From a virus, in IMG/VR virus record IMGVR_UViG_3300027659_000011, positions 62,001 to 126,000 of that record: 64,000 bases of DNA. One strand, 5' to 3'. The notes under the pieces were generated by a model. The model was not told where the DNA came from. It was given only the letters and a program-made list of their open reading frames with translations, and made no database searches. Position 1 is the first letter of the stretch, and every line of letters starts with the position of its first letter. A program made the position numbers and the translations under genes. Positions 1 through 64,000 of this stretch are shown here, piece by piece.

Positions 1-1017
1 GCAGACGGAAAATTTATAAAAGGCACTGCAACACAGTCTGAAATAGGTACAGTAACACCAAATAATAACGATCAGCTAGGTGCCGGCGGAACAACTACAG
101 GTAGTGCTGGGTATCACTCAGGCCCTTTAACTATAGTTAAAGAAAACGGCATCGCTAATCCACAAAATTCAACAGTAATGTCATATACTCTAGGTGGGGG
201 CAGTCACGCACATTCTTTGTTCTATAGCCTAGGTGCCGGAACTGATTTAAATCCTCCAAGTACAGACTATATATTATTAGAAGCTACTCAGGATCAAGAA
301 TATTTTCCTGCTAATGCAATAATTAGTAAAGCTACTCAAATAACAGGAAGTACAAAAGAGTTATCAATAAATCAAAACAGATATATAAGAGGTGGATCAA
401 CATATGCTAATAACTATGCTACACAGCGTAGTATATCTGGATTTACTGATCAACAAGGTAGTCACACTCATGGACCAACAAGTTTTCTTGGAAGTACTTT
501 TGCTAGTGGAACAAATACCTTAGCTTTTAGAGCTGAAAATAGCAGTTCAGGATTATCTCACTCGCACAGCCTTTCCGGAACCATAACGGGTGCTACACTT
601 CTAGGAACGTTACTAAAACTCTGGAAATTAGGTTCTAAAATGACTGCTGAAGATAACATAATAGTTATGTATACAGGTAATATTGCTAATTTGCCTAGTT
701 ATTGGAAAGTATGTAATGGTAGTAATGGTACACCAAATATGGTAGACTTTTTTCTTGGATATTCAAGTGATGAGAATACTGCTCATAATACTTATACTCC
801 TTATAGCGCACCATTTAGTTCAGGAGGTCTAAGTACTGAAGCATGGACTCATTATCATACTAGTGGTCAGGCTTTTAGATTTGGTACTGACACCGCCTAC
901 TATCACAGTAGTTTTAGTATGTTTCATTCACATACTTTCTCTAATCCTAATGTTGTAATGTTCCAACCCGACGAAATAAAGTTGTGTTTTATTCAACTTA
1001 CTAAAACCTTATATTAA
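1..1017 (+). CDS. Tail fibre protein with collar domain (5' end outside window)
   Basis: The frame is open from base 1 with no start needed, so the N-terminus lies left of the window and about 338 residues are visible. The protein is Gly/Ser/Thr rich with repeated His pairs (HAH, HTHG, HSHS, HYH, HSH), as in T4 gp12-like short fibres where such histidines bind metal. A segment reading NIIVMYTGNI...YWKVCNG and then PNMVDFFLGYS resembles the phage tail collar domain. It is followed two bases later by a tail-assembly chaperone-like gene, which supports a fibre or adhesin role. The internal ATG at 178 is not the real start. Confidence 0.75.
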   Translation, partial: ADGKFIKGTATQSEIGTVTPNNNDQLGAGGTTTGSAGYHSGPLTIVKENGIANPQNSTVMSYTLGGGSHAHSLFYSLGAGTDLNPPSTDYILLEATQDQEYFPANAIISKATQITGSTKELSINQNRYIRGGSTYANNYATQRSISGFTDQQGSHTHGPTSFLGSTFASGTNTLAFRAENSSSGLSHSHSLSGTITGATLLGTLLKLWKLGSKMTAEDNIIVMYTGNIANLPSYWKVCNGSNGTPNMVDFFLGYSSDENTAHNTYTPYSAPFSSGGLSTEAWTHYHTSGQAFRFGTDTAYYHSSFSMFHSHTFSNPNVVMFQPDEIKLCFIQLTKTLY

Positions 1018-1018
1018 T

Positions 1019-1528
1019 ATGATACATGAATATATACAAATAGATACCTATAATGACACTGCTAGTTGTAGACTTAATGGCATAACTTGCAGTTTTTCAA
1101 GCGCTACTGAGTTTATTACAGCTATTGGTTTCCCTTTTCAAGTAGGCTTATTAAATTGGGAGCCTACTAGATCCCATTGGATAATAGAAAGATTAGGTAC
1201 TCCACCAACTGTTGTTAGTGGTAGTACTTTAGTAGAGATGATATGGTTAGACGACAATAAATCTGCTATTACAGAATATTGTAGACAATATCACGAAAAA
1301 CTACCAAAACCTTACGAAGTAACTTTAAGGGATGTTAGAGATGGTACTTTATATATGACTGATTGGGTACTACAACGTCGTCAAGAAGAACAACTTTTAA
1401 ACTTACCACTAACTTTAACACAAGAAAAGTTTCAAGAAGTATTAATGTATAGGCAAGCATTAAGAGACATGACAAATACATACACTAGTCTAGATACTGC
1501 TGTGTGGCCTGTTAGCCCATTGGAGTAA
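1019..1528 (+). CDS. Phage tail fibre assembly chaperone-like protein
   Basis: 169 residues. The C-terminal part (about residues 140-169) has the pattern YRQALRDMTNTYTSLD...VWP, which is typical of phage tail assembly chaperone domains found after fibre genes (sequence-level recognition, not a search). The N-terminal two thirds are not recognised. Its position directly after a collar-domain fibre fits a role in folding or assembling that fibre. It starts one base after the previous stop codon, so it is translationally linked to it. Confidence 0.6.
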   Translation: MIHEYIQIDTYNDTASCRLNGITCSFSSATEFITAIGFPFQVGLLNWEPTRSHWIIERLGTPPTVVSGSTLVEMIWLDDNKSAITEYCRQYHEKLPKPYEVTLRDVRDGTLYMTDWVLQRRQEEQLLNLPLTLTQEKFQEVLMYRQALRDMTNTYTSLDTAVWPVSPLE

Positions 1529-1531
1529 TAT

Positions 1532-2980
1532 ATGCCAATTTCTTTTCCAGATAATCCCACACTTTACCAAACTACCACAACAGGTGGACAATCCTGGGCT
1601 TGGAATGGAGAAGCGTGGGTAAGTTCCGGTAGTTTAAGTGCTTACTACTATGTTCTACCTGATGCAAGCTCAACAACCCTAGGTGGAGTTAGAGTAGGTT
1701 CAGGACTATCGTATACATATACTAGCCCTTGGACTGCAACAATAACCGGTATAGGCTCTACCACAGGTTTAGCCGTTAACGATGTAATAACAGCAACTAA
1801 TAATGTAGGTAGTTTAGGTACTGGAGGTACTTATACTATATTATCTGTACCTAGCTCTACTAGCATAACTTTTAGAGCGGCAGGTGGTACAACTCCTATA
1901 GCTGGTTTAGTAACTACTATAACTAAAGGTGGTAGTAATTATGCTTCTGGAACAGTAACCGGAATTGTTGGAGCAAACGGTACTCTTAATGTTATAGGTG
2001 GTGCAGTAGGTGCTACAGGATCTAGTGGCCCTCCAGGAGGCTATCAAGGTGCTACAGGTGCTTCAGGTATTCAAGGATTTAATGGTACTAATGGACAACC
2101 AGGTTCTACAGGTGACCAAGGTGCTACAGGTGATCAAGGTACAATAGGTGCTACAGGTCAAGGTGCTACAGGTGCTTCAGGTGCTACAGGATATCAAGGT
2201 GCTACAGGATATCAAGGTGCTACAGGTGCTACAGGTGCCAGCGGACTGCAAGGTGCTACTGGTCAAGGTGCTACAGGTGCATCAGGAGCAACAGGTACAA
2301 TAGGTGCCACAGGTGCTAGTGGACTACAAGGTGCCACAGGTCAAGGTGCCACAGGTGCTTCAGGTGTCACAGGATATCAAGGTGCTACAGGATATCAAGG
2401 TGCTACAGGTGCTTCAGGTGTCACAGGGTATCAAGGTGCTTCAGGTGCCACAGGTACAATAGGAGCAACAGGTGCCTCTGGACTAACTGGACAAGGTGTA
2501 CAAGGTCTACAAGGTACTACAGGTGCTACAGGTGTTACAGGATATCAAGGTGCTACTGGTCAAGGTGCCACAGGCGCATCAGGTGCTAGCGGGTATCAAG
2601 GTGCTACAGGTGCCTCTGGGCTAATGGGAGCTACAGGAATAGGAACCTCAGGTCCTGCAGGACCCACAGGTAATATTACTAAAAATTACTTATACTCTGG
2701 TAGCTTAACTGTTAATACAGGTACTTTACGTTTTTACCTTGCTAACTCAGCTACTCTTACTAAAATAGTTAGTATTCTTCAAACAGCAGGCTCCTCAGAC
2801 ACTACTTTAGTTGTTAAAAAGAATGGTACTGCTATACAAACTATTACAGTTTCTGCTAGTACAACTACTACTACCTCAAATGTTAGTATTGCTCTTTCAG
2901 CCCTCGACTACTTAACAGTAGATATTACTGCCGCAGGAACTTCTGCTGCAAACCTTAATATGACTTTTGTTTACGGATAA
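1532..2980 (+). CDS. Collagen-like tail fibre protein
   Basis: 482 residues. The N-terminal 35 residues carry a short Trp-containing motif ([10 protein letters not shown]) seen at the start of many fibre proteins, followed by a beta-rich region. About residues 160-380 are Gly-X-Y collagen-like repeats, dominated by GAT, GAS and GYQ triplets. The last roughly 100 residues form a Ser/Thr-rich, probably globular trimer head. Collagen-like repeats in phage fibres form triple-helical shafts. The matching DNA is a long imperfect 9-bp-phased repeat, which invites length change by recombination. Confidence 0.8.
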
Positions 2981-2986
2981 AATAAC

Positions 2987-3340
2987 ATGAATTATAAATC
3001 AATTGTCCAACATTTAAACTTTCCTGAGTTTTATCAAACTCGTACTGAATGGGAATATTTATATATAATACCTACAGAAACTTGTCATACGTTACAAGAT
3101 TTTTGCAATTTAATTACTGAGTACGGTATAAACTGCCAAGAAATAAAAATACACTCTACAGATCAAACCAGTTGGTACGTTATGTTTAAAAAAGGTGGAT
3201 CTATTAAACCAGATTTTCCAGGTCAAGTTATAGTAGCAGAGTATACAGAAGATCCAGCGGTTGATACTCCTGTTCAACCAGAATTATACGTACCAGCAGA
3301 GGTACCTGAAGATACAGCTACCCCTACAGTAGGAACATAA
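2987..3340 (+). CDS. Hypothetical protein in tail-fibre block
   Basis: 117 residues, not recognised. The N-terminal 75 residues look globular (aromatic rich, with FYQTRTEWEYLYII near the start); the last 40 are acidic and Pro/Val/Thr rich, so likely disordered. It is co-directional and separated by only a few bases from fibre genes on both sides, so a minor structural or assembly role is possible but not shown. Confidence 0.5.
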   Translation: MNYKSIVQHLNFPEFYQTRTEWEYLYIIPTETCHTLQDFCNLITEYGINCQEIKIHSTDQTSWYVMFKKGGSIKPDFPGQVIVAEYTEDPAVDTPVQPELYVPAEVPEDTATPTVGT

Positions 3341-3341
3341 A

Positions 3342-4634
3342 ATGTTTATAAAATTACTTTTTCATACCGGAACTAATCCACAGTATACTTTTAAAATATT
3401 AGATTATTTAATTAATCAAAGACCAGCTACAGGTACTAATTTAAAGACTTTGGTAACCGCAGCTAATGCAACTTTAGGTGCACTTATTGATGGAACAAAT
3501 AGTGCTATATGGAATAGTGGCACAGGTATAACTGCACTTACCAGCAATACTAAATCTGTTTTTTATAAACCTACTACTAGTGCGTGGGCGTATAGCTGGA
3601 ACATAGAACTTGCTGGATATGATAGGCCCAACAACGATAAACACGTAGTGCAATTTTCAGACCCTGGAGCTTATAATGAATCTTATGGGTCTAGCGCACC
3701 TTATGTATATAATTTTTGGAATACTGCAGGTACATCAATCAGCACGCTAACTGGTGAGGCTATAGGTACTATTAATTTTGGTACCTCTACTACAAGTGGC
3801 TCAGGCACTTTAACATTAACAAATCAATCTCCTGCTTCTCCAGCTAGTGGTTTTTATGATAGCAGTTTCATGGGTACTAGTTTAACAGGTGCAGTTATGT
3901 ACATAACTGATAACTGTTTTATGTTTAGTTTTAACGGAGCCGGTGTAAAAAGAGAAAATGGATTTCCTGCAGGCGCACACCTTGACAATACAAGTTACTA
4001 TAGAGGCATACATTTTGTAGGACAATACACAAGAACAGATCCTTGGAATACTGCTGCTAATAATGTACCACCTTTTGTATGCTCTCAACATGGTAGTCCA
4101 AACAAATATGGTATGGGATTTTTAGCTAGTTTAAATCAAGTGTCCGCTTATCAAAATGTTCGCGGTAATAACCCCGGTGTTGCAGCTTTAGTTGCTGATC
4201 GTCAATTAGATAATAGCTATAGTAGTACTAATAGTACACAACCTTGGGTAGCAAATAAACCTGTTAATTTTGGTTGTGGTAATAGATTTAACGATTGCTG
4301 GGGATTAGGTGAAAGTAATATTGAGCAATACTATAATAGTCAGTTCAATTACAGAGATGGTGCTAATGTTGGGGCTCCTTTAACCAGAACAGCAGGTACA
4401 AGGTATCTTTCCAGTGATTTAAAATCTACTAGCTATGCCTTACTACCTCTTACTTGGGCTAATGCCTGGTATAATAATACTGGTGGCAATATATCTGATA
4501 AAACTGGTGTATTCTGGTTTAATGGGGACTACTTTCCAGGAGATATATTAACATCAGGTACAAAAACTTATATTTTATGGCCTGGTGCCTTCTCACATAC
4601 TGAAAGAATAGCACTAGCAGTGCCAAGGGAATAA
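3342..4634 (+). CDS. Structural or adhesin protein, paralogue of the next gene
   Basis: 430 residues, Asn/Thr/Gly/aromatic rich, typical of beta-structured phage surface proteins. It shares ordered landmarks with the downstream gene: YITDNCF (YITDKCF in the neighbour), QYTRTDPWNTAAN (QYTRLDHWNTDAN) and a C-terminal FNGDYFPGD...TYILWP...ALAVPRE block. These show an ancient tandem duplication. No known domain was recognised, and function is inferred only from position among fibres. Confidence 0.6.
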   Translation: MFIKLLFHTGTNPQYTFKILDYLINQRPATGTNLKTLVTAANATLGALIDGTNSAIWNSGTGITALTSNTKSVFYKPTTSAWAYSWNIELAGYDRPNNDKHVVQFSDPGAYNESYGSSAPYVYNFWNTAGTSISTLTGEAIGTINFGTSTTSGSGTLTLTNQSPASPASGFYDSSFMGTSLTGAVMYITDNCFMFSFNGAGVKRENGFPAGAHLDNTSYYRGIHFVGQYTRTDPWNTAANNVPPFVCSQHGSPNKYGMGFLASLNQVSAYQNVRGNNPGVAALVADRQLDNSYSSTNSTQPWVANKPVNFGCGNRFNDCWGLGESNIEQYYNSQFNYRDGANVGAPLTRTAGTRYLSSDLKSTSYALLPLTWANAWYNNTGGNISDKTGVFWFNGDYFPGDILTSGTKTYILWPGAFSHTERIALAVPRE

Positions 4635-4637
4635 AAA

Positions 4638-5888
4638 ATGTATATAAGATTAATTTATACTGCGGATAAGAATTTAGAACAACTACTTAGAACACTTGCC
4701 TATATTATAAATACTCCCACAATTACTAGTGCCGGAACCCTTAATACTGCTTTATCTAATACAGGTATATTTGCCTCAGATATCGGTTCAGGGTTTGACT
4801 CCAGTAATAGTGAAATAATTAGAACTGTAAATTTAAGTAGTACCGTAGCACATATAGCAAAACCTGCTATGAGTAATACTATTAATTTCACACTAGAACA
4901 GTCTGTGTATGACGCACCAAGTACTAAATACTACTATCAAATAAACCAAATAAACTACTCAGGTGCTGCCCCAAATGTCATGATGGGAAATGGCTTAACT
5001 GGTGGAACAATAACTAGTAGTCAACTACCACAAACTCAAGCTTCAAGCTCAGCTACTGCTGCTGGTACACTATTAAGTTTAGTTAATAGTAGTTTTGATT
5101 ATGGTCAGCAACAAGCTATAGCAGGTCAAACAAGTTGGCGAGCTTTACATGTATATATAACTGATAAATGTTTTTTGTGGGGTATTAGTGTAGCTGGTGG
5201 TCCTACAGGTGTAGGCTGGAGTGGAACATATAATAATAATGGTAATTACACAGTATCAGGTTTAGGTTGCTGGCAATACACTAGATTAGATCATTGGAAT
5301 ACTGATGCAAATGGTATAATACCTGTAGCTGGTGCAAGAATGACAGGTGTAGGTTCAGGAATATATAGTAACAGTAGTCATTGGACTACTGTTACTAATA
5401 CATCTCCAAGTGGTGGTGCCTATGTTAATTCATACTATAATTTCTTAAAGGTGTTTAATTTAATAAACTATAACCCAACCTCTACTACCGGTAGTTTTAC
5501 CAGAGAGTTTAACAGATACGTTGCTCACGGATTAGGAGGTATAAGAACCTCAGAAACTAAAGGTCATACAGTTAGTCTAGATCAATCATATACAGGTATG
5601 GAAAATGCTGTAACTACAAATAAAAGTATTAGTGTTACTGCTGGTGAAAAAGTAGCTAATGCTACAAATACGGGTATGGCTTTTGCCCTATTACCTCTTA
5701 CATGGACTATGTCTGGAGGTTCATGTTGGGGAGGTGGAGATATATCTGCTCAGTCGGGGTTTTATATATTTAATGGTGAATATGCTCCAGGAGATACCCT
5801 TACATATAGCGGAAAAACATTTATATTGTGGCCAACTAATCTAGGTCCTGTTACTAGTAGGCTTGCAATAGCTGTGCCAAAGGAGTAA
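4638..5888 (+). CDS. Structural or adhesin protein, paralogue of the previous gene
   Basis: 416 residues. It begins MYIRLIYTADKN, parallel to MFIKLLFHTGTN of the gene before it, and ends FNGEYAPGD...FILWP...AIAVPKE, again parallel. The middle is divergent and full of Gly/Asn/Ser, as in receptor-binding or virion surface proteins. It is separated by three bases from its paralogue and four from the lectin-like gene that follows. Confidence 0.6.
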   Translation: MYIRLIYTADKNLEQLLRTLAYIINTPTITSAGTLNTALSNTGIFASDIGSGFDSSNSEIIRTVNLSSTVAHIAKPAMSNTINFTLEQSVYDAPSTKYYYQINQINYSGAAPNVMMGNGLTGGTITSSQLPQTQASSSATAAGTLLSLVNSSFDYGQQQAIAGQTSWRALHVYITDKCFLWGISVAGGPTGVGWSGTYNNNGNYTVSGLGCWQYTRLDHWNTDANGIIPVAGARMTGVGSGIYSNSSHWTTVTNTSPSGGAYVNSYYNFLKVFNLINYNPTSTTGSFTREFNRYVAHGLGGIRTSETKGHTVSLDQSYTGMENAVTTNKSISVTAGEKVANATNTGMAFALLPLTWTMSGGSCWGGGDISAQSGFYIFNGEYAPGDTLTYSGKTFILWPTNLGPVTSRLAIAVPKE

Positions 5889-5892
5889 GTAG

Positions 5893-6945
5893 ATGGCTGT
5901 TATAACTGCTTTTGAACCATACTTACTTCAAACTAGTTCCATAATACCTGTACAGCCTGTTACATTTAATACAATGACTAACAGTAACCCAGTTTTTGTA
6001 GCATTAACCCAAACTAACTCAACCATACCAGTAACCCCAATTAACCCTACCCAACAAGTTAATTTTAGAAACGCAAATTTTTCAGGCGGCTCAGCTAGGA
6101 TTACAGAAGGTTTAACTATTACAGACGCTGGTAATACTATAAATCTAGGAGCTAATGCAACTGTTGAATTATGGTTATGGGCTGACGAACTTCCAACTGC
6201 TGCGTCTAATCTTATTATTCCTATTATTGCAAAACGTGATAATACAAGTACTTCACCACCTAACTGGTTATTTCTATACTTTGACAGTAACGGATATTTA
6301 ACCTTACAAGTATCTTCCGCCTCAGTTGCAGGAGCCTGGGGTTTATCACAAACAGGTACCAGAGGTATTAGTCCTGCAAGATGGAATCATATTGCTATAG
6401 TTAGACAAACTACTTCAACTTGGACAGTATATCTTAATGGAGAGTTTTATTTAAGCGGTACTGTTGCAGGAGCTATTAATAATACTACTACTACATTAGT
6501 ATTAGGAGCAGCAGATAGTACTCGGTCAGTAATTGGTACTATTGGAAGATTAAGTGGCTATATAGATGGTTTAAGAATAAATACTACAACTGCAGTATAT
6601 ACTTCTGCTTTTGCACCTACTTATACTATTGCTCCAACAGTTACTCAAGATGCAAATGTTTACAATAATCCAAGTGCAGCTATTGCGTCAGGTACTGTAC
6701 TAGTATTCGACCCTCAGTTCGGAGGTACTTTTAGTGATTTAACAGGTACAACAAGAACATTTACTGGAGGATCCACACACTGGTTAACTCCTTTTGAAGG
6801 TGCAGTATCTAGCTCAGGCATAGCAAAACAAGTTGATCAAACTAATAAATCAATACCAGTAACCAACATATCTCCGTTTACACAAACTATTGGTGGCGGT
6901 GGTACTGTTGTTAGTGCTACTACTTTCACAGAAATGTGGATCTAA
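5893..6945 (+). CDS. LamG/concanavalin-like lectin-domain virion protein
   Basis: 350 residues. Roughly residues 80-225 show a LamG-type jelly-roll pattern: ATVELWLW, a WLFLYFDSNGYL strand, ARWNHIAIVRQ, TWTVYLNGE and GYIDGLRI. Such domains bind sugars or pack in fibre heads. Flanking this are short related repeats built on QTNxSIPVTxIxP near residues 40-55 and 310-325, probably a repeated attachment motif. It is the last gene of the first fibre block and is followed by an intrinsic terminator. Confidence 0.65.
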   Translation: MAVITAFEPYLLQTSSIIPVQPVTFNTMTNSNPVFVALTQTNSTIPVTPINPTQQVNFRNANFSGGSARITEGLTITDAGNTINLGANATVELWLWADELPTAASNLIIPIIAKRDNTSTSPPNWLFLYFDSNGYLTLQVSSASVAGAWGLSQTGTRGISPARWNHIAIVRQTTSTWTVYLNGEFYLSGTVAGAINNTTTTLVLGAADSTRSVIGTIGRLSGYIDGLRINTTTAVYTSAFAPTYTIAPTVTQDANVYNNPSAAIASGTVLVFDPQFGGTFSDLTGTTRTFTGGSTHWLTPFEGAVSSSGIAKQVDQTNKSIPVTNISPFTQTIGGGGTVVSATTFTEMWI

Positions 6946-6950
6946 CTCAG

Positions 6951-6990
6951 ATTCCCGTACTCTAAGTTTTTAGGGGGCGGGAATTTTTTT
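6951..6990 (+). terminator. Intrinsic terminator after first fibre block
   Basis: ATTCCCG (6951-6957) pairs with CGGGAAT (6978-6984) and is followed by a run of T to 6990. It lies just past the stop codon of the LamG-type protein gene and just before a strong promoter. Confidence 0.85.
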
Positions 6991-6993
6991 ATC

Positions 6994-7022
6994 TTGACAC
7001 TAATAGCCCAACATGGTATAAT
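6994..7022 (+). promoter_or_regulatory. Perfect sigma70-type promoter
   Basis: TTGACA (6994-6999), 17-bp spacer, TATAAT (7017-7022), both hexamers matching the consensus exactly. It sits four bases after a terminator and starts the second fibre block. The leader from about 7030 to 7084 contains GCGTGCTGAATTTACGC, which can form a small hairpin. Confidence 0.85.
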
Positions 7023-7084
7023 AGAACAAAATTATAGAGGCGTGCTGAATTTACGCTTAAAATATATTAAAGAAAGCGCCGATT

Positions 7085-7438
7085 ATGGAACCAAATGATT
7101 TTAATACGGGTTCAGGCATACTTGTAGGTCTAGGGTTTACTTTAATAAGTATCTCATTTGGCATACAACAATTGGTTAAAGCCTGGAGAAATAACGCAGC
7201 TGAGTCAGCTTTAGTAAAAATGATGCAAGAAGAGTTAGCTCGTATGAGTCAACAAAATACTGCTCTTTCTAATGAAATTGGAAATCTACAAACAGAATTA
7301 ATTCGTTTGAGTCAACAATTAACTGATCTAACTATAGAGAATCAGAAACTACAATTAGAAGTTTCTATTTTGAACAAAGAAATTGCCAGACTACATATAC
7401 TTATGTCTGGGCCTAATAGTATTGGAGCAAAGAAATGA
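7085..7438 (+). CDS. Membrane-anchored coiled-coil protein
   Basis: 117 residues. Residues about 10-30 form one hydrophobic segment (GILVGLGFTLISISFGI). Residues 45-110 are a continuous coiled coil rich in Gln, Leu, Asn and Glu with heptad-like spacing. It is the first gene after the perfect sigma70 promoter and overlaps the next gene by four bases (ATGA). Function unknown; a structural or membrane-associated role is possible. Confidence 0.6.
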   Translation: MEPNDFNTGSGILVGLGFTLISISFGIQQLVKAWRNNAAESALVKMMQEELARMSQQNTALSNEIGNLQTELIRLSQQLTDLTIENQKLQLEVSILNKEIARLHILMSGPNSIGAKK

Positions 7439-8028
7439 CAACACCTGCAAAAATAAATTTTAAAGTTTATCAAGGCAGTACTTTTTCTGAGGTTCTAAGA
7501 TGGGAAAGTCCTACAAAAGTATATAAAAATATCTCTGCGATTACTCAAGCAGCTCCAATGGTTATTACTACTACTACAGCACACGGACTACCACCTAACT
7601 GGAGAATGAAAGTAACAAATGTGCTCGGTATGACAGATATTAACTCTACCGATAACTATCAAATAGCTACAGATGTTACTTCAACAGCAATTACTATAAA
7701 CTCAATAAACTCTTTAAGTTATAAGACTTATATAAGTGGTGGTGTAGTAGAATATAATCAACCTGTAGATCTAACAGGATACACTGGTAGGATGCAGATA
7801 CGATCTGATATTGACAGTGGGACAGTTATTGCAGAACTAACTACTGCTAATGGTGGTGTCTTAATAGATAACACTTTAAAAACTATTACTTTAACCTTAC
7901 CCGCATTAACTACAACAGGTTTTTTATTTACAACAGCAGTATACGATCTAGAACTAATATCCTCAGGTAACCAAGTAACTCAATTTTGCGGTGGTATTAT
8001 AACACTGTTCAAAGAGGTAACTAGATGA
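7435..8028 (+). CDS. Putative baseplate/fibre-anchoring structural protein
   Basis: 197 residues, beta-rich. The opening [18 protein letters not shown], the central [15 protein letters not shown] and the closing [28 protein letters not shown] follow the pattern of phage baseplate upper protein Ig-like domains often seen before fibre genes. This is family-level resemblance read by eye. It overlaps the genes on either side by four bases. Confidence 0.5.
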
Positions 8029-9356
8029 CCACTGAATTTATAGTAATTGAAACAGATAGTACCGAAACCGTATTAAATAATGATATTACTATAGTATTAG
8101 TAGACACTAATGTTTTACAAACTGTTATTGTACCAGTTACTGAAATAGTAGCTACACAACGAAAAGTTATTGAAACAGCTTCGTATATATCAGAATCAAC
8201 AGTAGCCTTACAAACTACTGTACTATCTCCTGTAATTGCTTCAGGAGCACAAGGTCCACAAGGTCCACCAGGTAGAGATGGATCAGCAGTTGCTCAAGGA
8301 TGGCAAGGTGCTACAGGATCTGAAGGTGCCCCAGGACCTCCAGGAGGGCCTATAGGTGCTACAGGAGCTAGTGGTTTACAAGGCGAAATAGGTGCTACAG
8401 GTGCTACAGGTGCAAGTGGTGTTACAGGATTTACAGGTGCTACAGGTGCAAGTGGTGTTACAGGATTTACAGGTGCTACAGGTGCAAGTGGTGTTACAGG
8501 ATTTACAGGTGCTACAGGTGCAAGTGGTGTTACAGGATTTACAGGTGCCACAGGTAGTTCTGGTATACAAGGTATACAAGGTATACAAGGTTATGTAGGT
8601 GCCACAGGTAGTTCTGGTATACAAGGATTTACAGGTGCCACAGGTAGTTCTGGTATACAAGGTATACAAGGTATTCAAGGTTATATAGGTGCTACAGGTA
8701 GTTCTGGTATACAGGGCATACAAGGTGCCACAGGTGAAAAAGGTGATTCAGGTCTGGGCTTTTCAATAGCTAAGACTTATATTTCAGTAGCAGCTTTAAT
8801 GGCCGATACTATACCCACAGGTATTTTAGTAGGTCAATTTGCTATAATTGATACTGGATCAGTAGAAGATCTTGAAACAAATAAATTATATATATGGACA
8901 GGTGTAGCTTATAACTATATAAGTGATCTGTCTGGTGCTCAAGGTATTAAAGGTCATACAGGTAGTACGGGTATACAAGGTATACAAGGTTATATAGGTG
9001 CTACAGGCAGTACAGGTATACAAGGTATACAAGGTACAACAGGTCCTCAAGGTACAACAGGTCCAATAGGTTATATTGGAGCCACAGGTAGTTCTGGTAT
9101 ACAGGGTATACAAGGAGCAACAGGCCCGCAAGGTATACAAGGTATACAAGGTGCAACAGGCTTGCAAGGTGCAACAGGCCCGCAAGGTGCAACAGGTTTT
9201 ACTGGTGCAACAGGTTTTTCAAAGATTAGTGAAGCTACAGATGTTGATAAAGATCAACTAAGTGACGGCTCTTTATTAATTTATGATAATAATACGTCCA
9301 AGTGGACGACAAAGAAACTATTAGACTCACAATCGGTTGATTGTGGACTATTTTAA
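8025..9356 (+). CDS. Collagen-like tail fibre protein with perfect tandem repeats
   Basis: 443 residues. An N-terminal region of about 80 residues is followed by collagen-like triplets (residues about 75-245), a short globular insert near residues 245-310 ([25 protein letters not shown]), more collagen-like triplets to about 400, and a short C-terminal tail. The shaft includes four identical [12 protein letters not shown] units encoded by a perfect 36-bp repeat, then GIQGIQGY blocks. It overlaps the preceding gene by four bases. A fibre shaft with a mid-shaft knob is the likely architecture. Confidence 0.8.
8400..8543 (+). repeat. Four perfect 36-bp tandem repeats
   Basis: Four identical 36-bp units at 8400, 8436, 8472 and 8508, each encoding [12 protein letters not shown] within the collagen-like fibre. 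Identity at the DNA level, beyond what the protein needs, suggests recent expansion. Confidence 0.95.
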
Positions 9357-9368
9357 AAGGACATATAA

Positions 9369-11405
9369 ATGGCTGCTATTTTAAAAATCAAGCGTGGTCT
9401 AACGAGTACTTCGATCCCCACGCTTGCAACAGGTGAACTTGGTTATTCAATGGGCGTTGGCACTAGTGCCAATGGTGGAGACAGGTTATACATAGGTACA
9501 GGAGTTGAAACCGCAGGAGCTGCAGCTAGTGTAGTTGCAATTGGTGGTAAATACTTTACTGAATTACTAAAACAAACTCCCGGTATACTCACAGCATCTG
9601 CTGCAATTATTGTAGATGCAAATAAAAAGATAGATGAATTATTAGTTGATAATTTATCTTTAAATGGTAATACTTTAAGCACTACAGATACTAACGGAGA
9701 CTTATATTTAAATCCTAATGGTACAGGTAGAGTTTCAATAGCTAATGCTTTTAAACTACCACGTACAGATGGTACAGCAAATCAAGTTCTAAAAACAGAT
9801 GGTGCTGGTAATGTAACTTGGGGCAGTGCTGCAGCAAGTGGCGTAACTTCTATTGATGCTAGTGGTGGTACTACAGGATTAACATTCTCTGGTGGGCCAA
9901 TTACCTCAACCGGTACATTAACCTTAGCTGGTACTCTTGCAGTAGCCAATGGTGGTACTGGAGTAACTACTAAAACAGGTACAGGTTCAGTTGTTCTATC
10001 CGATAGCCCAACTTTAGTAACTCCTAATCTTGGTACTCCAACTACTCTAGTCCTTACTAGTGCAACAGGATTACCAGTTGCAACAGGTATCTCAGGATTA
10101 GGTGCTGGTGTTGCTACTGCTCTTGCTGCAGCAACTGGAGCCGCAGGTGGATTTATTACTGTTGGTAGTGCATTAGGTACTCCTTCAAGTATTACACTTA
10201 CAAACGGTACAGGCCTTCCTGTTTCAACAGGTATTTCAGGATTAGGTACTGGAGTTTCTACTGCTCTTGGAATTAATACTGGTAGTGCAGGTGCTTTCCT
10301 TGTTGATGGCGGTGCATTAGGTACTCCTTCTTCGGGTACACTTACAAATGCAACAGGTCTTCCAGTTGCAACAGGTATTTCAGGATTAGGTGCAAATGTT
10401 GCCTCCTTCTTAGCAACTCCTTCAAGCTCTAACTTAGCTGCAGCACTTACCACAAAAACTGGTACAGGCTCGGTGGTATTTGGAACATCTCCAACTATTA
10501 CTACTAGCATTGTTGCTGGTGGAGCAAGTTTTGACTTATTAAATACTGTAGCAACTACAGTTAACTTTGCTGGTGCAGCTACTGCCTTAAGTATTGGTGC
10601 TATCACTGGCACAACTACTGTTAATAATGATATTGTCTTAAAAGGCACTACAACAGTAGGTGGACACATCTTACCAGATGTTGATTCCGTAACTGATTTA
10701 GGTTCTAGTTCTAAACGTTTCCGTACTATATTCTTAAAAGGATCAACTATTGATCTAGGCGGAGCCACAATGTCTGGTTCTGCTGTTGGTGGCGTAACCA
10801 TGACCAGCCTCAATGGCACCCCTATCGGTGACGTTGTTCAAAGCACTGGTAAATTTACAACTTTAGAGAGTACTGGTAATGTCATAGTTGGTGGTAACTT
10901 AACAGTTAACGGAACTCTTACCTCCATCAACACAACAGCAGTTGAAGTTACTGATAAGACACTTGAACTTGGTAAAACAGTTACTCCAACAGAAGTTACT
11001 GCTAACGGTTCCGGTATCTTTGTAACAGGCACTAGTGAACACAGTTTCTTATACAACAGTACTACCACAAGCTGGAATTCCTCAGAACACTTAAATATAG
11101 CAACAGGTAAAGTATACGCAATTAATGGTGTATCAGTACTTGAAGCAACTACCCTAGGTACATCAGTTACTGGTTCTAGTTTAACTAGTGTTGGTATACT
11201 AACAACAGGTACTTGGTCAGCAACTAATATTGCTATGAACAAAGGTGGTACAGGTTCTAGTTTAACAGCAGTTAATGGTGGTATTACTTACTCAACTGGT
11301 TCAGCACTAGCTATTAGCGCTGCAGGTACTTCAGGTCAGTTTTTCGTATCAGGTGGAGCAGGTGCCCCAACTTGGACAGATACTATTGATGGTGGAACAT
11401 ATTAA
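9369..11405 (+). CDS. Large repetitive tail fibre protein
   Basis: 678 residues. The N-terminus (KIKRGLTSTSIPTLATGELGYSM...RLYIGTG) resembles the Mtd-like N-terminal module also seen in two following fibres. The middle holds three repeats built on GTPxxxTLTNxTGLPVxTGISGLG with GVATAL/GVSTAL links (residues about 215-355), a motif frequent in environmental phage fibres. Later regions (GNVIVGGNLTVNGTL, TSLNGTP) are typical of beta-helical fibre shafts. A Shine-Dalgarno-like AAAAGGA lies upstream of the ATG. A terminator follows. Confidence 0.75.
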   Translation: MAAILKIKRGLTSTSIPTLATGELGYSMGVGTSANGGDRLYIGTGVETAGAAASVVAIGGKYFTELLKQTPGILTASAAIIVDANKKIDELLVDNLSLNGNTLSTTDTNGDLYLNPNGTGRVSIANAFKLPRTDGTANQVLKTDGAGNVTWGSAAASGVTSIDASGGTTGLTFSGGPITSTGTLTLAGTLAVANGGTGVTTKTGTGSVVLSDSPTLVTPNLGTPTTLVLTSATGLPVATGISGLGAGVATALAAATGAAGGFITVGSALGTPSSITLTNGTGLPVSTGISGLGTGVSTALGINTGSAGAFLVDGGALGTPSSGTLTNATGLPVATGISGLGANVASFLATPSSSNLAAALTTKTGTGSVVFGTSPTITTSIVAGGASFDLLNTVATTVNFAGAATALSIGAITGTTTVNNDIVLKGTTTVGGHILPDVDSVTDLGSSSKRFRTIFLKGSTIDLGGATMSGSAVGGVTMTSLNGTPIGDVVQSTGKFTTLESTGNVIVGGNLTVNGTLTSINTTAVEVTDKTLELGKTVTPTEVTANGSGIFVTGTSEHSFLYNSTTTSWNSSEHLNIATGKVYAINGVSVLEATTLGTSVTGSSLTSVGILTTGTWSATNIAMNKGGTGSSLTAVNGGITYSTGSALAISAAGTSGQFFVSGGAGAPTWTDTIDGGTY

Positions 11406-11420
11406 TTAAAAAATATATAC

Positions 11421-11440
11421 AGGTGATTTTTCACCTTTTA
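11421..11440 (+). terminator. Short intrinsic terminator
   Basis: AGGTGA (11421-11426), TTTT loop, TCACCT (11431-11436), then TTT. It lies between two fibre genes and may only attenuate, since no promoter is obvious before the next gene. Confidence 0.6.
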
Positions 11441-11466
11441 GATAACTTGCCTTTTTAGGATACTAA

Positions 11467-13248
11467 ATGTCTAATATTGCTCTTAAAAAATCTTCAGTAA
11501 GTGGCAGAGTGCCTCTTATTGGAGATCTAGCGTATGGGGAACTTGCGCTTAACTATGCAGATGGATTACTGTATTTTAAAAATTCTGTTAATCAAATAAA
11601 AGCTTTTAAGTCTAAAGGATTAGAAGTATCCAGTATTACTGGAACTACTCAAGGCACACCTTTTACAGAAGTAACAAGATTAGTATTTGATGAAGACACA
11701 GGGTTTAATTTAACTGAATTGTCTGCTGGCGTAGTTAAGGTTGCATTAGGTTCTACATTTAAAACCTGGAAAATAACAGGGCAAAGTGATTTAGTAGCTG
11801 TAGGTGAAGATACCATACAAATTGTAGCTGGTACAGGAATATCTCTTACCACAGATCCAAATTCAGCAATAAAAAAATTAACAATTAGTTCCACTGTCAG
11901 CGCAACCACAACAGAATTTGCTTTTCAAAATGTAGGCTTTAACTACTCAGTTACTGGATTTGATGATACTACGTATCCCACACTAACTTTAGTTAGGGGA
12001 GAGTTATACTACTTTAATTTTACTAATGTTAACAGCACTCATCCGATTGCATTGAGATTAGACAGCGGTAGTGTTTCTCCAGTACCTGGTACTACAGGAA
12101 ATAACCCTACTTCAGGGGTTTACGGAAATGGTACAACATCAACAATAGTAGCATATCAAGTACCTCTTGATGCGCCTGCAGTAATATACTATCAATGCGT
12201 ATTCCACTCTGGAATGATTGGTGAAATTAACATTATTGGTGGTGGTAGTGTAAGATCAACCAGTGTGGTAAGTGCCAACGGTTTCGCAGGAACAGTAGCA
12301 ACAAGTACTACAACACCAGCTATTACAATTACCACTAGTATAAATGGTATACTAAAAGGTAATGGTACCGCATTATTATCTGCCTCAAGTGGTGTTGATT
12401 ATGCTCCTGGTACTAGTACACTAGCAACTGGTATTATTAAAAGTACAACTGCTACAGGTGTATTGACAATTGCTGCTGCAGGAACTGACTATCAGGCTCC
12501 AATAGGCACAATTACAGGATTAGTTAAAGGTAATGGAGCAAATGCTCTTACTTCTGCTATAGCCGGTACTGATTATCAGATTCCAATAGGCACAATTACA
12601 GGATTAGTTAAAGGTAATGGAGCAAATGCCCTTACTGCTGCTATAGCTGGTACTGATTATCAGTCAGCACAGAGTGTTAGTGGTATTGTAAAGTCAAGCG
12701 GTACAACCCGTTCAGCAGCAATAAGTGGCGTTGATTATGCCCCTGGTACTAGCACACTAGCAACTGGTATTATTAAAAGTATAACTGCTACAGGTGCATT
12801 AACAATTGCTAGTGCAGGGACTGATTATCAAGCTCCAGTGAGTGTTACAGGTATTTTAAAAAGTAGTGGTGTAAGCGGTAATGTTAGTGCGGCTATAGCC
12901 GGTACAGATTATCAAACACCTATTACATTAACTACAATTGGATCAAGCGGTGCAGCTAGTTTAATTGGTAATATTTTAAATATACCGCAGTACTCAGGAG
13001 GTAGCAGTGGTGGTTTAGCTGATGCATTTAGCACTTTAGCAGTTAATGGGCAAACAAGTTTAGTAGCAACAGGACAATCAACGTTACAAATTGTTGCAGG
13101 ACCTGGTATTATAATTAATACTAATAACGCAATAAGTCCAAAAAGTTTAACATTAACAAGTACACTTCAAGGGATCAATTTAGATGGCGGACGCCCTGAT
13201 TCTGTTTATGGTGGTTCACCCTTAATTGATGGTGGGGGAGTAATTTAA
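11467..13248 (+). CDS. Virion fibre protein with cupredoxin-like domain
   Basis: 593 residues. N-terminal residues 1-50 (GDLAYGELALNYADGLLYFK) match the anchoring module of neighbouring fibres. Residues about 150-258 form a cupredoxin-like domain: THPIALRL (His192) and YYQCVFHSGMIGEINI (Cys244, His247, Met250), which is the His-Cys-His-Met ligand order of type 1 copper sites, although the Cys-to-Met loop is shorter than in plastocyanin. Residues about 285-500 are repeats around GxVKGNGANALTxAIAGTDYQ. The stop overlaps the next start (TAATG). Copper binding is an inference. Confidence 0.7.
   Translation: MSNIALKKSSVSGRVPLIGDLAYGELALNYADGLLYFKNSVNQIKAFKSKGLEVSSITGTTQGTPFTEVTRLVFDEDTGFNLTELSAGVVKVALGSTFKTWKITGQSDLVAVGEDTIQIVAGTGISLTTDPNSAIKKLTISSTVSATTTEFAFQNVGFNYSVTGFDDTTYPTLTLVRGELYYFNFTNVNSTHPIALRLDSGSVSPVPGTTGNNPTSGVYGNGTTSTIVAYQVPLDAPAVIYYQCVFHSGMIGEINIIGGGSVRSTSVVSANGFAGTVATSTTTPAITITTSINGILKGNGTALLSASSGVDYAPGTSTLATGIIKSTTATGVLTIAAAGTDYQAPIGTITGLVKGNGANALTSAIAGTDYQIPIGTITGLVKGNGANALTAAIAGTDYQSAQSVSGIVKSSGTTRSAAISGVDYAPGTSTLATGIIKSITATGALTIASAGTDYQAPVSVTGILKSSGVSGNVSAAIAGTDYQTPITLTTIGSSGAASLIGNILNIPQYSGGSSGGLADAFSTLAVNGQTSLVATGQSTLQIVAGPGIIINTNNAISPKSLTLTSTLQGINLDGGRPDSVYGGSPLIDGGGVI
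12499..12666 (+). repeat. 84-bp direct repeat inside fibre gene
   Basis: Two near-identical 84-bp units start at 12499 and 12583 (beginning CCAATAGGCACAATTACAGG), with a few silent or conservative differences. They encode the 28-residue fibre repeat ending in AGTDYQ. More diverged copies lie on both sides. Confidence 0.85.
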
Positions 13249-14705
13249 TGGCAATTCAGGTTCAACTAAGACGCGGCACTGCAGCACAATGGTTTAGTGT
13301 CAACCCTATTCTTCAAGAAGGTGAGCTTTGCGTAGAATTAGATACACAAAAGTTTAAGATTGGTAATGGAATATTAGCTTGGAACTCCTTACCGTATGCT
13401 TCAGGGCCACTAGGTGCTACTGGTATACAAGGTCCACAAGGTAATGATGGTAACTTTGGCGGTTCATCGTTTGACTATACATTTGTTACTGATACAACAG
13501 ATAGTGATCCTGGAGTAGGAAAATTAAAACTCAATAATGTTGCACTAAATCTTGCAACAATAATGTGGATTGACGATGTAAGTGATACTGCCGTAGATAT
13601 TCAGGAATATTTAAGAACTATTGATAATTCTTCTTCTACTATAAAAGGTCACTTTAGAATTTCTAAGAAACTTAATGCTCAGGCATTTGCATTATTCGCA
13701 ATATCTTCAATTAACGAAGGCGAAGGGTTTTTTCGTATAAATTCTTCTTTTGTTAGTGCAAGTGTTAATAGCCCTTTTGCAAATCTTGATGATGTAATTA
13801 TTACTTTTGCTAGAACGGGTCTTCAAGGTGCTCAAGGTATTCAAGGTCCTCAAGGTAGTCAAGGTCTTCAGGGTTATTCAGGTGCAACAGGTCCACAAGG
13901 TATTCAAGGTATTCAAGGTATTCAAGGTGTCAAAGGTGATCAAGGTATACAAGGACCTATAGGTAACGGATTTCCTTTTATAATCACTACTAGAAATTAT
14001 ACCGCAGATGGTACTACAGCTACATTTGCTGTATCTGCAAATTTAGGAGCTAATAATTTATTAGTAACTGTTAATAATTCAATATTAAGACCCGCTATTG
14101 ATTATACGGTTTTTAATAATAATATAGGCTTTACAGTAACCCCTACTAATGGAAGTCTAATTGTAATTAGAGAAATGCTTGGTGATGGCCCTCAAGGCGC
14201 TACAGGTAATGCCTCAATAGTACCAGGACCTCAAGGCTCCGTAGGACCTCAAGGCGATAACGGAGCAACTGGACCACAGGGTGCTACAGGTGCTCCTTCA
14301 ATAGTACCAGGTGCTACAGGTACAATAGGTGCCACAGGTACAATAGGTGCCACAGGTATCATAGGGGCAACAGGAGTACAGGGTATTCAAGGACCAATTG
14401 GTCCAGTAGGTACTACTCCCTACAGCATGGTAACAGAAGCTTTTACAGCAAATGGAAGTACAAATACTTTTACAATTAATCCTAACTTAACTGCTAATAC
14501 TATTTTTGTGTTAGTTAATGGTGTAGTATTAAGACCTATTACTGATTATACCGTTTCTGGAACTACTTTAACAATTATTTCTCCGACACTAAATAGTGGA
14601 GCTCAGATAGTTGTCCGAGAGCTATTAGGTGACTCAGTAAGTGCTGAATCAATAGCACAAACTGCCACAGATTTAGCAATTGTAATGGCAATTGCACTAG
14701 GATAA
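13248..14705 (+). CDS. Mtd-N-like fibre protein with collagen-like segments
   Basis: 485 residues. The start IQVQLRRGTAAQWFSVNPILQEGELCVELDTQKFKIGNG matches the N-terminal domain of phage major tropism determinant-like proteins. Two collagen-like stretches (residues about 190-240 and 315-385) each precede a related about 75-residue beta domain: NYTADGTTATFAV...NLLVTVNNSILRPAIDYTV...VIREMLGD and FTANGSTNTFTI...FVLVNGVVLRPITDYTV...VVRELLGD. It is therefore a modular fibre with a duplicated head domain. It overlaps the upstream gene by one base. Confidence 0.75.
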   Translation: MAIQVQLRRGTAAQWFSVNPILQEGELCVELDTQKFKIGNGILAWNSLPYASGPLGATGIQGPQGNDGNFGGSSFDYTFVTDTTDSDPGVGKLKLNNVALNLATIMWIDDVSDTAVDIQEYLRTIDNSSSTIKGHFRISKKLNAQAFALFAISSINEGEGFFRINSSFVSASVNSPFANLDDVIITFARTGLQGAQGIQGPQGSQGLQGYSGATGPQGIQGIQGIQGVKGDQGIQGPIGNGFPFIITTRNYTADGTTATFAVSANLGANNLLVTVNNSILRPAIDYTVFNNNIGFTVTPTNGSLIVIREMLGDGPQGATGNASIVPGPQGSVGPQGDNGATGPQGATGAPSIVPGATGTIGATGTIGATGIIGATGVQGIQGPIGPVGTTPYSMVTEAFTANGSTNTFTINPNLTANTIFVLVNGVVLRPITDYTVSGTTLTIISPTLNSGAQIVVRELLGDSVSAESIAQTATDLAIVMAIALG

Positions 14706-14708
14706 AAT

Positions 14709-15029
14709 ATGGCAACAACATTTATAAATGCAATTTCAAAATCTGTAGGTTCTACTGAAGTAATTAATTTTACTGCTACCGATAAGTCAATTATTATTGG
14801 AGGTAATTTAACTAACCTTCTTACTACTTCAGTACCTGTTAGTGTAATACTTCGCAGAGGCATTGAAGATACTTATCTTCAAAAGAATAAACGTATTGAG
14901 GCAGGTAATGCTTTTGAAATATTCAAAGGTAATAAACTAGTACTCGCAGCAGGGGATAAATTAATTATCTCTTCTGGCATGGCAGCCAGTATAGACGCTG
15001 TATTTTCTATATTACAGGGAGTAGCATAA
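14709..15029 (+). CDS. Small beta-rich structural protein
   Basis: 106 residues, not recognised by family. Alternating hydrophobic strands (KSIIIGGNLTNLL, VPVSVILRRG, GNKLVLAAGDKLIISSG) suggest a compact beta sandwich like a head or fibre accessory domain. The stop codon overlaps the next start (TAATG), so expression is coupled to the following gene. Confidence 0.55.
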   Translation: MATTFINAISKSVGSTEVINFTATDKSIIIGGNLTNLLTTSVPVSVILRRGIEDTYLQKNKRIEAGNAFEIFKGNKLVLAAGDKLIISSGMAASIDAVFSILQGVA

Positions 15030-15298
15030 TGGCTGGAACTTTTGAACCAGATACTTTCCTTGATACAGCTACAGAAATAGCTGACAAGGTATTTTACGGT
15101 TTTAATTTTAATCCCACAACTGGGAAATTATACGTTGATATTCTGGATGGCAATGAGCCTGTTACTCTGCCTCAACCAGTATATAACATAGATAGAAATC
15201 AATACCAAGCATGGTTTTGGTCAAAGAATAGCGTACTATTTTACTGGGGTGACAATAGTACAGTATGGAAAAATAAATTATTAATGAGGCTTCTATAA
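15029..15298 (+). CDS. Hypothetical structural-block protein
   Basis: 89 residues. Contains FNFNPTTGKLYVDILDGNEPVTLPQP and several Trp and Tyr residues. It is wedged with one-base overlaps between a small beta-rich gene and the large beta-helix fibre gene, so it is probably a virion or assembly component. No family recognised. Confidence 0.5.
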   Translation: MAGTFEPDTFLDTATEIADKVFYGFNFNPTTGKLYVDILDGNEPVTLPQPVYNIDRNQYQAWFWSKNSVLFYWGDNSTVWKNKLLMRLL

Positions 15299-18174
15299 TG
15301 GGACAAATTCTTGACTTAGGAAAATTACGCCTATCTTTTCAAGGCAACTGGTCGTCAACTACTATATATGAATATAACGACTGTGTTCGCTACGGTGGTA
15401 ATGTTTATGTTTACGTGTACCCTGTTAATGAAGCCGGACGTATACCAACTCTTACCAATTTTTGGTCTTTGTTGGTAGAAGGTATAAAATTTACAGGTGT
15501 ATATAGCGCTTCAACAGCTTATAAAGTTGGTGATGGTATTGCATATGGTGGTAGAGTGTATATTGCTATTGCTGATGGCACTAACAACACCCCTCCTAAT
15601 CTTACATATTGGTCTCAGTTTGCTGACGGTATTCAATATGAAGCTACCTATTCAGACGCAACTACATACCAAAAAAATGACGTTGTAACATATGGTGGAT
15701 CAGCATATATATCTAAAATAGATACCACTGGAAATAATCCTATAAATACAACATATTGGGATAAACTAGTAGATGGTATATCTTTTGCAGGAACATGGAG
15801 TTCAGCAACAGCTTATGCTGCAGGAAGAATTGTCAGCTATGGTGCTAATACTTTTAAAGCAACCACTAATTCAACTAACCAATTACCTACAGTAGCTAAT
15901 GGTAGTTTGAATTCCGCATACTGGGAAGTATTTACGGAAGGTTTCCGTACAAAAGGTACTTGGACAACTACTACTGAATACTTTATAAATGATATTGTTA
16001 TTCGTGGTGGAACAACCTATGTATGTCTTTTAAGACACCAAGCCTCAACTTTTGCCACAGATTTAAGTGCTTCTAGATGGGCCAGATTTGCGAGCGGTAT
16101 TCAGTGGAAAGCTGCTTGGACAGCTACTACAGTTTATGTTAAAGATGACGTTATTAAAAGTGCAACAGGTAGTGTTTACATAGCTGCTCAAGATCACACT
16201 GCTGGTTCAGATTTTACTGTTGATTTTGCAGCTGGTAAATGGCAAGAATTTGTAGTTGGTGCTTCAGATTTATTGCCTGCTCTTGAAGCAGGAGATGCTG
16301 GTAGAAGTTTAACAGTTAATGCTGCCGGTAACGGCGTAGACTGGATAGGAGCTACTGAAAGTCTTAATGTAAGATATGTAGCCCCACATGGAACAGACAC
16401 AGCAGCTAGCGGTAAAAATAAATCTACTCCTTATGCTTCTATTCGATATGCTTGTGATAATATTGGCAATAATGGTGGTACAATTTTTGTTAGTACAGGT
16501 ATTTATAACGAACAATTACCTATAACAGTTCCAGCAAACGTAGCTATTGTTGGAGATAACCAACGTACTGTAGTTGTTCAGCCTAAATCTGGAAACAGCG
16601 ATGACGGGTCTGTTTTAAACATTAACTCTTCTATGTTTTTTATGAACGATGGTTCTATTTTAAACAGAATGACGTTTAAGGGTATGACTGGCTGGGTTCC
16701 TGGAACTACTGCTGCAGACATTACAACTTCGACTATAAGAGGCGTAGTAGTAAGATTAAATCCTAGTGCCCCTATATTGTTTAAATCTCCTTATGTATTA
16801 GAATGTTCTTTTATTGGATCTGGTGCTGTTGCCGCCCTAGTTGATGGCAGTGTTAATGCACAGGGTAATAAGAGTATGATATTCCATGCGTTTACTGTTA
16901 TTAATGATAATGGTGTAGGTTTTTGGGTAAAAGATGGCGGTAAAGCTGAAATTGTTAGTTGTTTTACTTACTATAACTATTTTGGATACAGTGCTAGCGG
17001 TGGTGGATTTATTCGCTCACTTAATGGTAACAACAGCTACGGGACCTGGGGAGCAACCAGCCGAGGATTTTTAGCAGGTGAAACACCTGTAACTGGTAGT
17101 GTATTTGGGCAACAAATAAACTTCTTGTACCAAGGCGGCAACATTGCAGTAGGCGATACAGTTACTAATACTGCTACAGCTGCTACAGCCACAGTAACTA
17201 ATGTACAGGCTAATGCTAATAAAGTTTATGTTACTGGTGCTAGTGGAACATTTACACTAGGTAATCCACTAACATTTACAAGTGGCGGTACGGGTGTTGT
17301 AAGTGCCGGTGCTTTAGAGGATCAAAAAGGATTTATACTAGTAGTAACAGGTTTAGCTACTTTACCTAATCCTGGAGCCTCTATTACTATTGCAGGCGAT
17401 ACAATTAGTTATGTTATACAAAGTGTAACAGGTACTTATGTAGATGCTACAAGTAAAATAGCTATAGTATTAGCTCAAGAAAAACCCACTGGAAGTCCAA
17501 GTGGTTCTTCTGTTACAATAAGATATAAATATTCACAAATTCGTTTAACAGGACATGACTTTTTAAGTATTGGTACGGGTGGAACAACTACTACTAATTA
17601 TCCAAATACTCCTACTCAACCAAGTGCTCAAGGTAATGAAGTTGATGAGGCATACCCTGGTCGTGTTTACTTTGTGTCTACTGACCAAGATGGTAATTTC
17701 CGCGTAGGTGAGTACTTCCGTATTGATCAAGCCACTGGTAGAGCAACTCTAAATGCTAGTGCCTTTGATTTAGCAGGTTTAACTAGTTTAAAACTAGGAT
17801 CAATTGGAGCACAGTTAGGAGAACTAATTAATGAGTTTTCAAGTGACGGCACTCTAAGTGGTAATTCGAATACTGCAGTACCTACTGAATTTGCTGTAAA
17901 AACTTATGTAGATAATAACGCAGGGGATAAAACTGTTAATTATACCAGTGTCAGTAATGTTGTTTATAGCACTATCAACGGTGCTCCAAGAGTAACCCAG
18001 ATAGCAGATACTACTGGCGTTACTATTAGTAATGTTACTTATGATATCATTGGTCTAGTGATACCACAAACTGTAGTAAAAACTTACCAAGAAGTAAAAC
18101 AAGGGGTTACAAAATCAGTTACCCTTACATACAATGATGCTGATTCTAGCATACGGACTATTACAGTGGTTTAA
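15298..18174 (+). CDS. Giant tail fibre with carbohydrate-binding-like repeats and beta-helix domain
   Basis: 958 residues. Residues about 10-325 hold six repeats of roughly 50 residues with the pattern W-S-x-x-T-x-Y-x-x-x-D-x-V-x-Y-G-G-x-x-Y-...-P-...-Y-W, very like chitin/cellulose-binding CBM5/12 modules. From about 355 (RYVAPHGTDTAASGKNKSTPYASIRYACDNI, then IVGDN and VVQPKSG) there is a pectate-lyase-like right-handed beta-helix reaching to about 600. The C-terminal part has collar-like and fibre-tip features (GRVYFVSTDQDGNFRVGEYFRIDQATG). It is probably a polysaccharide-binding fibre; catalytic residues could not be assigned. Confidence 0.7.
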   Translation: MGQILDLGKLRLSFQGNWSSTTIYEYNDCVRYGGNVYVYVYPVNEAGRIPTLTNFWSLLVEGIKFTGVYSASTAYKVGDGIAYGGRVYIAIADGTNNTPPNLTYWSQFADGIQYEATYSDATTYQKNDVVTYGGSAYISKIDTTGNNPINTTYWDKLVDGISFAGTWSSATAYAAGRIVSYGANTFKATTNSTNQLPTVANGSLNSAYWEVFTEGFRTKGTWTTTTEYFINDIVIRGGTTYVCLLRHQASTFATDLSASRWARFASGIQWKAAWTATTVYVKDDVIKSATGSVYIAAQDHTAGSDFTVDFAAGKWQEFVVGASDLLPALEAGDAGRSLTVNAAGNGVDWIGATESLNVRYVAPHGTDTAASGKNKSTPYASIRYACDNIGNNGGTIFVSTGIYNEQLPITVPANVAIVGDNQRTVVVQPKSGNSDDGSVLNINSSMFFMNDGSILNRMTFKGMTGWVPGTTAADITTSTIRGVVVRLNPSAPILFKSPYVLECSFIGSGAVAALVDGSVNAQGNKSMIFHAFTVINDNGVGFWVKDGGKAEIVSCFTYYNYFGYSASGGGFIRSLNGNNSYGTWGATSRGFLAGETPVTGSVFGQQINFLYQGGNIAVGDTVTNTATAATATVTNVQANANKVYVTGASGTFTLGNPLTFTSGGTGVVSAGALEDQKGFILVVTGLATLPNPGASITIAGDTISYVIQSVTGTYVDATSKIAIVLAQEKPTGSPSGSSVTIRYKYSQIRLTGHDFLSIGTGGTTTTNYPNTPTQPSAQGNEVDEAYPGRVYFVSTDQDGNFRVGEYFRIDQATGRATLNASAFDLAGLTSLKLGSIGAQLGELINEFSSDGTLSGNSNTAVPTEFAVKTYVDNNAGDKTVNYTSVSNVVYSTINGAPRVTQIADTTGVTISNVTYDIIGLVIPQTVVKTYQEVKQGVTKSVTLTYNDADSSIRTITVV

Positions 18175-18184
18175 GGAATTAAAT

Positions 18185-19168
18185 ATGTCAGATATATTAT
18201 TACATAACGCTATCGCTAAAGGAACTAGAGATATGCGTGTAAATCTCTTAGGGGCGCCAACAGAACTTGCACCCCTATTAAATAATCCTAACTGCTATCC
18301 TATATGGGCATCTTTGCCACCAAAAATACCTACACCCGCAGGTAATTTGTGCGTATATGATGCAGGTGCGTTTTTTAGAGGTGGAGGTACCTGTACTTGG
18401 ACAGTACCTGCAGGTATTACAAAGGCACGATTTGAACTTTGGGGTGCTGGAGCAGGTAGCCAAGGAGGCAATTGTTGTAGCCATGGACCAATAGGTAACT
18501 CAGGATCTTATGCTAGTGTTTGCATGACGGTTACTCCAGGAACCGCCTATGTGCTATGTGCAGGTGCTGCAAGCACAGTAGTATCATGCTGTGAAGTAAG
18601 TTGTGATATTAGTGGATGCCCTAGTTATGTTACTGGTCCAGGTTTAACAAATTTTTGTGCTCTGGGTGGTTGTGCTAATCTGTTGTATACTATGTGCCAA
18701 ATAGGTAATGTAACAGCCGTTGCTAATAACAGATACGCTGGTCATGGATATGGTTGGGGTAGTACCGGTGTACAGATCTGCGGAGATGGATTTGGTGCTA
18801 TGCGAAATAGTAGTACTAGGACTTTTGGTGTATTGCGTAGAGACTTTTTACGTGCAACAAGCTTTTTTGGTACTGCTACTAACGCCACAGTTTATGGTCT
18901 TAAAAGCCAAAATGCAGCTATGATGGCTCAGTATGATATGTATGGTTGCGTTTGTACATACTCATTACCATTACCAAGTGGAGCAATGAGTCCAATTGTA
19001 TGCGAGAGCTTTTCCAGCGGTACTTGTCAAGGTAGTCGTTGTGCGGCTTGCCTTGGTTATGCTTTAATTCCTGGGCACGGAGGATGGTGGACTAATATCC
19101 AGGGAGGCTCCACAAATGGTACAGGTGATTGGGGTCGCACTGGCATGGTAAAAGTTAGTTGGGCATAA
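18185..19168 (+). CDS. Cysteine-rich, glycine-rich receptor-binding-type protein
   Basis: 327 residues from the ATG at 18185; an upstream start at 18134 would overlap the previous gene and lies in worse context. MSDIL at the start is shared with the paralogue at 19860. The core CTWTVPAGITKARFELWGAGAGSQGG is the glycine-rich domain pattern of phage tail tip proteins, followed by a segment with about 21 cysteines scattered through the protein and a C-terminal glycine-rich GHGGWW...GMVKVSWA. So many cysteines are unusual for a cytoplasmically assembled virion protein; disulfide or metal use is unknown. Confidence 0.65.
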   Translation: MSDILLHNAIAKGTRDMRVNLLGAPTELAPLLNNPNCYPIWASLPPKIPTPAGNLCVYDAGAFFRGGGTCTWTVPAGITKARFELWGAGAGSQGGNCCSHGPIGNSGSYASVCMTVTPGTAYVLCAGAASTVVSCCEVSCDISGCPSYVTGPGLTNFCALGGCANLLYTMCQIGNVTAVANNRYAGHGYGWGSTGVQICGDGFGAMRNSSTRTFGVLRRDFLRATSFFGTATNATVYGLKSQNAAMMAQYDMYGCVCTYSLPLPSGAMSPIVCESFSSGTCQGSRCAACLGYALIPGHGGWWTNIQGGSTNGTGDWGRTGMVKVSWA

Positions 19169-19178
19169 GGTATAAATC

Positions 19179-19844
19179 ATGGAAAAAACTTTAACAATAA
19201 AAATACCCAACAAACTTTGGGTAAATGACTTTTCAGAAAATAAAACTGCTGATTTTACATACTCAGGACCAGACAAAGTATGGTTTTTAATTGAAAAAAC
19301 AGACATTAGCGTATTTGTTAATCCCGTTACACATCTAACAGAACCACAAGTACGTGAAAATGAAGTTGCAGTAGCCGTTGAAATAGCTACTGCAACTGAA
19401 GCTGAATTAGCCGCAGCAATTATTTTACAACCAGAGTCAACACCTTATGTATACACTCATACTAAACAAGTAAACTATGATGGAAGCGTATATTATAAAA
19501 TAGCTAATCCTAAGCTAAAAGATTATTACAGTGTGGCAAGCAGCCCCGTAGGTGATTTATCTTTAGCATTAGTAGCAAAAGATACACTAAATCCTAATCT
19601 AATGCCTGCAATAAAGAAACAGCAGCTAATAGAAAAGTACCTAGCAGATCACGAGTTTGATACAGAAGATCGTACAAAAATAGAAGCACTTTTAGTAATT
19701 ATTTCAGATTATGTAACTAAAAATAGAACAGCGTATCCTTGGGAATTTATTAATATTCCAAATGATATTCCTGAAATACCCCCTGAGCTAATGGCTTTAT
19801 TTAATACATTACCTCCTGCAGCAGCTTTACCTGCTGAAGTATAA
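19179..19844 (+). CDS. Hypothetical protein between two Cys-rich adhesins
   Basis: 221 residues, no cysteine-rich region, acidic and Pro-rich at the C-terminus. It starts KTLTIKIPNKLWVNDFSENKTADFTYSGPDKVWFLIEK. It sits between two paralogous Cys-rich tip genes, which suggests a chaperone or a further tail component, but no family was recognised. Confidence 0.5.
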   Translation: MEKTLTIKIPNKLWVNDFSENKTADFTYSGPDKVWFLIEKTDISVFVNPVTHLTEPQVRENEVAVAVEIATATEAELAAAIILQPESTPYVYTHTKQVNYDGSVYYKIANPKLKDYYSVASSPVGDLSLALVAKDTLNPNLMPAIKKQQLIEKYLADHEFDTEDRTKIEALLVIISDYVTKNRTAYPWEFINIPNDIPEIPPELMALFNTLPPAAALPAEV

Positions 19845-19859
19845 ACTTAAGGAACAAAG

Positions 19860-20945
19860 ATGAGTGATATATTAACAAGTTCAGCAATGATTGAAAATCA
19901 AAAAACTTTGGTAAACTATTTAAGTTCGCTAGGGGGAAGCGGTTTGCCAACACTAACAACTGATGCTGGTTTTAGAGGTGTTACAGGAACTTTAACAGGT
20001 TGGCCTCTTTTACAAACTAAAAATTGGTGTTGTATTCCGCTTAATGCAGGGGTCTCTCTGCCTGTAGATGCTTGGAAATGCTGGGTTAGTCCGAACATTG
20101 AAATTCGAACAAATGGTTTTAAAGTATGTAATACTGATGGAAGCTATTGGAGATGCGATGCTAGTTGTACGTGGACCGTACCTGCAGGCGTAACTAGTGC
20201 TCAATTTCAAATATGGGGCCCTGGAGGCGGTAATAGTGGGCAATGTTGCTGCGGAGGTGCTCCTTTTGGACCAAGCGGTGCATATATGCTAGCAAAAATG
20301 AATGTAACTGCTGGTGACGTGTTTACACTGTGCGCAGGATGTGCATATTGTTGTTATGCTGATCAAACAACTCCAGGACTTAATGGTTCACCTAGTTATA
20401 TTACTGGCCCAGGCATAAGTATTTGCGCTACAGCTGGTAGAGGGTGTACAAGTTGCTGGTCTAAAGATGTTGGTCAGTTAACAAATGCTAATAATATTTG
20501 GTATCCATCGCAGGATGGTTGTGCTGCTACCTCGTGCTCAGGATTTAATTTCTGTTGGGATACTAGTGATGACAACAACTATGTGCCTCATGCTTTCTCC
20601 GAAAACGCTCAGTGGTGTGTAAAATGTGCTGATACAGCCAAAAATCAAACCTACTGGGGCGTACAAGGACTATGGCCTGCAATGGCTCTAGGTTCAAGCA
20701 TCAGCAGTTGTTTTCATTCAATATCTACACCCGTGGTTGGCTTTGAAGAGTGTACCCTAGAATTTAATTTCCCTAGTGGTTCTAGTTGTCAAGGTGGAGG
20801 ATTTGGCGGATGTTATTGGGGTGGTCCTAGTGGAAGCCTTCGTATTCCTGGAGCAGGCGGAATGGCATTAGCAATGGTCGGAGGTGGTGCCGCCATAGGT
20901 GGAGATAGTGGACGATTTGGTATGGTTTGTGTTAGTTGGAATTAA
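19860..20945 (+). CDS. Cysteine-rich, glycine-rich receptor-binding-type protein, paralogue
   Basis: 361 residues. Same plan as the gene at 18185: MSDIL start, CTWTVPAGVTSAQFQIWGPGGG core, a Cys-rich middle (QCCCGG, AGCAYCC) and a glycine-rich end with FGMVCVSWN. About 25 cysteines. A tandem duplication with a spacer gene between the copies is the simplest explanation. An AAGGAA Shine-Dalgarno-like site lies just upstream. Confidence 0.65.
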   Translation: MSDILTSSAMIENQKTLVNYLSSLGGSGLPTLTTDAGFRGVTGTLTGWPLLQTKNWCCIPLNAGVSLPVDAWKCWVSPNIEIRTNGFKVCNTDGSYWRCDASCTWTVPAGVTSAQFQIWGPGGGNSGQCCCGGAPFGPSGAYMLAKMNVTAGDVFTLCAGCAYCCYADQTTPGLNGSPSYITGPGISICATAGRGCTSCWSKDVGQLTNANNIWYPSQDGCAATSCSGFNFCWDTSDDNNYVPHAFSENAQWCVKCADTAKNQTYWGVQGLWPAMALGSSISSCFHSISTPVVGFEECTLEFNFPSGSSCQGGGFGGCYWGGPSGSLRIPGAGGMALAMVGGGAAIGGDSGRFGMVCVSWN

Positions 20946-20973
20946 AGAAAAACAAAATTAATAATAATTATTT

Positions 20974-22014
20974 ATGAAAAAAGCATTTGTAATAAATGGG
21001 GGAGCAGGCAGAGTGTTATGCGCACTGCCTGCTTTAGAATACTATAAAAATAATATCGACAAAGATGTAGTTATTATTGCTGAAGCATGGCCTGAGTTAT
21101 TTTTACTCAGTCCAACTTTAAGAAATAATGTATATCATGTTGCCCATAAAAATCTTTTTGAACAAAAACTAAAAGATAGAGAAATTGAATGTCCTGAACC
21201 TTACAGATTAAATGCTTATTTTAATCAAAAAGCTAATCTTATTCAGGCTTTTGATAAAATTATAAACAACTTAGAAAGCGTACCAAGCTCTAAACCGATC
21301 AATTTAGAGCTTGGTAAAGCCGAACAAGTATATGGATATAATTTAGTAAATCAAGTAAAAGCACAACTTGGAAAAGAAAAGTGTGTAGTATTTCAGCCCT
21401 TTGGTAGTGGAGTACGACTAGAAGGTAATTTTGTATTTGATACTAGTGGTAGAAGTTTTGAACTAAATGACGTTATTAAAATAGTAACAGATCTTAATAA
21501 AAATTATGCTGTAATATTAATGCTTCCTTTTAAGATACCTACAGATAGGGAAATAAATGCAGCAGTTCCAGAAAATATAGATTTAGTTAAATGGGCAGGA
21601 GTTATCAAAGCTTGTGACTACTTTTTAGGATGTGATAGTGTTGGGCAACATTTAGCTCATGCTTTAAATAAACCTACTACAGTTGTAATAGGCTCAACAT
21701 TTCCTGAAAATATATCTTATCCCGATAACAAAAATTTCAATATTATTGATAATGGAAAAGCAACAAGAACATATACTCCAATTAGATTAACTCATGATAC
21801 AGATGCTGAAAGAAACAATGAAGATTCAATGATTCTTAGCACCGATACTTACACTAAAATTATTAAAAGTGTAGAAAATAAACTAGGTGTTAGTAAAGTC
21901 AAAAAAGATTTTACTACAAACGTTAAACCAATAAACACTCAAGCTCAAAGTATGCCAAATTTTGCAAAAAAGGCTACTAGTTTGATTGAAGATGTAATTG
22001 CTAAAGAGGCATAA
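20974..22014 (+). CDS. GT9-type glycosyltransferase (heptosyltransferase-like)
   Basis: 346 residues. N-terminal FVINGGAGRVLCALPALEYY is the start of a GT-B fold of the GT9 (WaaC/WaaF) kind, and the C-terminal VFQPFGSG...ACDYFLGCDSVGQHLAHALNKPTTVVIGST is the typical donor-binding half. GT9 enzymes use ADP-heptose, which fits the downstream heptose activation genes. It directly abuts the carbamoyltransferase gene. Acceptor and exact donor are unknown; the last 30 residues are low-complexity. Confidence 0.75.
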   Translation: MKKAFVINGGAGRVLCALPALEYYKNNIDKDVVIIAEAWPELFLLSPTLRNNVYHVAHKNLFEQKLKDREIECPEPYRLNAYFNQKANLIQAFDKIINNLESVPSSKPINLELGKAEQVYGYNLVNQVKAQLGKEKCVVFQPFGSGVRLEGNFVFDTSGRSFELNDVIKIVTDLNKNYAVILMLPFKIPTDREINAAVPENIDLVKWAGVIKACDYFLGCDSVGQHLAHALNKPTTVVIGSTFPENISYPDNKNFNIIDNGKATRTYTPIRLTHDTDAERNNEDSMILSTDTYTKIIKSVENKLGVSKVKKDFTTNVKPINTQAQSMPNFAKKATSLIEDVIAKEA

Positions 22015-23814
22015 ATGGAAAAAACAGGATATATACTTGGAATTAGTCGTGGACATAATGCAGGAGCATGTTTATTAAAAGATGGTAAAATTATTTTTGC
22101 TATTGAAGAAGAACGACTAAGTAGAGCTAAGTATGATGGTGGACCCTATGCCGCTATGATTAAAGTAAAAGAGTACACTGATAAAGTAGATTTTATTGTA
22201 GTTTCACATACTCAAAGCTTAAAAGAAACTTGCGGTAAAGTTGATTTTTATGGGGATAATATCTATGCAGGACTTGCACGAAAATTAGGTCTAATTGACG
22301 GCAGATTAGGAACTCCTGATGAACACCCTCAAGTAATTGATCTTAGTAGTCAACACCATAAAATTCATGCAGCAGCAGCATTTTATCGTAGTGGATTTGA
22401 AGAGGCAATAGCAGTTATTGTAGATGGAGCAGGTAGTGCACTGCCAGCTACCTATAAAAATGAACCTATTATTTTATGGGAAGTAGAATCTATTATTGAT
22501 TGCGAGTATACAAAACCTTTTAAAACACTATACAAACACTACGCTTCTAGAAGTGCTGTACCTGTATATCATAACTTAGAAGAGTCTAGCGATAAACTAG
22601 GTGAAGAAGGTACTCATGAAGTATTAATGAGTGGACATGCAGGAATTACTAAAGTTTATGAAGCTGTTACAGAATATTGTGGTTTTCAAGCTATTGAAGC
22701 CGGAAAAACTATGGGATTATTTCCATATGGTAAACCCAATGATAATATTCCAAAATTATTTAATTCTGATACTAGAATACCTCTTTCAAATGCTAATGTT
22801 GTTGTGCCACAAATGCCTAATGGGGCAGAAGTTAGTCATATGGCGTATGAAGAGTTACAGACACCTTTTAGTATTGATAATCCCACACTACTACAAAATC
22901 GTAGAGACCTTGCTTATGCTTGTCAAACGGAAACTCAAGAACAAGTTCTTAACCTTATCTTAAAAGGTGTAGAAACTAGCGGTAAAAATAAAGTAGTGTT
23001 AAGTGGTGGTTATGCTTTAAACTGTGTGGCAAACTACTATTACTTAACAGAATTACATAAACGTGGCATTGAATTATATGTTGAGCCTGTTTCTAATGAT
23101 GGTGGTACGGCTATTGGTGCCGCCTTGGTATTCTATCATATGACGGAACCTGATGCAGTTAATGTAAAACATCCACGAGAAATATACTTAGGACCTGAAT
23201 ACAACTATTCTGAACAAGATATTGCTAAACTTGCTCATAAATATGATGCAGAAATTAGCGATACTACTAAAGAAGATGTAGTCGACTTAATGACTACAAA
23301 AAACATAGTTGCAATGTTTCAAGGCAGATCTGAAAACGGTCCACGTGCCTTAGGCAATCGCAGTTTGATGTTTGACCCTACGTTCCCAGACGGCAAAGAT
23401 TTTGTAAATGAAATTAAGCATCGTGAGTACTTTAGACCTTTTGCAGGATCTATATTAGAAGAAGATGTTCATGAATGGTTTGATCTTCGCGGTATGCCAA
23501 ATAGCCCACACATGATGTATGCTGTTAACTGTCAACCAGGTGTCGAAGAAAAAATTCCTTCAATTATTCATGTTGATGGTACTTGCCGTATCCAAACAGT
23601 TACACGAGAAGAAAACCCACACTACTATGATGTAATTAAAGCTTTTAAAGATAAAACTGGTATTCCTATTATCTTTAACACAAGCTTTAACTTAGGTGGT
23701 GAACCTTTGGTAGAAACTCTTGATGATGCTCTGTGGACCTTAAGTAAATCTGGTATTGACTATTTGTACTTACCAGAGTATAATAAACTTTTAACAGTTA
23801 AAACTAAACAATGA
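22015..23814 (+). CDS. Carbamoyltransferase (NodU/CmcH family)
   Basis: 599 residues, full family length. The N-terminal ASKHA-like half begins GISRGHNAGACLLKDGKIIFAIEEERLSR, with HHKIHAAAAFYRSGF and VIVDGAGS; further on are KTMGLFPYG, KVVLSGGYALNCVAN and GGTAIGAAL. The C-terminal half has QGRSENGPRALGNRSLM, REYFRPFAGSI and NTSFNLGGEPLVET. All are hallmarks of carbamoyltransferases that move a carbamoyl group from carbamoyl phosphate through a carbamoyl-adenylate onto sugars or natural products. The stop overlaps the next start by four bases. The target is presumably a sugar made or transferred by the neighbours. Confidence 0.9.
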   Translation: MEKTGYILGISRGHNAGACLLKDGKIIFAIEEERLSRAKYDGGPYAAMIKVKEYTDKVDFIVVSHTQSLKETCGKVDFYGDNIYAGLARKLGLIDGRLGTPDEHPQVIDLSSQHHKIHAAAAFYRSGFEEAIAVIVDGAGSALPATYKNEPIILWEVESIIDCEYTKPFKTLYKHYASRSAVPVYHNLEESSDKLGEEGTHEVLMSGHAGITKVYEAVTEYCGFQAIEAGKTMGLFPYGKPNDNIPKLFNSDTRIPLSNANVVVPQMPNGAEVSHMAYEELQTPFSIDNPTLLQNRRDLAYACQTETQEQVLNLILKGVETSGKNKVVLSGGYALNCVANYYYLTELHKRGIELYVEPVSNDGGTAIGAALVFYHMTEPDAVNVKHPREIYLGPEYNYSEQDIAKLAHKYDAEISDTTKEDVVDLMTTKNIVAMFQGRSENGPRALGNRSLMFDPTFPDGKDFVNEIKHREYFRPFAGSILEEDVHEWFDLRGMPNSPHMMYAVNCQPGVEEKIPSIIHVDGTCRIQTVTREENPHYYDVIKAFKDKTGIPIIFNTSFNLGGEPLVETLDDALWTLSKSGIDYLYLPEYNKLLTVKTKQ

Positions 23815-24218
23815 AAATTTTTGTAAACGGCACTTTTGACGTTTTACATCCAGGACACCTAGACTTGCTGAACTACGCAAAAAGTCTAGGTGACTTTTTA
23901 CTGGTTGCAATTGATTCGGATAGTAGAGTCGCCAGCAAAAAGGGTTTGGATAGACCTGTCAACCCACAATATAATAGAGTTAAACTACTAGAAAATCTCA
24001 AGGCGGTTGATGAAGTAGTTGTGTTTGACAGCGACATAGAACTAGCACAAACAGTAAAAATACTTAGACCTGACATAATGATTGTTGGATCAGATTATAA
24101 AGATAAAACCGTAATTGGTTCGGAATATGCAAAGCAACTTAGATTCTATAATAGAACAACACCTTTCTCAAGTACCCAAATCTTGGAAGATTTTATTAAT
24201 AGGCGACACTTGTGTTGA
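23811..24218 (+). CDS. hldE-C: HldE C-terminal-type nucleotidyltransferase
   Basis: 135 residues. FVNGTFDVLHPGHLDLL contains the HxGH motif (His13-His16) of cytidylyltransferase-fold enzymes; SKKGLDRPVNPQYNRVKLLENLKAVDEV, IMIVGSDYKDKTVIGS and the closing FSSTQILEDF follow the HldE nucleotidyltransferase domain, which makes ADP-heptose from heptose-1-phosphate and ATP. Here it is a separate protein, upstream of and overlapping the kinase gene, the reverse of the order in fused HldE. Confidence 0.85.
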   Translation: MKIFVNGTFDVLHPGHLDLLNYAKSLGDFLLVAIDSDSRVASKKGLDRPVNPQYNRVKLLENLKAVDEVVVFDSDIELAQTVKILRPDIMIVGSDYKDKTVIGSEYAKQLRFYNRTTPFSSTQILEDFINRRHLC

Positions 24219-24912
24219 CCAATATGTATATGGTCATATTGATAGATTAAGCCCTGAAGCTCCAGTTCCTGTATTTGTACCTGCGCACGAAGAAACTCGC
24301 AGAGGTATGGCAGGAAATGTTGAAGAAAACTTAAAATCTCTGGGTTGTACAGTACAGTTACTGACTATAAAAGGCAGTGTGAAAACTAGATTTATAGATG
24401 CAAGGTCTAATCAACATATTATGCGCTTAGATCAAGACGCTACTGGTGGACCTTTTGAGATTGAGTACCCACTACCCCCTATATTTGACGCAGTAGTAGT
24501 CAGCGACTATAACAAAGGCTGTGTTAGCTACGAATTAGTTGAACAACTAATAAGGATGTTCCCTTGCCCTATATTTGTTGACACTAAGAAAACAGATTTA
24601 GCTAGATTTGAAGGCACCTTTGTAAAGATTAATAATTTAGAAAATTCACTAGCTAAAACGTTTCCAAGTCAATTAATTGTAACACTTGGTAAACACGGTA
24701 CACGTTATAACGATGTTGTCTATCCTGCACCCGTTGTAGAAGTAGCAGATGTTTGTGGGGCAGGAGATACCTTTTTAGCAGCATTAACTTATGAATACTT
24801 AAATACAAAAGATATGGTTAAAGCTATTGAGTTTGCTAATCGTGCAGCTGCAATAACAGTAAAACATATGGGTGTTTATGCACCCACATTGAAAGAAATA
24901 AATGAGGCTTAA
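24127..24912 (+). CDS. hldE-N: HldE N-terminal-type sugar kinase (PfkB family)
   Basis: 261 residues from the ATG at 24127; a TTG at 24115 is an alternative. ILLIGDTCVDQYVYGHIDRLSPEAPVPVF matches the opening of RfaE/HldE kinase, MAGNVEENLKSLG replaces the usual GGAANVA, and DVCGAGDTFLAAL is the PfkB signature with the catalytic Asp. In the pathway it phosphorylates heptose-7-phosphate at C1. It overlaps the nucleotidyltransferase gene by about 90 bases in another frame, so the two activities are encoded by overlapping genes. Confidence 0.85.
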   Translation: MQSNLDSIIEQHLSQVPKSWKILLIGDTCVDQYVYGHIDRLSPEAPVPVFVPAHEETRRGMAGNVEENLKSLGCTVQLLTIKGSVKTRFIDARSNQHIMRLDQDATGGPFEIEYPLPPIFDAVVVSDYNKGCVSYELVEQLIRMFPCPIFVDTKKTDLARFEGTFVKINNLENSLAKTFPSQLIVTLGKHGTRYNDVVYPAPVVEVADVCGAGDTFLAALTYEYLNTKDMVKAIEFANRAAAITVKHMGVYAPTLKEINEA

Positions 24913-25258
24913 TGGGTTTGTAGAAAAAGGTTGGGGCTCAGAGTTAATTTGGGCAACTAATGATAAATATTGTGGTAAGTTAATGAAATTTAACAAAGAC
25001 GCAAAATTTTCAATGCACTTTCACGCTGAAAAAGATGAAAGCTGGTATATCTTAGAAGGCAGATTTCTTATTAAGTTTATTGAGACCAATGACGCAAGCC
25101 TACACGAAGTAGTGTTAAAAGCTGGGGAAGTGTGGCGAAATAGACCCCTACAACCTCACCAAGTTGTTTGCATTGAAGCAGGTACAATTATTGAGGTTAG
25201 TACACCAGATTCAGTAGAAGATAATTATAGAATTATGCCAGGTGATAGTCAACAATGA
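24902..25258 (+). CDS. Cupin-fold sugar isomerase-like protein
   Basis: 118 residues. KFSMHFHAEKDESWYILEGRFLIKF is cupin motif 1 (His-x-His and Glu) and PHQVVCIEAGTIIEVSTP is motif 2, close to small mannose-6-phosphate isomerase-like and sugar isomerase cupins. It overlaps the kinase by 11 bases and the next gene by 4. A role in supplying a sugar phosphate to the heptose genes is inference; classical GmhA isomerase is not present in the window. Confidence 0.7.
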   Translation: MRLNGFVEKGWGSELIWATNDKYCGKLMKFNKDAKFSMHFHAEKDESWYILEGRFLIKFIETNDASLHEVVLKAGEVWRNRPLQPHQVVCIEAGTIIEVSTPDSVEDNYRIMPGDSQQ

Positions 25259-25563
25259 AATATATTATAGATATTGACGGAACAATTTGCTCAGTTGTTC
25301 TTAACGATGATGGCAGTGTAAACTATGATAAAACACAGCCGTACAAAGACAGAATTAAAAAAATCAATAAGTTAATAAGTGAAGGTCACGAAATAACTTA
25401 TTGGACAGCCAGAGGATCTGCATCTGGCGTTGATAGGTCAGAATTGACCAGAAAACAGCTCACAGAGTGGGGAGCAAGATATCACGAACTGTTATTTTAT
25501 AAACCTGTTTATGATATTTGGATTGATGACAAAGCCATTAACTCAGAACAATACTTTAAATGA
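25255..25563 (+). CDS. HAD-superfamily phosphatase (capsule/LPS-associated type)
   Basis: 102 residues. IDIDGTIC (DxDGT motif) at the start, TYWTARGS as motif II and DIWIDDKA as motif IV fit small HAD phosphatases common in polysaccharide clusters. Position suggests the GmhB step (removing the 7-phosphate of heptose bisphosphate), but GmhB is about twice as long and has a zinc loop that is missing here, so it would be an analogue. Four-base overlaps on both sides. Confidence 0.75.
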   Translation: MKYIIDIDGTICSVVLNDDGSVNYDKTQPYKDRIKKINKLISEGHEITYWTARGSASGVDRSELTRKQLTEWGARYHELLFYKPVYDIWIDDKAINSEQYFK

Positions 25564-26342
25564 AAATTTTATTAACAGGACACCGCGGTTTTATTGGCAA
25601 AAACTTATTAAAAGTCTTAGAAAACGCCGACCACGAGATTAGTACGTTTGAGTGGGATGATGGAAATATGCCCAGCGTTATGGAACAAGACTGGGTCATA
25701 CACATTGGTGGAATTAGCTCAACTACTGAGCGTGATGTTGACAAAATTATGCGACAAAATTATGATTTTAGTCGCCAACTATTTGCTGCTTGTAAAATTT
25801 ACGGAGTAAATTTACAGTATGCAAGCAGCGCTAGCATATACGGTTTAGGGTCAGATTTTAAAGAAACAGCACCTGTAGATCCAAGAAATGCCTATGCTTG
25901 GTCTAAATATATGTTTGAACGATACCATCAACAACATCAAGGTGGTAATATAGTACAAGGATTTCGTTACTTCAATGTATATGGATTAGGTGAAGACCAC
26001 AAAGGATCTCAGGCTAGTCCCTACCACCAATTTAAAAATCAAGCAGTTAAAGATGGTAAAATAAAAGTATTTGAAAATAGCCAAGATTATAGAAGAGATT
26101 TTGTACCAGTTGAGCAGATAGTTGCTACTCATCTGGCTTTTTTAAATAGTCAAGAATCAGGTATATTCAACATTGGCACAGGTACTACACAAAGCTTTTT
26201 AGAAGTAGCTGAGTATTTTAATGTTCCAATTGAAACAATACCAATGCCTGAACAACTAAAGGCAAGTTACCAAAAGTATACTTGTGCTGACATGACTAAA
26301 ACACGTAAGATTTATGACTACACTAAAAGAACTGACGCATGA
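25560..26342 (+). CDS. hldD: ADP-heptose 6-epimerase-like protein (HldD type)
   Basis: 260 residues, shorter than E. coli HldD (about 310) but colinear. TGHRGFIG (residues 6-13) is the NAD(P) Rossmann motif; ISSTTERD, YASSASIYG, YAWSK (Tyr112, Lys116), GFRYFNVYGLGEDHKGSQAS, RDFVPVEQI and LKASYQKYTCADM all match HldD positions. HldD turns ADP-D-glycero-D-manno-heptose into the L,D form used by heptosyltransferases. Other extended SDR epimerases are possible, but the HKGS and CSSTTE-like motifs favour HldD. Overlaps heme oxygenase by 29 bases. Confidence 0.8.
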   Translation: MKILLTGHRGFIGKNLLKVLENADHEISTFEWDDGNMPSVMEQDWVIHIGGISSTTERDVDKIMRQNYDFSRQLFAACKIYGVNLQYASSASIYGLGSDFKETAPVDPRNAYAWSKYMFERYHQQHQGGNIVQGFRYFNVYGLGEDHKGSQASPYHQFKNQAVKDGKIKVFENSQDYRRDFVPVEQIVATHLAFLNSQESGIFNIGTGTTQSFLEVAEYFNVPIETIPMPEQLKASYQKYTCADMTKTRKIYDYTKRTDA

Positions 26343-26853
26343 AAACCATGCAAAAGCAGAGGCTCATCCGTTCACAAAATTATTAATAACAGGTAATCTT
26401 CCTAGTCATGTATATGCCGACTACTTATATAATCAATTAGCTGCATATAATGCACTAGAAATATTATGTGAACAGCATGGTTTATTAGAAGGTATTGAAG
26501 ATATTAAAAGATCAGAAAAGATAATTAATGATTTAAATGAATTTATTGATGAATATCCTGAAGTACAGATTTACCCTTCTACATTAGACTATGTAGACTA
26601 TTTAGAAAAAGCATCGAGTAAACAGTTATTAGCTCATCTATATGTACGTCATATGGGCGATATGTATGGTGGACAGCTTATAAAAACAAAGATACCTGGT
26701 AATGGTACTATGTATGATTTTGAAAATCGTAAAGAGCTTATTCAAAAACTACGTGAAAGATTAACTGAAGATTTAGCAACAGAAGCAAATTATTGTTTTG
26801 AGCAAATTTTTTCAACATTCACGGAGTTAGCTAATGAGCACAATATTCTATAA
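26314..26853 (+). CDS. ho: Heme oxygenase
   Basis: 179 residues. LKELTHENHAKAEAHPF aligns with the proximal helix of heme oxygenases, with His12 in the place of the heme-ligating His. YVRHMGDMYGGQLIK is the distal helix signature (GDxxGGQ). Heme oxygenase opens heme to biliverdin, iron and CO using reduced ferredoxin. The ATG lies inside the end of hldD and the stop lies inside the next gene, so it is the middle of a translationally coupled trio. Phage heme oxygenases are known from cyanophages and marine phages; next to a bilin reductase this is a bilin-making pair. Confidence 0.9.
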   Translation: MTTLKELTHENHAKAEAHPFTKLLITGNLPSHVYADYLYNQLAAYNALEILCEQHGLLEGIEDIKRSEKIINDLNEFIDEYPEVQIYPSTLDYVDYLEKASSKQLLAHLYVRHMGDMYGGQLIKTKIPGNGTMYDFENRKELIQKLRERLTEDLATEANYCFEQIFSTFTELANEHNIL

Positions 26854-27526
26854 ATTAAAAGCTCATGCACTAGAATTAGAATCAATTCTTAGTGCTAGAG
26901 CTTTTTCTTCGCCTTCAGAAATCACCTCAGAATGGTACACTAAGAATTTTTCTAGTGCTTGGGTTCGTAGAGCTAACCTAGATGTTATTGACGTATCAGA
27001 TTCTAAAAAACTGTATATGATGCATCTATGTATATTTCCCCATACATATGACGCTGCTCCTATATATGGATTCGATATCATAGCTGGTACAAATAAAATT
27101 ACAGGTGCCTTTTTAGATTTTTCACCTACAGGAGATCCTGAACATCCACTATGTAAGTGGTTTCAAGAGTTTGTAGAGCCAACATCATGGGCAAAACCCA
27201 GAGAATTACCTGAATGGGCACGAAACATATTTTCAAATCGTATGGTTGCTGCAGGTAATATTAATACTGATTTTGAATTAGCCGTATTACTAGAAATAAG
27301 TAAAAAGTCATTGGTTCACTATTTAGACAATATATCAAAACATCGCCCAATGTTAAAGTATGAAGATATGATATCACAGAATAATTTTACTGAAAAGCAA
27401 AATTATTACTGTCAGCAACAAAAATGCAATCCACATACTCCAAGAGTATTAAAAACATTAGGGTTTAATGATGAACAAGTACATGAGTACATACATAAAG
27501 AGCTATTTCCTGAAATCCCCGTTTAG
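26834..27526 (+). CDS. pcyX: Ferredoxin-dependent bilin reductase (PcyX/PebS-like)
   Basis: 230 residues, typical for the HY2/FDBR family. APIYGFDIIAGTNKITGAFLDFSP (residues about 75-98) is the central sheet with the conserved Asp (Asp95), and YYCQQQKCNPHTPRVLKTLGFNDE...YIHKELFPEI is the C-terminal FDBR signature. These enzymes reduce biliverdin to phycobilins using ferredoxin. Overlap with the heme oxygenase gene by 20 bases gives a heme-to-bilin route. Of the family, phage PcyX in proteobacterial phages is the best fit by context; which bilin is made cannot be read from sequence. A terminator follows. Confidence 0.85.
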   Translation: MSTIFYKLKAHALELESILSARAFSSPSEITSEWYTKNFSSAWVRRANLDVIDVSDSKKLYMMHLCIFPHTYDAAPIYGFDIIAGTNKITGAFLDFSPTGDPEHPLCKWFQEFVEPTSWAKPRELPEWARNIFSNRMVAAGNINTDFELAVLLEISKKSLVHYLDNISKHRPMLKYEDMISQNNFTEKQNYYCQQQKCNPHTPRVLKTLGFNDEQVHEYIHKELFPEIPV

Positions 27527-27611
27527 TACAGAATACATATATTATTTATCAGGATTAGTTTACTGGGAAGATTTCCACAGTACGACTCCTAGCCCTTAAA
27601 AAATAAATTTA

Positions 27612-27647
27612 AAAAAGTTCTGAGTACGAGTATACCAAGAACTTTTT
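27612..27647 (+). terminator. Intrinsic terminator after bilin reductase
   Basis: AAAAAGTTCT (27612-27621) pairs with AGAACTTTTT (27638-27647), ending in T-rich sequence. It closes the sugar/bilin cassette. A second small hairpin (TACTG...CAGTA) lies at about 27561-27582. Confidence 0.85.
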
Positions 27648-27661
27648 GTTTTATCAAAATT

Positions 27662-27719
27662 TTAACAAAACTATTTGTTAAATCTCTTTATCTTGGATAA
27701 TTAACTGTGTTAATAATCC
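27662..27719 (+). promoter_or_regulatory. Two adjacent inverted repeats upstream of 27755 gene
   Basis: TTAACAAA/TTTGTTAA (27662-27681, perfect, 4-base gap) is followed by GGATAATTAAC/GTTAATAATCC (about 27694-27719, one mismatch). They lie between a terminator and the next gene, where a promoter is expected but no good sigma70 site is seen. Operator or phage-factor site is a guess. Confidence 0.4.
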
Positions 27720-27754
27720 TTCTTTTATAAAAAACTTTTTTTGGAAAAACAAAA

Positions 27755-28489
27755 ATGGAAATAGACTGCCCCGTAGAAGCCCAATATAAAGAGGTTAATT
27801 TAGCTAATCACCTCTTGGCTATAAAATTAGCTAATTTAGGTCCAGCAGATCCTCGTCAACCTAATACCCTATATTGGGGCGATAAAATGTCCTTGTGGAT
27901 GGTTGAAGAAGGTGTAGCACGTACGCAACTCTGCATGAACTGCGGTTATTATGATAAAAGCCCAGAAATGTTAGCTTACATTGCACAAGGCGAAGGTGGA
28001 ACCTTAAAACCCAGTGAATTACCCGTTGAGCCTCGTTGGGCGGATATTCAAGGTATGCCTGCAGCAATTTGTACACGTTGGAATATTACTTGTTCAGCTA
28101 TGCGCACTTGTGATAACTGGGAATCTTGTGAATCAGAAGAAGGGCACGAATCTGAAACTGAAGTCGAAGATATGCCACAAGTTGTAGATATGATGGCTAC
28201 TCAAATTGAGATGGAAAAAACACTACTAGAAAAAGCTGCAAAACTAAAAACTGGTGATAGTGTTAGTTGGAATAGTAGTGGCGGTACTGCCAGAGGTAAA
28301 ATTACTAAAATTATTACTAGCGGCTCAGAGCAAGTGCCTGACAGTAGTTTTACAATTACAGGTACAGAAGAAGATCCTGGTGCTCTTATTCGCTTATATC
28401 GCCCTGATGCAGACAATAAGTATAAGCCAACAGACACTATTGTAGGTCACAAAGTAAAAACTTTAACAAAAATTCCTTCGTTAACATAA
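27755..28489 (+). CDS. Conserved phage protein: Cys-cluster domain plus Tudor-like DUF2945-type domain
   Basis: 244 residues. The N-terminal half has six spaced cysteines (CMNCGYY, CTRWNITCSAMRTCDNWESC), possibly binding metal or an iron-sulfur cluster. A coiled linker (residues 130-165) precedes KTGDSVSWNSSGGTARGKITKI...DTIVGHKV, matching small Tudor-like DUF2945 domains. This arrangement recurs in environmental phages. Function unknown. Confidence 0.6.
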   Translation: MEIDCPVEAQYKEVNLANHLLAIKLANLGPADPRQPNTLYWGDKMSLWMVEEGVARTQLCMNCGYYDKSPEMLAYIAQGEGGTLKPSELPVEPRWADIQGMPAAICTRWNITCSAMRTCDNWESCESEEGHESETEVEDMPQVVDMMATQIEMEKTLLEKAAKLKTGDSVSWNSSGGTARGKITKIITSGSEQVPDSSFTITGTEEDPGALIRLYRPDADNKYKPTDTIVGHKVKTLTKIPSLT

Positions 28490-28500
28490 GTAGGATAAAA

Positions 28501-29184
28501 ATGACAAAATCATATGAAACTCTTATAAAAGAGCTCGAACAGCTAGACCACTTAATAGAAACAATCTTAGATGAGATTGATAACAGCGTTAAAGAAGCTA
28601 AAATGTATACTCCCACAGACGGTATGGCAGCAGCAGCAGTACGTGCTTTAAAGTGGCGTGAAGAAGGTCATCAAGGCGGTACTATGGTAGGTCTTGCTCG
28701 CGCAAATCAGTTAAAGAATAAAGAAAATCTATCTGAAAGCACAGTGCTAAGAATGCATAGTTTTTTCAGCCGTCATGCCGTTGATAAACAAGCAACAGGA
28801 TTTTCAAGTGGAGAAGAAGGCTTTCCTAGTAAAGGTCGTGTGGCTTGGGATTTATGGGGAGGTGATCCTGGTGAGTCATGGTCACAACAAAAACGAGATC
28901 AAATTATGCGTGATCGAGAAAACAAATCTTTACCGTTAGCAAAACTAATTGTAAAAGGTTCTGTATCTGCAACCCATAGAATGGCAGCAGCACAAGTACT
29001 TGAAGACTATGCAAACGAAAATATTAGCGAAGAATTAGAAGCATTTGGTCAATTTATGTATCATGCCGAGTTGTTACGAAATGATCACTTAGACGTATAT
29101 TTAATAGACCTACATATGGTAGAACAACCATATCGTGATATGCTAGTTAATATATTTAGTAGTTTTCATAATATGGAATCATAA
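28501..29184 (+). CDS. Conserved phage hypothetical protein
   Basis: 227 residues. The stretch AAVRALKWREEGHQGGTMVGLARANQLKN...RMHSFFSRHAVDKQATGF...GRVAWDLWGGDPG is a recognisable phage-conserved motif set, also seen fused to portal-associated or protease proteins. Helical C-terminus. Its molecular role is not known to me. The stop overlaps the next ATG. Confidence 0.55.
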   Translation: MTKSYETLIKELEQLDHLIETILDEIDNSVKEAKMYTPTDGMAAAAVRALKWREEGHQGGTMVGLARANQLKNKENLSESTVLRMHSFFSRHAVDKQATGFSSGEEGFPSKGRVAWDLWGGDPGESWSQQKRDQIMRDRENKSLPLAKLIVKGSVSATHRMAAAQVLEDYANENISEELEAFGQFMYHAELLRNDHLDVYLIDLHMVEQPYRDMLVNIFSSFHNMES

Positions 29185-29612
29185 TGTGGATAATGAACTT
29201 TTTACCTAGCTGGATATTTCACTTACTATTTGCAGCAGGAGTACTAGCTCTAGTAGCTAGTTTTATAGTAAAAGCTATACCACTTTTAACTCAGTATAGA
29301 ATACCAGTACAAATAGCTGCAGTAGCAGCTATTTTAATAGCTACCTGGTTTGAAGGAGCTATTAGTAATCAAAATGCCTGGGTAGCTAAAGTTAAAGAGA
29401 TGGAAGTAAAAGTAGCTGAAGCTGAAAAACAAGCAGAAAATACTAATACTGAAATCAAAGAAAAAATAGTTAAACAAATACAAATTGTTAAAACTAGAGG
29501 TAACGATGTAATACAGTATGTTGACAGAGAAGTTGTAAAATACGATTCTCGTTGTGAAATACCACAAGAGTTTGTAAAAGCGCATAATGCAGCAGCAGAA
29601 AAAATAAAATGA
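29184..29612 (+). CDS. Putative inner-membrane spanin (Rz-like)
   Basis: 142 residues. Two hydrophobic segments near residues 8-33 and 43-56, then a Glu/Lys-rich coiled coil (KVKEMEVKVAEAEKQAENTNTEIKEK) that would reach into the periplasm. Together with the overlapping lipoprotein gene and the endolysin it forms a typical Gram-negative lysis cassette. The four-base overlap with the next gene supports pairing. Usual i-spanins have one N-terminal segment, so the second is slightly unusual. Confidence 0.65.
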   Translation: MWIMNFLPSWIFHLLFAAGVLALVASFIVKAIPLLTQYRIPVQIAAVAAILIATWFEGAISNQNAWVAKVKEMEVKVAEAEKQAENTNTEIKEKIVKQIQIVKTRGNDVIQYVDREVVKYDSRCEIPQEFVKAHNAAAEKIK

Positions 29613-29872
29613 AATATTTATTATTATCTTTATTACTACTTACAGGATGCACTACTGTACCAATTACAGCACGTTTTCCAGAAGCTCCGGGCTTACAGTC
29701 TCAAACAGCTTGCCCTAATTTAAAGAAATTAGAAGAAAATTCCAAGTTATCAGAACTAGCTAAGACTATTACTGTTAATTATACAGAGTATTATACTTGT
29801 GCAGTTAAACTTGACGCCTGGATAGAATGGTATGCTAAGCAAAAAATTATTTTTGAGGGAATTAGTAAATGA
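29609..29872 (+). CDS. Putative outer-membrane spanin lipoprotein (Rz1-like)
   Basis: 87 residues with an N-terminal lipoprotein signal (LLLLTGC, Cys14 as lipidation site). Short mature protein of about 74 residues. Overlaps the i-spanin-like gene by four bases and the endolysin by four. In lysis the lipoprotein pairs with the inner-membrane partner to fuse the membranes. Confidence 0.7.
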   Translation: MKYLLLSLLLLTGCTTVPITARFPEAPGLQSQTACPNLKKLEENSKLSELAKTITVNYTEYYTCAVKLDAWIEWYAKQKIIFEGISK

Positions 29873-30492
29873 ACTTAACATTAGTGCAATTAAAACAATT
29901 GTTACCTAAAAATCCTTATGTAGCTCAATGGCATAGTGCCTTAGAACAACTACTACCAGACTACGGAATTGATACTCCTCAACGTATTGCAGCATTTATT
30001 GCTCAGTGTGCTCACGAATCTGGCGGATTTATAGCACTTAAAGAAAATCTTAACTATAAAGCAGCTAGTCTTAGAAAGACATTTGCAAAATATTTTCCAG
30101 ATGAAGATACAGCACAACATTATGCCAATCTACCAAATAAACAACAAGCCATAGCTAATCGTGTATATGCTAATCGTATGGGCAATGGTGATGAAGCTTC
30201 AGGAGACGGTTATCGTTATTGCGGCCGTGGTCTAATACAGCTAACAGGTAAAGATAATTATACCTGGTTTGCAGCAAGTTTAAATATACCTGTAGAAGAA
30301 GCCTCAGAATACCTAGAAACTTTTGAAGGTGCTGCACAATCGGCATGCTGGTTTTGGGAAACTAATAATTTAAATCAATGGGCGGATAAAGACGATATCC
30401 TTACCCTAACTAAACGTATCAACGGTGGCACAATTGGCCTAGAAGATCGAAAAAAACATTATGAACATGCCAAGCATGTACTAGGAGCATAA
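29869..30492 (+). CDS. Endolysin, GH19 chitinase-like
   Basis: 207 residues. IAAFIAQCAHESGGF contains the catalytic-type Glu (Glu50) and YCGRGLIQLTGKDNY is the GH19 active-site motif; NRVYANRMGNGDEASGDG is also typical for phage GH19 endolysins. It cuts peptidoglycan sugar bonds. No signal peptide is seen, so release would need a holin, for which the 31727 and 32183 genes are candidates. Confidence 0.9.
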   Translation: MNLTLVQLKQLLPKNPYVAQWHSALEQLLPDYGIDTPQRIAAFIAQCAHESGGFIALKENLNYKAASLRKTFAKYFPDEDTAQHYANLPNKQQAIANRVYANRMGNGDEASGDGYRYCGRGLIQLTGKDNYTWFAASLNIPVEEASEYLETFEGAAQSACWFWETNNLNQWADKDDILTLTKRINGGTIGLEDRKKHYEHAKHVLGA

Positions 30493-30495
30493 GCG

Positions 30496-30639
30496 GTGCT
30501 ATCCGCAGTGCTAATTTCCTTAACATTATTAGCCCAAGCCAAACCTGAATACGAATGTGTTAGGTGGACATGGACTGGAGACGTATACAACAGAAAAGTA
30601 ATTTGTTTAGAATGGCGAAAAAAAGCCGATAGGAGGTAA
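30496..30639 (+). CDS. Small conserved phage protein (GTG start)
   Basis: 47 residues from GTG at 30496. A hydrophobic N-terminus (VLSAVLISLTLLAQA) looks like a signal peptide or single membrane helix, followed by PEYECVRWTWTGDVYNRKVICLEWRKK, a motif I recognise from other environmental phages. Two cysteines could form a disulfide in the periplasm. It ends in AGGAGG, which doubles as the Shine-Dalgarno of the next gene. Confidence 0.6.
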   Translation: MLSAVLISLTLLAQAKPEYECVRWTWTGDVYNRKVICLEWRKKADRR

Positions 30640-30641
30640 GT

Positions 30642-31139
30642 ATGATAGATCCAATCACAGCATTAGCGGGTATTACATCAGCTATTAGCATGGTTAAAAA
30701 GGCAGCTAAGGTTGCTAACGATTTAGGGTCGTTGGCTCCTATGATCGGTAAAATGTTTGATGCTAAAAGCACTGCCACTAAAGCATTGATGGAAGCTAAA
30801 TCGTCAAAAAAAGGGTCAAACATGGGTACGGCTCTTCAAATTGAGATGGCACTAGAACAGGCCAGGGCATTTGAAGAAGAGCTTAAAATGTTGTTTATGC
30901 AGACAGGCAAGATTGACGTATGGAATAAAATTAAAGCTCGTCAAGCAGAAATGGATTCAGACGATGCTCAAGAAGTTAGACTTTTTAATGCACAAGAACG
31001 TAAACGCAAAGAAAAAGAAGCAGAGTTAAATGAGTGGGGAATGATTATAGGTGCAGTTGCATTTGTCGTATTCATATTTTTTATCGGCACTTATGAATTG
31101 ATAGAATGGTGCCAAACAAGTGCTAGGTGTGGCAGATGA
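30642..31139 (+). CDS. Phage protein with C-terminal membrane segment
   Basis: 165 residues. Helical, with a basic and coiled middle (AQERKRKEKEAELNEW) and a membrane helix near residues 135-152 (MIIGAVAFVVFIFFIGTYEL). A perfect AGGAGG ribosome-binding site at 30631-30636 sits inside the previous small gene. Function unknown; conserved type in marine phages. Confidence 0.6.
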   Translation: MIDPITALAGITSAISMVKKAAKVANDLGSLAPMIGKMFDAKSTATKALMEAKSSKKGSNMGTALQIEMALEQARAFEEELKMLFMQTGKIDVWNKIKARQAEMDSDDAQEVRLFNAQERKRKEKEAELNEWGMIIGAVAFVVFIFFIGTYELIEWCQTSARCGR

Positions 31140-31288
31140 ATGAGTACCAAAAAACCTTCGATATATGCTTAAAAATATTTATTTACGGATGCGTAGCACT
31201 TTGGTTTTTAGGCTTCTTAAAATTCTTACCGGATGATTTATCAGATAGATTAGTCAATGGTTTGATAGGTAGATTTTTACCTGGTTAA
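31136..31288 (+). CDS. Small membrane protein
   Basis: 50 residues from ATG overlapping the previous stop (ATGA). Central hydrophobic segment IFIYGCVALWFLGFLKFL. No family recognised; the tight coupling and the membrane helix make it a believable gene despite its size. Confidence 0.6.
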   Translation: MNEYQKTFDICLKIFIYGCVALWFLGFLKFLPDDLSDRLVNGLIGRFLPG

Positions 31289-31302
31289 TAAAAGGAAAAG
31301 TT

Positions 31303-31419
31303 ATGTTAGATATTTTACTATGGTTAGCAGTAGGTGCATTTATTGGATGGAATTTCCCTCAGCCATCATGGGCCAAAATAGTGCAAGAAAAAATACAAGC
31401 AATAATTGCTAAAAAATAA
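31303..31419 (+). CDS. Small membrane protein conserved in environmental phages
   Basis: 38 residues (MLDILLWLAVGAFIGWNFPQPSW...). An AAAGGA Shine-Dalgarno-like site lies upstream. The motif LAVGAFIGWNFPQP is one I recognise as widespread in marine phages. One membrane helix; function unknown. Confidence 0.65.
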   Translation: MLDILLWLAVGAFIGWNFPQPSWAKIVQEKIQAIIAKK

Positions 31420-31431
31420 ACAGGCAAGTAA

Positions 31432-31737
31432 ATGCACAATGATATAAAACTATTTAAGTGGGCAATAGCTCTATTATTAATACCTGTAGGTTTAGCATTT
31501 TTTGGTAAAGACAGCTTTCGCTACCCCTGCCACGACCCTGCAAACTGGGAAAAAGATTTTTGTAAAGTACCCGTATGTGACGTTACCCGAACTTGTCCAG
31601 AACATATTTTTAAAGGCCAACGTGATCCAAGATTAGGACCTCCCAAAGATGGACAAACTCAAACATTTAATCAATCAGTTGCACCAACAGGTGCTTGTGT
31701 GGTACAACAAAAACAAGGAGCTAACTGTGGAAAGTAA
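31432..31737 (+). CDS. Membrane-anchored Cys-rich small protein
   Basis: 101 residues. One N-terminal membrane helix (residues about 9-24, WAIALLLIPVGLAFF), then a likely periplasmic part with FGKDSFRYPCHDPANWEKDFCKVPVCDVTRTCPEHIFKG, a Cys pattern recurrent in environmental phages. C-terminus carries two more cysteines. Function unknown. Confidence 0.6.
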   Translation: MHNDIKLFKWAIALLLIPVGLAFFGKDSFRYPCHDPANWEKDFCKVPVCDVTRTCPEHIFKGQRDPRLGPPKDGQTQTFNQSVAPTGACVVQQKQGANCGK

Positions 31738-32182
31738 TCCAATTATATATACTGAAGATCAGCTCATGGCGCGCCTAAAATTCTTTATTGGCATCTGTCT
31801 TGCGCTTACGCTAACTGGCATTGTGTTTGTAGTGCTATACTCAATTATTTTTATTACCCAGCCATTAAACGCTATTAGTCCTATTGACCAAAAGTTTTTT
31901 GAAATGATTATTCCAATTGCTACTTTTCTAACAGGTACACTATCAGGAATTATGTTAGCGGGTGGTAGCAAAGAAGAAATGGACATGAAACGCGACATGA
32001 TTAAGCAAGCACAAGAAAATTCAAATACTTATGCTAAAGCTAATCCAGTAAAAATAGAGCCTACATTTAATCCAGGATTTTCTACTACTCAAGGTTTTAA
32101 TGGAACCAGTGCCCCTAGTACTAACATTATTTACATTAATGGTAAGCCTGCTCCTCAACAAGCACCGCATCCGGAGATTTAA
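31727..32182 (+). CDS. Putative holin-like membrane protein (GTG start)
   Basis: 151 residues from GTG at 31727, chosen because AAGGAG (31715-31720) sits six bases before it; an upstream ATG at 31649 would overlap the previous gene far more. Two membrane helices (FFIGICLALTLTGIVFVVLYSIIF and MIIPIATFLTGTLSGIML) and a Pro/Asn-rich soluble tail. The pattern and position near the lysis genes suggest a holin or regulator, not proven. Confidence 0.6.
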   Translation: MESNPIIYTEDQLMARLKFFIGICLALTLTGIVFVVLYSIIFITQPLNAISPIDQKFFEMIIPIATFLTGTLSGIMLAGGSKEEMDMKRDMIKQAQENSNTYAKANPVKIEPTFNPGFSTTQGFNGTSAPSTNIIYINGKPAPQQAPHPEI

Positions 32183-32401
32183 ATGGAACCTTTAAAAACT
32201 ATGTTATCTGACAGTAGAGCAATTAGTAGTAAACGAGTCATTACTTTTTTAGCATTTTTAATGTGTGCCACTGCTTTTATAGCTATGATACTTGGTCACA
32301 CAATAGATACAAAACTATTTGATTCTATGATGTATATTGTAATTGCAGGTTTAGGATTTACAGCAAGTGAAAGATTTGCTACAACTAAGGATGTCAAATA
32401 G
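32183..32401 (+). CDS. Small two-helix membrane protein (holin-like)
   Basis: 72 residues with hydrophobic segments VITFLAFLMCATAFIAMIL and MYIVIAGLGFTAS and a short charged C-terminus. Size and topology resemble class II holins. Starts directly at the end of the previous gene; its stop overlaps the next GTG. Confidence 0.55.
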   Translation: MEPLKTMLSDSRAISSKRVITFLAFLMCATAFIAMILGHTIDTKLFDSMMYIVIAGLGFTASERFATTKDVK

Positions 32402-32589
32402 TGATTGATGCGTACGATTTACAACAAAAGATTATGGCACAATGGGGGCAGTTAGCTTTAATACCTAGCGCGGCCTCTATTAATAAAAAGTATAACGAAG
32501 TTCCAGTATATGTTATTTTAAATAATAATACTTATACAGTAATAGATGTTATTACCAGAGATGGAAAAATAATTTTGGAGATTATATGA
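32401..32589 (+). CDS. Hypothetical small protein (GTG start)
   Basis: 62 residues, starts at GTG overlapping the previous stop and overlaps the next gene by four bases. Helical N-terminus then a beta-hairpin-like end (VYVILNNNTYTVIDVITRDGKIILEII). Not recognised. Confidence 0.5.
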   Translation: MIDAYDLQQKIMAQWGQLALIPSAASINKKYNEVPVYVILNNNTYTVIDVITRDGKIILEII

Positions 32590-32768
32590 AAAATATTATA
32601 TTTGTAGCAGGTTTATGTTTACTACTATCTAGTCCAGTATTAGCTGCAGAAACTAAAAAGGTTTGTGTGGAACAAAAAGACGCTAAAACTGGTAAAATTA
32701 AAGAAGTCTGTAAAGATGTTAAACAACATAAAAAATTAGAAGGTACTAAAGTTCCTGATAAAAAGTAA
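32586..32768 (+). CDS. Small secreted protein
   Basis: 60 residues with a clear signal peptide (MKNIIFVAGLCLLLSSPVLA, cleavage after ALA) and a short mature part rich in Lys with two Cys (KKVCVEQKDAKTGKIKEVCKD). Probably periplasmic with one disulfide. Similar tiny secreted proteins occur in other phages; function unknown. Confidence 0.65.
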   Translation: MKNIIFVAGLCLLLSSPVLAAETKKVCVEQKDAKTGKIKEVCKDVKQHKKLEGTKVPDKK

Positions 32769-32781
32769 TCTAATTAAGTGT

Positions 32782-32802
32782 CCAACGCTTAGTTTGCGTT
32801 GG
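32782..32802 (+). terminator. Weak hairpin terminator candidate
   Basis: CCAACGC (32782-32788) pairs with GCGTTGG (32796-32802), followed by TTTATTA. It may terminate part of the upstream transcripts or shape the phoH leader. Confidence 0.45.
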
Positions 32803-32826
32803 TTTATTAACTAACCAGGTGTAAGT

Positions 32827-33516
32827 ATGGCAAGTTCATCAGGAAAAAGAGCTCGTAGAGCGCAAAGTTCTCAACCAAAAAATCCAATTGAGTTTGGGTT
32901 TAAAGATGTTAAACCTTTGAATTTTATTCAAGGAGAGTATTTAGAAGCTATCAAAAATAATGAAATTATTTTTGGTATAGGTTCAGCAGGTACAGGAAAA
33001 ACATTTGTAGCAGCTTCATACGCTGCAGGAGAGCTATTCCATAGAAGAATAGAAAAAATTATTTTAACAAGACCTAACGTAGAAACTGGTAGAGGATTAG
33101 GATTCTTACCAGGAGAACTAGAGGAAAAATATGCCCCTTACTTAGATCCTTTTGACCAAGTATTTAAACGCTCACTTGGCGCAGGATTTTATGAATACGC
33201 TCTAAAAACTAAAACTATAGATCCAAAACCTTTGGGTTTTATGCGAGGAGCTAGCTTTGAAAACTCAATTATATTAGTGGATGAAGTCCAAAATATGACT
33301 AAAACTGAGTTTAAGATGTTGCTTTCCAGAATAGGTAGAAACTGTAAAGTAATACTGTCTGGAGACCCCGATCAAACAGATATTCAAGACTCAGGTCTTA
33401 AAGATGCTGTTGACAGATTAGAAGGTTTGGAAAGTATAGAAGTAATTAGATTTCTAGATGAAGATATCGTTCGTAGTAAAATGTGTAAACAAATTATTAT
33501 AGCCTACAGAGAGTGA
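32827..33516 (+). CDS. phoH: PhoH-like P-loop ATPase
   Basis: 229 residues. GSAGTGKT (residues 52-59) is the Walker A motif, followed by IILTRPNVETGRGLGFLPGELEEKYAPYLDPF, NSIILVDEVQNM (Walker B) and KVILSGDPDQTDI, all standard for PhoH. Common in phages; role in RNA metabolism or stress is suggested but unsettled. Last plus-strand gene before the strand switch. Confidence 0.9.
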   Translation: MASSSGKRARRAQSSQPKNPIEFGFKDVKPLNFIQGEYLEAIKNNEIIFGIGSAGTGKTFVAASYAAGELFHRRIEKIILTRPNVETGRGLGFLPGELEEKYAPYLDPFDQVFKRSLGAGFYEYALKTKTIDPKPLGFMRGASFENSIILVDEVQNMTKTEFKMLLSRIGRNCKVILSGDPDQTDIQDSGLKDAVDRLEGLESIEVIRFLDEDIVRSKMCKQIIIAYRE

Positions 33517-33517
33517 A

Positions 33518-33555
33518 AAAAAAGCCCCTATACTTTACAGTATAGGGGCTTTTTT
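33518..33555. terminator. Bidirectional terminator at strand switch
   Basis: AAAAGCCCCTATACT and AGTATAGGGGCTTTT form a long stem with a TTAC loop, flanked by A-run and T-run, so it can stop transcripts from both the phoH side and the minus-strand operon that converges on it. Confidence 0.9.
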
Positions 33556-33737
33556 CATTCTGCTACTGGTTGAGCAGCAGGTTCAGCAGCGGTAATTTCA
33601 GCGAAATCTTTAATCATTTTGCTAATCAGTGGCTGAGATACTTTAAAAGGTAACTCGCTAAGAGAAGCAATAATCATATTTAATTCATCTTGAGTAAAGC
33701 TCATGCTGTACTGTTTTGGGGGTTCAATTTGTTCCAT
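33555..33737 (-). CDS. Hypothetical small protein
   Basis: 60 residues (MEQIEPPKQYSMSFTQDELNMIIASLSELPFKVSQPLI...). Helical with a Pro/Ala tail. The last gene of the minus-strand operon, one base after the ribonucleotide reductase gene. Its FTQDELNMI..L..LP pattern recurs in phages; function unknown. Confidence 0.5.
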   Translation of the reverse strand: MEQIEPPKQYSMSFTQDELNMIIASLSELPFKVSQPLISKMIKDFAEITAAEPAAQPVAE

Positions 33738-35702
33738 TTATTTTATAGGGCAAGCGCCAGTTGAGCAGTCATCAGATACAATTTCGTCAAAACTATTTGT
33801 ATCGTCTAAACTAACGGGTTGAAGAAACTTAATGTATTCGTTATAATCTTGTTCACTTACTACTTCTTGTGGAAGATATAAATATCCAAGATCTTTAGCT
33901 GTCATACTTGGATCAGTACGATAGATAAAGCTAACACCTACATAGCAATCCCAGTTATTTAGCAGCCACTGAATAATATCTTCTACTTCGTCTAAGGAGT
34001 AAGAGATCGTTACTGAAGTGTTCTGCTGAGTCCAGCTGGTCTGGATTAATTTGTATTTCTCTAGCTGTTCTACTGCGGAGTCTAAGTTTACTTCCTTACC
34101 ATTAACTTTATGGAAAGGAACATCATCCCACTTTACTGGGAAAGTAATTAAAACACCTGAATCATCAGTTGGATGATTGATAACAGTATATCCAGCAGCT
34201 TTTAATTTTTCAACTACTGGATCGTATTTAGAGAACTGAACATTGTTAAAAATATATTTACCCAAAGGCTTATGAATACCTTCAGTAGTGTCCATAATTT
34301 TACTTAATGTACCTGAAGGTTTAACACAAGTAATATTTTTAGGGCTAGGTAAATCTAATTCATCTGACATACCAATAGCAGCAGCAGTTGCTGTGCGTTT
34401 TAGATATTCGTAATCATATCCACCCATATCAGGGCGTTTGGCAATACCAGTAAGGCCGACACCGCACAGACGAAGAAAATAGTTATTAAGATGCCAAGAT
34501 TCTTGAAGGATACCATCATTTAAGTTTACGCAAGTTTGGCGATAGTTTGCTCGTGCAGCAAGTCTGATCGCTTCATGTAAGCCTGCAGTATCTCCTTTGA
34601 ATTTACCAATATCTGTTTCGGTAAGATTACAGAACGATTTATTTCCCAAAAGGATTTCAACGCACGGGTTGCATCCTGAGAACCAAGGGGCTCTACGGGT
34701 AGCTTCCACTGCATTAATAAATCCAGGTTCACTACCGCCTGCATCTTCCATGAGATCAAATATTTTTCGTAGATCTTCATAAAGGGGTTTTTCTTTAAAT
34801 ACTAGGGAGTTATTAGACTGTTGGCGGTGTGAATTATTATGCAACCACCAATCTTTTTTAGCTACTGCAAATTCTTCCCACTCTGGTTGTCCGTATTCAA
34901 ATAGAGCGATCTCAGCACTTCTACGACTACTAAGAATGGTACCAAGATGATTGATAATATCAAGAATATCCATGCGAGTGAGCAGACTATCAGCCCTGCC
35001 GTTAAGTATATTAGCAATTGCCACATAAGCTGTGCTGATTGCCGAATCGCCTGAGCTAATCCATCCATATCCTTTTAACCTTTCACCTGCTGGTCGTAAC
35101 TGCGAGAAATCTAGTACTAACTCTTTAGCAGGATATTTACCTGCCATTAGTTTACCTACTGATTTAGCCCAAGCTTCTGCGGAATCACCGACCTGAATAG
35201 TCCATGTTTTATTTTCTGAGTCCCAGGTTTCTGTATTGTGCTCGTTACCACCTTTAGCAGTACGAGTTGATCGCACTACTCTGATATTTTTAATTGGCTT
35301 TGAGAAACCATTTAGTGTTCCAACTACTGGTTTAAACCCAACTCCGCATCCTTGTAGTAATAGCCATAGGCAGTCTACTACGTCATAAATTGTTTCTACT
35401 TGTGTAAATGAACAATTAAATTGTGATGCTTCTCTTTTTTGGGCGACTGTTGTACCGCCTAACCAAAGAGAACGACCGCTCATAGAGACTTTACGATCTA
35501 ACATTAGCTGCTCTAAATCATATAGTTCAGCAAATTCAAGATCTGTTAACTCTCTATTAGCGGCTCGTTCCCATAACCATTGTTGATGGTCTATTACTCT
35601 GGAAACTGTTTGTTCCCAGCTTTCAAATTGTTTTCCGTCGTCTGTAAGTGGTCTGTTGTATGTTCTTCGTGTTATTACTTGTGCTCTTGTGGATACATTC
35701 AT
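33738..35702 (-). CDS. nrdJ: Class II (B12-dependent) ribonucleoside-triphosphate reductase
   Basis: 654 residues. QFNCSFT carries the first redox Cys (Cys97), GCNPCVEI holds the catalytic Asn345-Cys347-Glu349 triad, and the C-terminal DDCSTGACPIK gives the shuttle pair Cys646/Cys651. Length and motifs fit the monomeric adenosylcobalamin-dependent type (Lactobacillus leichmannii RTPR-like). It makes dNTPs for phage replication and would use host cobalamin. ATG overlaps the upstream stop (ATGA). Confidence 0.9.
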   Translation of the reverse strand: MNVSTRAQVITRRTYNRPLTDDGKQFESWEQTVSRVIDHQQWLWERAANRELTDLEFAELYDLEQLMLDRKVSMSGRSLWLGGTTVAQKREASQFNCSFTQVETIYDVVDCLWLLLQGCGVGFKPVVGTLNGFSKPIKNIRVVRSTRTAKGGNEHNTETWDSENKTWTIQVGDSAEAWAKSVGKLMAGKYPAKELVLDFSQLRPAGERLKGYGWISSGDSAISTAYVAIANILNGRADSLLTRMDILDIINHLGTILSSRRSAEIALFEYGQPEWEEFAVAKKDWWLHNNSHRQQSNNSLVFKEKPLYEDLRKIFDLMEDAGGSEPGFINAVEATRRAPWFSGCNPCVEILLGNKSFCNLTETDIGKFKGDTAGLHEAIRLAARANYRQTCVNLNDGILQESWHLNNYFLRLCGVGLTGIAKRPDMGGYDYEYLKRTATAAAIGMSDELDLPSPKNITCVKPSGTLSKIMDTTEGIHKPLGKYIFNNVQFSKYDPVVEKLKAAGYTVINHPTDDSGVLITFPVKWDDVPFHKVNGKEVNLDSAVEQLEKYKLIQTSWTQQNTSVTISYSLDEVEDIIQWLLNNWDCYVGVSFIYRTDPSMTAKDLGYLYLPQEVVSEQDYNEYIKFLQPVSLDDTNSFDEIVSDDCSTGACPIK

Positions 35703-36139
35703 TCTACCCCTTCTCTAGTTATAAAACTAGCTAATATTTCTTGTTCTGGTCTATTCAAATTTGTAAACATATATGCATTGTCTTGCTTACACAGTTCTAA
35801 TGCAGTTTTTTCTGAAATAACCCTACTAGACACGATTGTTTCTGTTAAATGTTCTTGCGAAAACTCTTTAGCTTGATTCATAGTAACTGTATCTAATGCC
35901 CATTCTTGTTTGCCTTTTGGCACTTCTACTAAATATCTTATACGAAACTGATTTACACACTCTACTAAAACAAGATCCATCTCTTGCTTATGTAAAGACC
36001 ATGAACCATTACCTAGATCTGTCCATTCTAGTTTATCTCCTTCTTTCCAGCCAGTAGACTGTAAAAGATCGGTAGGAAATTCTAGTATACCATCCCCTGT
36101 ATCGGGGTCTTCTTGAATAGTTAGAGTCCAGCGGTTCAT
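35699..36139 (-). CDS. AbrB-like N-terminal domain protein
   Basis: 146 residues. The first 50 residues (PDTGDGILEFPTDLLQSTGWKEGDKLEWTDLGNGSWSLHK) match an AbrB/SpoVT-like swapped-hairpin fold widespread in phages. The rest is helical and not recognised. Overlaps nrdJ by four bases; a regulatory role is possible but unproven. Confidence 0.6.
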   Translation of the reverse strand: MNRWTLTIQEDPDTGDGILEFPTDLLQSTGWKEGDKLEWTDLGNGSWSLHKQEMDLVLVECVNQFRIRYLVEVPKGKQEWALDTVTMNQAKEFSQEHLTETIVSSRVISEKTALELCKQDNAYMFTNLNRPEQEILASFITREGVE

Positions 36140-36148
36140 AGTATTATT

Positions 36149-36394
36149 TTAGGTTAAATCAAACATATAGTTAACATCTTCTTCAGGAATATCACGAGTA
36201 ATCGTTAATTCCATTTCATCGAGGTCAAAACCTTCATCTTCAAATAAGCCACCAAGCTCATAGGCTGCTTGTGAGCCCGCAGTGCCTTGACCTAATCTTA
36301 CATGAGATACCAATGTATTAATTGTGATTAAATGATCCTCTGTGAGACCTTTTAGTGTGTAATGACCATCTTTTTTATATTTAAGTTCTAACAT
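36149..36394 (-). CDS. Hypothetical protein
   Basis: 81 residues, acidic (FEDEGFDLDEMELTITRDIPEEDVNYMFDL at the end). LKGLTEDHLITINTLVSHVRLGQGTAGSQAAYELGGLFE looks like a two-helix unit. Sits between dUTPase and the AbrB-like gene; unknown function. Confidence 0.5.
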   Translation of the reverse strand: MLELKYKKDGHYTLKGLTEDHLITINTLVSHVRLGQGTAGSQAAYELGGLFEDEGFDLDEMELTITRDIPEEDVNYMFDLT

Positions 36395-36409
36395 TTTATT
36401 TTCCTTTAT

Positions 36410-36886
36410 TTAAGTTCCTGTACTACCAAAACCACCTGTGCCACGTTCAGTATCGTTCCAAACGTCTACAAACTTAGGTAGTAAAACTGGCATAATTACC
36501 AGTTGAGCAATTCTATCACCACGAGAAATTTTATAAGGATCTTCTGAAATATTTTTCAAAAGCACTTTTATTTCTCCACGATAATCTGCATCAATAACGC
36601 CTACTGAGTGAGGGATAGTAATTCCCTTTTTACCCTGACTGCTTCTATTAAATACAAAGCCTGCATAGCCTTCTGGAATTTTTGTTGCTACTCCTGTGCC
36701 AACAAGTTTTTGTTCGCCAGGATAGATTTCCAAATCTTCTTTACTCATTAGGTCTGCACCAGCATCTGTGCAGTTTGCACGACGTGGCAGAAATTCTTTA
36801 CTGTCTACTAAGCAGAAAATTTCGTTCTTAATTTCACAATCTCTAGCATAGTCCCATGTTCTATTAATATTCATAAAGTTGTTCAT
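36410..36886 (-). CDS. dut: dUTPase
   Basis: 158 residues. All five trimeric dUTPase motifs are visible: TDAGADL, FNRSSQGKKG, GVIDADYRGEI, GDRIAQLVI and the C-terminal RGTGGFGSTG. It hydrolyses dUTP to dUMP, keeping uracil out of DNA. The start overlaps the exonuclease stop by four bases. Confidence 0.95.
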   Translation of the reverse strand: MNNFMNINRTWDYARDCEIKNEIFCLVDSKEFLPRRANCTDAGADLMSKEDLEIYPGEQKLVGTGVATKIPEGYAGFVFNRSSQGKKGITIPHSVGVIDADYRGEIKVLLKNISEDPYKISRGDRIAQLVIMPVLLPKFVDVWNDTERGTGGFGSTGT

Positions 36887-37731
36887 TTTAAATAAAGTTC
36901 TAGGATTTCATCTATTTGTTTACAATTTTCAGTACCAATTGCTTCTTCACAAAAGGTAACCAAATCCATTAATTTATAATTTAATTCTAATTGATCTTTA
37001 CATTGATTTAGGGCTTCGATGTATTTATACTTACCACTAATTGGAATACTCGCAATAATATCGTAAGTACTGCCGTATTCATTAACCAATCCCACGGCTC
37101 GCTTAGGTCCAATACCAGGCACCCCAATAACATTATCACCACTATCGCCTGTAAGACATTTAATGCTAATATAGTCTTCGGGCTGGAAATCATAATGGTC
37201 ATTCCAGTTATCAACTGTGATTTCTTTTCTGGTGACATAACTAAATCTTGATACTTTAGGTTGAACTAGCAAATCCCAATCCTTATCGGAGGATACTAGC
37301 CAGATCTGGTCTAACTCATAACGCTTGCGTTTTGCTACTATGTAAGCTGCAATATCGTCTGCTTCAACTCCCTGAAAACGAACTACAGGAAACTTGCCTT
37401 CTTCTTCGTACATAGATAAAATCTTTTGTACTTCTGCAAAGAATTCTTCAAACTCTTGTTGTTCTTCTTCAGTTTGGTTTGCGTATTTATCTTTACGATT
37501 CTGTTTATAAAGCGGATAAATTGCTTTACGATATGAACTTGAGCCCATATCGCCTGCAATTATAAGTTTTTTAGTTTTATAAGATTTTTGCAGGCTCTCG
37601 ACTGTTCTCATATAGTCAGTAGCAAAATCTACTGCCTTTGAGTGTTTATATCGAAATGCAAGATTCAAGGAATCCAAAATCATTAACGATTTAGGGTCAG
37701 TGTGGTTTATTTGTTCAAATGTTTTTGTCAT
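36883..37731 (-). CDS. 5'-3' exonuclease (FEN/PIN-like)
   Basis: 282 residues. ILDSLNLAFRYKH at the start, GVEADDIAAYIVAK, WLVSSDKDWDLL, and CLTGDSGDNVIGVPGIGPKRA (helix-hairpin-helix) are the signatures of the 5' nuclease domain that trims RNA primers or flaps. It is directly preceded by a perfect sigma70 promoter and heads the nucleotide operon running to 33555. Confidence 0.9.
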   Translation of the reverse strand: MTKTFEQINHTDPKSLMILDSLNLAFRYKHSKAVDFATDYMRTVESLQKSYKTKKLIIAGDMGSSSYRKAIYPLYKQNRKDKYANQTEEEQQEFEEFFAEVQKILSMYEEEGKFPVVRFQGVEADDIAAYIVAKRKRYELDQIWLVSSDKDWDLLVQPKVSRFSYVTRKEITVDNWNDHYDFQPEDYISIKCLTGDSGDNVIGVPGIGPKRAVGLVNEYGSTYDIIASIPISGKYKYIEALNQCKDQLELNYKLMDLVTFCEEAIGTENCKQIDEILELYLK

Positions 37732-37737
37732 GTGAAT

Positions 37738-37766
37738 ATTATATCAAAATTGACAAGATGTGTCAA
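37738..37766 (-). promoter_or_regulatory. Perfect sigma70-type promoter (minus strand)
   Basis: On the minus strand TTGACA (37761-37766), 17-bp spacer, TATAAT (37738-37743), both consensus. It fires into the exonuclease-dUTPase-nrdJ operon, with the ATG at 37731. Confidence 0.9.
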
Positions 37767-38215
37767 GAGATAAATTTTGGATCCTCGTACTTCACAAAGT
37801 CTTCCAGTAAGGAAACATAGACTTCATAACCCAATGCATTTATAAATATATATCTATAATCACAAGTAGGCATAGCTTCAAATGCACAGAATACTTTTGA
37901 ACGATCATGTTTAAATATAAGCAAAGGAGTTTTATCAACCTGTTTACCTTGTCTTACTGCTTGTGACCACCACTCAAAAAATTGAGGACTTTTACCACTA
38001 AGAATAGCACTTGTTAAATGATCTTCTTCGTAGTGTTTTACCTCTACTGAATAAAGATTCTTTTCACCTGGCACGTATAGATCACCCTTTAATTGGTGTC
38101 TAGGGTCAAGAGCACCTGATGCAGGCACCCTTTCCCATTTTAGACTTGTTGCTTGACGTAATTGATCACGTATAAGAGTCTCTGCTCTAGCACCTTTAGC
38201 TCTAGGGTCAACCAT
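37763..38215 (-). CDS. Holliday-junction-resolvase-like nuclease
   Basis: 150 residues. KGARAETLIRDQLR, LKGDLYVPGEKNLYSVEVKHYE follow the E...D...ExK pattern of PD-(D/E)XK nucleases (Hjc/archaeal resolvase-like). Overlaps the Rad50-like gene. It probably resolves or trims branched DNA. Confidence 0.6.
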   Translation of the reverse strand: MVDPRAKGARAETLIRDQLRQATSLKWERVPASGALDPRHQLKGDLYVPGEKNLYSVEVKHYEEDHLTSAILSGKSPQFFEWWSQAVRQGKQVDKTPLLIFKHDRSKVFCAFEAMPTCDYRYIFINALGYEVYVSLLEDFVKYEDPKFIS

Positions 38216-40016
38216 TGTCTATCCTTGATATATTTCGTTGTTTTACTACTTGCAACTTTTCTAGCAAAGGATGTGAGAATCCATGAGATATTAGGAAGGT
38301 GTTTAAGTTTTCTTCTTTCAAGAGAACTTCAATTAACTTTTCTTTACCTTCTGCATCTAGATTCTCTACTGTTTCATCTAGAATTAGTAGATTAGTTCTA
38401 GAGTTAGATAAAGTTTGCATTAGTTTGCGAATAGCAAGTAATGTAGCTACATTAACACGAGCACGTTCTCCACTAGATAAAGCTAAGATATCTACATCAT
38501 GACTATTATCTGTAATAACAACATTTAACTTATCTGAGGAAGCGATTTTAAAAGATAATTGAAATCTTCCATCTGCTAACTCAGCTAAATACTCATTGGT
38601 AAGAGTTTCCAGATCTTTAACTAGACACTCTATTTTATAAGCTACTAACCCTGTTGTAGAGAAGGCTTTTACTAAAACCTGTAAATTAGATAATTCTGAG
38701 GTATGTGTAACTAACTCAGCTGTATATTCTGCTAGCTCAGAACGCATATCTGCCATTTGACTAGAAATAACTGTTACTTTTGAGTTATGCTCATTAACAG
38801 TTTTATTCTTATTACGTACTTTGGTAATTGCGTTATTAATTTCATTAATAACTTTTTCTAGTTCAGTAATTTTATTAGATAGTTCGTTCTTATCCAATAC
38901 TTCACTAGTGAGGTCGTTATCAATTAAAGCGTAATACTTTTCCCACTCAGAAAAGTTTTTCTGGTAAGATTGATAGTTTGCTACTTTGCTATCTAAAGTT
39001 TTTATTTGCGCTTTAATATTAACAATATCTTCTTCAAGACCTACCTTATTTACATTGAACTGCTCTACTAAGCTAAACATCGTACTGTTATCCATATCTT
39101 GAGAACAGGTAGGGCATTTAATAGTAGGGCCAGAACATTTTTTAGATAATGCAATACCTTCTTTAAGCTGATAATCTTTGTTTGCAAGTTTAGTTTTTAA
39201 ACCCGCCAATACTGAATCATCTACCTTTTCTGGTACAGGATCATCTACTACTATTTTTGATAAAACTTGTTTGTACGTATTATTTTGAACTATTTTTCTA
39301 TTAGTAGACTCTATGTTAGTTAGTTCATGTTTTAATAAAGTTGTTTTTGATACTAATTCGCTAGGAGCACTAGGTTCCTCTTCTAGTTCTTTTAAAGTTA
39401 GATCTTCTTTTTCATACTTAGTTAACCAAGCCCTAACTGTAGATAGCTTGGCTTGTACAGCATCAACTTGTTTATTAGCATCTGATGCTAATTCTTTAAA
39501 TCTTTCAGATGCCTTAGTATATATCGATAGATTTAGTAATTCTATTAAGAACTTTTTTCTAGCAGTATCTGTTGCTGTTAAAAACTCTAAACTAGAAACA
39601 CTACTCTGATAAACAATTTGGCTAAAAGTTTTATGATCAAAGCCGATTATACCTTCTATCTGTTTATATGTATTAGTACTAGTATGACTACTAATATCTT
39701 TACCATCTTTATATAACTTTATAGTAGTTGAAGCACTACTTCTATTAGTTTTAATAGTATAATCAGAATTATCTTTATTAAAGTCTAGTTCTATTGAATA
39801 AGACTTATCAGAGCTATATCTATTTAATATATCTGCTTTTTTTATTTTTTTGGAGTTTTGGTTGTATAATACTTCTTCCAAGATAAGTGCAATAGAACTT
39901 TTACCGTGTCCATTTTTACCAACTATTTGTGTAAGTGGTGCACTATCTAATTTAATTGTATTATCTATACCATATGAAAAAGCATTACCCCATCTAATTT
40001 CTTTAAATGTAATCAT
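38208..40016 (-). CDS. Recombination nuclease subunit, Rad50/SbcC/gp46-like ATPase
   Basis: 602 residues. KNGHGKSS is Walker A near residue 35; the middle is long coiled coil with a zinc hook CPTCSQDM; LSSGERARVNVATLLA is the ABC signature and NLLILDETVENLDAEG is Walker B. With the overlapping Mre11-like gene it forms the end-processing complex for recombination-dependent replication. Confidence 0.9.
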   Translation of the reverse strand: MITFKEIRWGNAFSYGIDNTIKLDSAPLTQIVGKNGHGKSSIALILEEVLYNQNSKKIKKADILNRYSSDKSYSIELDFNKDNSDYTIKTNRSSASTTIKLYKDGKDISSHTSTNTYKQIEGIIGFDHKTFSQIVYQSSVSSLEFLTATDTARKKFLIELLNLSIYTKASERFKELASDANKQVDAVQAKLSTVRAWLTKYEKEDLTLKELEEEPSAPSELVSKTTLLKHELTNIESTNRKIVQNNTYKQVLSKIVVDDPVPEKVDDSVLAGLKTKLANKDYQLKEGIALSKKCSGPTIKCPTCSQDMDNSTMFSLVEQFNVNKVGLEEDIVNIKAQIKTLDSKVANYQSYQKNFSEWEKYYALIDNDLTSEVLDKNELSNKITELEKVINEINNAITKVRNKNKTVNEHNSKVTVISSQMADMRSELAEYTAELVTHTSELSNLQVLVKAFSTTGLVAYKIECLVKDLETLTNEYLAELADGRFQLSFKIASSDKLNVVITDNSHDVDILALSSGERARVNVATLLAIRKLMQTLSNSRTNLLILDETVENLDAEGKEKLIEVLLKEENLNTFLISHGFSHPLLEKLQVVKQRNISRIDNG

Positions 40017-40969
40017 TCTGTAGTAATCTTATCCAAATTGTTATTTAACACTTGTACTATACTTTCAACAGTATTATCTGGTAGTTGCAAGATGTACAAT
40101 AAATACTCTTTTAACTCAGCTGCTAAAGTCATACTAGGATCTAAAATTAGTGCAGTGTCTGTTTCTCTTCGCACTATTTTTTTATCTATTAGAGTGTTAT
40201 CCTCCATGGCGCCCAGCTCACTCATGTCACCTTCAACTTCATATATGGTATGATCGTAGTCAGTACCTGGCATTTGTTCACCTGCCTTGATAGTTTTACG
40301 AATAAGTTGTGGTAGCTGTAGTTCTCGCCACTCATGTTCTAAACTATCCGTATCAAGTATAATAACTCCAGTAGCCACATTATGACGATGAAAGCTAGTA
40401 GTGACTGGACTTCCAGGATAGAGAATGTTTCTTTGAGAATTTTCATAACTGTGTAAATCCCCTGCTAAAACAACATCGTAGTCGGCAAACAGCTCTAGAT
40501 CCATTTCAGGTTTTACGTGCGGGGGTATTTCCCCACGAACATGAGTAAAACATATCTTACCAGGATTTATGTGTGGAGATGCTTCAAAATCTTTTAGTTT
40601 ATTATACGGAATAAAATCCATATCTTCTAAAGAATAAAAATCATCTATTACTGTAACATCTTTGTTTAGTCTCTGTGTACTACGCTTTAAACTAGTAAAG
40701 AAAGTAGTATCTTTCTTTAAAGCTTCGTGATTGCCAGCATATATAATGCAAGGAATCGAAATGGAGGATATTAGATCAAAATATATTTCTAACTCATCCA
40801 TTGTAGGCATACGATCAAATATATCGCCGCCCAATACTAAAAGGTCACATTCTTGTTGAATATCTCTAAGCTGTTTAATAAACAGTTCATAGCGATTTTT
40901 AGCCCACTCTACAGGAACATTTTTTTGACCTAATTTAATATGAATATCTGCTGTGAATAAAACTTTCAT
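40013..40969 (-). CDS. Recombination nuclease, Mre11/SbcD/gp47-like
   Basis: 318 residues. Metallophosphoesterase motifs: FTADIHIKLG, LVLGGDIFDRMP, IIYAGNHEA, CFTHVRG and VVLAGDLHSYE. Four-base overlap with the Rad50-like gene. It is the nuclease partner. No sigma70 promoter is seen between it and the upstream terminator, so read-through may supply it. Confidence 0.9.
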   Translation of the reverse strand: MKVLFTADIHIKLGQKNVPVEWAKNRYELFIKQLRDIQQECDLLVLGGDIFDRMPTMDELEIYFDLISSISIPCIIYAGNHEALKKDTTFFTSLKRSTQRLNKDVTVIDDFYSLEDMDFIPYNKLKDFEASPHINPGKICFTHVRGEIPPHVKPEMDLELFADYDVVLAGDLHSYENSQRNILYPGSPVTTSFHRHNVATGVIILDTDSLEHEWRELQLPQLIRKTIKAGEQMPGTDYDHTIYEVEGDMSELGAMEDNTLIDKKIVRRETDTALILDPSMTLAAELKEYLLYILQLPDNTVESIVQVLNNNLDKITTE

Positions 40970-40980
40970 TATTTATAGTC

Positions 40981-41018
40981 AAAAAAGCCCCTAAGTTAGT
41001 GATACTTAGGGGCTTTAT
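40981..41018 (-). terminator. Terminator after SSB-like gene
   Basis: Stem AGCCCCTAAGT/ACTTAGGGGCT; on the minus strand it is followed by TTTTTT (40981-40986). Placed directly after the SSB-like gene. Confidence 0.85.
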
Positions 41019-41020
41019 TA

Positions 41021-41662
41021 TTAAGCTGTTAAATCGCTAACTGCTTCAGAGTCTGTAGCAGAATCTTCTTCCGGTACAGCTCCAGTAACAATACGTTCTA
41101 GTGTAGCTTTTACTTCTTCTGCAGTTTGACGTGGATATTTCATATCAATACTTTCAGAAGCTGTCGCCGCCTGTTTTTCTTCGTCAGTAAGTGGGCGTTT
41201 CTTGCAACGTAATACTGATAAAGTATATTCTACGTTAAATGGCAAGGGTCCGGTCTTAACACGTTTGAATACAACATCCCACCCTGTATCAGTATCCGTA
41301 GGATCGCCTAAATCTTCTGCAGCTGAACAAATTTGTTCAAATAATTTCTTTTTCAAATTAAGGATTTTTACTTTCCCATCTTTTAAGTCAATACAGTTAG
41401 CACTGTAAGACCAAGAACACTTCTTATCAGAAAAATATTCAGGAACATGATCATGTTCTTTATTGTTAAATTTTTCTGCATCACGATCAAAAGCTAAACA
41501 CTCAACGGGAATATCCTTTCCGTTAGTACCTTTTAACCAATAAACGTAACGAGGTAAAATTCCCCCAATTAATCGTATTGTATTTTCTCCGTCTTTGTAT
41601 TCAAAGGCGTCAAAAGATTTTTTAACTGCTTTACCTTTAGTTGCTGTAAATGCTAATGCCAT
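41021..41662 (-). CDS. ssb: Single-stranded DNA-binding protein (gp32-like)
   Basis: 213 residues. Beta-rich N-terminus (NTIRLIGGILPRYVYWLKGTNGK), conserved KC...C and a clearly acidic tail (VPEEDSATDSEAVSDLTA), the usual layout for phage SSBs that recruit partners through the tail. A strong terminator follows, so it can be expressed more than downstream genes. Recognition is by layout and context rather than strict motif. Confidence 0.65.
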   Translation of the reverse strand: MALAFTATKGKAVKKSFDAFEYKDGENTIRLIGGILPRYVYWLKGTNGKDIPVECLAFDRDAEKFNNKEHDHVPEYFSDKKCSWSYSANCIDLKDGKVKILNLKKKLFEQICSAAEDLGDPTDTDTGWDVVFKRVKTGPLPFNVEYTLSVLRCKKRPLTDEEKQAATASESIDMKYPRQTAEEVKATLERIVTGAVPEEDSATDSEAVSDLTA

Positions 41663-41664
41663 TT

Positions 41665-42093
41665 TTAATTTTCCTCGTATTTAAAGAGTATTTCTGTTTC
41701 TGTTATTATTAATAACGGATTGTTTTTAATTAGATCAATGTTTATATCGGGGAAATAGGATAATTCTAATCCTCGATATTTGTACTGTTTATATAAATTG
41801 TAATCACGTCTAGCTGCTAGTTTTAGATATTGAATTTTGAATAGTATATCTGTTGACTTATCTGCAAATAGGGGTGCTGGATTTAATATAAAACAGCTAC
41901 CAGTTAGAGGTATTTTGCTTGGTTTAAACCTAGAGTACTTTAATGGCAATTTTTTAGAATAATGATATTCTAGCATAGCCATAAATTTACTCGCATCACC
42001 GTTTGACTGTTCTTCAAGTGTTTTTAGGTTAAAGAATAGAGCCATAATTACTGCTGGAACATATATTATATCACTGTTTAAATACATTTGCAA
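41665..42093 (-). CDS. Hypothetical protein in replication operon
   Basis: 142 residues, Lys/Tyr rich, starting VYLNSDIIYVPAVIMALFFNLKTL after its first residues. No motif identified. Between a UvsW-like helicase and SSB, so perhaps a replication accessory protein. Confidence 0.5.
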   Translation of the reverse strand: MQMYLNSDIIYVPAVIMALFFNLKTLEEQSNGDASKFMAMLEYHYSKKLPLKYSRFKPSKIPLTGSCFILNPAPLFADKSTDILFKIQYLKLAARRDYNLYKQYKYRGLELSYFPDINIDLIKNNPLLIITETEILFKYEEN

Positions 42094-42102
42094 GTGTATT
42101 TT

Positions 42103-43398
42103 TTACAAGCCTAATATAGTCCATCCCTTTCGCAAATAAAATGCTATACGGTCTTTGTTTTGTTTTCTATCGCTTACCCCACTAAACTGCATATCTAGAA
42201 CTAAGGGCGATAATTTATTTTCATGCTGACGCATTATTCGCCCAATAATTTGTTCTAGTAAACCATCATTGGCGATAGGTACTGCTAAGATTACACAGCT
42301 AAGGATATTGACCGATATACCTTCTGCAAAGATTTGTCGGCTTCCAGCAATGCAATTCTTTTTTCCTGATTCAACTTGTTCTTTGAGCAGGACTCTTTCT
42401 TCATAGGTTGTTCCACCAGTAATGCACACACACGTTTCACCAATTAGTTCTCCTACTTGTTGTAAAAACTCTACCCTATCTGCAACTATAAGCACTTTAT
42501 GACCTTTAGCAATCTGAAGATTTGCTGCTGCAGCTATAAATCTTTGATAATCTGTGTCATATAGTAAGTTGTTAATTTTCTTAACCCAAGTGTCTCCAGG
42601 AGACAGCGCAATTCCAGTTTTTACTATTTGAACTGTAGGTGTTAATGTGTTTTCTTGAGGTGGTTGATATAGTTTACTACCAAAGAAGTCTCTAAATAGT
42701 ACTTGCTTGCCATCTTTACGCTGCATAGTACCACTAAGACCTATTTTATATCTAGCATACATACCATCAATAAATGTTGTAAAAGTACTGGCGGGGCAGT
42801 GGTGTGCTTCGTCAACTATAACAGTACCAAACTCTTTGCAAATTTTAGGCACTAACTTAGTTAAGGTTTGAATATTGCCTACAACTATAGAGTGATCAAT
42901 ATCAAACTCTCCTGAACCAATTACACCTACAGGCATTTCAAATAGTTTTTCTACTTCTTCTACCCACTGATCTCTAAGCATTGTATTATGGCATACAATC
43001 AAAGTCTTTTGACCTAGCTTCCTAGCAATATGTAGGGCAGTGAATGTCTTACCCCAACCTACCATAGCATTAATAAAGCAAGTATCATCTACTTCATTAA
43101 ATACGTCAAGTTGTGTTCCTCTTAGTGGAAATTTAGGGTCAGGGAAGGGAAGATCACATATAATTCTTTTATCTTGAATTTCATAATTCTCAGGAATTAA
43201 ATCAATTCTACCAACTGGTATAGACATAATACTATTAGGAAGTACTTTATAGTTTTTTATTATATCGTATTGTACAAAATGGTTTTTAACACCAGGAATA
43301 TTTCTACGTATTTTATAAGTAAGATTATTAATTAATTTTTTTGCTATCTCAGGCGTAACATCCAAATATATTTTATTTGAAATTATAGCTTTTGCCAT
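42103..43398 (-). CDS. DNA helicase, UvsW-like superfamily 2
   Basis: 431 residues from ATG at 43398, chosen because GGAGAAGG lies five bases upstream and the ATG overlaps the previous stop (TAATG). MVGWGKTFTAL is Walker A, VIVDEAHHCPAST is the DEAH box, GLSGTMQR motif III, and SVNILSCVILAVPIANDGLLEQIIGRIMRQ motif VI. Such helicases act in branch migration and recombination-dependent replication. Confidence 0.9.
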   Translation of the reverse strand: MAKAIISNKIYLDVTPEIAKKLINNLTYKIRRNIPGVKNHFVQYDIIKNYKVLPNSIMSIPVGRIDLIPENYEIQDKRIICDLPFPDPKFPLRGTQLDVFNEVDDTCFINAMVGWGKTFTALHIARKLGQKTLIVCHNTMLRDQWVEEVEKLFEMPVGVIGSGEFDIDHSIVVGNIQTLTKLVPKICKEFGTVIVDEAHHCPASTFTTFIDGMYARYKIGLSGTMQRKDGKQVLFRDFFGSKLYQPPQENTLTPTVQIVKTGIALSPGDTWVKKINNLLYDTDYQRFIAAAANLQIAKGHKVLIVADRVEFLQQVGELIGETCVCITGGTTYEERVLLKEQVESGKKNCIAGSRQIFAEGISVNILSCVILAVPIANDGLLEQIIGRIMRQHENKLSPLVLDMQFSGVSDRKQNKDRIAFYLRKGWTILGL

Positions 43399-43949
43399 TA
43401 TATCCTTCTCCAAGTTTTTGAGTGTTCCTGACTATAAAAACCATATAAAATTAAAGATTTTCCATAGTTTAAAATGCCTGCATATCTATTAGCACTTTCA
43501 GGAGTATATAAGGCTTTAAATCTAGTACTTATATTTTCTACTTCTATTATAGCACCACCAGTTTTAATTGGTATTACTTGTATAACTTTATGAAAAGTTA
43601 ATTCAGCTTTAGTGCTTTTTATATATTTAAATATTACACCTTTGGAATCTATAAACCAAGTATGTGGTGTAGATAATTTTATTAAATCACCTAAAAAGTA
43701 AATTGCTTTACTTATTTTAAATAAATCAATATTTTCTGATTTTAATTTAAGTCTGCGTAAGGATAAAGTATCTTTTTTAATATTTAGATCATCTACTATT
43801 TTTAATTTACTAACTTGTTCCTGCTCATCGGAAACATATTGATATAAGTAAAATATTACCCCATCAACAGTTTCCGGTTTATTTAAACCTAGTTTAAATA
43901 TTGGATAAGCTAGTTCCTTCAATGAGATACTGTTTATCGAATTTTCCAA
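43398..43949 (-). CDS. Hypothetical protein overlapping DNA polymerase 3' end
   Basis: 183 residues if started at a TTG at 43949; start uncertain, since a later TTG near 43922 is also possible. Overlaps the polymerase end by about 56 bases and the helicase by one. Lys/Ile rich; a WFIDSKGVIFKYIKSTKAELTFHKVIQV core is not recognised. Context suggests replication. Confidence 0.5.
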   Translation of the reverse strand: MENSINSISLKELAYPIFKLGLNKPETVDGVIFYLYQYVSDEQEQVSKLKIVDDLNIKKDTLSLRRLKLKSENIDLFKISKAIYFLGDLIKLSTPHTWFIDSKGVIFKYIKSTKAELTFHKVIQVIPIKTGGAIIEVENISTRFKALYTPESANRYAGILNYGKSLILYGFYSQEHSKTWRRI

Positions 43950-46179
43950 AGCTGTAATCCTGACCTATTTCTTGATCTACTCCAATAGGGTGTCCTTTAA
44001 TTGAGCATCCGCGATCTTTTTGAGTATTTCTTTTTAAGATTTCGCAATATTCTTCTACACATTCGTCTTTAACTAAAGCTACTATTGAGTCATGAACCAA
44101 CATAAATATTTGTGCATCTATATTTTTAGATTTAATTTCACTGATAGTATCCATAGCCCCAAATAGATTCATGTCTGAGGCTAGGGATTGTATTTCTGCG
44201 TTAATACCACTTCTAACTTCGTGCGCCGCAATTCCTTTATCAGAGGAAAACACATTGATAAGACGACGCTTCCTACCAAAGAAACTATAAGTATAACCAT
44301 TAGCTTCAATAAATTCTTTGCGCGACTTAAGCCAACCTTTGAGTTTGTTAAACTTATCAAAGTAGGACTTAATATCTTGTTTTGCTCTATCGATACCATA
44401 ATATTCTCCAGTTGATTTAGATACTGTATCTGATACTTTCTGTGGTCCAGAACCATACAGAATACCAAAAGAAATTGCTTTAGCAGATTGACGCATAGAA
44501 CCAAACTTATTCTTAACATCATCAACTTCACAAGTTAGATCAAACACCATTTTAGCAATAGTTGAGTGAAAGTCGCCACCGCTAGTAAAAACTTGTTGCA
44601 GATTTTTATCATTACTTAATACTGCTGCGTAATACATTTCAGCAGTAGTCAAATCTTGAGATACTATTTTATATCCTTTAGGTGCTTTAATACACCCTTT
44701 AATGATTGGATTATCTCTAGGTATTTGCTGAGCATTAAACTTGCCACTACTAGACAAACGCCCGCTAGTGGTAAAAATAAGATTAAAGTTTGTACGAATT
44801 CGTTCATCTTTATCAAGTTCCGGTAAAATTTTACTAATGTAAGTATTCTTAATCTTTCCAAGCTGACGTACTTTTAAAATAGCAGCAGGAAGGGGATGTT
44901 TCTCTGATAGCTCTTCTAATACCTCGGCATCTGTAGATATTGCTCCAGTGCCTGTTTTCTTTCCTGTAGGAGTAAGCTTAACATAGTCAAACAATACTTT
45001 ACGTAACTGTTGTACTGAGTTTGGGTTAAATATAATCCCAGCATCTGCTTCGAATTGTTTAACGTGTTCAAAACCATAAACAGCTTGTTTAGCCTCAGCA
45101 ATTTGTGTATCTAAAAAGCCTTCAGCCGCTGTCATTCTTTCTCTATCAATAGGGATTCCTACTTCTTCCATATCCATAAGGAATAAGGTGCCAGGAATTA
45201 AAATTGTTTTATACACTGATAGAATTTTAAGATTATTTTGAAGATTAGGCCAGAACTTATTAAATAGAGTAATTGTTACTGCTGTATCAATAGCAGCATA
45301 CTTTGATATTACATCAAACGGAATAAGATCATAGGTAAAATCTTCAAGTAGCATACTTTTACTTGAACAGTATGTCTTTTTAAAGTCATCTAGTTCAGAG
45401 TCATAGTCACCATACTCTGTATACTTTAGAGCTAGTTGTTTTAATCCGTGACTATCATTTTCATCTAGAGCATAGTGCATTAACATTGTGTCATGTACCC
45501 TATCTCTATTAAATTTAAGACCAATATGATATTCGATCATTTTAATGTCAAATTTCATATTGTGAAAAACTATATCGTACTTTTTAACGATCTCTTCTAA
45601 GAGATCAGTACATACACTATCAAGACAATCAGTAGATATGTAAGCACCGTGTTTATCCTTATAACTAATGGATAGACCTAGCACATATCCGTCTCTTGGG
45701 TATAGAGCAGTAGTTTCTGTATCCATTGCTACATAGCCTTGAGCATTTTCTAAAACTTCTGTTAGAAATTTTACTGCTTGCTTTGTATCAACGATACCTA
45801 AGTAATCACCTGTAATACTGGCGTTACTAATACTACCCTCAACATACTTATGAATACGGTCAACTGATCTCTGGAAGTCTGGTTTTCCTTCTGGCTTAAA
45901 GTGTAGCATTGCTGGATTTGTAATGCATACAAATTTGTCATGCATTAACTGTCCTGCATAATTAGTTACTGAACTAATCTTTGCATATTCTTTTGCGGCT
46001 TCAGAGCCTACTAGAACTACCATGTCATACTCATCTAAACTAACTTCTAAGTCTACATCTTTTTTAAGTAACTTAGTAATTGGTACTGAACTCATATGAT
46101 AGAGATCAAAATCAAAATTAAAATAATTACTATAATTATTTTTACTTGGTGCTTTGTCTATAATTGCAATTTTTTTCAT
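43894..46179 (-). CDS. polA: DNA polymerase, family A, with 3'-5' exonuclease
   Basis: 761 residues. AMDTETTAL (about residue 150) starts the proofreading exonuclease; motif A is SQDLTTAEMYYAAVLS, motif B RQSAKAISFGILYGSG, motif C MLVHDSIVALV. The motif B Phe corresponds to E. coli Phe762, a state linked in the literature to virulent phages. Motif C has His-Asp-Ser where HDE is usual. The N-terminal 140 residues may be a degenerate nucleic-acid-binding domain. Overlaps primase by four bases. Confidence 0.95.
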   Translation of the reverse strand: MKKIAIIDKAPSKNNYSNYFNFDFDLYHMSSVPITKLLKKDVDLEVSLDEYDMVVLVGSEAAKEYAKISSVTNYAGQLMHDKFVCITNPAMLHFKPEGKPDFQRSVDRIHKYVEGSISNASITGDYLGIVDTKQAVKFLTEVLENAQGYVAMDTETTALYPRDGYVLGLSISYKDKHGAYISTDCLDSVCTDLLEEIVKKYDIVFHNMKFDIKMIEYHIGLKFNRDRVHDTMLMHYALDENDSHGLKQLALKYTEYGDYDSELDDFKKTYCSSKSMLLEDFTYDLIPFDVISKYAAIDTAVTITLFNKFWPNLQNNLKILSVYKTILIPGTLFLMDMEEVGIPIDRERMTAAEGFLDTQIAEAKQAVYGFEHVKQFEADAGIIFNPNSVQQLRKVLFDYVKLTPTGKKTGTGAISTDAEVLEELSEKHPLPAAILKVRQLGKIKNTYISKILPELDKDERIRTNFNLIFTTSGRLSSSGKFNAQQIPRDNPIIKGCIKAPKGYKIVSQDLTTAEMYYAAVLSNDKNLQQVFTSGGDFHSTIAKMVFDLTCEVDDVKNKFGSMRQSAKAISFGILYGSGPQKVSDTVSKSTGEYYGIDRAKQDIKSYFDKFNKLKGWLKSRKEFIEANGYTYSFFGRKRRLINVFSSDKGIAAHEVRSGINAEIQSLASDMNLFGAMDTISEIKSKNIDAQIFMLVHDSIVALVKDECVEEYCEILKRNTQKDRGCSIKGHPIGVDQEIGQDYSFGKFDKQYLIEGTSLSNI

Positions 46180-47030
46180 ATTTTTGTATATTCTATTAAA
46201 GAGTTTACATCCTCTTGCGTGATTACACCAGGATCTTGTCCCTCTGGTAAATCAATAATTTCGGTTAAGAATCCGGCCTCTTCGATTAAAGGTTTAATCT
46301 TTTTAGCGGCTTCTCTACCTGCTTCGTCTCCGTCATAAAGAATGAATACTTTTTCAATACCCATAACTTTATAACTCAACATTTTTTCTTTAGTTTCGTT
46401 TAGTAATTTGCTTGTACCAAAAGTACATACAGTATTTTTTAAACCTTTGTCATAACAATTAAGCATATCAAATATGCCTTCTACTAGAACAATGGTTTTG
46501 TGCTTTTCTTGAAATTTTGCTGGGAATAATGGAATAGAAGCGCCGCTAGGATAGTTCACATATCTAGGGTTTCCATTTGACATACTATGTCTTCCAACAT
46601 AGCACATTGTTTTTCCTCTAACGTCAGTTATTGGGAAAACAATTCTATCAATCATTTTTTCTACTTGATCGGTTTCAAACGCTTTAAAGTGTTTTAATGT
46701 CTGTGTAGATATATTTCTAAATGAACGATTAATTGGTTTAGCTCCGTCTAAGGGCTCTAAACCATTTGTTGATTCTTTTAAAGTATTAAGTTTCTCTTTT
46801 AGTTTGGCTACTCTAACTGAAACATTATTAGTTAATAAACCATAATATTTAAATATATTTGTTTTAAAGCCACAAGAGAAACAGTGCGCTATTCCTGTAC
46901 CTCTATCAATTCTAAAACTAGGGTTAGAGTCGTTGTGGTCAGGATTAAAACATTTAGTAACATAGTCTCTACCAGACACAGAAAAAGCAACACCTTTATC
47001 TTTAAGTAATTCTAGTACTGGGTCGCTCAT
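46176..47030 (-). CDS. DNA primase with zinc finger and TOPRIM domain
   Basis: 284 residues from ATG at 47030 that overlaps the helicase stop (TAATG). CFNPDH...AHCFSCG is a CHC2-type zinc finger; VLVEGIFDML and FILYDGDEAGREA are the TOPRIM acidic motifs. Length is like phage primases rather than cellular DnaG (about 580). It makes primers on the lagging strand with the adjacent DnaB-like helicase. Confidence 0.9.
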   Translation of the reverse strand: MSDPVLELLKDKGVAFSVSGRDYVTKCFNPDHNDSNPSFRIDRGTGIAHCFSCGFKTNIFKYYGLLTNNVSVRVAKLKEKLNTLKESTNGLEPLDGAKPINRSFRNISTQTLKHFKAFETDQVEKMIDRIVFPITDVRGKTMCYVGRHSMSNGNPRYVNYPSGASIPLFPAKFQEKHKTIVLVEGIFDMLNCYDKGLKNTVCTFGTSKLLNETKEKMLSYKVMGIEKVFILYDGDEAGREAAKKIKPLIEEAGFLTEIIDLPEGQDPGVITQEDVNSLIEYTKI

Positions 47031-48409
47031 TATGTATCCCAAGGTAGATCAGCAGCAGGTTCTTCTACCTTACCTGCTCGCTTAATCTTTTTAGGTTTAT
47101 CTTCTGGTTGGGTTGGTTTTTCAATAGATATAGGACTAATTCGTAAACTTTCCCAATCCATACCGCTAGTAAATTTCATTTCTTTAGCGCCACGAATTTT
47201 TGTGGTTTCAAAACTCATTGCGGCATCTTCCTTGGTATTAGCTTCCATAAGCAAGGCAATATCTGCTGCATCTAGAATACCTTTAGCAAATCGAGTTTCA
47301 CCACTATTATCAATTTGATATGGGCTAACCATTACGATGTCATATTTACGTGCCATCTCTTTTAGTTTCTTAGAGATAATAATTTGTGGTTGCCAATCGA
47401 ATTGACTAGCTCCCTCTACTACAATTTGATTTAAGTAATCAATGACGGCAACCGCAAACTTATCTCCAAAACGGGATTTCATTTTTCCAAGGTGTAAATC
47501 TATCGAACTTAGGGTCAATGCCCTATCATCAATAATTACCATTTGATTATGTTCTTTAAGACTACATTCTCTTACTAAGGTTTCTTCAAACTTATATTGA
47601 TCTTTATCTTTAAGAAAATCCATTACTAATTTGTCAGAGTCTTCGTACATATTTGCACGAGCTTTTACTACTTTTAATAGTTCAATATCAGTTAAAGTAT
47701 TGTTCTTAAGATTTTGGTGATTAACATTAGCTAAGATACTCATGTTGCGTTGTAGTGTCTCGTGAGCTTCCATCTCAATAGTAAAATAGATGCAAGCATT
47801 ACCCGCTTCATATTGGTTAATCATAATATTACTACAAGTAATAGACTTACCAGAGCCACGCTTACCACCAATTAATATTAGTTCTTGTCTAGCTACACCA
47901 CCTAGTACAGAATCAAAAGTATTATTCAATCCTAAGTGTACACGATTTTTAGCTAGTTCATCAGGGCGAACAAATACCATGATATCGTTCATGGTATACA
48001 CACCCTCTGTTGTTAGAGTTTTTTCATCTAAGGTTAGTACTATACTCGCTAAATTATCTTTTATTTCTGTACTATCGTATACTGGTAATTTATCAATAAA
48101 TTTATCCAATAAAGCAATAGCTTGATTTTGGGTATACTGATCTATAAGGGCATCTAATGCCACTTCAGCAGTAATTTCAGTCTCATCAATAAGACGAAGA
48201 GTTGCTAGCGTTTTTTGTGCCAACCCCTCTCTAGCAATAGCGTCTAGATCATCGAACGATGGTATAGTACTATACTTGTCATAGTATCTAGTAATTAAAC
48301 TATATACCGAGGAGTAGGCAGGGTCAAGAAACGCGAGCTTTAATTTGCTCCAAACATCTAAATTCTTTTCTGTTAGTAGTTTATTAATGACAACTGCGCT
48401 AATATCCAT
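47030..48409 (-). CDS. Replicative DNA helicase, DnaB-like
   Basis: 459 residues. GGKRGSGKSITCSNIMINQYEAGNACIYFTIEMEAHE is the Walker A region plus the following strand of RecA/DnaB helicases; NQMVIIDDRA and FAVAVIDYLNQI act as later strands with the Walker B Asp. Charged, Lys/Pro-rich C-terminus for partner binding. Followed by primase and polymerase in one operon. Confidence 0.9.
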   Translation of the reverse strand: MDISAVVINKLLTEKNLDVWSKLKLAFLDPAYSSVYSLITRYYDKYSTIPSFDDLDAIAREGLAQKTLATLRLIDETEITAEVALDALIDQYTQNQAIALLDKFIDKLPVYDSTEIKDNLASIVLTLDEKTLTTEGVYTMNDIMVFVRPDELAKNRVHLGLNNTFDSVLGGVARQELILIGGKRGSGKSITCSNIMINQYEAGNACIYFTIEMEAHETLQRNMSILANVNHQNLKNNTLTDIELLKVVKARANMYEDSDKLVMDFLKDKDQYKFEETLVRECSLKEHNQMVIIDDRALTLSSIDLHLGKMKSRFGDKFAVAVIDYLNQIVVEGASQFDWQPQIIISKKLKEMARKYDIVMVSPYQIDNSGETRFAKGILDAADIALLMEANTKEDAAMSFETTKIRGAKEMKFTSGMDWESLRISPISIEKPTQPEDKPKKIKRAGKVEEPAADLPWDT

Positions 48410-48709
48410 TTACTCTACCTTACTTTCGTTGTCAATAATTACTTGGTCTAAAATTTCTTGTAATTTATATAGAGTTTCATTGCGTAATTTTTGAATACTT
48501 GCCTGGTAACCAAACTTATCGTCAAAGAGAAGTCCCAGTTGTTGGTGTGTTATGATTTGTTGTAGTCCAAAGTATATTAAATCATGAGGCTTATTAGACT
48601 CAGGTGTAATATCCACTTTAATAGACTTACCATAGTTATGTTCAGCTTGCTTAACTACTTCTTCTGCAGTGAAGGAATCTGTATCGTGGTATGTAATTGT
48701 GATTTTCAT
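48410..48709 (-). CDS. Hypothetical protein upstream of helicase
   Basis: 99 residues from ATG at 48709. An earlier start at 48730 would lie within the upstream terminator, so it is rejected. KITITYHDTDSFTAEEVVKQAEHNYGKS and DLIYFGLQQIITHQQLGLLFDDKFGY look globular and helical. Adjoins the DnaB-like gene; a loader or accessory role is a guess. Confidence 0.5.
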   Translation of the reverse strand: MKITITYHDTDSFTAEEVVKQAEHNYGKSIKVDITPESNKPHDLIYFGLQQIITHQQLGLLFDDKFGYQASIQKLRNETLYKLQEILDQVIIDNESKVE

Positions 48710-48718
48710 AGTACAAAT

Positions 48719-48754
48719 AAAAAAGGCCAAGAGCTAAAAATAACTCCTGGCCTT
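48719..48754 (-). terminator. Intrinsic terminator after HTH protein gene
   Basis: AAAGGCCA.../...TGGCCTTT stem with T-run on the minus strand (48719-48725). It separates the HTH-protein gene from the helicase operon. Confidence 0.8.
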
Positions 48755-48776
48755 TAAGTAACTTTAAGTGTTACAA

Positions 48777-49520
48777 TTAAGCTGCTTTAGCTTCGGCTTT
48801 GGCTTTCTTAGCTGCACCATCATAATCCTTAACGGAAATACCACGGCGAGTAAGAAGGGTCTTAAGACCACGTTCTGTCTTATCAACAGCTTTAGCAATT
48901 TCAGCAACTGTCATGCTAACGATATCGTTGCCCAATGCTTGCACTGGATCAATAACGTTTTTAGCATGGCTATCTTTTTGTGCAGGGATACGATCAATTT
49001 GACCCTTACGTGTCAAGCTGAGAGCTTTACCACGCACTGAAGGGATGCTCTTACCTAAGGCAACAGCAATTTCTTCAATATATTTACCTGCTTGAGCCAT
49101 TTTGATAAATGTGGCTTCTTCTTGCTCTGTATATGTACGAGCAGCTTCAACTTTTTCAGCTGGCTTAACATTGCCAGTCAATTCTAAAGCAAGTAATTTG
49201 CCTTGAATTTGCTTAGCAGTGAAAGTACCTTGCGCGAAGCGTTCAGCGATTTCTTTATAAGTCATTGCACCAGAATTGCTTGTTACCAAGTTAGACAGTG
49301 CAGCGCCCTGCTCAGGTGTAAAGGCAGAAACCTTTTCCTTAGCCATAGAAGCAACTTCACGGTCTAGTTGACGCAATTTGGCTCCTACTGAACGTACAGT
49401 TACGTTCAAGGCTTCAGCTGCTTGCTCAACCCGCTCGACACTTACTGGACTCTGATTGCCTACGATGGACAAAAGTTGAGCAACAGCTTGGTCAGACCAT
49501 TTTTTAGCTTTTTCAGTCAT
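48777..49520 (-). CDS. Multi-HTH DNA-binding protein
   Basis: 247 residues. Four to five helix-turn-helix-like repeats, each ending with a recognition-helix motif: RSVGAKLRQL, KQIQGKLLAL, PSVRGKALSL and RGLKTLLTRRG. Lys/Ala-rich ends. Resembles phage DNA-binding and transcription-associated proteins. It has higher G+C codon choice than neighbouring genes, perhaps for high expression, and its own terminator. Confidence 0.65.
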   Translation of the reverse strand: MTEKAKKWSDQAVAQLLSIVGNQSPVSVERVEQAAEALNVTVRSVGAKLRQLDREVASMAKEKVSAFTPEQGAALSNLVTSNSGAMTYKEIAERFAQGTFTAKQIQGKLLALELTGNVKPAEKVEAARTYTEQEEATFIKMAQAGKYIEEIAVALGKSIPSVRGKALSLTRKGQIDRIPAQKDSHAKNVIDPVQALGNDIVSMTVAEIAKAVDKTERGLKTLLTRRGISVKDYDGAAKKAKAEAKAA

Positions 49521-49535
49521 TTATTTTTCTCTTTT

Positions 49536-50291
49536 TTAAATTTTCGATACAAAATCTTTTAGATTTGTTACTATTGTTACGCCATATTCTTCTGCTTTTT
49601 TGCGTTTGGTACTTCCTTTATCTTCTTCATCTATTAAGTATTTTAACGTCTTTGTTACAGACTCTACTACTATCAAACCTGCGGCCTCTAATATCTTAGT
49701 TGCTTCGGCTTTTGTTTTAAATGAAGTCAATTTACCAGTAATACAGACAGTGGGGCCATCAGTCTTACTAGATTTAACATTGTCGGACTTGAGAGAGAAT
49801 GGCAAGAACTCTTTCATTTCTGGATATTCCAGATTAATCCAATTCAGTAAGTTAGAAGTAACTTTTTCACCAAGACCTGCTTGTTTACAAGTTTCTTGAG
49901 TAATTTCTTCTATAGAACTAACTACACCAGCAATTTTTTTAGAAGCTGTTCCACCCACTAATGGGATAGAAAAAGCGGCTAAAACGGTGGCTAGATCAGC
50001 ACCTTTAGCTCTCTCGATTTCATCTAAGAGCTTATCCACTACTTTTTCACTACCTAAAGACTCTATTGCAGAATCCCTATCTAAGTAAAAAAGTTCAGTT
50101 ATATCAGCTAGACCTAGTTTTTCTATAGTCTTTGGTCCAAAACCTTTGATACCAAGAGTTTTAGTAAAATGCTCTAGCTTTTTACCTAATTGAGCCTCGC
50201 ACGATAGATTTCTACAAAACAGTTGTTCATTTACCATTTCCAGTTTATAGGAACAGCAAGGACAAGTTGTAGGAATTTCAATCTTTTGCAT
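49536..50291 (-). CDS. ligA-C: NAD+-dependent DNA ligase, C-terminal half (zinc finger, HhH, BRCT)
   Basis: 251 residues. Four-Cys zinc finger (Cys10, Cys13, Cys26, Cys31), helix-hairpin-helix region (KGFGPKTIEKLG, IPLVGGTASKKIAG), and a BRCT domain from about residue 175 (TVCITGKLTSFKTKAEATKILEAAG). These are exactly the last three domains of bacterial LigA, separate from the catalytic half encoded upstream. It has its own sigma70 promoter. Confidence 0.9.
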   Translation of the reverse strand: MQKIEIPTTCPCCSYKLEMVNEQLFCRNLSCEAQLGKKLEHFTKTLGIKGFGPKTIEKLGLADITELFYLDRDSAIESLGSEKVVDKLLDEIERAKGADLATVLAAFSIPLVGGTASKKIAGVVSSIEEITQETCKQAGLGEKVTSNLLNWINLEYPEMKEFLPFSLKSDNVKSSKTDGPTVCITGKLTSFKTKAEATKILEAAGLIVVESVTKTLKYLIDEEDKGSTKRKKAEEYGVTIVTNLKDFVSKI

Positions 50292-50313
50292 AGTTTTTTC
50301 AATTTAAGTAGTA

Positions 50314-50342
50314 ATTATACAGGAAATGGAATGCTTTGACAA
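50314..50342 (-). promoter_or_regulatory. Sigma70-type promoter for ligase C-half
   Basis: TTGTCA (50337-50342), 17-bp spacer, TATAAT (50314-50319) on the minus strand, between the two ligase genes. Confidence 0.8.
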
Positions 50343-50389
50343 GTCTATTTTTTGTATGCCTAGACCATAGCTCGAATAATTGAATTTTA

Positions 50390-51343
50390 TTATGCTGCTA
50401 CCTTGTGAGTAATACAGGGAATAATTTCTCCACCTAGTACTACACCGACACGATCGCCTATACAAATATCCAACATCTCTATGAACCCAGGGTTATTTAA
50501 TGTTGCTTTACTCACTAACTTGTCACCAATATAAATTGGATCTAAATGAGCTACTGGAGTAACTTTACCAGACTTACCCACACTCCATTCAACAGATAGG
50601 ATTGTAGTCTCTACAGCCTCTTGACGCTCTTTTCTAGCGTAAGCACCTCGTGGATGTTTGGCTGTGTATCCAAAGTTTTCAAATTCTTCGTTATTGTTTG
50701 CTCTAAATACTAACCCATCACAGGGGTAAATATTATGCAAATCTTTTTCTAGAACTGTTTGAAACCCTTGGACTTTCAATAGTATCATATCTTTTACAAA
50801 TTCACTAGCTTGATATGGGTATACTCCATATGCATAGAATGAAATTGCACGGGTTTTAAATTCATTAAAGTCTTTAAGATTCAATGAACCAGCAGCATAA
50901 TTACGACTATTAGGAATCTCTTTTATTGCTACAATTTCTCCAGTAACCTGAAACATACCTAATCTTTGGACTGTTAAAGGAACTAAGTCTTTTCTAGAAA
51001 TTAGTTTTTCTGTAATGTCGGTGCCTTCAATACCATCACCACGAGTTAGTGCTTGTACTAACTCGCCATTGATATAAAGAAGACTTACTGCTGCACCATC
51101 AAGTTTAGGTGTTGTACTAATGTTTGTAACACCTTTTAAAGGGGCTTCACCCTCATCAGCATAATACTTTTGCAAACTATACATAGGGTATAAATGTTTA
51201 GCAATATTATCATGCTGTTTAGCACCTAACTTAGAATATCCTGAACTTTCTGCTAGACGATCAAAAGCCTCATCAGAGATGATGGGGCTTCCAGAATAAT
51301 AGGAAATTGAGGCTTCGTCAAGGTAGGCTTTTAATTTATTCAT
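50390..51343 (-). CDS. ligA-N: NAD+-dependent DNA ligase, N-terminal half (adenylation and OB domains)
   Basis: 317 residues. YYSGSPIISDEAFDRL is domain Ia that binds NMN; PKLDGAAVSLLY holds the adenylated Lys80; TRGDGIEGTDIT, VTGEIVAIKE, SRNYAAGSLNLKD, PCDGLVFR and VGKSGKVTPVAHLDPI follow the adenylation domain; SKATLNNPGFIEMLDICIGDRVGVVLGGEIIP is the OB fold. It ends where LigA normally continues into its zinc finger. Split NAD+ ligases are known in T5-like phages. Confidence 0.9.
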   Translation of the reverse strand: MNKLKAYLDEASISYYSGSPIISDEAFDRLAESSGYSKLGAKQHDNIAKHLYPMYSLQKYYADEGEAPLKGVTNISTTPKLDGAAVSLLYINGELVQALTRGDGIEGTDITEKLISRKDLVPLTVQRLGMFQVTGEIVAIKEIPNSRNYAAGSLNLKDFNEFKTRAISFYAYGVYPYQASEFVKDMILLKVQGFQTVLEKDLHNIYPCDGLVFRANNNEEFENFGYTAKHPRGAYARKERQEAVETTILSVEWSVGKSGKVTPVAHLDPIYIGDKLVSKATLNNPGFIEMLDICIGDRVGVVLGGEIIPCITHKVAA

Positions 51344-51350
51344 AATCTAT

Positions 51351-51379
51351 ATTATACAATATTTAATAATAAAGTTCAA
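51351..51379 (-). promoter_or_regulatory. Sigma70-type promoter for ligase N-half
   Basis: TTGAAC (51374-51379), 17-bp spacer, TATAAT (51351-51356) on the minus strand; the ATG follows at 51343, so the leader is only a few bases. Confidence 0.8.
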
Positions 51380-51388
51380 GTCAGAATT

Positions 51389-52039
51389 TTATTCGTTCAC
51401 TAGTTCTTTTACAAAGTCTGCCAATAATTCTTTGTGAGTCCATTTATAATAATCATGTTTATAATTATCTTCAACATCATCGTACCATGAAGGCTGTGCT
51501 TCAGGATGACACCCAATAACGCCTATGTTACCTTGGATAACCGCCATAGCACTACCATTTGCGTATCTAGCAACTACTCCATCCATATTGTCTCCCACGA
51601 TAGCACAGCCATCATAGAAGTACATTGTTTCAGGACTACCATCCCATATTACATTTGCAACAGTAGGTCCTTCATAGTCAATATCTGCAACAGGTTGTGT
51701 AATATACTGTGTTACCTCTAGATCAACTACTACATCAAAGTAGTCAGGTCCTGCCCAATATGCTCCCATGCAAATACCTAAATACTTGCCGTTAAATACA
51801 CCTATGAAAGTATGTATGGCATCAATGTGAGTTTCAGTAAAAATATCAAAGAAATCATCTGCATCGCCAATACCACCAGGAAATGCAACTGCATCTACTG
51901 TTCGTAAGAATTCAATATTAAGTTCAGCAATACCAAAAGTACGGATGTTGAAGTCATTAACTAATCCTTCAATCATACCCAAAGCACATTCAGTTTCACA
52001 TTGTGGGTTGTGTATAAATACTGCAACTGTCTTTTTCAT
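51389..52039 (-). CDS. BPL-N / class I glutamine-amidotransferase-like protein
   Basis: 216 residues. VAVFIHNPQCETECALGMIEGL, AVAFPGGIGDADDFFD, the nucleophile elbow YLGICMGAYWAG and GVIGCHPEAQPSW fit the biotin-protein-ligase N-terminal (BPL_N) branch of amidotransferase-like folds. The elbow Cys suggests a hydrolase or transferase. Substrate unknown. Own promoter upstream. Confidence 0.75.
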   Translation of the reverse strand: MKKTVAVFIHNPQCETECALGMIEGLVNDFNIRTFGIAELNIEFLRTVDAVAFPGGIGDADDFFDIFTETHIDAIHTFIGVFNGKYLGICMGAYWAGPDYFDVVVDLEVTQYITQPVADIDYEGPTVANVIWDGSPETMYFYDGCAIVGDNMDGVVARYANGSAMAVIQGNIGVIGCHPEAQPSWYDDVEDNYKHDYYKWTHKELLADFVKELVNE

Positions 52040-52062
52040 GGCTTTTCCTTAATTTATAATAT

Positions 52063-52091
52063 ATTATAACAAATTAAAGAGTCTAGGGCAA
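52063..52091 (-). promoter_or_regulatory. Sigma70-type promoter (minus strand)
   Basis: TTGCCC (52086-52091), 17-bp spacer, TATAAT (52063-52068), driving the BPL_N-like gene. Confidence 0.75.
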
Positions 52092-52388
52092 GCTAGAGTT
52101 TTTAGTAGCTAACTTAGCACTAAAAAACTCAAGTATAGTGGCATCTGACTCCTCAAAAGAACATATTTCCATTAGTCCTTCTAGTAAGGATAAGATATTA
52201 TGAATGGAAGCCTCCATACTTACACCTTCTCTACTAGGTATATATTCACCTTCATACGATAAGAAATATTTACGTAGGTGTATATACTGAAGCCCCCTAA
52301 ATTCATTAACAACTAACTTTAGCTGATAACCTTTTGGCTCGTTCTCGTATATTAGTTTTTCATAGAATTCAGGTTCGTGTTCAGTCAT
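52083..52388 (-). CDS. PC4-like transcription coactivator-type protein
   Basis: 101 residues. KLVVNEFRGLQYIHLRKYFLSYEGEYIPSREGVSMEASIHN matches the PC4/p15 single-stranded DNA-binding fold seen in environmental phages, with the FRG and RKYY-like core. It is one base after the HTH gene. Role in late transcription or single-stranded DNA binding is inferred from family. Confidence 0.6.
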   Translation of the reverse strand: MTEHEPEFYEKLIYENEPKGYQLKLVVNEFRGLQYIHLRKYFLSYEGEYIPSREGVSMEASIHNILSLLEGLMEICSFEESDATILEFFSAKLATKNSSLP

Positions 52389-52389
52389 T

Positions 52390-53016
52390 TTAAATCCTTA
52401 CACCAAGTTCACGAAGATGTTGTAATGAAGCCAACTCGTAAGCTTCTTGATTAGCTGACTGTAGCCATTTTTCTGCTAACAACCATACTCTATAAATATA
52501 ACCATACTTTTGTGTTTTTTGTTCTGCATCAATACGGGCTAAACTATCATATCGCGCAGAGTAAACTATTTCCCCAACTTGAAATCTTTCACGCATAGCG
52601 CCTTCAGGTATAAGTTCTGGTTTAAAGTATGTGTGACCAGGAATTCTAATTGGTACAGAATTTGATTCTAATATATGTTTAATAAAATTACTAGAACGAT
52701 AGGTCATCTTGGAAATTGCGTCAATGGTTTCACCATTGAGATATTCAGATATAATATAAACTATATCTTCTTTACTTGCAGGCTTACCACGTAACGCAGC
52801 CCTGCGTTCAGCATTACGGGCTTGTGTCTTTTTGAAATCCTCAATAATAGTACCAAGACGTGTAGTATTATACGCCATACCAAGAATTTGGCAAGCGTCT
52901 TTTTTAGTAATAGGTTTGACACCTTCTTCAGTAGGTTCAAGTAGACGGATAACTCGAATAATATTCGATTCTGTCATTAATTCGTCTTCACTAGCTGATT
53001 TTTTGCGTGTCGCCAT
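52390..53016 (-). CDS. HTH-containing DNA-binding protein
   Basis: 208 residues. Residues about 20-60 (ITKKDACQILGMAYNTTRLGTIIEDF) and 80-120 (ETIDAISKMTYRSSNFIKHILESNSVPIRIPG) each form a helix-turn-helix unit; the rest (VGEIVYSARYDSLARIDAEQK...YRVWL) is a beta-rich module. Probably a phage transcription or replication regulator. Highly similar layouts occur in marine phages. Confidence 0.6.
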   Translation of the reverse strand: MATRKKSASEDELMTESNIIRVIRLLEPTEEGVKPITKKDACQILGMAYNTTRLGTIIEDFKKTQARNAERRAALRGKPASKEDIVYIISEYLNGETIDAISKMTYRSSNFIKHILESNSVPIRIPGHTYFKPELIPEGAMRERFQVGEIVYSARYDSLARIDAEQKTQKYGYIYRVWLLAEKWLQSANQEAYELASLQHLRELGVRI

Positions 53017-53046
53017 ATAAGTTCTCCGTGTAAACCTTAATTATAA

Positions 53047-53074
53047 ATAAAAAAGGCAGCACTAGGCTGCCTAA
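53047..53074 (-). terminator. Intrinsic terminator (minus strand)
   Basis: AGGCAGC/GCTGCCT stem with TTTTTT on the minus strand, closing the 53078-53434 gene. Confidence 0.85.
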
Positions 53075-53077
53075 TTA

Positions 53078-53434
53078 TTAACCAGTAATAACTTTAGTGA
53101 AATATGCAGCTGCTTTACCAGTCAGCTTGCTAAGAATTTCATCGTCAATTTCGCCACCTTTTGCTTCAATAGCTGTGCGGAGTTCAGCAATTTGCGACTC
53201 TTTACTAACTCTTGGAGCACCTGTGGATTTAGATGTACTAGTTTTACTTGTTGAGGTTGATGCCTCTTTCTTCACATAAACACCAGCCTGCACTAGAACC
53301 ATGCGGACACCATTAGCGCTTTGTTCCATGTCTTCAGCAATTTCTTTAATCAACTCTGTAGAGTTTTCAGGAGTAGGGTTACCTGCTTTATATGCTTCGA
53401 TAACTGATTGTTTGTCTTCGTCTGTCCATGCCAT
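53078..53434 (-). CDS. Small HTH/SANT-like protein with Ser/Thr linker
   Basis: 118 residues. N-terminal AWTDEDKQSVIEAYKAGNPTPENSTELIKEIAEDMEQSANGVRMVLVQAGVY looks like a Myb/SANT-like HTH, as in the repeats of the 48777 gene. Then a Ser/Thr/Lys-rich linker (about residues 57-75) and a small helical end. Own terminator downstream. Function unknown. Confidence 0.6.
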   Translation of the reverse strand: MAWTDEDKQSVIEAYKAGNPTPENSTELIKEIAEDMEQSANGVRMVLVQAGVYVKKEASTSTSKTSTSKSTGAPRVSKESQIAELRTAIEAKGGEIDDEILSKLTGKAAAYFTKVITG

Positions 53435-53445
53435 TTTATTTTTCC

Positions 53446-53730
53446 TTAATGAATGTTATTTTTATTTAAACCTGCAAGATTAATATTAGATTGAATTAAA
53501 CCTTCAGCTAATAATTTTTCGTACATTGAGATATAGCAACTAGTTAAATCGTAAAGAGTTTCTGTAGGTAATGTTGAAATTAGTACTTCGTTTTCTTCTA
53601 GAGTTTTTTCTGAACTCATTATTGATTCTTCAATTGCGGTTTGATACTGTACACATAACTGTAAGCTATCATGTAGTAGTTTACTATCCCAAACTCTAAA
53701 TTTTCTAGGATTATTAATTTTTTGTTCCAT
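53446..53730 (-). CDS. Hypothetical helical protein
   Basis: 94 residues, mostly alpha-helical, no motif. On the minus strand a TTGACT lies upstream (53757-53762) without a convincing -10, so a weak promoter is possible. Co-directional with the HTH gene after it. Confidence 0.5.
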   Translation of the reverse strand: MEQKINNPRKFRVWDSKLLHDSLQLCVQYQTAIEESIMSSEKTLEENEVLISTLPTETLYDLTSCYISMYEKLLAEGLIQSNINLAGLNKNNIH

Positions 53731-53765
53731 AATTACTACATAACTGTTTCGACTTTAGTCAATAC

Positions 53766-54038
53766 TTAAACAACTTCAATCTCAACATCAGTCATTTTAG
53801 TAGGATCAAACCTACGATAATTGTTGTTCAAGTCATACTCATCTTTAATAAGAGTTACTTTATTAAGATAATCTGTATAAGCTGCATCCATAGCTACTTC
53901 AAACATAGCCATTTCTACTGACTCAAGACTACTGATATCAATGCCTTCATACATAGTATTAGGAGATACCATTACTGCCAGTACTCGATTTGATGTTGTT
54001 CCGTCTGCTTTTGTGTATTTAAATGATAGTGTTTTCAT
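53766..54038 (-). CDS. Hypothetical protein
   Basis: 90 residues from ATG at 54038; the longer frame to 54074 would start inside the promoter. KTLSFKYTKADGTTSNRVLAVMVSPNTMYEGIDISSLESVEMAMFEVAMDAAYTDYL looks like a compact alpha/beta domain of a type common in phages. Function unknown. Confidence 0.55.
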   Translation of the reverse strand: MKTLSFKYTKADGTTSNRVLAVMVSPNTMYEGIDISSLESVEMAMFEVAMDAAYTDYLNKVTLIKDEYDLNNNYRRFDPTKMTDVEIEVV

Positions 54039-54065
54039 GATTGTTGATTTGCTGTTTAAGTATAT

Positions 54066-54094
54066 ATTATACACAATTTGGCACTACAGTGCAA
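54066..54094 (-). promoter_or_regulatory. Sigma70-type promoter (minus strand)
   Basis: TTGCAC (54089-54094), 17-bp spacer, TATAAT (54066-54071). Confidence 0.75.
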
Positions 54095-54105
54095 CTGCAA
54101 ATTTT

Positions 54106-54357
54106 TTATTCTTCAGGGAATAGCCCTTTATGAAGAGAAGTTTTAAATCGTTCTCCCCATGATGGAATTATACAGCTAAAAAATATAAAAGGAGCAAACA
54201 TAGTACTTATTACAATAAATACTGTATAAATTGTTAGTTTTGAATCAACTGTTCCTGCATTTTCAGTTTGTTTTAGTATAACAGGATGAAGTAGTTCTAT
54301 TGCTGCTGTAATTGCTGTTGTTAAACAAAATAGTATATAACAATCTAAAATATCCAT
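54106..54357 (-). CDS. Small two-helix membrane protein
   Basis: 83 residues with hydrophobic segments ILDCYILFCLTTAITAAIELL and LTIYTVFIVISTMFAPFIFFSCII and a charged end. Two bases after the basic protein gene. Function unknown. Confidence 0.55.
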   Translation of the reverse strand: MDILDCYILFCLTTAITAAIELLHPVILKQTENAGTVDSKLTIYTVFIVISTMFAPFIFFSCIIPSWGERFKTSLHKGLFPEE

Positions 54358-54359
54358 CC

Positions 54360-54734
54360 TTACTTACCGCCCTGAAGGCGAGCACCAAGTGAGAAGAAAT
54401 TTTTATCTGACACTTGCATTAGTTTTTGTGATTGTTGTACAAACTTACCAGGTTTTTGTAGAGCTGATCCTGCTACTGCTTGATTTGAACTCATAATACT
54501 ACGATCAAACCTACCCGAGAATAATTTAAATAATTTTGCTATGCGAATCCAGCTTTTTGACCATTCACGATTAGTAGGAGTTTTACGACGACGATGAATA
54601 TTTTGCAAAGCTAACTTTACTTGTTCATTGTTTGGCTGCAACTTTAACTGTTTTTCCAATTTACGTTTACGATTAACTTCCCATCTGTTTGATTTTCCAG
54701 ACGGGGCTGGTGTTGCTTTATTCTTAGTTGCCAC
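54360..54734 (-). CDS. Basic hypothetical protein
   Basis: 124 residues, very Lys/Arg/Gln-rich (NRKRKLEKQLKLQPNNEQVKLALQNIHRRRKTPTNREW). Likely nucleic-acid associated by charge alone. No family recognised. Confidence 0.5.
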   Translation of the reverse strand: MATKNKATPAPSGKSNRWEVNRKRKLEKQLKLQPNNEQVKLALQNIHRRRKTPTNREWSKSWIRIAKLFKLFSGRFDRSIMSSNQAVAGSALQKPGKFVQQSQKLMQVSDKNFFSLGARLQGGK

Positions 54735-54755
54735 TTAATTTCCTTACTAGTTGTT

Positions 54756-54832
54756 TGGTGGGCCGTGAGTGATTCGAACACTCCACCAATGGATTATGAG
54801 TCCACTGCTCTAACCTAATGAGCTAACAGCCC
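54756..54832 (-). tRNA. tRNA-Met or tRNA-Ile2 (anticodon CAT)
   Basis: Cloverleaf on the minus strand: acceptor GGGCTGT/ACGGCCC, anticodon loop CTCATAA, T-arm with GTTCGAATC, encoded CCA. A CAU anticodon could be elongator Met or lysidine-modified Ile2; the stem resembles Ile2 slightly. Confidence 0.9.
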
Positions 54833-54840
54833 TGCTGACT

Positions 54841-54925
54841 TGGTGCGAGTGGCCGGAATCGAACCGGCATGCCTTGCGGCGAGGGATTTTAAGTCCCTTG
54901 CGTCTACCTATTTCACCACACTCGC
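54841..54925 (-). tRNA. tRNA-Leu (TAA)
   Basis: Type II with long variable arm; acceptor GCGAGTG/CACTCGC, anticodon loop CTTAAAA (TAA), GGTTCGATTCC T-arm, encoded CCA. Confidence 0.92.
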
Positions 54926-54973
54926 AAAATTTACTTTTCACTCTAATAACTATAATCGAATGAATAGATTGAT

Positions 54974-55002
54974 ATTATATCAAACTTTAATGCACTATTC
55001 AA
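54974..55002 (-). promoter_or_regulatory. Sigma70-type promoter for tRNA-Leu/tRNA-CAT
   Basis: TTGAAT (54997-55002), 17-bp spacer, TATAAT (54974-54979), about 50 bp before tRNA-Leu. Confidence 0.75.
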
Positions 55003-55033
55003 GTGCATATTTATAGATTCAAAATTACAAACT

Positions 55034-55067
55034 AAAAAGAGGACTAACCTAATGGCTAGTCCTCTTT
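55034..55067 (-). terminator. Intrinsic terminator after hsp20
   Basis: AAAGAGGACTAG/CTAACCTCTTT-type stem (AGAGGACTA with TAGTCCTCT) and T-run on the minus strand. Confidence 0.8.
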
Positions 55068-55072
55068 ATGGT

Positions 55073-55492
55073 TTACTCTATTTCAATGATACGAGGTTTT
55101 TTAGATTCTGGCAATTTTCTTTCTAATACTACTGTAAGAATACCGTCTTCCATTGAAGCGGACTTTACAACCATATGCTCAGCAATAGTAAACTGATGAT
55201 TAAAACTTCTAGCACTTAATCCGTGATGTAAGTACTGTTGCTTTTGTTCATCTTTTTGTTTTATACCTTTTATCAGTAATTGTTCCTTATCTAACTGTAC
55301 TGTAATTTCTTTCTTCTTGAAGCCTGCTACCGCAACTTCAACAGTGTAATTATTCTCATCGGATTTAATTACATTATAAGGTGGATAATTTACTGAGTTT
55401 CGATACTCTAAAGTGTCAAAAACCTGATCAAATCCAATTAACGTACGATTAAATGGTCCAAAATTAATGGTACCAACTCTAAGTTCTGTCAT
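55073..55492 (-). CDS. Small heat-shock protein (Hsp20/IbpA-like)
   Basis: 139 residues. Alpha-crystallin domain: PPYNVIKSDENNYTVEVAVAGFKKKEITVQLDKEQLLIKG, then FNHQFTIAEHMVVKSASMEDGILTVVLERKLPE. ATP-independent chaperone; phage copies are thought to protect virion protein folding. A good AAGGAG ribosome-binding site precedes the ATG; terminator follows. Confidence 0.9.
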   Translation of the reverse strand: MTELRVGTINFGPFNRTLIGFDQVFDTLEYRNSVNYPPYNVIKSDENNYTVEVAVAGFKKKEITVQLDKEQLLIKGIKQKDEQKQQYLHHGLSARSFNHQFTIAEHMVVKSASMEDGILTVVLERKLPESKKPRIIEIE

Positions 55493-55569
55493 ATATTTTC
55501 TCCTTTTATAAGCAAGAACATTTGGGCAATCTGCCCGTGTGCAACCTCATAATGAGCATTGCAAAATTA

Positions 55570-55644
55570 TGGCGGTACCAGAGGGTAACGATCCCTCTCC
55601 TCAGCAGTGACAGTGCTGTGTGCGTCCATGAACACCTTGGAACC
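55570..55644 (-). tRNA. tRNA-Asp (GTC)
   Basis: Acceptor GGTTCCA/TGGTACC (one T-T mismatch), anticodon stem CAGCA/TGCTG around CTGTCAC (GTC), discriminator G as usual for Asp, encoded CCA. T-loop ATCGTTA departs from TTCGANY, so folding is a little degenerate. Confidence 0.8.
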
Positions 55645-55650
55645 TAAAAC

Positions 55651-55728
55651 TGGAACAACGGGTGAGATTTGAACTCACGGTTTTCAGGATTTGCAATCCC
55701 GTGCATTTGACCACTCTGCCACCGTTGC
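55651..55728 (-). tRNA. tRNA-Cys (GCA)
   Basis: Acceptor GCAACGG/CCGTTGT, anticodon loop TTGCAAA (GCA), T-arm GTGAG-TTCAAAT-CTCAC, discriminator T, encoded CCA. Confidence 0.9.
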
Positions 55729-55732
55729 GTAT

Positions 55733-55806
55733 TGGAGCGGGGTAACAGAATCGAACTGTCAGCATTAGCTTGGAAGGCTAAGGTATTACCACTATACGAA
55801 CCCCGC
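55733..55806 (-). tRNA. tRNA-Gly (TCC)
   Basis: Acceptor GCGGGGT/ACCCCGC, anticodon stem TTAGC/GCTAA around CTTCCAA (TCC), encoded CCA. Confidence 0.93.
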
Positions 55807-55813
55807 ATAAATA

Positions 55814-56041
55814 TTATTTATATCTTGATGGTGGTAGCTCACTTAGTGAGCACTCAGTATATTCGCCAGTATCTGAATTGACTTCTGCACCTGCAATAAT
55901 TTGTTTAATTTGCTCATCTGTAAGCGCACCATCATCAGCCTCATATTCTGGCTTATTATCTCTAGCAAATATAGCATCCCAACGTGAGGCATACTCTTCG
56001 TTAGCAACACTAAAGGGTCTAGGGGTTGAGCCTTTACTCAT
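55814..56041 (-). CDS. Hypothetical phage protein
   Basis: 75 residues from ATG at 56041, overlapping the MazG-like stop by a few bases; a longer frame to 56107 would overlap far more. SKGSTPRPFSVANEEYASRWDAIFARDN is a sequence I recognise from many phages. C-terminus acidic. Function unknown. Confidence 0.6.
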   Translation of the reverse strand: MSKGSTPRPFSVANEEYASRWDAIFARDNKPEYEADDGALTDEQIKQIIAGAEVNSDTGEYTECSLSELPPSRYK

Positions 56042-56312
56042 ATATAGTTGACCATTGTTTAAGTTTTTCCAATTTAGCACGGGCAGCTGCCTCAATACTA
56101 TGCTCATTTACTAATTTAGTTTCACACATGATATTGATCATGGCAACTAAATCACCTAATTCTTCTTCTAGGTGTTGTCTATTAGTTTTATTGTTTCCTG
56201 GCTTAAAATTATCTAAACCAAAACGATTTACTTTACTAACTGCTTGGATTACTTCTGCACACTCTTCTTGCAGAATACCCGTAATTTCTTTAAGTTGACT
56301 TTCTGTTGTCAA
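56034..56312 (-). CDS. MazG-like nucleotide pyrophosphohydrolase
   Basis: 92 residues. ILQEECAEVIQAVSKVNRFG and HLEEELGDLVAMINIM give the ExxE...ExxD metal-binding pattern of all-alpha NTP pyrophosphatases. Phage MazG proteins may clean nucleotide pools or alter alarmone levels. Four-base overlap with the next upstream gene. Confidence 0.8.
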   Translation of the reverse strand: MTTESQLKEITGILQEECAEVIQAVSKVNRFGLDNFKPGNNKTNRQHLEEELGDLVAMINIMCETKLVNEHSIEAAARAKLEKLKQWSTIYE

Positions 56313-56563
56313 AATGGTATGTCCTCAAATGGTAATATTTCTTCTTGATAATGTTTTTCATTATCTCTTACACTTTTTAATAATATACATCTATCTACGA
56401 CTTCTGAGTTAAACATATTTTGATTGTTATTGTGTAAGAACATTATATAATTATAATCCATTTCAACTATAGAGTCAACCCTACAATTCTGATACTTTCC
56501 GAAATCAAAGAAATCAAGTAATCCTAATTTTAGGGATTTAATACTTTTAAATGTTATTGCCAT
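56309..56563 (-). CDS. Hypothetical protein
   Basis: 84 residues from ATG at 56563, which lies just after a tRNA; a longer frame would run into it. MAITFKSIKSLKLGLLDFFDFGKYQNCRVDSIVEMDYNYIMFLHNN then helical, acidic end. Probably a small nucleic-acid-related domain; not recognised with confidence. Confidence 0.5.
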   Translation of the reverse strand: MAITFKSIKSLKLGLLDFFDFGKYQNCRVDSIVEMDYNYIMFLHNNNQNMFNSEVVDRCILLKSVRDNEKHYQEEILPFEDIPF

Positions 56564-56566
56564 ATG

Positions 56567-56658
56567 TGGTACCCCCAGCGGGAGTCGAACCCACATGAAC
56601 CAATTATCTGTTGCTTACGGGATATAAATCCGCCGTTTTACCATTAAACTATAGGGGT
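56567..56658 (-). tRNA. Type II tRNA-like gene, anticodon uncertain (possibly TAT)
   Basis: Acceptor ACCCCTA/TGGGGGT, D-arm GTTT/AAAC, T-arm with GGTTCGACTCC and encoded CCA are all good. The anticodon loop reads TTTATAT, giving TAT (Ile), but the stem has an A-C mismatch and there is an unusual variable region of about 22 bases. Isotype therefore uncertain. Confidence 0.65.
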
Positions 56659-56663
56659 ATGTT

Positions 56664-56738
56664 TGGGCAGGCGTACGAGAATTGAACTCATGATATCGGA
56701 ATCACAATCCGAGGTTTTACCACTAAACTAACACCTGC
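56664..56738 (-). tRNA. tRNA-His (GTG)
   Basis: Anticodon loop TTGTGAT (GTG), T-arm ATGAG-TTCAATT-CTCGT, and the hallmark extra G(-1) pairing with C73; encoded CCA. Confidence 0.92.
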
Positions 56739-56743
56739 ATACT

Positions 56744-56956
56744 TTATTTTATGTCTAACTTACGTGCAAGTTCTTTAATATTAATAAAAAATTCTTCTAA
56801 CTCTTTATCTTCAGCCTCTAGATCTTCTATTCGCGAAGCTGCTTCTTCTAATAAATCTGCAATACGGTCAGGAGCGCCCTCTTGAACACTTTTCCGATCT
56901 TTAATTTGTCTACGTATTTCTGCACGTTTACGTAATCTGTATACTAGTGATTCCAT
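56744..56956 (-). CDS. Small coiled-coil protein
   Basis: 70 residues, nearly all helix, with basic N-terminus (YRLRKRAEIRRQIKDRK) and acidic Leu-rich coiled coil (IADLLEEAASRIEDLEAEDKELEEF). Function unknown. One base after the RNase H-like gene. Confidence 0.55.
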   Translation of the reverse strand: MESLVYRLRKRAEIRRQIKDRKSVQEGAPDRIADLLEEAASRIEDLEAEDKELEEFFINIKELARKLDIK

Positions 56957-56957
56957 A

Positions 56958-57428
56958 TTATGCCGTTTTCAAACTATTATATCTATCGGCTGCATAACTG
57001 GCAGCAAATGCATTTGGTTTAACCATTGGTATTACATTACACGTACCTTTTATATAACCAATAGCTTGCTGAACAACACAGCTAGATGCGTGAGAGACAT
57101 CAGGATTAATATCTAGATGTACTTCTACCTTACGATCTTCTAGAACTTCTTTTAAATTCTGAAATAGCTCAGATACTTTATACACTTCATTCATAAGTCT
57201 CATGGAGGGTTTACTCTGCTTTTGGTCATAATCTAATTCTGTATGTGTTTCACCAAAAATTTTACAACCATGACAACCATCAATATGTACTACAACTACT
57301 AACGTATATTCAGCATACCAGCGATTATGTCGCTTTACTCTTATAGAGTCTGCACCAATATAGATTTTAGTACTTGGACTTTGTGACTCTATATAAGCTT
57401 TAACTTGCTGAATATTTAATTTTTTCAT
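56958..57428 (-). CDS. RNase H-fold protein (DUF458/YkuK-like)
   Basis: 156 residues. KIYIGADSIR at strand 1 with an Asp, YTLVVVVHIDGCHGCKIFGET, and EVHLDINPDVSHASSCVVQQAIGYIKGT...NAFAASYAADRYN are the conserved blocks of the YkuK/DUF458 RNase H-like family. Acidic active-site residues look preserved. Substrate unknown. Confidence 0.75.
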   Translation of the reverse strand: MKKLNIQQVKAYIESQSPSTKIYIGADSIRVKRHNRWYAEYTLVVVVHIDGCHGCKIFGETHTELDYDQKQSKPSMRLMNEVYKVSELFQNLKEVLEDRKVEVHLDINPDVSHASSCVVQQAIGYIKGTCNVIPMVKPNAFAASYAADRYNSLKTA

Positions 57429-57439
57429 CTTGTACTAAT

Positions 57440-57510
57440 TGGTTGCGGCGGAAGGACTCGAACCTTCTAGGCGGAGCTTATGAGACTTGCCTTTACCCTG
57501 ACTCACCGCG
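57440..57510 (-). tRNA. Initiator-like tRNA-fMet (CAT), degenerate
   Basis: Starts CGCGGTG and ends CGCCGCA-A-CCA, giving the C1-A72 mismatch that marks bacterial initiator tRNAs; T-arm GAAGG-TTCGAGT-CCTTC is clear. Anticodon loop CTCATAA is present, but its stem pairs poorly and the gene is only 71 bases, so function is uncertain. Confidence 0.6.
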
Positions 57511-57514
57511 ATAT

Positions 57515-57863
57515 TTGGTGCCAGTATTCTGTTACGAGGAACTGGCGGAACCCTAAGCAGAGTTTAGGCTGCTAATGCGAACTGTGAGTCGTTTGCGTTT
57601 ACTTTTGTTTAGTGTTAACGACAACTCTGTCGGACCGTCCATCTTTGTACTTATTGCCCTGTCGATTCTAAAACAGGCCCACCATAATACGTCTAGCATG
57701 TCTTCTGGAATAATTGTTAATACAAATGTAGTTGACACAATCTACATTAACAAACTTCCAAAGTGAATATGTTTCATCCATGTTAAATCCTATTATGGTG
57801 GACCTGGGGGGATTCGCACCCCCGTCCAGAACTACTTTCGATTAACTTCATACGATCATACTT
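57515..57863 (-). ncRNA. ssrA: Circularly permuted tmRNA (two-piece)
   Basis: Transcribed on the minus strand. The acceptor piece (about 57796-57863) comes first: T-arm ACGGGGGTGCGAATCCCCC, acceptor strand CAGGTCC, then A-CCA (CCA at 57796-57798). An intervening segment of about 115 bases follows. The coding piece begins GGGCCTG at 57680, which pairs with CAGGTCC including a G3-U70 wobble, the alanine identity element. The tag frame (57596 down to 57564) reads ANDSQFALAA and a TAA stop, after CGCAAACGAC identical to E. coli. The outer boundaries (57515, 57863) are approximate. Confidence 0.9.
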
Positions 57864-57938
57864 TGGCACACCCCCAGGGATTTGAACCCTGACTAACGGT
57901 TTTGGAGACCGACGTGCTGCCAATTACACTAGAGGCAT
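57864..57938 (-). tRNA. tRNA-Trp (CCA)
   Basis: Anticodon stem CGGT/ACCG around CTCCAAA (CCA anticodon), T-arm CAGGG-TTCAAAT-CCCTG, discriminator G, encoded CCA. The acceptor ATGCCTC/GGGGTGT uses three G-T pairs. Confidence 0.88.
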
Positions 57939-57943
57939 ACTAA

Positions 57944-58015
57944 TTATTTCTTTTTTAGTACTCGTTTTGCTGTAGCTTTAATACTACGCTTATGGTGCGC
58001 TTTAAATTTAGCCAC
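57944..58015 (-). CDS. Tiny basic peptide 1 (GTG start)
   Basis: 23 residues (VAKFKAHHKRSIKATAKRVLKKK), about half basic. Two bases after the next peptide gene on the minus strand. Tandem arrangement and simple composition suggest a real small protein, but no homologue is recognised. Confidence 0.45.
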   Translation of the reverse strand: MAKFKAHHKRSIKATAKRVLKKK

Positions 58016-58017
58016 AA

Positions 58018-58083
58018 TTATTTACGCTTACGTAGTTGTCTACGTACAGCTGCCTGAGTTTTAGTTTTTGCTCTGTAAGCCAT
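58018..58083 (-). CDS. Tiny basic peptide 2
   Basis: 21 residues (MAYRAKTKTQAAVRRQLRKRK), strongly basic. Lies between peptides 1 and 3 with short gaps on the same strand. Composition suggests RNA or ribosome binding; unproven. Confidence 0.45.
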   Translation of the reverse strand: MAYRAKTKTQAAVRRQLRKRK

Positions 58084-58092
58084 AATGTATCT

Positions 58093-58197
58093 TTAATATT
58101 TAGGTTTCTTTTTTGGAGGTGTCATAGGCATTGCAGGAACACGAGGTCCTGCTGGCTGCATTGGGATTGAACCGACAGGTTTTTTAGGTTTTACCAT
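58093..58197 (-). CDS. Tiny Pro/Lys-rich peptide 3
   Basis: 34 residues, Pro/Met/Lys-rich (MVKPKKPVGSIPMQPAGPRV, then PAMPMTPPKKKPKY). One base after the RHH-like gene. Not recognised. Confidence 0.45.
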   Translation of the reverse strand: MVKPKKPVGSIPMQPAGPRVPAMPMTPPKKKPKY

Positions 58198-58198
58198 A

Positions 58199-58693
58199 TT
58201 AAAATTCTTTCTTTAGGGAATGATTATCAATAGCAGAACGTAAAGCACGTTCCACTAATTGGTTAAAAGTAATGTCTTTTTCATGTGCAGTACGAGCAAA
58301 CACCATAAAGTCTTCATCACTAAGTTCAAAGGGCACTGAAACTCTAGTATCATAAGCTCTACCATCAACAATAGCAGATGCTTTTTCTAGAATATCTTCT
58401 GCAACTTCTAATTCACAGTATTTTTTACCTACAGCATTTGTTTGTTTTTCTTGTGTTTCCACAAAGTCTTGTGTAGTCCAGCGATAGTAGTTTTCTTGTG
58501 CGTAATCTTCAGCTGTGATTTCTAAAATTTCTTGACTGACTACATCAAATACGCACGTTAAGTAGTGATCTGAATTACCATAACTAATCTCACATACCAA
58601 GTCTGTTTCTTGGTTGTAGATTGTGTTTTCTAAAAATGATTTATCGTGTATGGTGTAATTGATAACATTTAAAAACTTATTTAATTTAATCAT
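58199..58693 (-). CDS. Hypothetical protein with ribbon-helix-helix-like C-terminus
   Basis: 164 residues. The N-terminal 110 residues are acidic and globular (CEISYGNSDHYLTCVFDVVSQEILEITAEDYAQENYYRW). The C-terminal 50 (RVSVPFELSDEDFMVFARTAHEKDITFNQLVERALRSAIDNH) resembles CopG-type ribbon-helix-helix, often an operator or toxin-antitoxin DNA binder. Function unknown. Confidence 0.55.
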   Translation of the reverse strand: MIKLNKFLNVINYTIHDKSFLENTIYNQETDLVCEISYGNSDHYLTCVFDVVSQEILEITAEDYAQENYYRWTTQDFVETQEKQTNAVGKKYCELEVAEDILEKASAIVDGRAYDTRVSVPFELSDEDFMVFARTAHEKDITFNQLVERALRSAIDNHSLKKEF

Positions 58694-58704
58694 TTTATTA
58701 TATC

Positions 58705-59340
58705 CTAAACCTTCAATTTAAAATTACCAGAAACACTAATTCGATATTCATCGCTAGAAAAAAATGGGTATACCATATGTTGAAAATTAGAGGGGAAAAT
58801 TACTATATTATTTTCTCTTTTTTTATCTACTGGAATATTACAGGATTTTATTGCTCCAATACTATCATTGTATAAAAAACTAAACATTCCAGCCGTATTA
58901 AAATTAGATTCAACTCCAGGAGATAATTTGCGCTCTTCTTCCATGTAATATGGAACACTAGTCCATATTACGAAACTATATAGTCCTGAGTGGTTGTGTA
59001 TAGGATTAAACTCATATTTCTTTTGAAAATTGACCCAAAATGTATCTAATACAATTTCTATATTACCTGTTGTAATATTAAAGTTTTTTAGGTAATTAAA
59101 TTCTTTATCATATGCATCGAGCAGAGGTACTAACAGTTGTTCAATATAAGTTTTAGACTTTACTAATTCATACTCTCGTTTAATATTTCCAGCTAATTCT
59201 GTATTGTATTTTTGCTTTTCATATAACTCAAAATTATTTTGTATATTATGGATTTCTTTTTTTAAAGGTGCTAAATCAGATTCTGAAAATTTAGCACTAA
59301 GAAATCCGTAATTTTTTAAACCAGTTACATTATATTGCAT
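58705..59340 (-). CDS. 2OG-Fe(II) oxygenase-like protein
   Basis: 211 residues from ATG at 59340; further starts upstream lie in a structured leader. IHNHSGLYSFVIWTSVPYY gives the His-x-His-type iron site region, and IVIFPSNFQHMVYPFFSSDEYRISVSGNFKL carries the distal His and the 2-oxoglutarate-binding Arg. Matches the small putative 2OG-Fe(II) oxygenase family common in phages. Substrate unknown. It follows an unusually long structured leader. Confidence 0.7.
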   Translation of the reverse strand: MQYNVTGLKNYGFLSAKFSESDLAPLKKEIHNIQNNFELYEKQKYNTELAGNIKREYELVKSKTYIEQLLVPLLDAYDKEFNYLKNFNITTGNIEIVLDTFWVNFQKKYEFNPIHNHSGLYSFVIWTSVPYYMEEERKLSPGVESNFNTAGMFSFLYNDSIGAIKSCNIPVDKKRENNIVIFPSNFQHMVYPFFSSDEYRISVSGNFKLKV

Positions 59341-59622
59341 TATTATTCTTTTACGGCTCAAATAGAAACTCAGGACTTTCACCTGATTGTCCCGTAAGGA
59401 TCTTAATTTTATAACTGTTCTACTGTGATTTTAAGAAGCTATATGCTTCACCTATACCCATGCGAATTTAATCTCAAGGCTTTTATGTTTCTTGGACTTT
59501 GAAACTATAGGCAGATTGATACCTTAGTAGATAGGCCGATTGTCCTAACTTTCCCATTCACAGTTATAAAATTCCTCTTTGCAGAGGAAAGTGTAAGAAT
59601 TCCACTTACTATCACATCGCTT
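59341..59622 (-). ncRNA. Highly structured non-coding stretch / leader
   Basis: No convincing ORF. A perfect 14-bp inverted repeat (AATTTTATAACTGT at 59405-59418, ACAGTTATAAAATT at 59560-59573) closes a domain of about 140 bases with inner hairpins GAAGC/GCTTC and GTTTC/GAAAC. Outside it are CCTCT/AGAGG and GTAAG/CTTAC hairpins and, next to the oxygenase gene, TTACGG/CCGTAA around TCAGG/CCTGA. Either a large riboswitch-like leader for the oxygenase gene or an independent RNA; family not recognised. Confidence 0.5.
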
Positions 59623-59856
59623 TTAAGTCTGCGTGTCCAAGACTTTTTTTGTAAAAAACTCTTTATCAACGTAGAACTGTATTAGTTCTCTTTGGAGTTG
59701 TGTTATTAAATCACCATGAGCATCATTAAGTACAAAACGTACAGGGCATGTACCCCACTTACGAGTTGCATTAAATTCTGCAAACCATTTTCGATGTTCC
59801 TTATTGTTAGCATCAAATACTACATAAGTACGTCCATGCAACTGCAAGCTGCTCAT
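59623..59856 (-). CDS. Hypothetical protein
   Basis: 77 residues (MSSLQLHGRTYVVFDANNKEHRKWFAEFNATRKWGTCPVRFVLND...). Compact alpha/beta, common-looking phage protein, no function assigned. Upstream of the structured region. Confidence 0.5.
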   Translation of the reverse strand: MSSLQLHGRTYVVFDANNKEHRKWFAEFNATRKWGTCPVRFVLNDAHGDLITQLQRELIQFYVDKEFFTKKVLDTQT

Positions 59857-59871
59857 TGTGATTTCCTAATA

Positions 59872-60024
59872 TTAAATGTATGTGTGATTTGTTTTTACGA
59901 CGAATTCGTATTTTCTTTGTAGCTGTTCTACTTCGTATACCGACTTTGGGTCGTGATCTTCAATAAAACGTTGCATAGGCATATCTTTTTCTAGTAGCTG
60001 TTTAAGATAAGATAAAAAACTCAT
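59872..60024 (-). CDS. Small hypothetical protein
   Basis: 50 residues (MSFLSYLKQLLEKDMPMQRF, then IEDHDPKSVYEVEQLQRKYEFVV...). ATG overlaps the upstream stop (TAATG). Helical; sequences of this kind recur in marine phages. Unknown function. Confidence 0.55.
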   Translation of the reverse strand: MSFLSYLKQLLEKDMPMQRFIEDHDPKSVYEVEQLQRKYEFVVKTNHTYI

Positions 60025-60248
60025 TATTTTTTATTCACAAAAGAATAAAACTCTTGAGCTTGATCAAGAATATCTTTTGTAGTAGGAAATGACATTTTAG
60101 GCATATTTTCAGTTGCAGCTACTCCAGCATCTACCATTTTCATGTATGCTTCTGTAGTAAACTTAAGATTAGCCGTGTACTGTTTTTCTAAATGATCTTG
60201 TGCAAGTTTTAAAAGGTCTGCACGAATTTCAAATGGAGATTTAGTCAT
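60024..60248 (-). CDS. Phasin-like small helical protein
   Basis: 74 residues, helical with repeated aromatic and amphipathic pattern (LKLAQDHLEKQYTANLKFTTEAYMKMVDAG), weakly like phasin domains. Overlaps the preceding gene by eight bases. Weak resemblance only. Confidence 0.45.
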   Translation of the reverse strand: MTKSPFEIRADLLKLAQDHLEKQYTANLKFTTEAYMKMVDAGVAATENMPKMSFPTTKDILDQAQEFYSFVNKK

Positions 60249-60471
60249 TTTTAGATGCCTTTGCTTTTGTTGGATTAAAAATGTCAGAAAATCCGTCTAC
60301 TGAGTACTTGCTCATATCAGTAGTATTCTGAACCAACATTTTAGCAAACTGGGTTTGTGCATCAATAAACTTATGAGCAACTTTGTTCAGTTTAGGGTCA
60401 GTAAAAATTTGATTTGTGATAAGTTTCTTTGTTGATTGAAAGTTATCAATGTAAAATTCGATAGTAAACAT
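60241..60471 (-). CDS. Phasin-like small helical protein, neighbour
   Basis: 76 residues, helical (KVAHKFIDAQTQFAKMLVQNTTDMSKYSVDGFSDIF). Similar length and composition to the overlapping gene after it, perhaps a partner. Weak resemblance to phasins. Confidence 0.45.
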   Translation of the reverse strand: MFTIEFYIDNFQSTKKLITNQIFTDPKLNKVAHKFIDAQTQFAKMLVQNTTDMSKYSVDGFSDIFNPTKAKASKND

Positions 60472-60502
60472 AATGTTTCCTTAGTGTGTTGTGTGAAAAA
60501 GT

Positions 60503-60576
60503 TGGTGGAGATAGCGAGAATCAGACTCGCGTTTTTAGAATCGGAATCTAGTGTTCTATCATTGAACTATATCCCC
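60503..60576 (-). tRNA. tRNA-Arg (CCG)
   Basis: Acceptor GGGGATA/TATCTCC, anticodon loop TTCCGAT (CCG), T-arm GCGAG-TCTGATT-CTCGC, encoded CCA. Anticodon stem has one mismatch. Confidence 0.85.
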
Positions 60577-60626
60577 CCAAAAGAAGTTTTAAAGATGCCT
60601 CTTAACATCTATAATCTTTATATTAG

Positions 60627-60702
60627 TGGTCTCTCTACAAGGATTCGAACCTTGACCACACGGCCCCAAACCGTGTACGCAACCTGATAACGCTTTAGAG
60701 AG
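60627..60702 (-). tRNA. tRNA-Pro (TGG)
   Basis: Acceptor CTCTCTA/TAGAGAG, anticodon stem CACGG/CCGTG around TTTGGGG (TGG), T-arm CAAGG-TTCGAAT-CCTTG, encoded CCA. Confidence 0.93.
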
Positions 60703-60707
60703 ATAGC

Positions 60708-60790
60708 TGGTGCCCCAACCGAGACTCGAACTCGGATGCTTGCGCACTGGCTTCTAAGACCAGCGTGTCTACCAATTCCACCATCGGGGC
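60708..60790 (-). tRNA. tRNA-Leu (TAG)
   Basis: Type II; acceptor GCCCCGA/TTGGGGC, anticodon stem CTGGT/GCCAG around CTTAGAA (TAG), long variable arm, encoded CCA. Confidence 0.93.
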
Positions 60791-60795
60791 AAATA

Positions 60796-60951
60796 TTACC
60801 AATGCCTAATAACTCCAGCAATAATAAATAAGTTTGTTACTATATACCCTAGTACTATACAAGTTCTAATAATAGCCACCCGATCAGCTTGATTATCCTC
60901 ACCTGCTTTTTCTCCTAGAGCTTTTGCCCATAGTTTCCATAATGATTTCAT
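60796..60951 (-). CDS. Small membrane protein conserved in environmental phages
   Basis: 51 residues (MKSLWKLWAKALGEKAGEDN... then IIRTCIVLGYIVTNLFIIAGVIRHW). Basic amphipathic start then one membrane helix. The motif LWAKALGEKAGEDNQADR is familiar from cyanophage-type small proteins. Function unknown. Confidence 0.65.
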   Translation of the reverse strand: MKSLWKLWAKALGEKAGEDNQADRVAIIRTCIVLGYIVTNLFIIAGVIRHW

Positions 60952-60961
60952 AAATAAGGAT

Positions 60962-61039
60962 CTGAGGTAACTGCGCCCGTGATTTTAGGTTCGCAATAAT
61001 TATTGCCAATGGGCTAGGTGGTACGCTTGTGTACCTCAG
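60962..61039. repeat. Nested inverted repeats (unexplained)
   Basis: CTGAGGTA (60962-60969) with TACCTCAG (61032-61039), GCCC with GGGC inside, and a perfect palindrome GCAATAATTATTGC at 60993-61006. No T-run on either side, so not a normal terminator. Perhaps a structured RNA element between the two small genes. Confidence 0.5.
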
Positions 61040-61045
61040 AAAAAA

Positions 61046-61243
61046 TTATTTTAAATTTTTAAATTCTTTAATTGCTTCTGCATCTAAGGAAGCATAAACG
61101 CGAAACTTGTCACGACCAACTTGATCATACAAGTCAGAAGCCATTTTTTCCATACTCTCTAGTGTATCAATAGATAAAAGCGTACACGTAATATATCTGC
61201 TCATAAAAGCATCTATTAAAAATTCTTTATTATATCCTGCCAT
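61046..61243 (-). CDS. Small hypothetical protein
   Basis: 65 residues from ATG at 61243 (a TTGGAG ribosome-binding site lies nine bases before it); an upstream start at 61255 lacks one. MAGYNKEFLIDAFMSRYITCTLLSIDTLESMEKMASDLYDQVGRDKFRVYASL. Helical, conserved-looking, unknown function. Own promoter. Confidence 0.6.
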   Translation of the reverse strand: MAGYNKEFLIDAFMSRYITCTLLSIDTLESMEKMASDLYDQVGRDKFRVYASLDAEAIKEFKNLK

Positions 61244-61265
61244 AATAATCTCCAATTAAGTATAT

Positions 61266-61294
61266 ATTATACTCTAATTTGAGATCAAAGTCAA
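61266..61294 (-). promoter_or_regulatory. Sigma70-type promoter (minus strand)
   Basis: TTGACT (61289-61294), 17-bp spacer, TATAAT (61266-61271). Confidence 0.8.
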
Positions 61295-61303
61295 GTGTAT
61301 ATT

Positions 61304-61378
61304 TGGTCCAGCGACTAGGAATCGAACCTAGATTGATAGCTTAGAAGGCTATTGTTCTGTCCATTGAACTATCGCCAG
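61304..61378 (-). tRNA. tRNA-Arg (TCT)
   Basis: Acceptor CTGGCGA/TCGCTGG, anticodon stem ATAGC/GCTAT around CTTCTAA (TCT), T-arm CTAGG-TTCGATT-CCTAG, encoded CCA. Confidence 0.93.
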
Positions 61379-61506
61379 TATTTCTGGGTTTTAGTATCTA
61401 TGTACCATTTAACGTCTTCTTTATATATTTGCCATACAGAAATACTTATTACTAATAATATTTCAAGTATAAAGATAATAGTTATTATTGAGCCTAATAT
61501 TGTCAT
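61369..61506 (-). CDS. 45-residue membrane protein overlapping tRNA-Arg
   Basis: MTILGSIITIIFILEILLVI then SISVWQIYKEDVKWYIDTKTQKYW; one membrane helix and a charged tail. ATG overlaps the UvdE-like stop (ATGA). The stop codon falls in the first bases of the tRNA-Arg gene, a compact arrangement. Confidence 0.6.
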   Translation of the reverse strand: MTILGSIITIIFILEILLVISISVWQIYKEDVKWYIDTKTQKYWR

Positions 61507-62510
61507 ACATGACCTATTTCTTCTGCAAACTGTCTACTGGCTGTATTCTTTTGTTTAGACTCACACATAATGTCTGCTGACTCTAAGAAAGTTCCAGCCC
61601 ACTGATTAACTTCTTTGTTCCAGTAAAATTCTGAATGTGCACGAAGTTTAGCTGAGGTAAAACCCTGTGATTTGAGTTCACGAAAGTCTGGGCGAGTTTG
61701 TCCACAATGATCAATGAGTATGTCTTCTCTGCTAATAGAGTAGTGAATAACTGGTCTGACACCACGCCATGAATCTTGAATTCGCTTAACCTTAGGGTCA
61801 TTTGGCTGAATATACTCACCACTAGCAATCCAGTGATGATGAATGTCAAGAACTAAGGCACAGTGGTCTACTAATTCTAGTGAGGCATCAATACCCCATG
61901 AGAACTCTGCGTTCTCGATGGTAAGTGTATTACGTGCTTCGGGTGTTAGTCGCTTTAGAGCTGAGATAATCCCTTTGGGACCTTGTTTGCCACCTACGTG
62001 TACATTGCATTTAAAGTCTTGAAACTTACGACCGTAACCCATGTAACGAATAATATCTGCATGATACTCAAACTCAGTAATTGACTTTTCAACTGTGCCT
62101 TCATTATCTGAGGCAAGCACACAAAACTGACCTGGATGAAAGCTAACGCGTACATCTGCTGCACGGAACTTATCACCGATACGGGAAAGATTCTTTTCTA
62201 GAAAGTCTACTACATCTGCTTGGAAGTAGAACCACATCCAGTCATCGTGTGAATATCCAGTAAGTAGATCACTACTTAATCTAAACATACGTAGACCTGC
62301 GGGTTGTTGTGCCATCCAGTCAGCTTGATTTTCAAGAGCTTGAATATTAGTACGCATCAAAGCCCATAGTCTTTCAGCAGCTATGTCTTTAGATTGCTTA
62401 TTAAGCCATGTGATGGTAGTGCCTTTAGTTTGGCAATTCACTACATCTGTAGATTCTGAACTTTGAATTTTACACGCAAAGCCAACGCGTTTTTGATTTT
62501 GATTAAACAT
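61503..62510 (-). CDS. uvsE: UV damage endonuclease, UvdE/UvsE-like
   Basis: 335 residues. RVSFHPGQFCVLAS, TLTIENAEFSWG, LVLDIHHHW and RPVIHYSIS are the metal-binding and barrel motifs of UvdE, a TIM-barrel nuclease that cuts 5' to UV photoproducts. Length matches the family core. It has its own strong promoter. Sensible for a phage in sunlit water. Confidence 0.9.
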   Translation of the reverse strand: MFNQNQKRVGFACKIQSSESTDVVNCQTKGTTITWLNKQSKDIAAERLWALMRTNIQALENQADWMAQQPAGLRMFRLSSDLLTGYSHDDWMWFYFQADVVDFLEKNLSRIGDKFRAADVRVSFHPGQFCVLASDNEGTVEKSITEFEYHADIIRYMGYGRKFQDFKCNVHVGGKQGPKGIISALKRLTPEARNTLTIENAEFSWGIDASLELVDHCALVLDIHHHWIASGEYIQPNDPKVKRIQDSWRGVRPVIHYSISREDILIDHCGQTRPDFRELKSQGFTSAKLRAHSEFYWNKEVNQWAGTFLESADIMCESKQKNTASRQFAEEIGHV

Positions 62511-62517
62511 AGTAGTT

Positions 62518-62546
62518 ATTATACTAAATTCAACCTCTCAAGTCAA
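62518..62546 (-). promoter_or_regulatory. Sigma70-type promoter for UvdE-like gene
   Basis: TTGACT (62541-62546), 17-bp spacer, TATAAT (62518-62523). A long stem (GCCCAGCGAC with GTTGC-TTGGGC) lies just upstream at about 62560-62620. Confidence 0.8.
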
Positions 62547-62631
62547 GAGAGTAATTTGAAGACCGGCCCAAGCAACCATTAAACGTTTTTTACTGTAATA
62601 GTGTGTTTACTTTGTCGCTGGGCTGCTTCAA

Positions 62632-63105
62632 TTATCGTATAATACCTTTTTCTAGTCGCTCAGATACTAAGCGAGCATATCCAGCAATATCAACCCAGCT
62701 ATCTGCATAGTCTGGTCGGCCGTTTAAGATGCGCGCTATTTTGTGCACTATCATCTCTAAACTTTCCTGTTGATCTGCATCCATATTTTCCCAGCTTGGC
62801 GCAGCGTGTAGAATTTCTTTAAGGTTTTGTGTAATGGTTGCCATATCAATAAATGGACCATAATTTTTTGCACGTTCGTCTAAAATATTTAGAGTAGAAT
62901 CTTCTTCATACTCGTCATCAGCAAATACAAATGTTGCACCACCCGTAGTTCCTGGCATAGGAATAGTAATAGTATCTGTACTGTTATTAGCTGTAATAAA
63001 AGTAGGAGAATACATTGTATTATCTATTTTAGGTCCCTGCTCTGGTTTGGAAGTAGGAAAGGGCCAGTTTGGCCATACTTGGTTTAATTCTAGTTCTTTT
63101 GTCAT
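62632..63105 (-). CDS. DUF6378-type phage protein
   Basis: 157 residues. The C-terminal half LDERAKNYGPFIDMATITQNLKEIL...ESLEMIVHKIARILNGRPDYADSWVDIAGYARLV is the widespread phage domain (DUF6378 type) of unknown function. The N-terminal half is acidic and Pro-rich with no motif. It follows a structured leader of about 200 bases. Confidence 0.75.
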   Translation of the reverse strand: MTKELELNQVWPNWPFPTSKPEQGPKIDNTMYSPTFITANNSTDTITIPMPGTTGGATFVFADDEYEEDSTLNILDERAKNYGPFIDMATITQNLKEILHAAPSWENMDADQQESLEMIVHKIARILNGRPDYADSWVDIAGYARLVSERLEKGIIR

Positions 63106-63119
63106 AATTTTATATATTA

Positions 63120-63312
63120 AGGATTAGTATAAGATTCATAGAACCTTATAATAATCCCTCCTAAGAGGAATTACCGTACATGCTTTCTGCAAAAAGACTC
63201 ACAGTACTACATTCAGTCTGTCCCGCTCAGCCGTGCAGGGCTATGCTTCGATGATGAATTGTAAGGATTAGGATTAATTTGAAAACGCAGGCAAAGCTCA
63301 AATCCTGCGCAA
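63120..63312 (-). ncRNA. Structured leader or independent RNA with own promoter
   Basis: Transcription from the promoter at 63319-63347 would start near 63312 and open with a GCAGG/CCTGC hairpin. Further on are AGCC/GGCT, AGACT/AGTCT and CCTC-TTA-GGAGG hairpins. No ORF of note. It ends just before the DUF6378-type gene; either a regulatory leader or a small RNA. Not matched to a known family by eye. Confidence 0.5.
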
Positions 63313-63318
63313 TAAGTA

Positions 63319-63347
63319 ATTATACCCGAATTCTTCTGTCAGGTCAA
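63319..63347 (-). promoter_or_regulatory. Sigma70-type promoter (minus strand)
   Basis: TTGACC (63342-63347), 17-bp spacer, TATAAT (63319-63324). The -35 overlaps the stop codon of the gene upstream. Confidence 0.8.
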
Positions 63348-63538
63348 GAGTATTTTTCCGGAGCCCTTAGCAGAGCAGGTAATTGTTTCTTAGTTTTAAT
63401 CTGTTTTATTAATTCAGGATTAATACCGTACAGAGTATTAACTGATCCCGCTGCTTTTTGATATTTTTCGTAAACAGGTAAGAGCTGATCAAGTATTAAT
63501 AATTCTAACTCTTTAACGTAAGTATGTGAAGAATTCAT
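63344..63538 (-). CDS. Small hypothetical protein
   Basis: 64 residues. KELELLILDQLLPVYEKYQKAAGSVNTLYGINPELIKQIKTKKQLPALLRAPEK is a helical phage-conserved sequence. Own perfect promoter. Function unknown. Confidence 0.6.
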   Translation of the reverse strand: MNSSHTYVKELELLILDQLLPVYEKYQKAAGSVNTLYGINPELIKQIKTKKQLPALLRAPEKYS

Positions 63539-63559
63539 ATGGTACCTTTAGTTTGCCCT

Positions 63560-63588
63560 ATTATATCACTGTTACCTGTTAGTGTCAA
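63560..63588 (-). promoter_or_regulatory. Perfect sigma70-type promoter (minus strand)
   Basis: TTGACA (63583-63588), 17-bp spacer, TATAAT (63560-63565), both consensus. Confidence 0.9.
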
Positions 63589-63626
63589 TACTAAAAATTT
63601 TTATCCTATAATTTTATAGGCAAAAC

Positions 63627-63656
63627 AAAAGCCCCAGAACGAATCTTGGGGCTTTT
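63627..63656 (-). terminator. Intrinsic terminator for a transcript from beyond 63660
   Basis: AAAAGCCCCA/TGGGGCTTTT stem, with T-rich sequence after it on the minus strand. A second palindrome CCTATAA-TT-TTATAGG lies at 63605-63620. Confidence 0.8.
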
Positions 63657-64000
63657 GAAAGTATTTGCTGTTGCAACAGCGTTATCTTTTTTAACTCTAG
63701 CAGGGCTTTTAAGGGAATCACCACGACCTGACCTTAAACTGTAGCACGTTGGCTACTTACAACCTTTGGTGATGAGTCCATCGCGAGGCTGTTTAAGTGA
63801 GTGTTGCACGTTTCAGTCCTTTCGCTACCAACGCATAGGATATCCGTGACTAACTATACCATGTCAACCTCTACAGTAAACCATGTAGGTAGACTGTTGG
63901 GTATGCTTGGCAACTGGTTTAACGACTTGCGGGTCGGGAGTGTGTTTACGAATCTGCCCAAACGACTATTTTTTCAATTATTTTAAAGACCCGCTACAGT
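63657..64000 (-). other. Non-coding stretch to window edge, probable structured RNA
   Basis: About 340 bases without a believable gene; a 61-codon plus-strand frame has no recognisable sequence. On the minus strand it ends in a good terminator and has local stems such as GTAGC/GCTAC, GCTGTTGCAACAGC and GGTCGTGGTGATT opposite ATCACCACGACC only in part. Likely a transcribed non-coding RNA whose 5' end may lie outside the window. No family recognised. Confidence 0.4.

Follow-up and report, generated by a model that had tools for sequence, protein, structure and literature searches.

Cassettes that join a heme oxygenase gene (hemO) to a gene for a ferredoxin-dependent bilin reductase (FDBR) have been described in phages of several kinds. 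Published work already describes the hemO-pcyX cassette in phages from marine and fresh water, the cultured SAR11 phage Mosig among them, and calls it enigmatic why phages whose hosts are not cyanobacteria carry hemO and bilin reductase genes (PMC11480375). PcyX is published as a phycoerythrobilin (PEB) synthase (PMC11480375, PMC6755814), with Asp55 named as its specific catalytic residue, and the published cassette contigs cluster with two isolated pelagiphages of myovirus morphology (PMC11480375). A second type, the hemO-pcyA/X-valaS cassette of marine and freshwater phages with non-cyanobacterial hosts, includes that of CB_2, whose FDBR lacks Asp55 and makes phycocyanobilin (PCB; PMC11480375); CB_2 has a 527-kb genome and Methylocystis as its predicted host (PMC7674155). 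Cyanophages also carry FDBRs of the HY2 family, namely PcyA (P-SSM4 and P-SSM7) and PebS (P-SSM2), the latter likewise making PEB. The earlier note on the DNA examined here had itself named the pair as known from cyanophages and marine phage contigs, and the published cassettes, with Mosig as a case from a host that is not a cyanobacterium, lend no support to calling the pair a striking novelty (PMC11480375).

Heme oxygenase and bilin reductase of the window

The window is a 64,000-nucleotide stretch (positions 62,001 to 126,000) of a 128,412-bp virus record, IMGVR_UViG_3300027659_000011. Its hemO and FDBR genes, announced in the earlier note as two overlapping genes, were both confirmed as open reading frames that share 20 nt (Table 1). 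The adjacency, overlap and order of hemO and pcyX are the same as in Mosig (EXVC030M, MT647606) and EBK42635. Among 147 loci with both genes, a count in which some contigs were entered twice, the overlap measured 20 nt at 73 loci and 17 nt at 31; it is likely to couple translation of the two genes. The frequency of promoter-like sites around the pair was not above chance.

Table 1. Features of the window (strand and coordinates in window numbering)
Feature	Position	Strand	Size or state	Basis or equivalence
hemO (heme oxygenase, HO)	26314..26853	+	179 aa, intact	PF01126, fold, dN/dS
PcyX-type FDBR (predicted)	26834..27526	+	230 aa, intact	PF05996, 5owg, tree, fold, dN/dS
hemO 3' end/pcyX start overlap	26834..26853	+	20 nt	
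HO His12 codon	26347..26349	+		proximal heme ligand by homology; aligned to HO family His
HO distal-helix motif GDMYGGQ (115-121)	26656..26676	+		conserved in relatives
FDBR Asp50 codon	26981..26983	+		PcyX Asp55/PcyA Glu76
FDBR His64 codon	27023..27025	+	invariant	PcyA His88
FDBR Asp81 codon	27074..27076	+	invariant	PcyA Asp105, central catalytic Asp
FDBR N199-P200-H201	27428..27436	+		PcyX signature; PcyA has N-D-K or N-K-K
Seven-gene sugar block (context, outside the pair)	20974..26342	+		Pfam and PHROG matches
Class II (B12-dependent) ribonucleotide reductase	33738-35702	-		
Permuted (two-piece) tmRNA, betaproteobacterial type	57499..57904, within 57473-57938	-		RF01850

The HO matched the Pfam family Heme_oxygenase (PF01126) at 62.8 bits (cut-off 23), and the FDBR matched Fe_bilin_red (PF05996) at 71 bits (cut-off 31). 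AlphaFold2 models of both proteins, built from alignments of relatives with Mosig left out, had mean pLDDT values of 96.4 and 90.8, respectively; when compared with the PDB, the best fold by E-value was the heme oxygenase HmuO for the HO and PcyX (5owg) for the FDBR. These Pfam and fold identifications are far above chance. The His12 and GDxxGGQ residues that the earlier note had picked out in the HO were correctly identified and are conserved in the aligned rows: His12 was present in 144 of the 144 rows having a letter at that column, and D116, G119 and G120 in 145 of 145. With the HO domain, the fold, the proximal His and the GDxxGG motif all present, the protein has the features of the HO-1/HmuO type and is predicted from this family membership to cleave heme at the alpha position.

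Several lines of comparison place the FDBR with PcyX. Its nearest solved structure by sequence was PcyX_EBK42635 (PDB 5owg, E = 4.3e-52), with PcyA a distant second, and a profile made from 54 of its relatives scored PcyX at 294.6 bits compared with 85 for PcyA, 28 for PEBB and 16 for PebA. A maximum-likelihood tree built from 65 rows put the FDBR in one clade with the Mosig and EBK42635 sequences, separated from five PcyA sequences with support of 100/94 and from three Peb enzymes with 100/95, although the deep joins are less sure than these supports suggest because several branches are long and alphaproteobacterial PcyA is absent from the rows. Two FDBR-like sequences from a sampled alphaproteobacterial genome (L168 and L170) were not PcyX-like in appearance and were kept out of the tree.

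Residue conservation was read across the window and 135 loci, using rows with a letter at the column concerned, and 5owg numbering was matched on the assumption of an 8-residue tag, which also places PcyX Asp86 on D81. D50 was invariant among the relatives and is Glu in the five PcyA sequences; N199-P200-H201 was likewise invariant, and Mosig and EBK42635 share both D50/H64/D81 and N-P-H with the window. The Asp95 highlighted in the earlier note is indeed invariant (within FLDFSP), but the catalytic Asp lies elsewhere: by alignment, D50, H64 and D81 are the counterparts of PcyA Glu76, His88 and Asp105. As for the identification of an FDBR as such, it held on both points that the earlier note had made it depend on: the protein falls within the FDBR family and retains its conserved residues. 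An assignment to PcyA was rejected on the Asp at the Glu76 position and the placement outside PcyA in the tree, and the match to the NCBIfam PcyA equivalog (89.4 bits) lies under its cut-off of 206. PebS was rejected on His64 and Pro200, which are Asn and Asp in PebS, and on its separate branch. Taken together, the domain and fold, the grouping with known PcyX enzymes and the Asp55 equivalent identify the FDBR, at the level of sequence, as a PcyX-type synthase, for which family membership predicts PEB as the product, a point on which the earlier note had not committed itself. One pocket position varies: at the site of PcyA His74 the window and 46 relatives have Asn (Asn48) and 85 relatives have His, as does Mosig, and this substitution could change the activity or the product of the enzyme.

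Relatives, phage background and host

Scanning IMG/VR with the FDBR as query retrieved 76 contigs, and an HO was adjacent to the FDBR in all 75 that had upstream sequence; the other contig (L032) begins inside the FDBR. When the HO was used for the scan, an FDBR was found nearby in 79 of the best 80 of about 600 matches, so that the two genes are nearly inseparable among the best HO matches. The only HO without an FDBR among these 80 (L227:4998-5543) has unrelated genes on the downstream strand. Both scans together amount to about 110 distinct contigs, some loci being one contig retrieved twice. Among T5-like relatives the median dN/dS was 0.08 for the FDBR and 0.13 for the HO; both genes are under purifying selection, with the tighter constraint on the FDBR. 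When GTDB was scanned for bacterial PcyX, the only hits were two contigs from marine MAGs, whose HO and FDBR genes resemble those of Mosig; these are probably phage sequence in bins, which agrees with pcyX being confined to phages.

Relative to Mosig, the window FDBR is about 44% identical and the HO 36%. Closer to hand, at loci where the FDBR matches that of the window with 85-92% identity, the HO reaches only about 52%, and at the DNA level the comparison with L019 and L021 gave 81-83% identity at the end of the epimerase gene upstream, about 50-75% in the HO and about 85% in the FDBR. This dip between conserved flanks points to an HO that was exchanged as an allele or is evolving faster.

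The terminase (49.7%) and DNA polymerase (48.7%) of the contig were nearest to those of Vibrio phages, which we take to be T5-like, and by these two proteins the contig is classed as T5-like, unlike the T4-like Mosig. The pair follows the tail-fibre region in both phages. The window belongs to a set of about 30 contigs (L008-L041) with FDBRs 69-100% identical to that of the window and, where the contigs extend, a downstream module of lysis, PhoH and ribonucleotide-reductase genes. In a T4-like set the pair adjoins neck gene 13, as in Mosig (e.g., L042-L046, L049-L051, L068, and L070-L075), and several other loci (such as L059-L064) had neither the T4-like nor the window-set marker; additional phage lineages may carry the pair. 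A search mostly outside the subscription literature found no earlier description of a T5-like phage with the pair. The T5-like setting of hemO-pcyX thus appears to be a new, apparently unreported lineage, the published marine contigs being T4-like pelagimyophages.

The pair is optional in the T5-like group. Among PhoH-anchored records, 22 of 23 had no FDBR, most of these being fragments, and the one with an FDBR was already known. The closest relatives of the PhoH-to-replication module of the contig (L247 and L248, PhoH 96% identical) have no pair at the site, and the pair-bearing relatives have PhoH proteins mostly near 75%, which suggests acquisition by recombination. Absence was judged on whole records, since 9-kb flanks can mislead: L315 shares its contig with L021, where the pair lies farther off.

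The earlier note had also described a nine-gene sugar cassette ending in the pair. The count comes to seven sugar genes plus the pair, and a tie between them is not supported, as L009-L018 carry the pair and have no sugar genes beside it. The seven genes (GT9-like, carbamoyltransferase, HldE-like adenylyltransferase, PfkB kinase, cupin, phosphatase-like, and epimerase) resemble an ADP-heptose pathway and may serve LPS remodelling; among the relatives they are a separate, dispensable and swappable insert. A role of the pair in the sugar pathway was rejected on its occurrence without these genes.

A betaproteobacterial host is inferred from the tmRNA, which matched the Rfam family beta_tmRNA (RF01850) at 107.8 bits (gathering threshold 84); the cut-off was also passed in seven T5-like relatives. 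The tmRNA encodes the tag ANDSQFALAA and adjoins a tRNA-Trp. The host is probably a non-photosynthetic betaproteobacterium, in further distinction from Mosig; one phage has been described with a tmRNA type that does not match its host (PMC9004378). No phycobilisome, PHY or photosystem genes (including PF00124 and PF00502) were detected above cut-off on the contig, a possibly incomplete record, and PHY and phycobilisome domains were likewise absent from 11 other pair-bearing records. The claim of an HO and an HY2-family FDBR in a phage without photosynthesis genes is therefore upheld as far as photosystem, phycobiliprotein and phytochrome genes were detected, and it sets the window phage apart from cyanophages, with their photosynthesis-type gene set, their cyanobacterial hosts, their separate FDBR branches, and a Glu at position 50 (PcyA) or an Asn at 64 and an Asp at 200 (PebS). 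Ferredoxin genes above cut-off were also absent from the contig, so the electrons would come from a host ferredoxin.

The neighbourhoods of the known cassettes differ in content. In Mosig, a putative ferrochelatase gene and several genes for 2OG-Fe(II) oxygenases lie beside hemO-pcyX (L002 8243-9013), bringing genes for heme synthesis and heme breakdown together; no ferrochelatase was seen beside the window pair. Nor was an alaS noted there, by a reading of the neighbours that used no model, in contrast to the valaS cassettes. Upstream of the window, IscU and two A-type Fe-S carriers (IscA/ErpA-like) are encoded consecutively, directly before the terminase (contig positions 21725-22729; L004:2725-3729), with IscU scoring 187.9 bits. 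Genes for IscU and A-type carriers are known from other phages (PMC5332604). IscU/ErpA also occur in phages whose examined stretch has no pair, so the link to iron is not specific, and records around the pair seldom extend to this region; the genes suggest compatibility with a role in iron.

Proposed reaction, benefit and alternatives

We propose that the HO would cleave heme of the host, yielding biliverdin IX-alpha, iron and CO, and that the PcyX-type FDBR, translated from the overlapping start codon, would carry out a four-electron reduction of biliverdin to PEB with host ferredoxin as the source of reducing power. This reaction, with its substrates and product read from family membership, we hold to be probable. 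The benefit is the weakest step. The favoured reading is that host heme would be turned over steadily while infection proceeds, so that iron is recovered and heme and biliverdin are removed; the FDBR would be required to clear biliverdin and so keep the HO turning. That an FDBR may speed an HO by removing biliverdin rests on what is generally known of HO product release. The importance of the FDBR step is indicated by the rarity of an HO without an FDBR among close relatives and by the stronger constraint on the FDBR. When reaction and heme-turnover benefit are taken jointly as one auxiliary metabolic cassette, our confidence is evenly balanced.

The same constraint and near-constant presence of the FDBR may also mean that its product matters, and the most credible of the alternatives, though an unlikely one, keeps both enzymes and makes PEB itself the point: it might act as an antioxidant, or bind as chromophore or ligand to a host protein such as a phytochrome-like receptor or a bilin-binding globin. 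Bilin-binding globins do occur in non-photosynthetic bacteria (PMC10151467), but the contig and the 11 other pair-bearing records are without PHY or phycobilisome domains. With no phycobilisomes, light harvesting is unlikely. Since PEB has no C15=C16 double bond, a phytochrome that bound it would at best be locked and would not photoconvert. A little less likely still is the broader proposition that a T5-like clade of phages of non-photosynthetic betaproteobacteria kept a full heme-to-PEB pathway and that the reduced bilin is useful in a host without a phycobilisome, for example by occupying and locking a host photoreceptor or bilin-binding globin, or as a redox product.

We regard it as improbable that the release of iron by the HO alone matters and that the FDBR is a passenger. 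The Fe-S genes of the contig, the single HO without an FDBR and the iron supply already proposed for such cassettes (PMC11480375) would fit such a role, but the retention of the FDBR in nearly all of the best HO loci and its low dN/dS do not. Equally improbable is an enzyme that functions as a PcyA and yields PCB, as for CB_2: PcyX and PcyA are sister groups, the FDBR of the CB_2 cassette is a real PcyA (PMC11480375), and the His74 pocket position differs in the window; against this, CB_2 has no equivalent of the D50 found here, and the tree, the profile scores and the N-P-H signature all put the window FDBR in PcyX. A recent acquisition without function, which the optional nature of the pair and the many, mostly fragmentary, PhoH-anchored records without it might suggest, is highly improbable: the reading frames are full-length, the catalytic residues do not vary, both genes are under purifying selection and the folds are predicted with confidence.

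Overall, the two genes were found almost always together, on about 110 contigs that represent at least two phage lineages; this near-constant pairing, together with the greater constraint on the FDBR, makes iron release alone a strained explanation. Furthermore, with a betaproteobacterium as its probable host, a T5-like phage might allow the pair to be studied in cells that grow more readily in culture than SAR11.

Follow-up and report, generated by a model that had tools for sequence, protein, structure and literature searches.

A phage permuted tmRNA gene whose intervening sequence probably doubles as a small protein gene

The permuted tmRNA gene described here raises two questions: (i) whether a two-piece tmRNA encoded by a phage is likely to function, and (ii) whether the intervening sequence (ITS) between its pieces has a role of its own. 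The gene lies in a window of 64,000 nucleotides, the whole stretch of DNA that we analysed, which corresponds to positions 62001-126000 of the 128,412-base IMG/VR virus record IMGVR_UViG_3300027659_000011. The source is a freshwater virus of bacteria, a T5-like phage of ~128 kb. Its DNA polymerase has 48.7% identity to those of T5-like Vibrio phages, e.g. pVp-1, and it also encodes ribonucleotide reductase, flap exonuclease and SbcCD-like genes. An HSP20 chaperone (55073-55492, minus strand) and a UvdE-type UV endonuclease (61503-62510, minus strand) are further products of the window phage. On the evidence below, we consider it likely that this phage locus yields a functional two-piece tmRNA and that its ITS doubles as a small protein gene.

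A complete two-piece tmRNA gene in a tRNA array

A preliminary description of this DNA had proposed a phage-encoded, circularly permuted tmRNA with the tag ANDSQFALAA, and a covariance-model search as a check. The proposal was borne out. Both permuted-type models scored above their cut-offs: Rfam RF04321 (tmRNA_permuted) at 57857-57564 on the minus strand, with 112.5 bits (cut-off 47, E 3.8e-21), and RF01850 (beta_tmRNA), with 107.8 bits (cut-off 84). ARAGORN independently called a permuted tmRNA with the same tag. The gene is complete and permuted, runs from 57857 to 57520 on the minus strand and encodes its CCA; the coordinates first proposed (57515-57863) were right within a few bases, with the strand left unstated. 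Read 5' to 3' on the minus strand, the acceptor piece is followed by the ITS and then by the coding piece (Table 1).

Table 1. Features of the tmRNA locus, in window coordinates
Feature	Position	Strand	Basis or remark
tRNA-Trp, CCA encoded	57864-57938	minus	ARAGORN; ends few bases before tmRNA acceptor piece
tmRNA acceptor piece	57857-57796	minus	RF04321 and RF01850 alignments, parsed pairs
P2 5' strand	57857-57852	minus	In acceptor piece
T-arm, loop UGCGAAU	57823-57807	minus	In acceptor piece
Acceptor 3' strand CAGGUCC	57806-57800	minus	Then discriminator A
CCA end	57798-57796	minus	Encoded, closes acceptor piece
Intervening sequence, 115 nt	57795-57681	minus	Parse, helix, fold; not in mature two-piece tmRNA
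Shine-Dalgarno-like AGGA, 6 nt before nested ATG	57791-57788	minus	Sequence
Predicted nested gene for a small protein: MDETYSLWKFVNVDCVNYICINNYSRRHARRIMVGLF (37 codons), stop TAG	57781-57668	minus	Homologues, pN/pS, shuffles
tmRNA coding piece	57680-about 57520	minus	ARAGORN, Rfam, covariation in relatives
Acceptor 5' strand GGGCCUG	57680-57674	minus	Start of coding piece
P2 3' strand	57638-57633	minus	In coding piece
PK1 hairpin	57632-57619	minus	In coding piece
Tag ORF GCA AAC GAC TCA CAG TTC GCA TTA GCA GCC TAA = ANDSQFALAA, then stop	57596-57564	minus	ARAGORN
3' hairpin GCCAGU/ACUGGC, conserved loop UCCUCGUAACAGAAU	57548-57520	minus	Covariation; beta_tmRNA partial match

The acceptor stem (CAGGUCC/GGGCCUG) forms 7/7 pairs, with the G-U at position 3-70 confirming the alanine-identity wobble that had been noticed earlier, and the T-stem forms 5/5. 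The P2 helix (GAUCGU/ACGGUC) joins both pieces, the tag has a hydrophobic, protease-type end (ALAA), and the fold z-score is -3.8. In the precursor, pairing between the spacer ends lengthens the acceptor helix, which then has 16 pairs in a row and takes in the CCA; full pairing of the CCA end might slow processing of the window precursor. A single fold with a pseudoknot before the tag had also been expected. The acceptor strands do join. Of the two PK1 helices, the first (CGACA/UGUCG) shows covariation among relatives; the second (AGU/ACU) has 3 bp and alone is not significant in the window (p 0.17). Support for the pseudoknot is confined to the first helix.

We judged covariation among phage permuted tmRNAs against partner-shuffled controls. 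The 3' hairpin was paired in 99% (60% shuffled, 16 distinct helices in relatives), P2 in 98% (86% shuffled, 10 distinct helices in relatives) and the PK1 stem in 77% (63% shuffled, 11 distinct helices), while the helix closing the ITS measured 10.1 bp versus 5.9 bp with partners swapped. G3-U70 was present in 118/118 phage permuted tmRNAs, parsed with a requirement of only at least 6 of 7 acceptor pairs. The T-loop UGCGAAU has a G at position 55, which we counted against a functional tmRNA, yet this loop is common to 30/118 phage tmRNAs, including that of the window; it occurred in 0/38 bacterial permuted tmRNAs, a sample in which T-loops were mostly GGCGGUA or GGCAGUA. Because relatives show strong covariation, we consider the phage two-piece tmRNA very probably functional in partnership with host SmpB. 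No SmpB was found when the whole virus record was searched, which means that the host would have to provide it for any tmRNA made here; the earlier suggestion that the phage supplies its own ribosome rescue holds for the RNA but not for SmpB.

Within a tRNA array, the gene follows tRNA-Trp immediately, and the two probably share a transcript, with the tRNA upstream. The tmRNA is itself followed at once by a tRNA-like stretch (57441-57511, minus strand). This has a T-arm (GAAGG/CCUUC), the sequences CUCAUAA and ACCA, and an acceptor CGCGGUG/CGCCGCA whose C1-A72 mismatch resembles that of initiator tRNA. It was called neither by ARAGORN nor by Rfam at E<=1; a clearer version occurs at the same place in the relatives L208 and L211, and it is possibly a degenerate initiator tRNA. 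A further tRNA (60506-60576, minus strand) was found by Rfam with 60.8 bits and is absent from the ARAGORN calls.

Such a gene is not as rare as might be supposed. Permuted phage tmRNAs are already published (PMC9004378, PMC11915505), and they are abundant in IMG/VR. There were 53 two-piece tmRNA candidates, mostly aquatic, among 18,146 phage genomes (PMC9004378), and the tmRNA database behind RF04321 holds 79 phage tmRNAs (PMC11915505). In our searches, RF04321 scored above cut-off in 17/50 records with a related DNA polymerase, and a degenerate tag pattern matched at least 120 viral stretches.

The tmRNA had also been taken to point to the host, and a comparison of its tag with candidate host tmRNAs had been suggested. 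The covariance score does lean to the betaproteobacterial form of permuted tmRNA, but a pattern for ANDSQFALAA (TCN serine codon, AAAYGC upstream) had 0 matches among 84,980 genomes of bacteria and archaea, and the inferred host stays weak because the tag matches no sampled host. A looser ANDxQF pattern had 7 genome matches, of which 5 were non-permuted tmRNAs and 2 were MAG contigs with phage-like permuted genes; neither pattern settled the host. ANDSQFALAA was the commonest tag in our first phage sample (22/120 among the matches listed), yet it matched none of the genomes, and phage tmRNA tags may follow an evolutionary path of their own. The lineage of a phage tmRNA need not track the host, as is described for Melnitz (PMC9004378).

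An SD-led reading frame in the spacer under purifying selection

The intervening loop noted in the preliminary description is indeed present between the two pieces, but the probable protein gene in it was missed. The nested 37-codon ORF includes the peptides MDETYSLWK and DCVNYICINNYS. The ORF extends 13 nt into the tmRNA coding piece and ends there with its TAG, which starts 10 nt in. Taken alone, the window ORF has a p of 0.018 in dinucleotide shuffles; it was spotted first, and the Shine-Dalgarno (SD)/ORF rule used below was drawn up afterwards. The 37-aa product had no Pfam match. Its predicted structure was of low confidence (pLDDT 61), with no confident fold.

L479 and L483 were found by a pattern for part of the nested ORF, and their ITS is 95-97% identical to that of the window. 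The only divergent homologue, L484, was found by a looser protein pattern; it is a T4-like phage contig, encodes MDESYSLWKFINIDCINYICINNYSKAHARSIM, and has GGAG at the site aligned to the SD. The contig also carries a PhoH gene and one of the ferredoxin oxidoreductase family; at 4835-6032 of L484 lie a possible heme oxygenase and a ferredoxin oxidoreductase family protein (phrog_7278).

Between the window and L484, changes affect 13 of 17.5 synonymous sites and 9 of 81.5 nonsynonymous sites (pN/pS 0.15, Fisher 4e-7). Because L484 came from a protein pattern, we redid the test on the 18 codons left free by the search pattern, where the ratio was 0.22 (Fisher 0.002, random-placement P 0.0002). 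The nested frame has 7 changes, as compared with 15-16 in the other two forward and two reverse frames and 9 in the remaining reverse frame, and stops occur in every alternative frame. These comparisons show purifying selection on the predicted nested ORF with its SD. Protein genes nested in a tmRNA spacer appear to be new; our search of the literature (open-licence papers only) found no earlier report of them.

Spacer genes and their exchange among phages

We scored the spacers of phage and bacterial permuted tmRNA genes by one rule: an SD and start in the first 32 nt, and a frame that covers 60% or more of the spacer. Among the phages, 14 of the 17 spacers longer than 130 nt passed (0.1 expected), as did 16/73 of those of 80-130 nt (3.0 expected) and 1 of those below 80 nt (3.5 expected), counts that are not independent because some sequences are related. 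By the same rule, an SD-led ORF was found in 0/38 bacterial permuted tmRNA genes, a sample from Pseudomonadota in which 37 spacers measured 4-57 nt and one 115 nt. In phage nested genes the SD start usually lies a few bases from the CCA, and the TGA of a leader TGAT, directly before the coding piece, often serves as the stop. Across the 31 rule-passing phage cases, which come from the two samples not chosen for an ORF, the stop lies in the coding piece in 9 and in the spacer in 22, which places the window in the minority class.

Nested products include a thioredoxin (4e-21), DUF2061 (3.5e-20), an Oxidored-like protein (2.4e-10) and a CxxCxxCC protein (1e-5). Most nested-gene pairs have a pN/pS of 0.08-0.38, with higher values in three, and several pairs not chosen by protein have 0.08-0.31; the pair L328/L351, at 1.39 on 7 changes, counts against the coding reading. 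When nested proteins were compared with isolated phages, no isolate matched except one DUF2061 relative. A composite phage tmRNA query recovered two kinds of isolates with a permuted tmRNA, none with a nested gene, and the window tmRNA as query matched tRNA-Trp only.

The Oxidored-like spacer frames of L107, L058 and L030 are without a clear start of their own. The L107 frame extends back to the ATG of a conserved UGUAUGAAG in the acceptor piece, and its Oxidored-like protein might begin inside the tmRNA. The tmRNA of L416, with a nested thioredoxin, apparently has an unusually long tag of about 31 codons ending ESRFALAA; ARAGORN made no call there.

The window and L483 are 100% identical in the T-arm and acceptor, 97% in the spacer and 58% in the coding piece. 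The window and L030, whose spacer cargo is an Oxidored-like protein (Pfam assignment via its relative L107), are 88% identical in the coding piece, 100% in the 5' part of the acceptor piece and 42% in the spacer. From this pattern we infer that the stretch from the T-arm to the acceptor 5' strand is transferred as one block; recombination within conserved parts of the tmRNA is the presumed mechanism. These alignments show the spacer slot to be exchangeable among phages. The predicted nested gene has passed between T5-like and T4-like phages, whatever the tmRNA around it.

Processing, translation and alternative explanations

RNase P and tRNA 3' processing release the ends of known two-piece tmRNAs. 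As the gene is arranged, one minus-strand tRNA-array transcript would carry tRNA-Trp, the acceptor piece, the ITS and the coding piece, and host RNase P at GGGCCUG together with 3' processing at the CCA would excise the ITS, as in those known tmRNAs. The acceptor stem and P2 would then hold the two pieces together, alanine would be loaded, and the tmRNA with host SmpB would rescue ribosomes and add ANDSQFALAA to proteins. The nested ORF would probably be translated from the unprocessed transcript or from the excised spacer. Since its stop lies in the mature coding piece, RNase P maturation would strip the ORF of its stop. Translation that reaches this stop would have to precede or replace the RNase P cut; otherwise the nested message would be nonstop, itself a tmRNA substrate. 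The position of the stop thus suggests that one transcript could give an intact protein or a mature tmRNA, never both. In E. coli, the mRNA of ArfA is made nonstop by RNase cleavage and is hence tmRNA-dependent; the likeness is one of analogy, confined to the position of the window's stop codon, as enzyme, locus and protein differ. A broader proposal is that the spacer is a general exchangeable small-protein slot and that, with its stop in the mature RNA, the tmRNA tags its own nonstop nested message, a switch between rescue RNA and protein. We regard this as rather doubtful; if true, the nested protein would build up only under limiting processing or rescue.

The locus could instead be an ordinary phage permuted tmRNA whose spacer frame arose by chance in an AT-rich stretch of 115 nt. 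Most phage spacers <80 nt are without an ORF beyond expectation, the spacer ends are conserved as RNA, and the p of 0.018 is all that the window ORF alone provides, each of which fits chance. However, the L484 substitutions are mostly synonymous in the nested frame, also without the search-fixed codons, and long spacers encode recognisable protein families; we therefore hold a chance frame to be unlikely. The RNA itself might also act not in rescue but as a decoy or modifier in competition with host tmRNA, for example to spare phage proteins. The tag-less tmRNA-like RNA of mycobacteriophage DS6A is reported to inhibit host tmRNA (PMC11915505), and the tag and T-loop of the window are unlike those of sampled bacteria. 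Against such a role, which strikes us as improbable, the tag is intact and ends in ALAA, and neither the acceptor identity nor the resume region has been lost.

A decaying host ssrA fragment, acquired by imprecise prophage excision and functionless in the phage, is an explanation we find very hard to credit and consider largely refuted. It is true that tmRNA genes are common integration sites and that prophages carry pieces of them (discussed in PMC9004378). The present gene, however, is complete at both ends, covaries within the phage family and is located in a tRNA array; its tag is in none of the sampled genomes, the record had no tyrosine integrase family match, and a tmRNA scored above cut-off in the same 17/50 DNA-polymerase relatives.

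The reading that we favour, a functional two-piece tmRNA with a protein gene in its spacer, can be set beside known systems. The window gene shares with RF04321/RF01850 genes the order of acceptor piece, ITS and coding piece, G3-U70, P2 and a tag of the form ANDxxFALAA, whereas the bacterial genes have short spacers (37/38 at 4-57 nt) with no SD-led ORF, and that of the window, at 115 nt, is apparently protein-coding. The OM43 phage Melnitz is likewise an aquatic lytic phage with a complete two-piece tmRNA and host partners, but differs as a T4-like myophage with an alpha-type tmRNA and a glutamine riboswitch (PMC9004378); a spacer gene goes unmentioned in the part of that paper drawn on here. 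A second gene inside a tmRNA gene has precedent in group I introns with homing endonuclease genes in the T-loop, and in one permuted gene with tRNA-Ala in the ITS (PMC11915505). In contrast to these inserts, the phage nested genes would encode small non-endonuclease proteins in a processed spacer, with the SD, and often the stop, at a fixed distance from the tmRNA ends.

The spacer of permuted tmRNA has so far been treated as waste; here it appears to hold a conserved protein gene, and in many other phages the slot is occupied by genes for thioredoxin, DUF2061, zinc-ribbon-like and membrane peptides. Such nested genes have been overlooked by annotation pipelines because they lie inside an RNA gene. 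They would help to explain why phages might retain the permuted gene order and would offer small genes a way to ride on tRNA-type operons, and they suggest that, during infection, RNA processing is tied to nonstop messages and to ribosome rescue.
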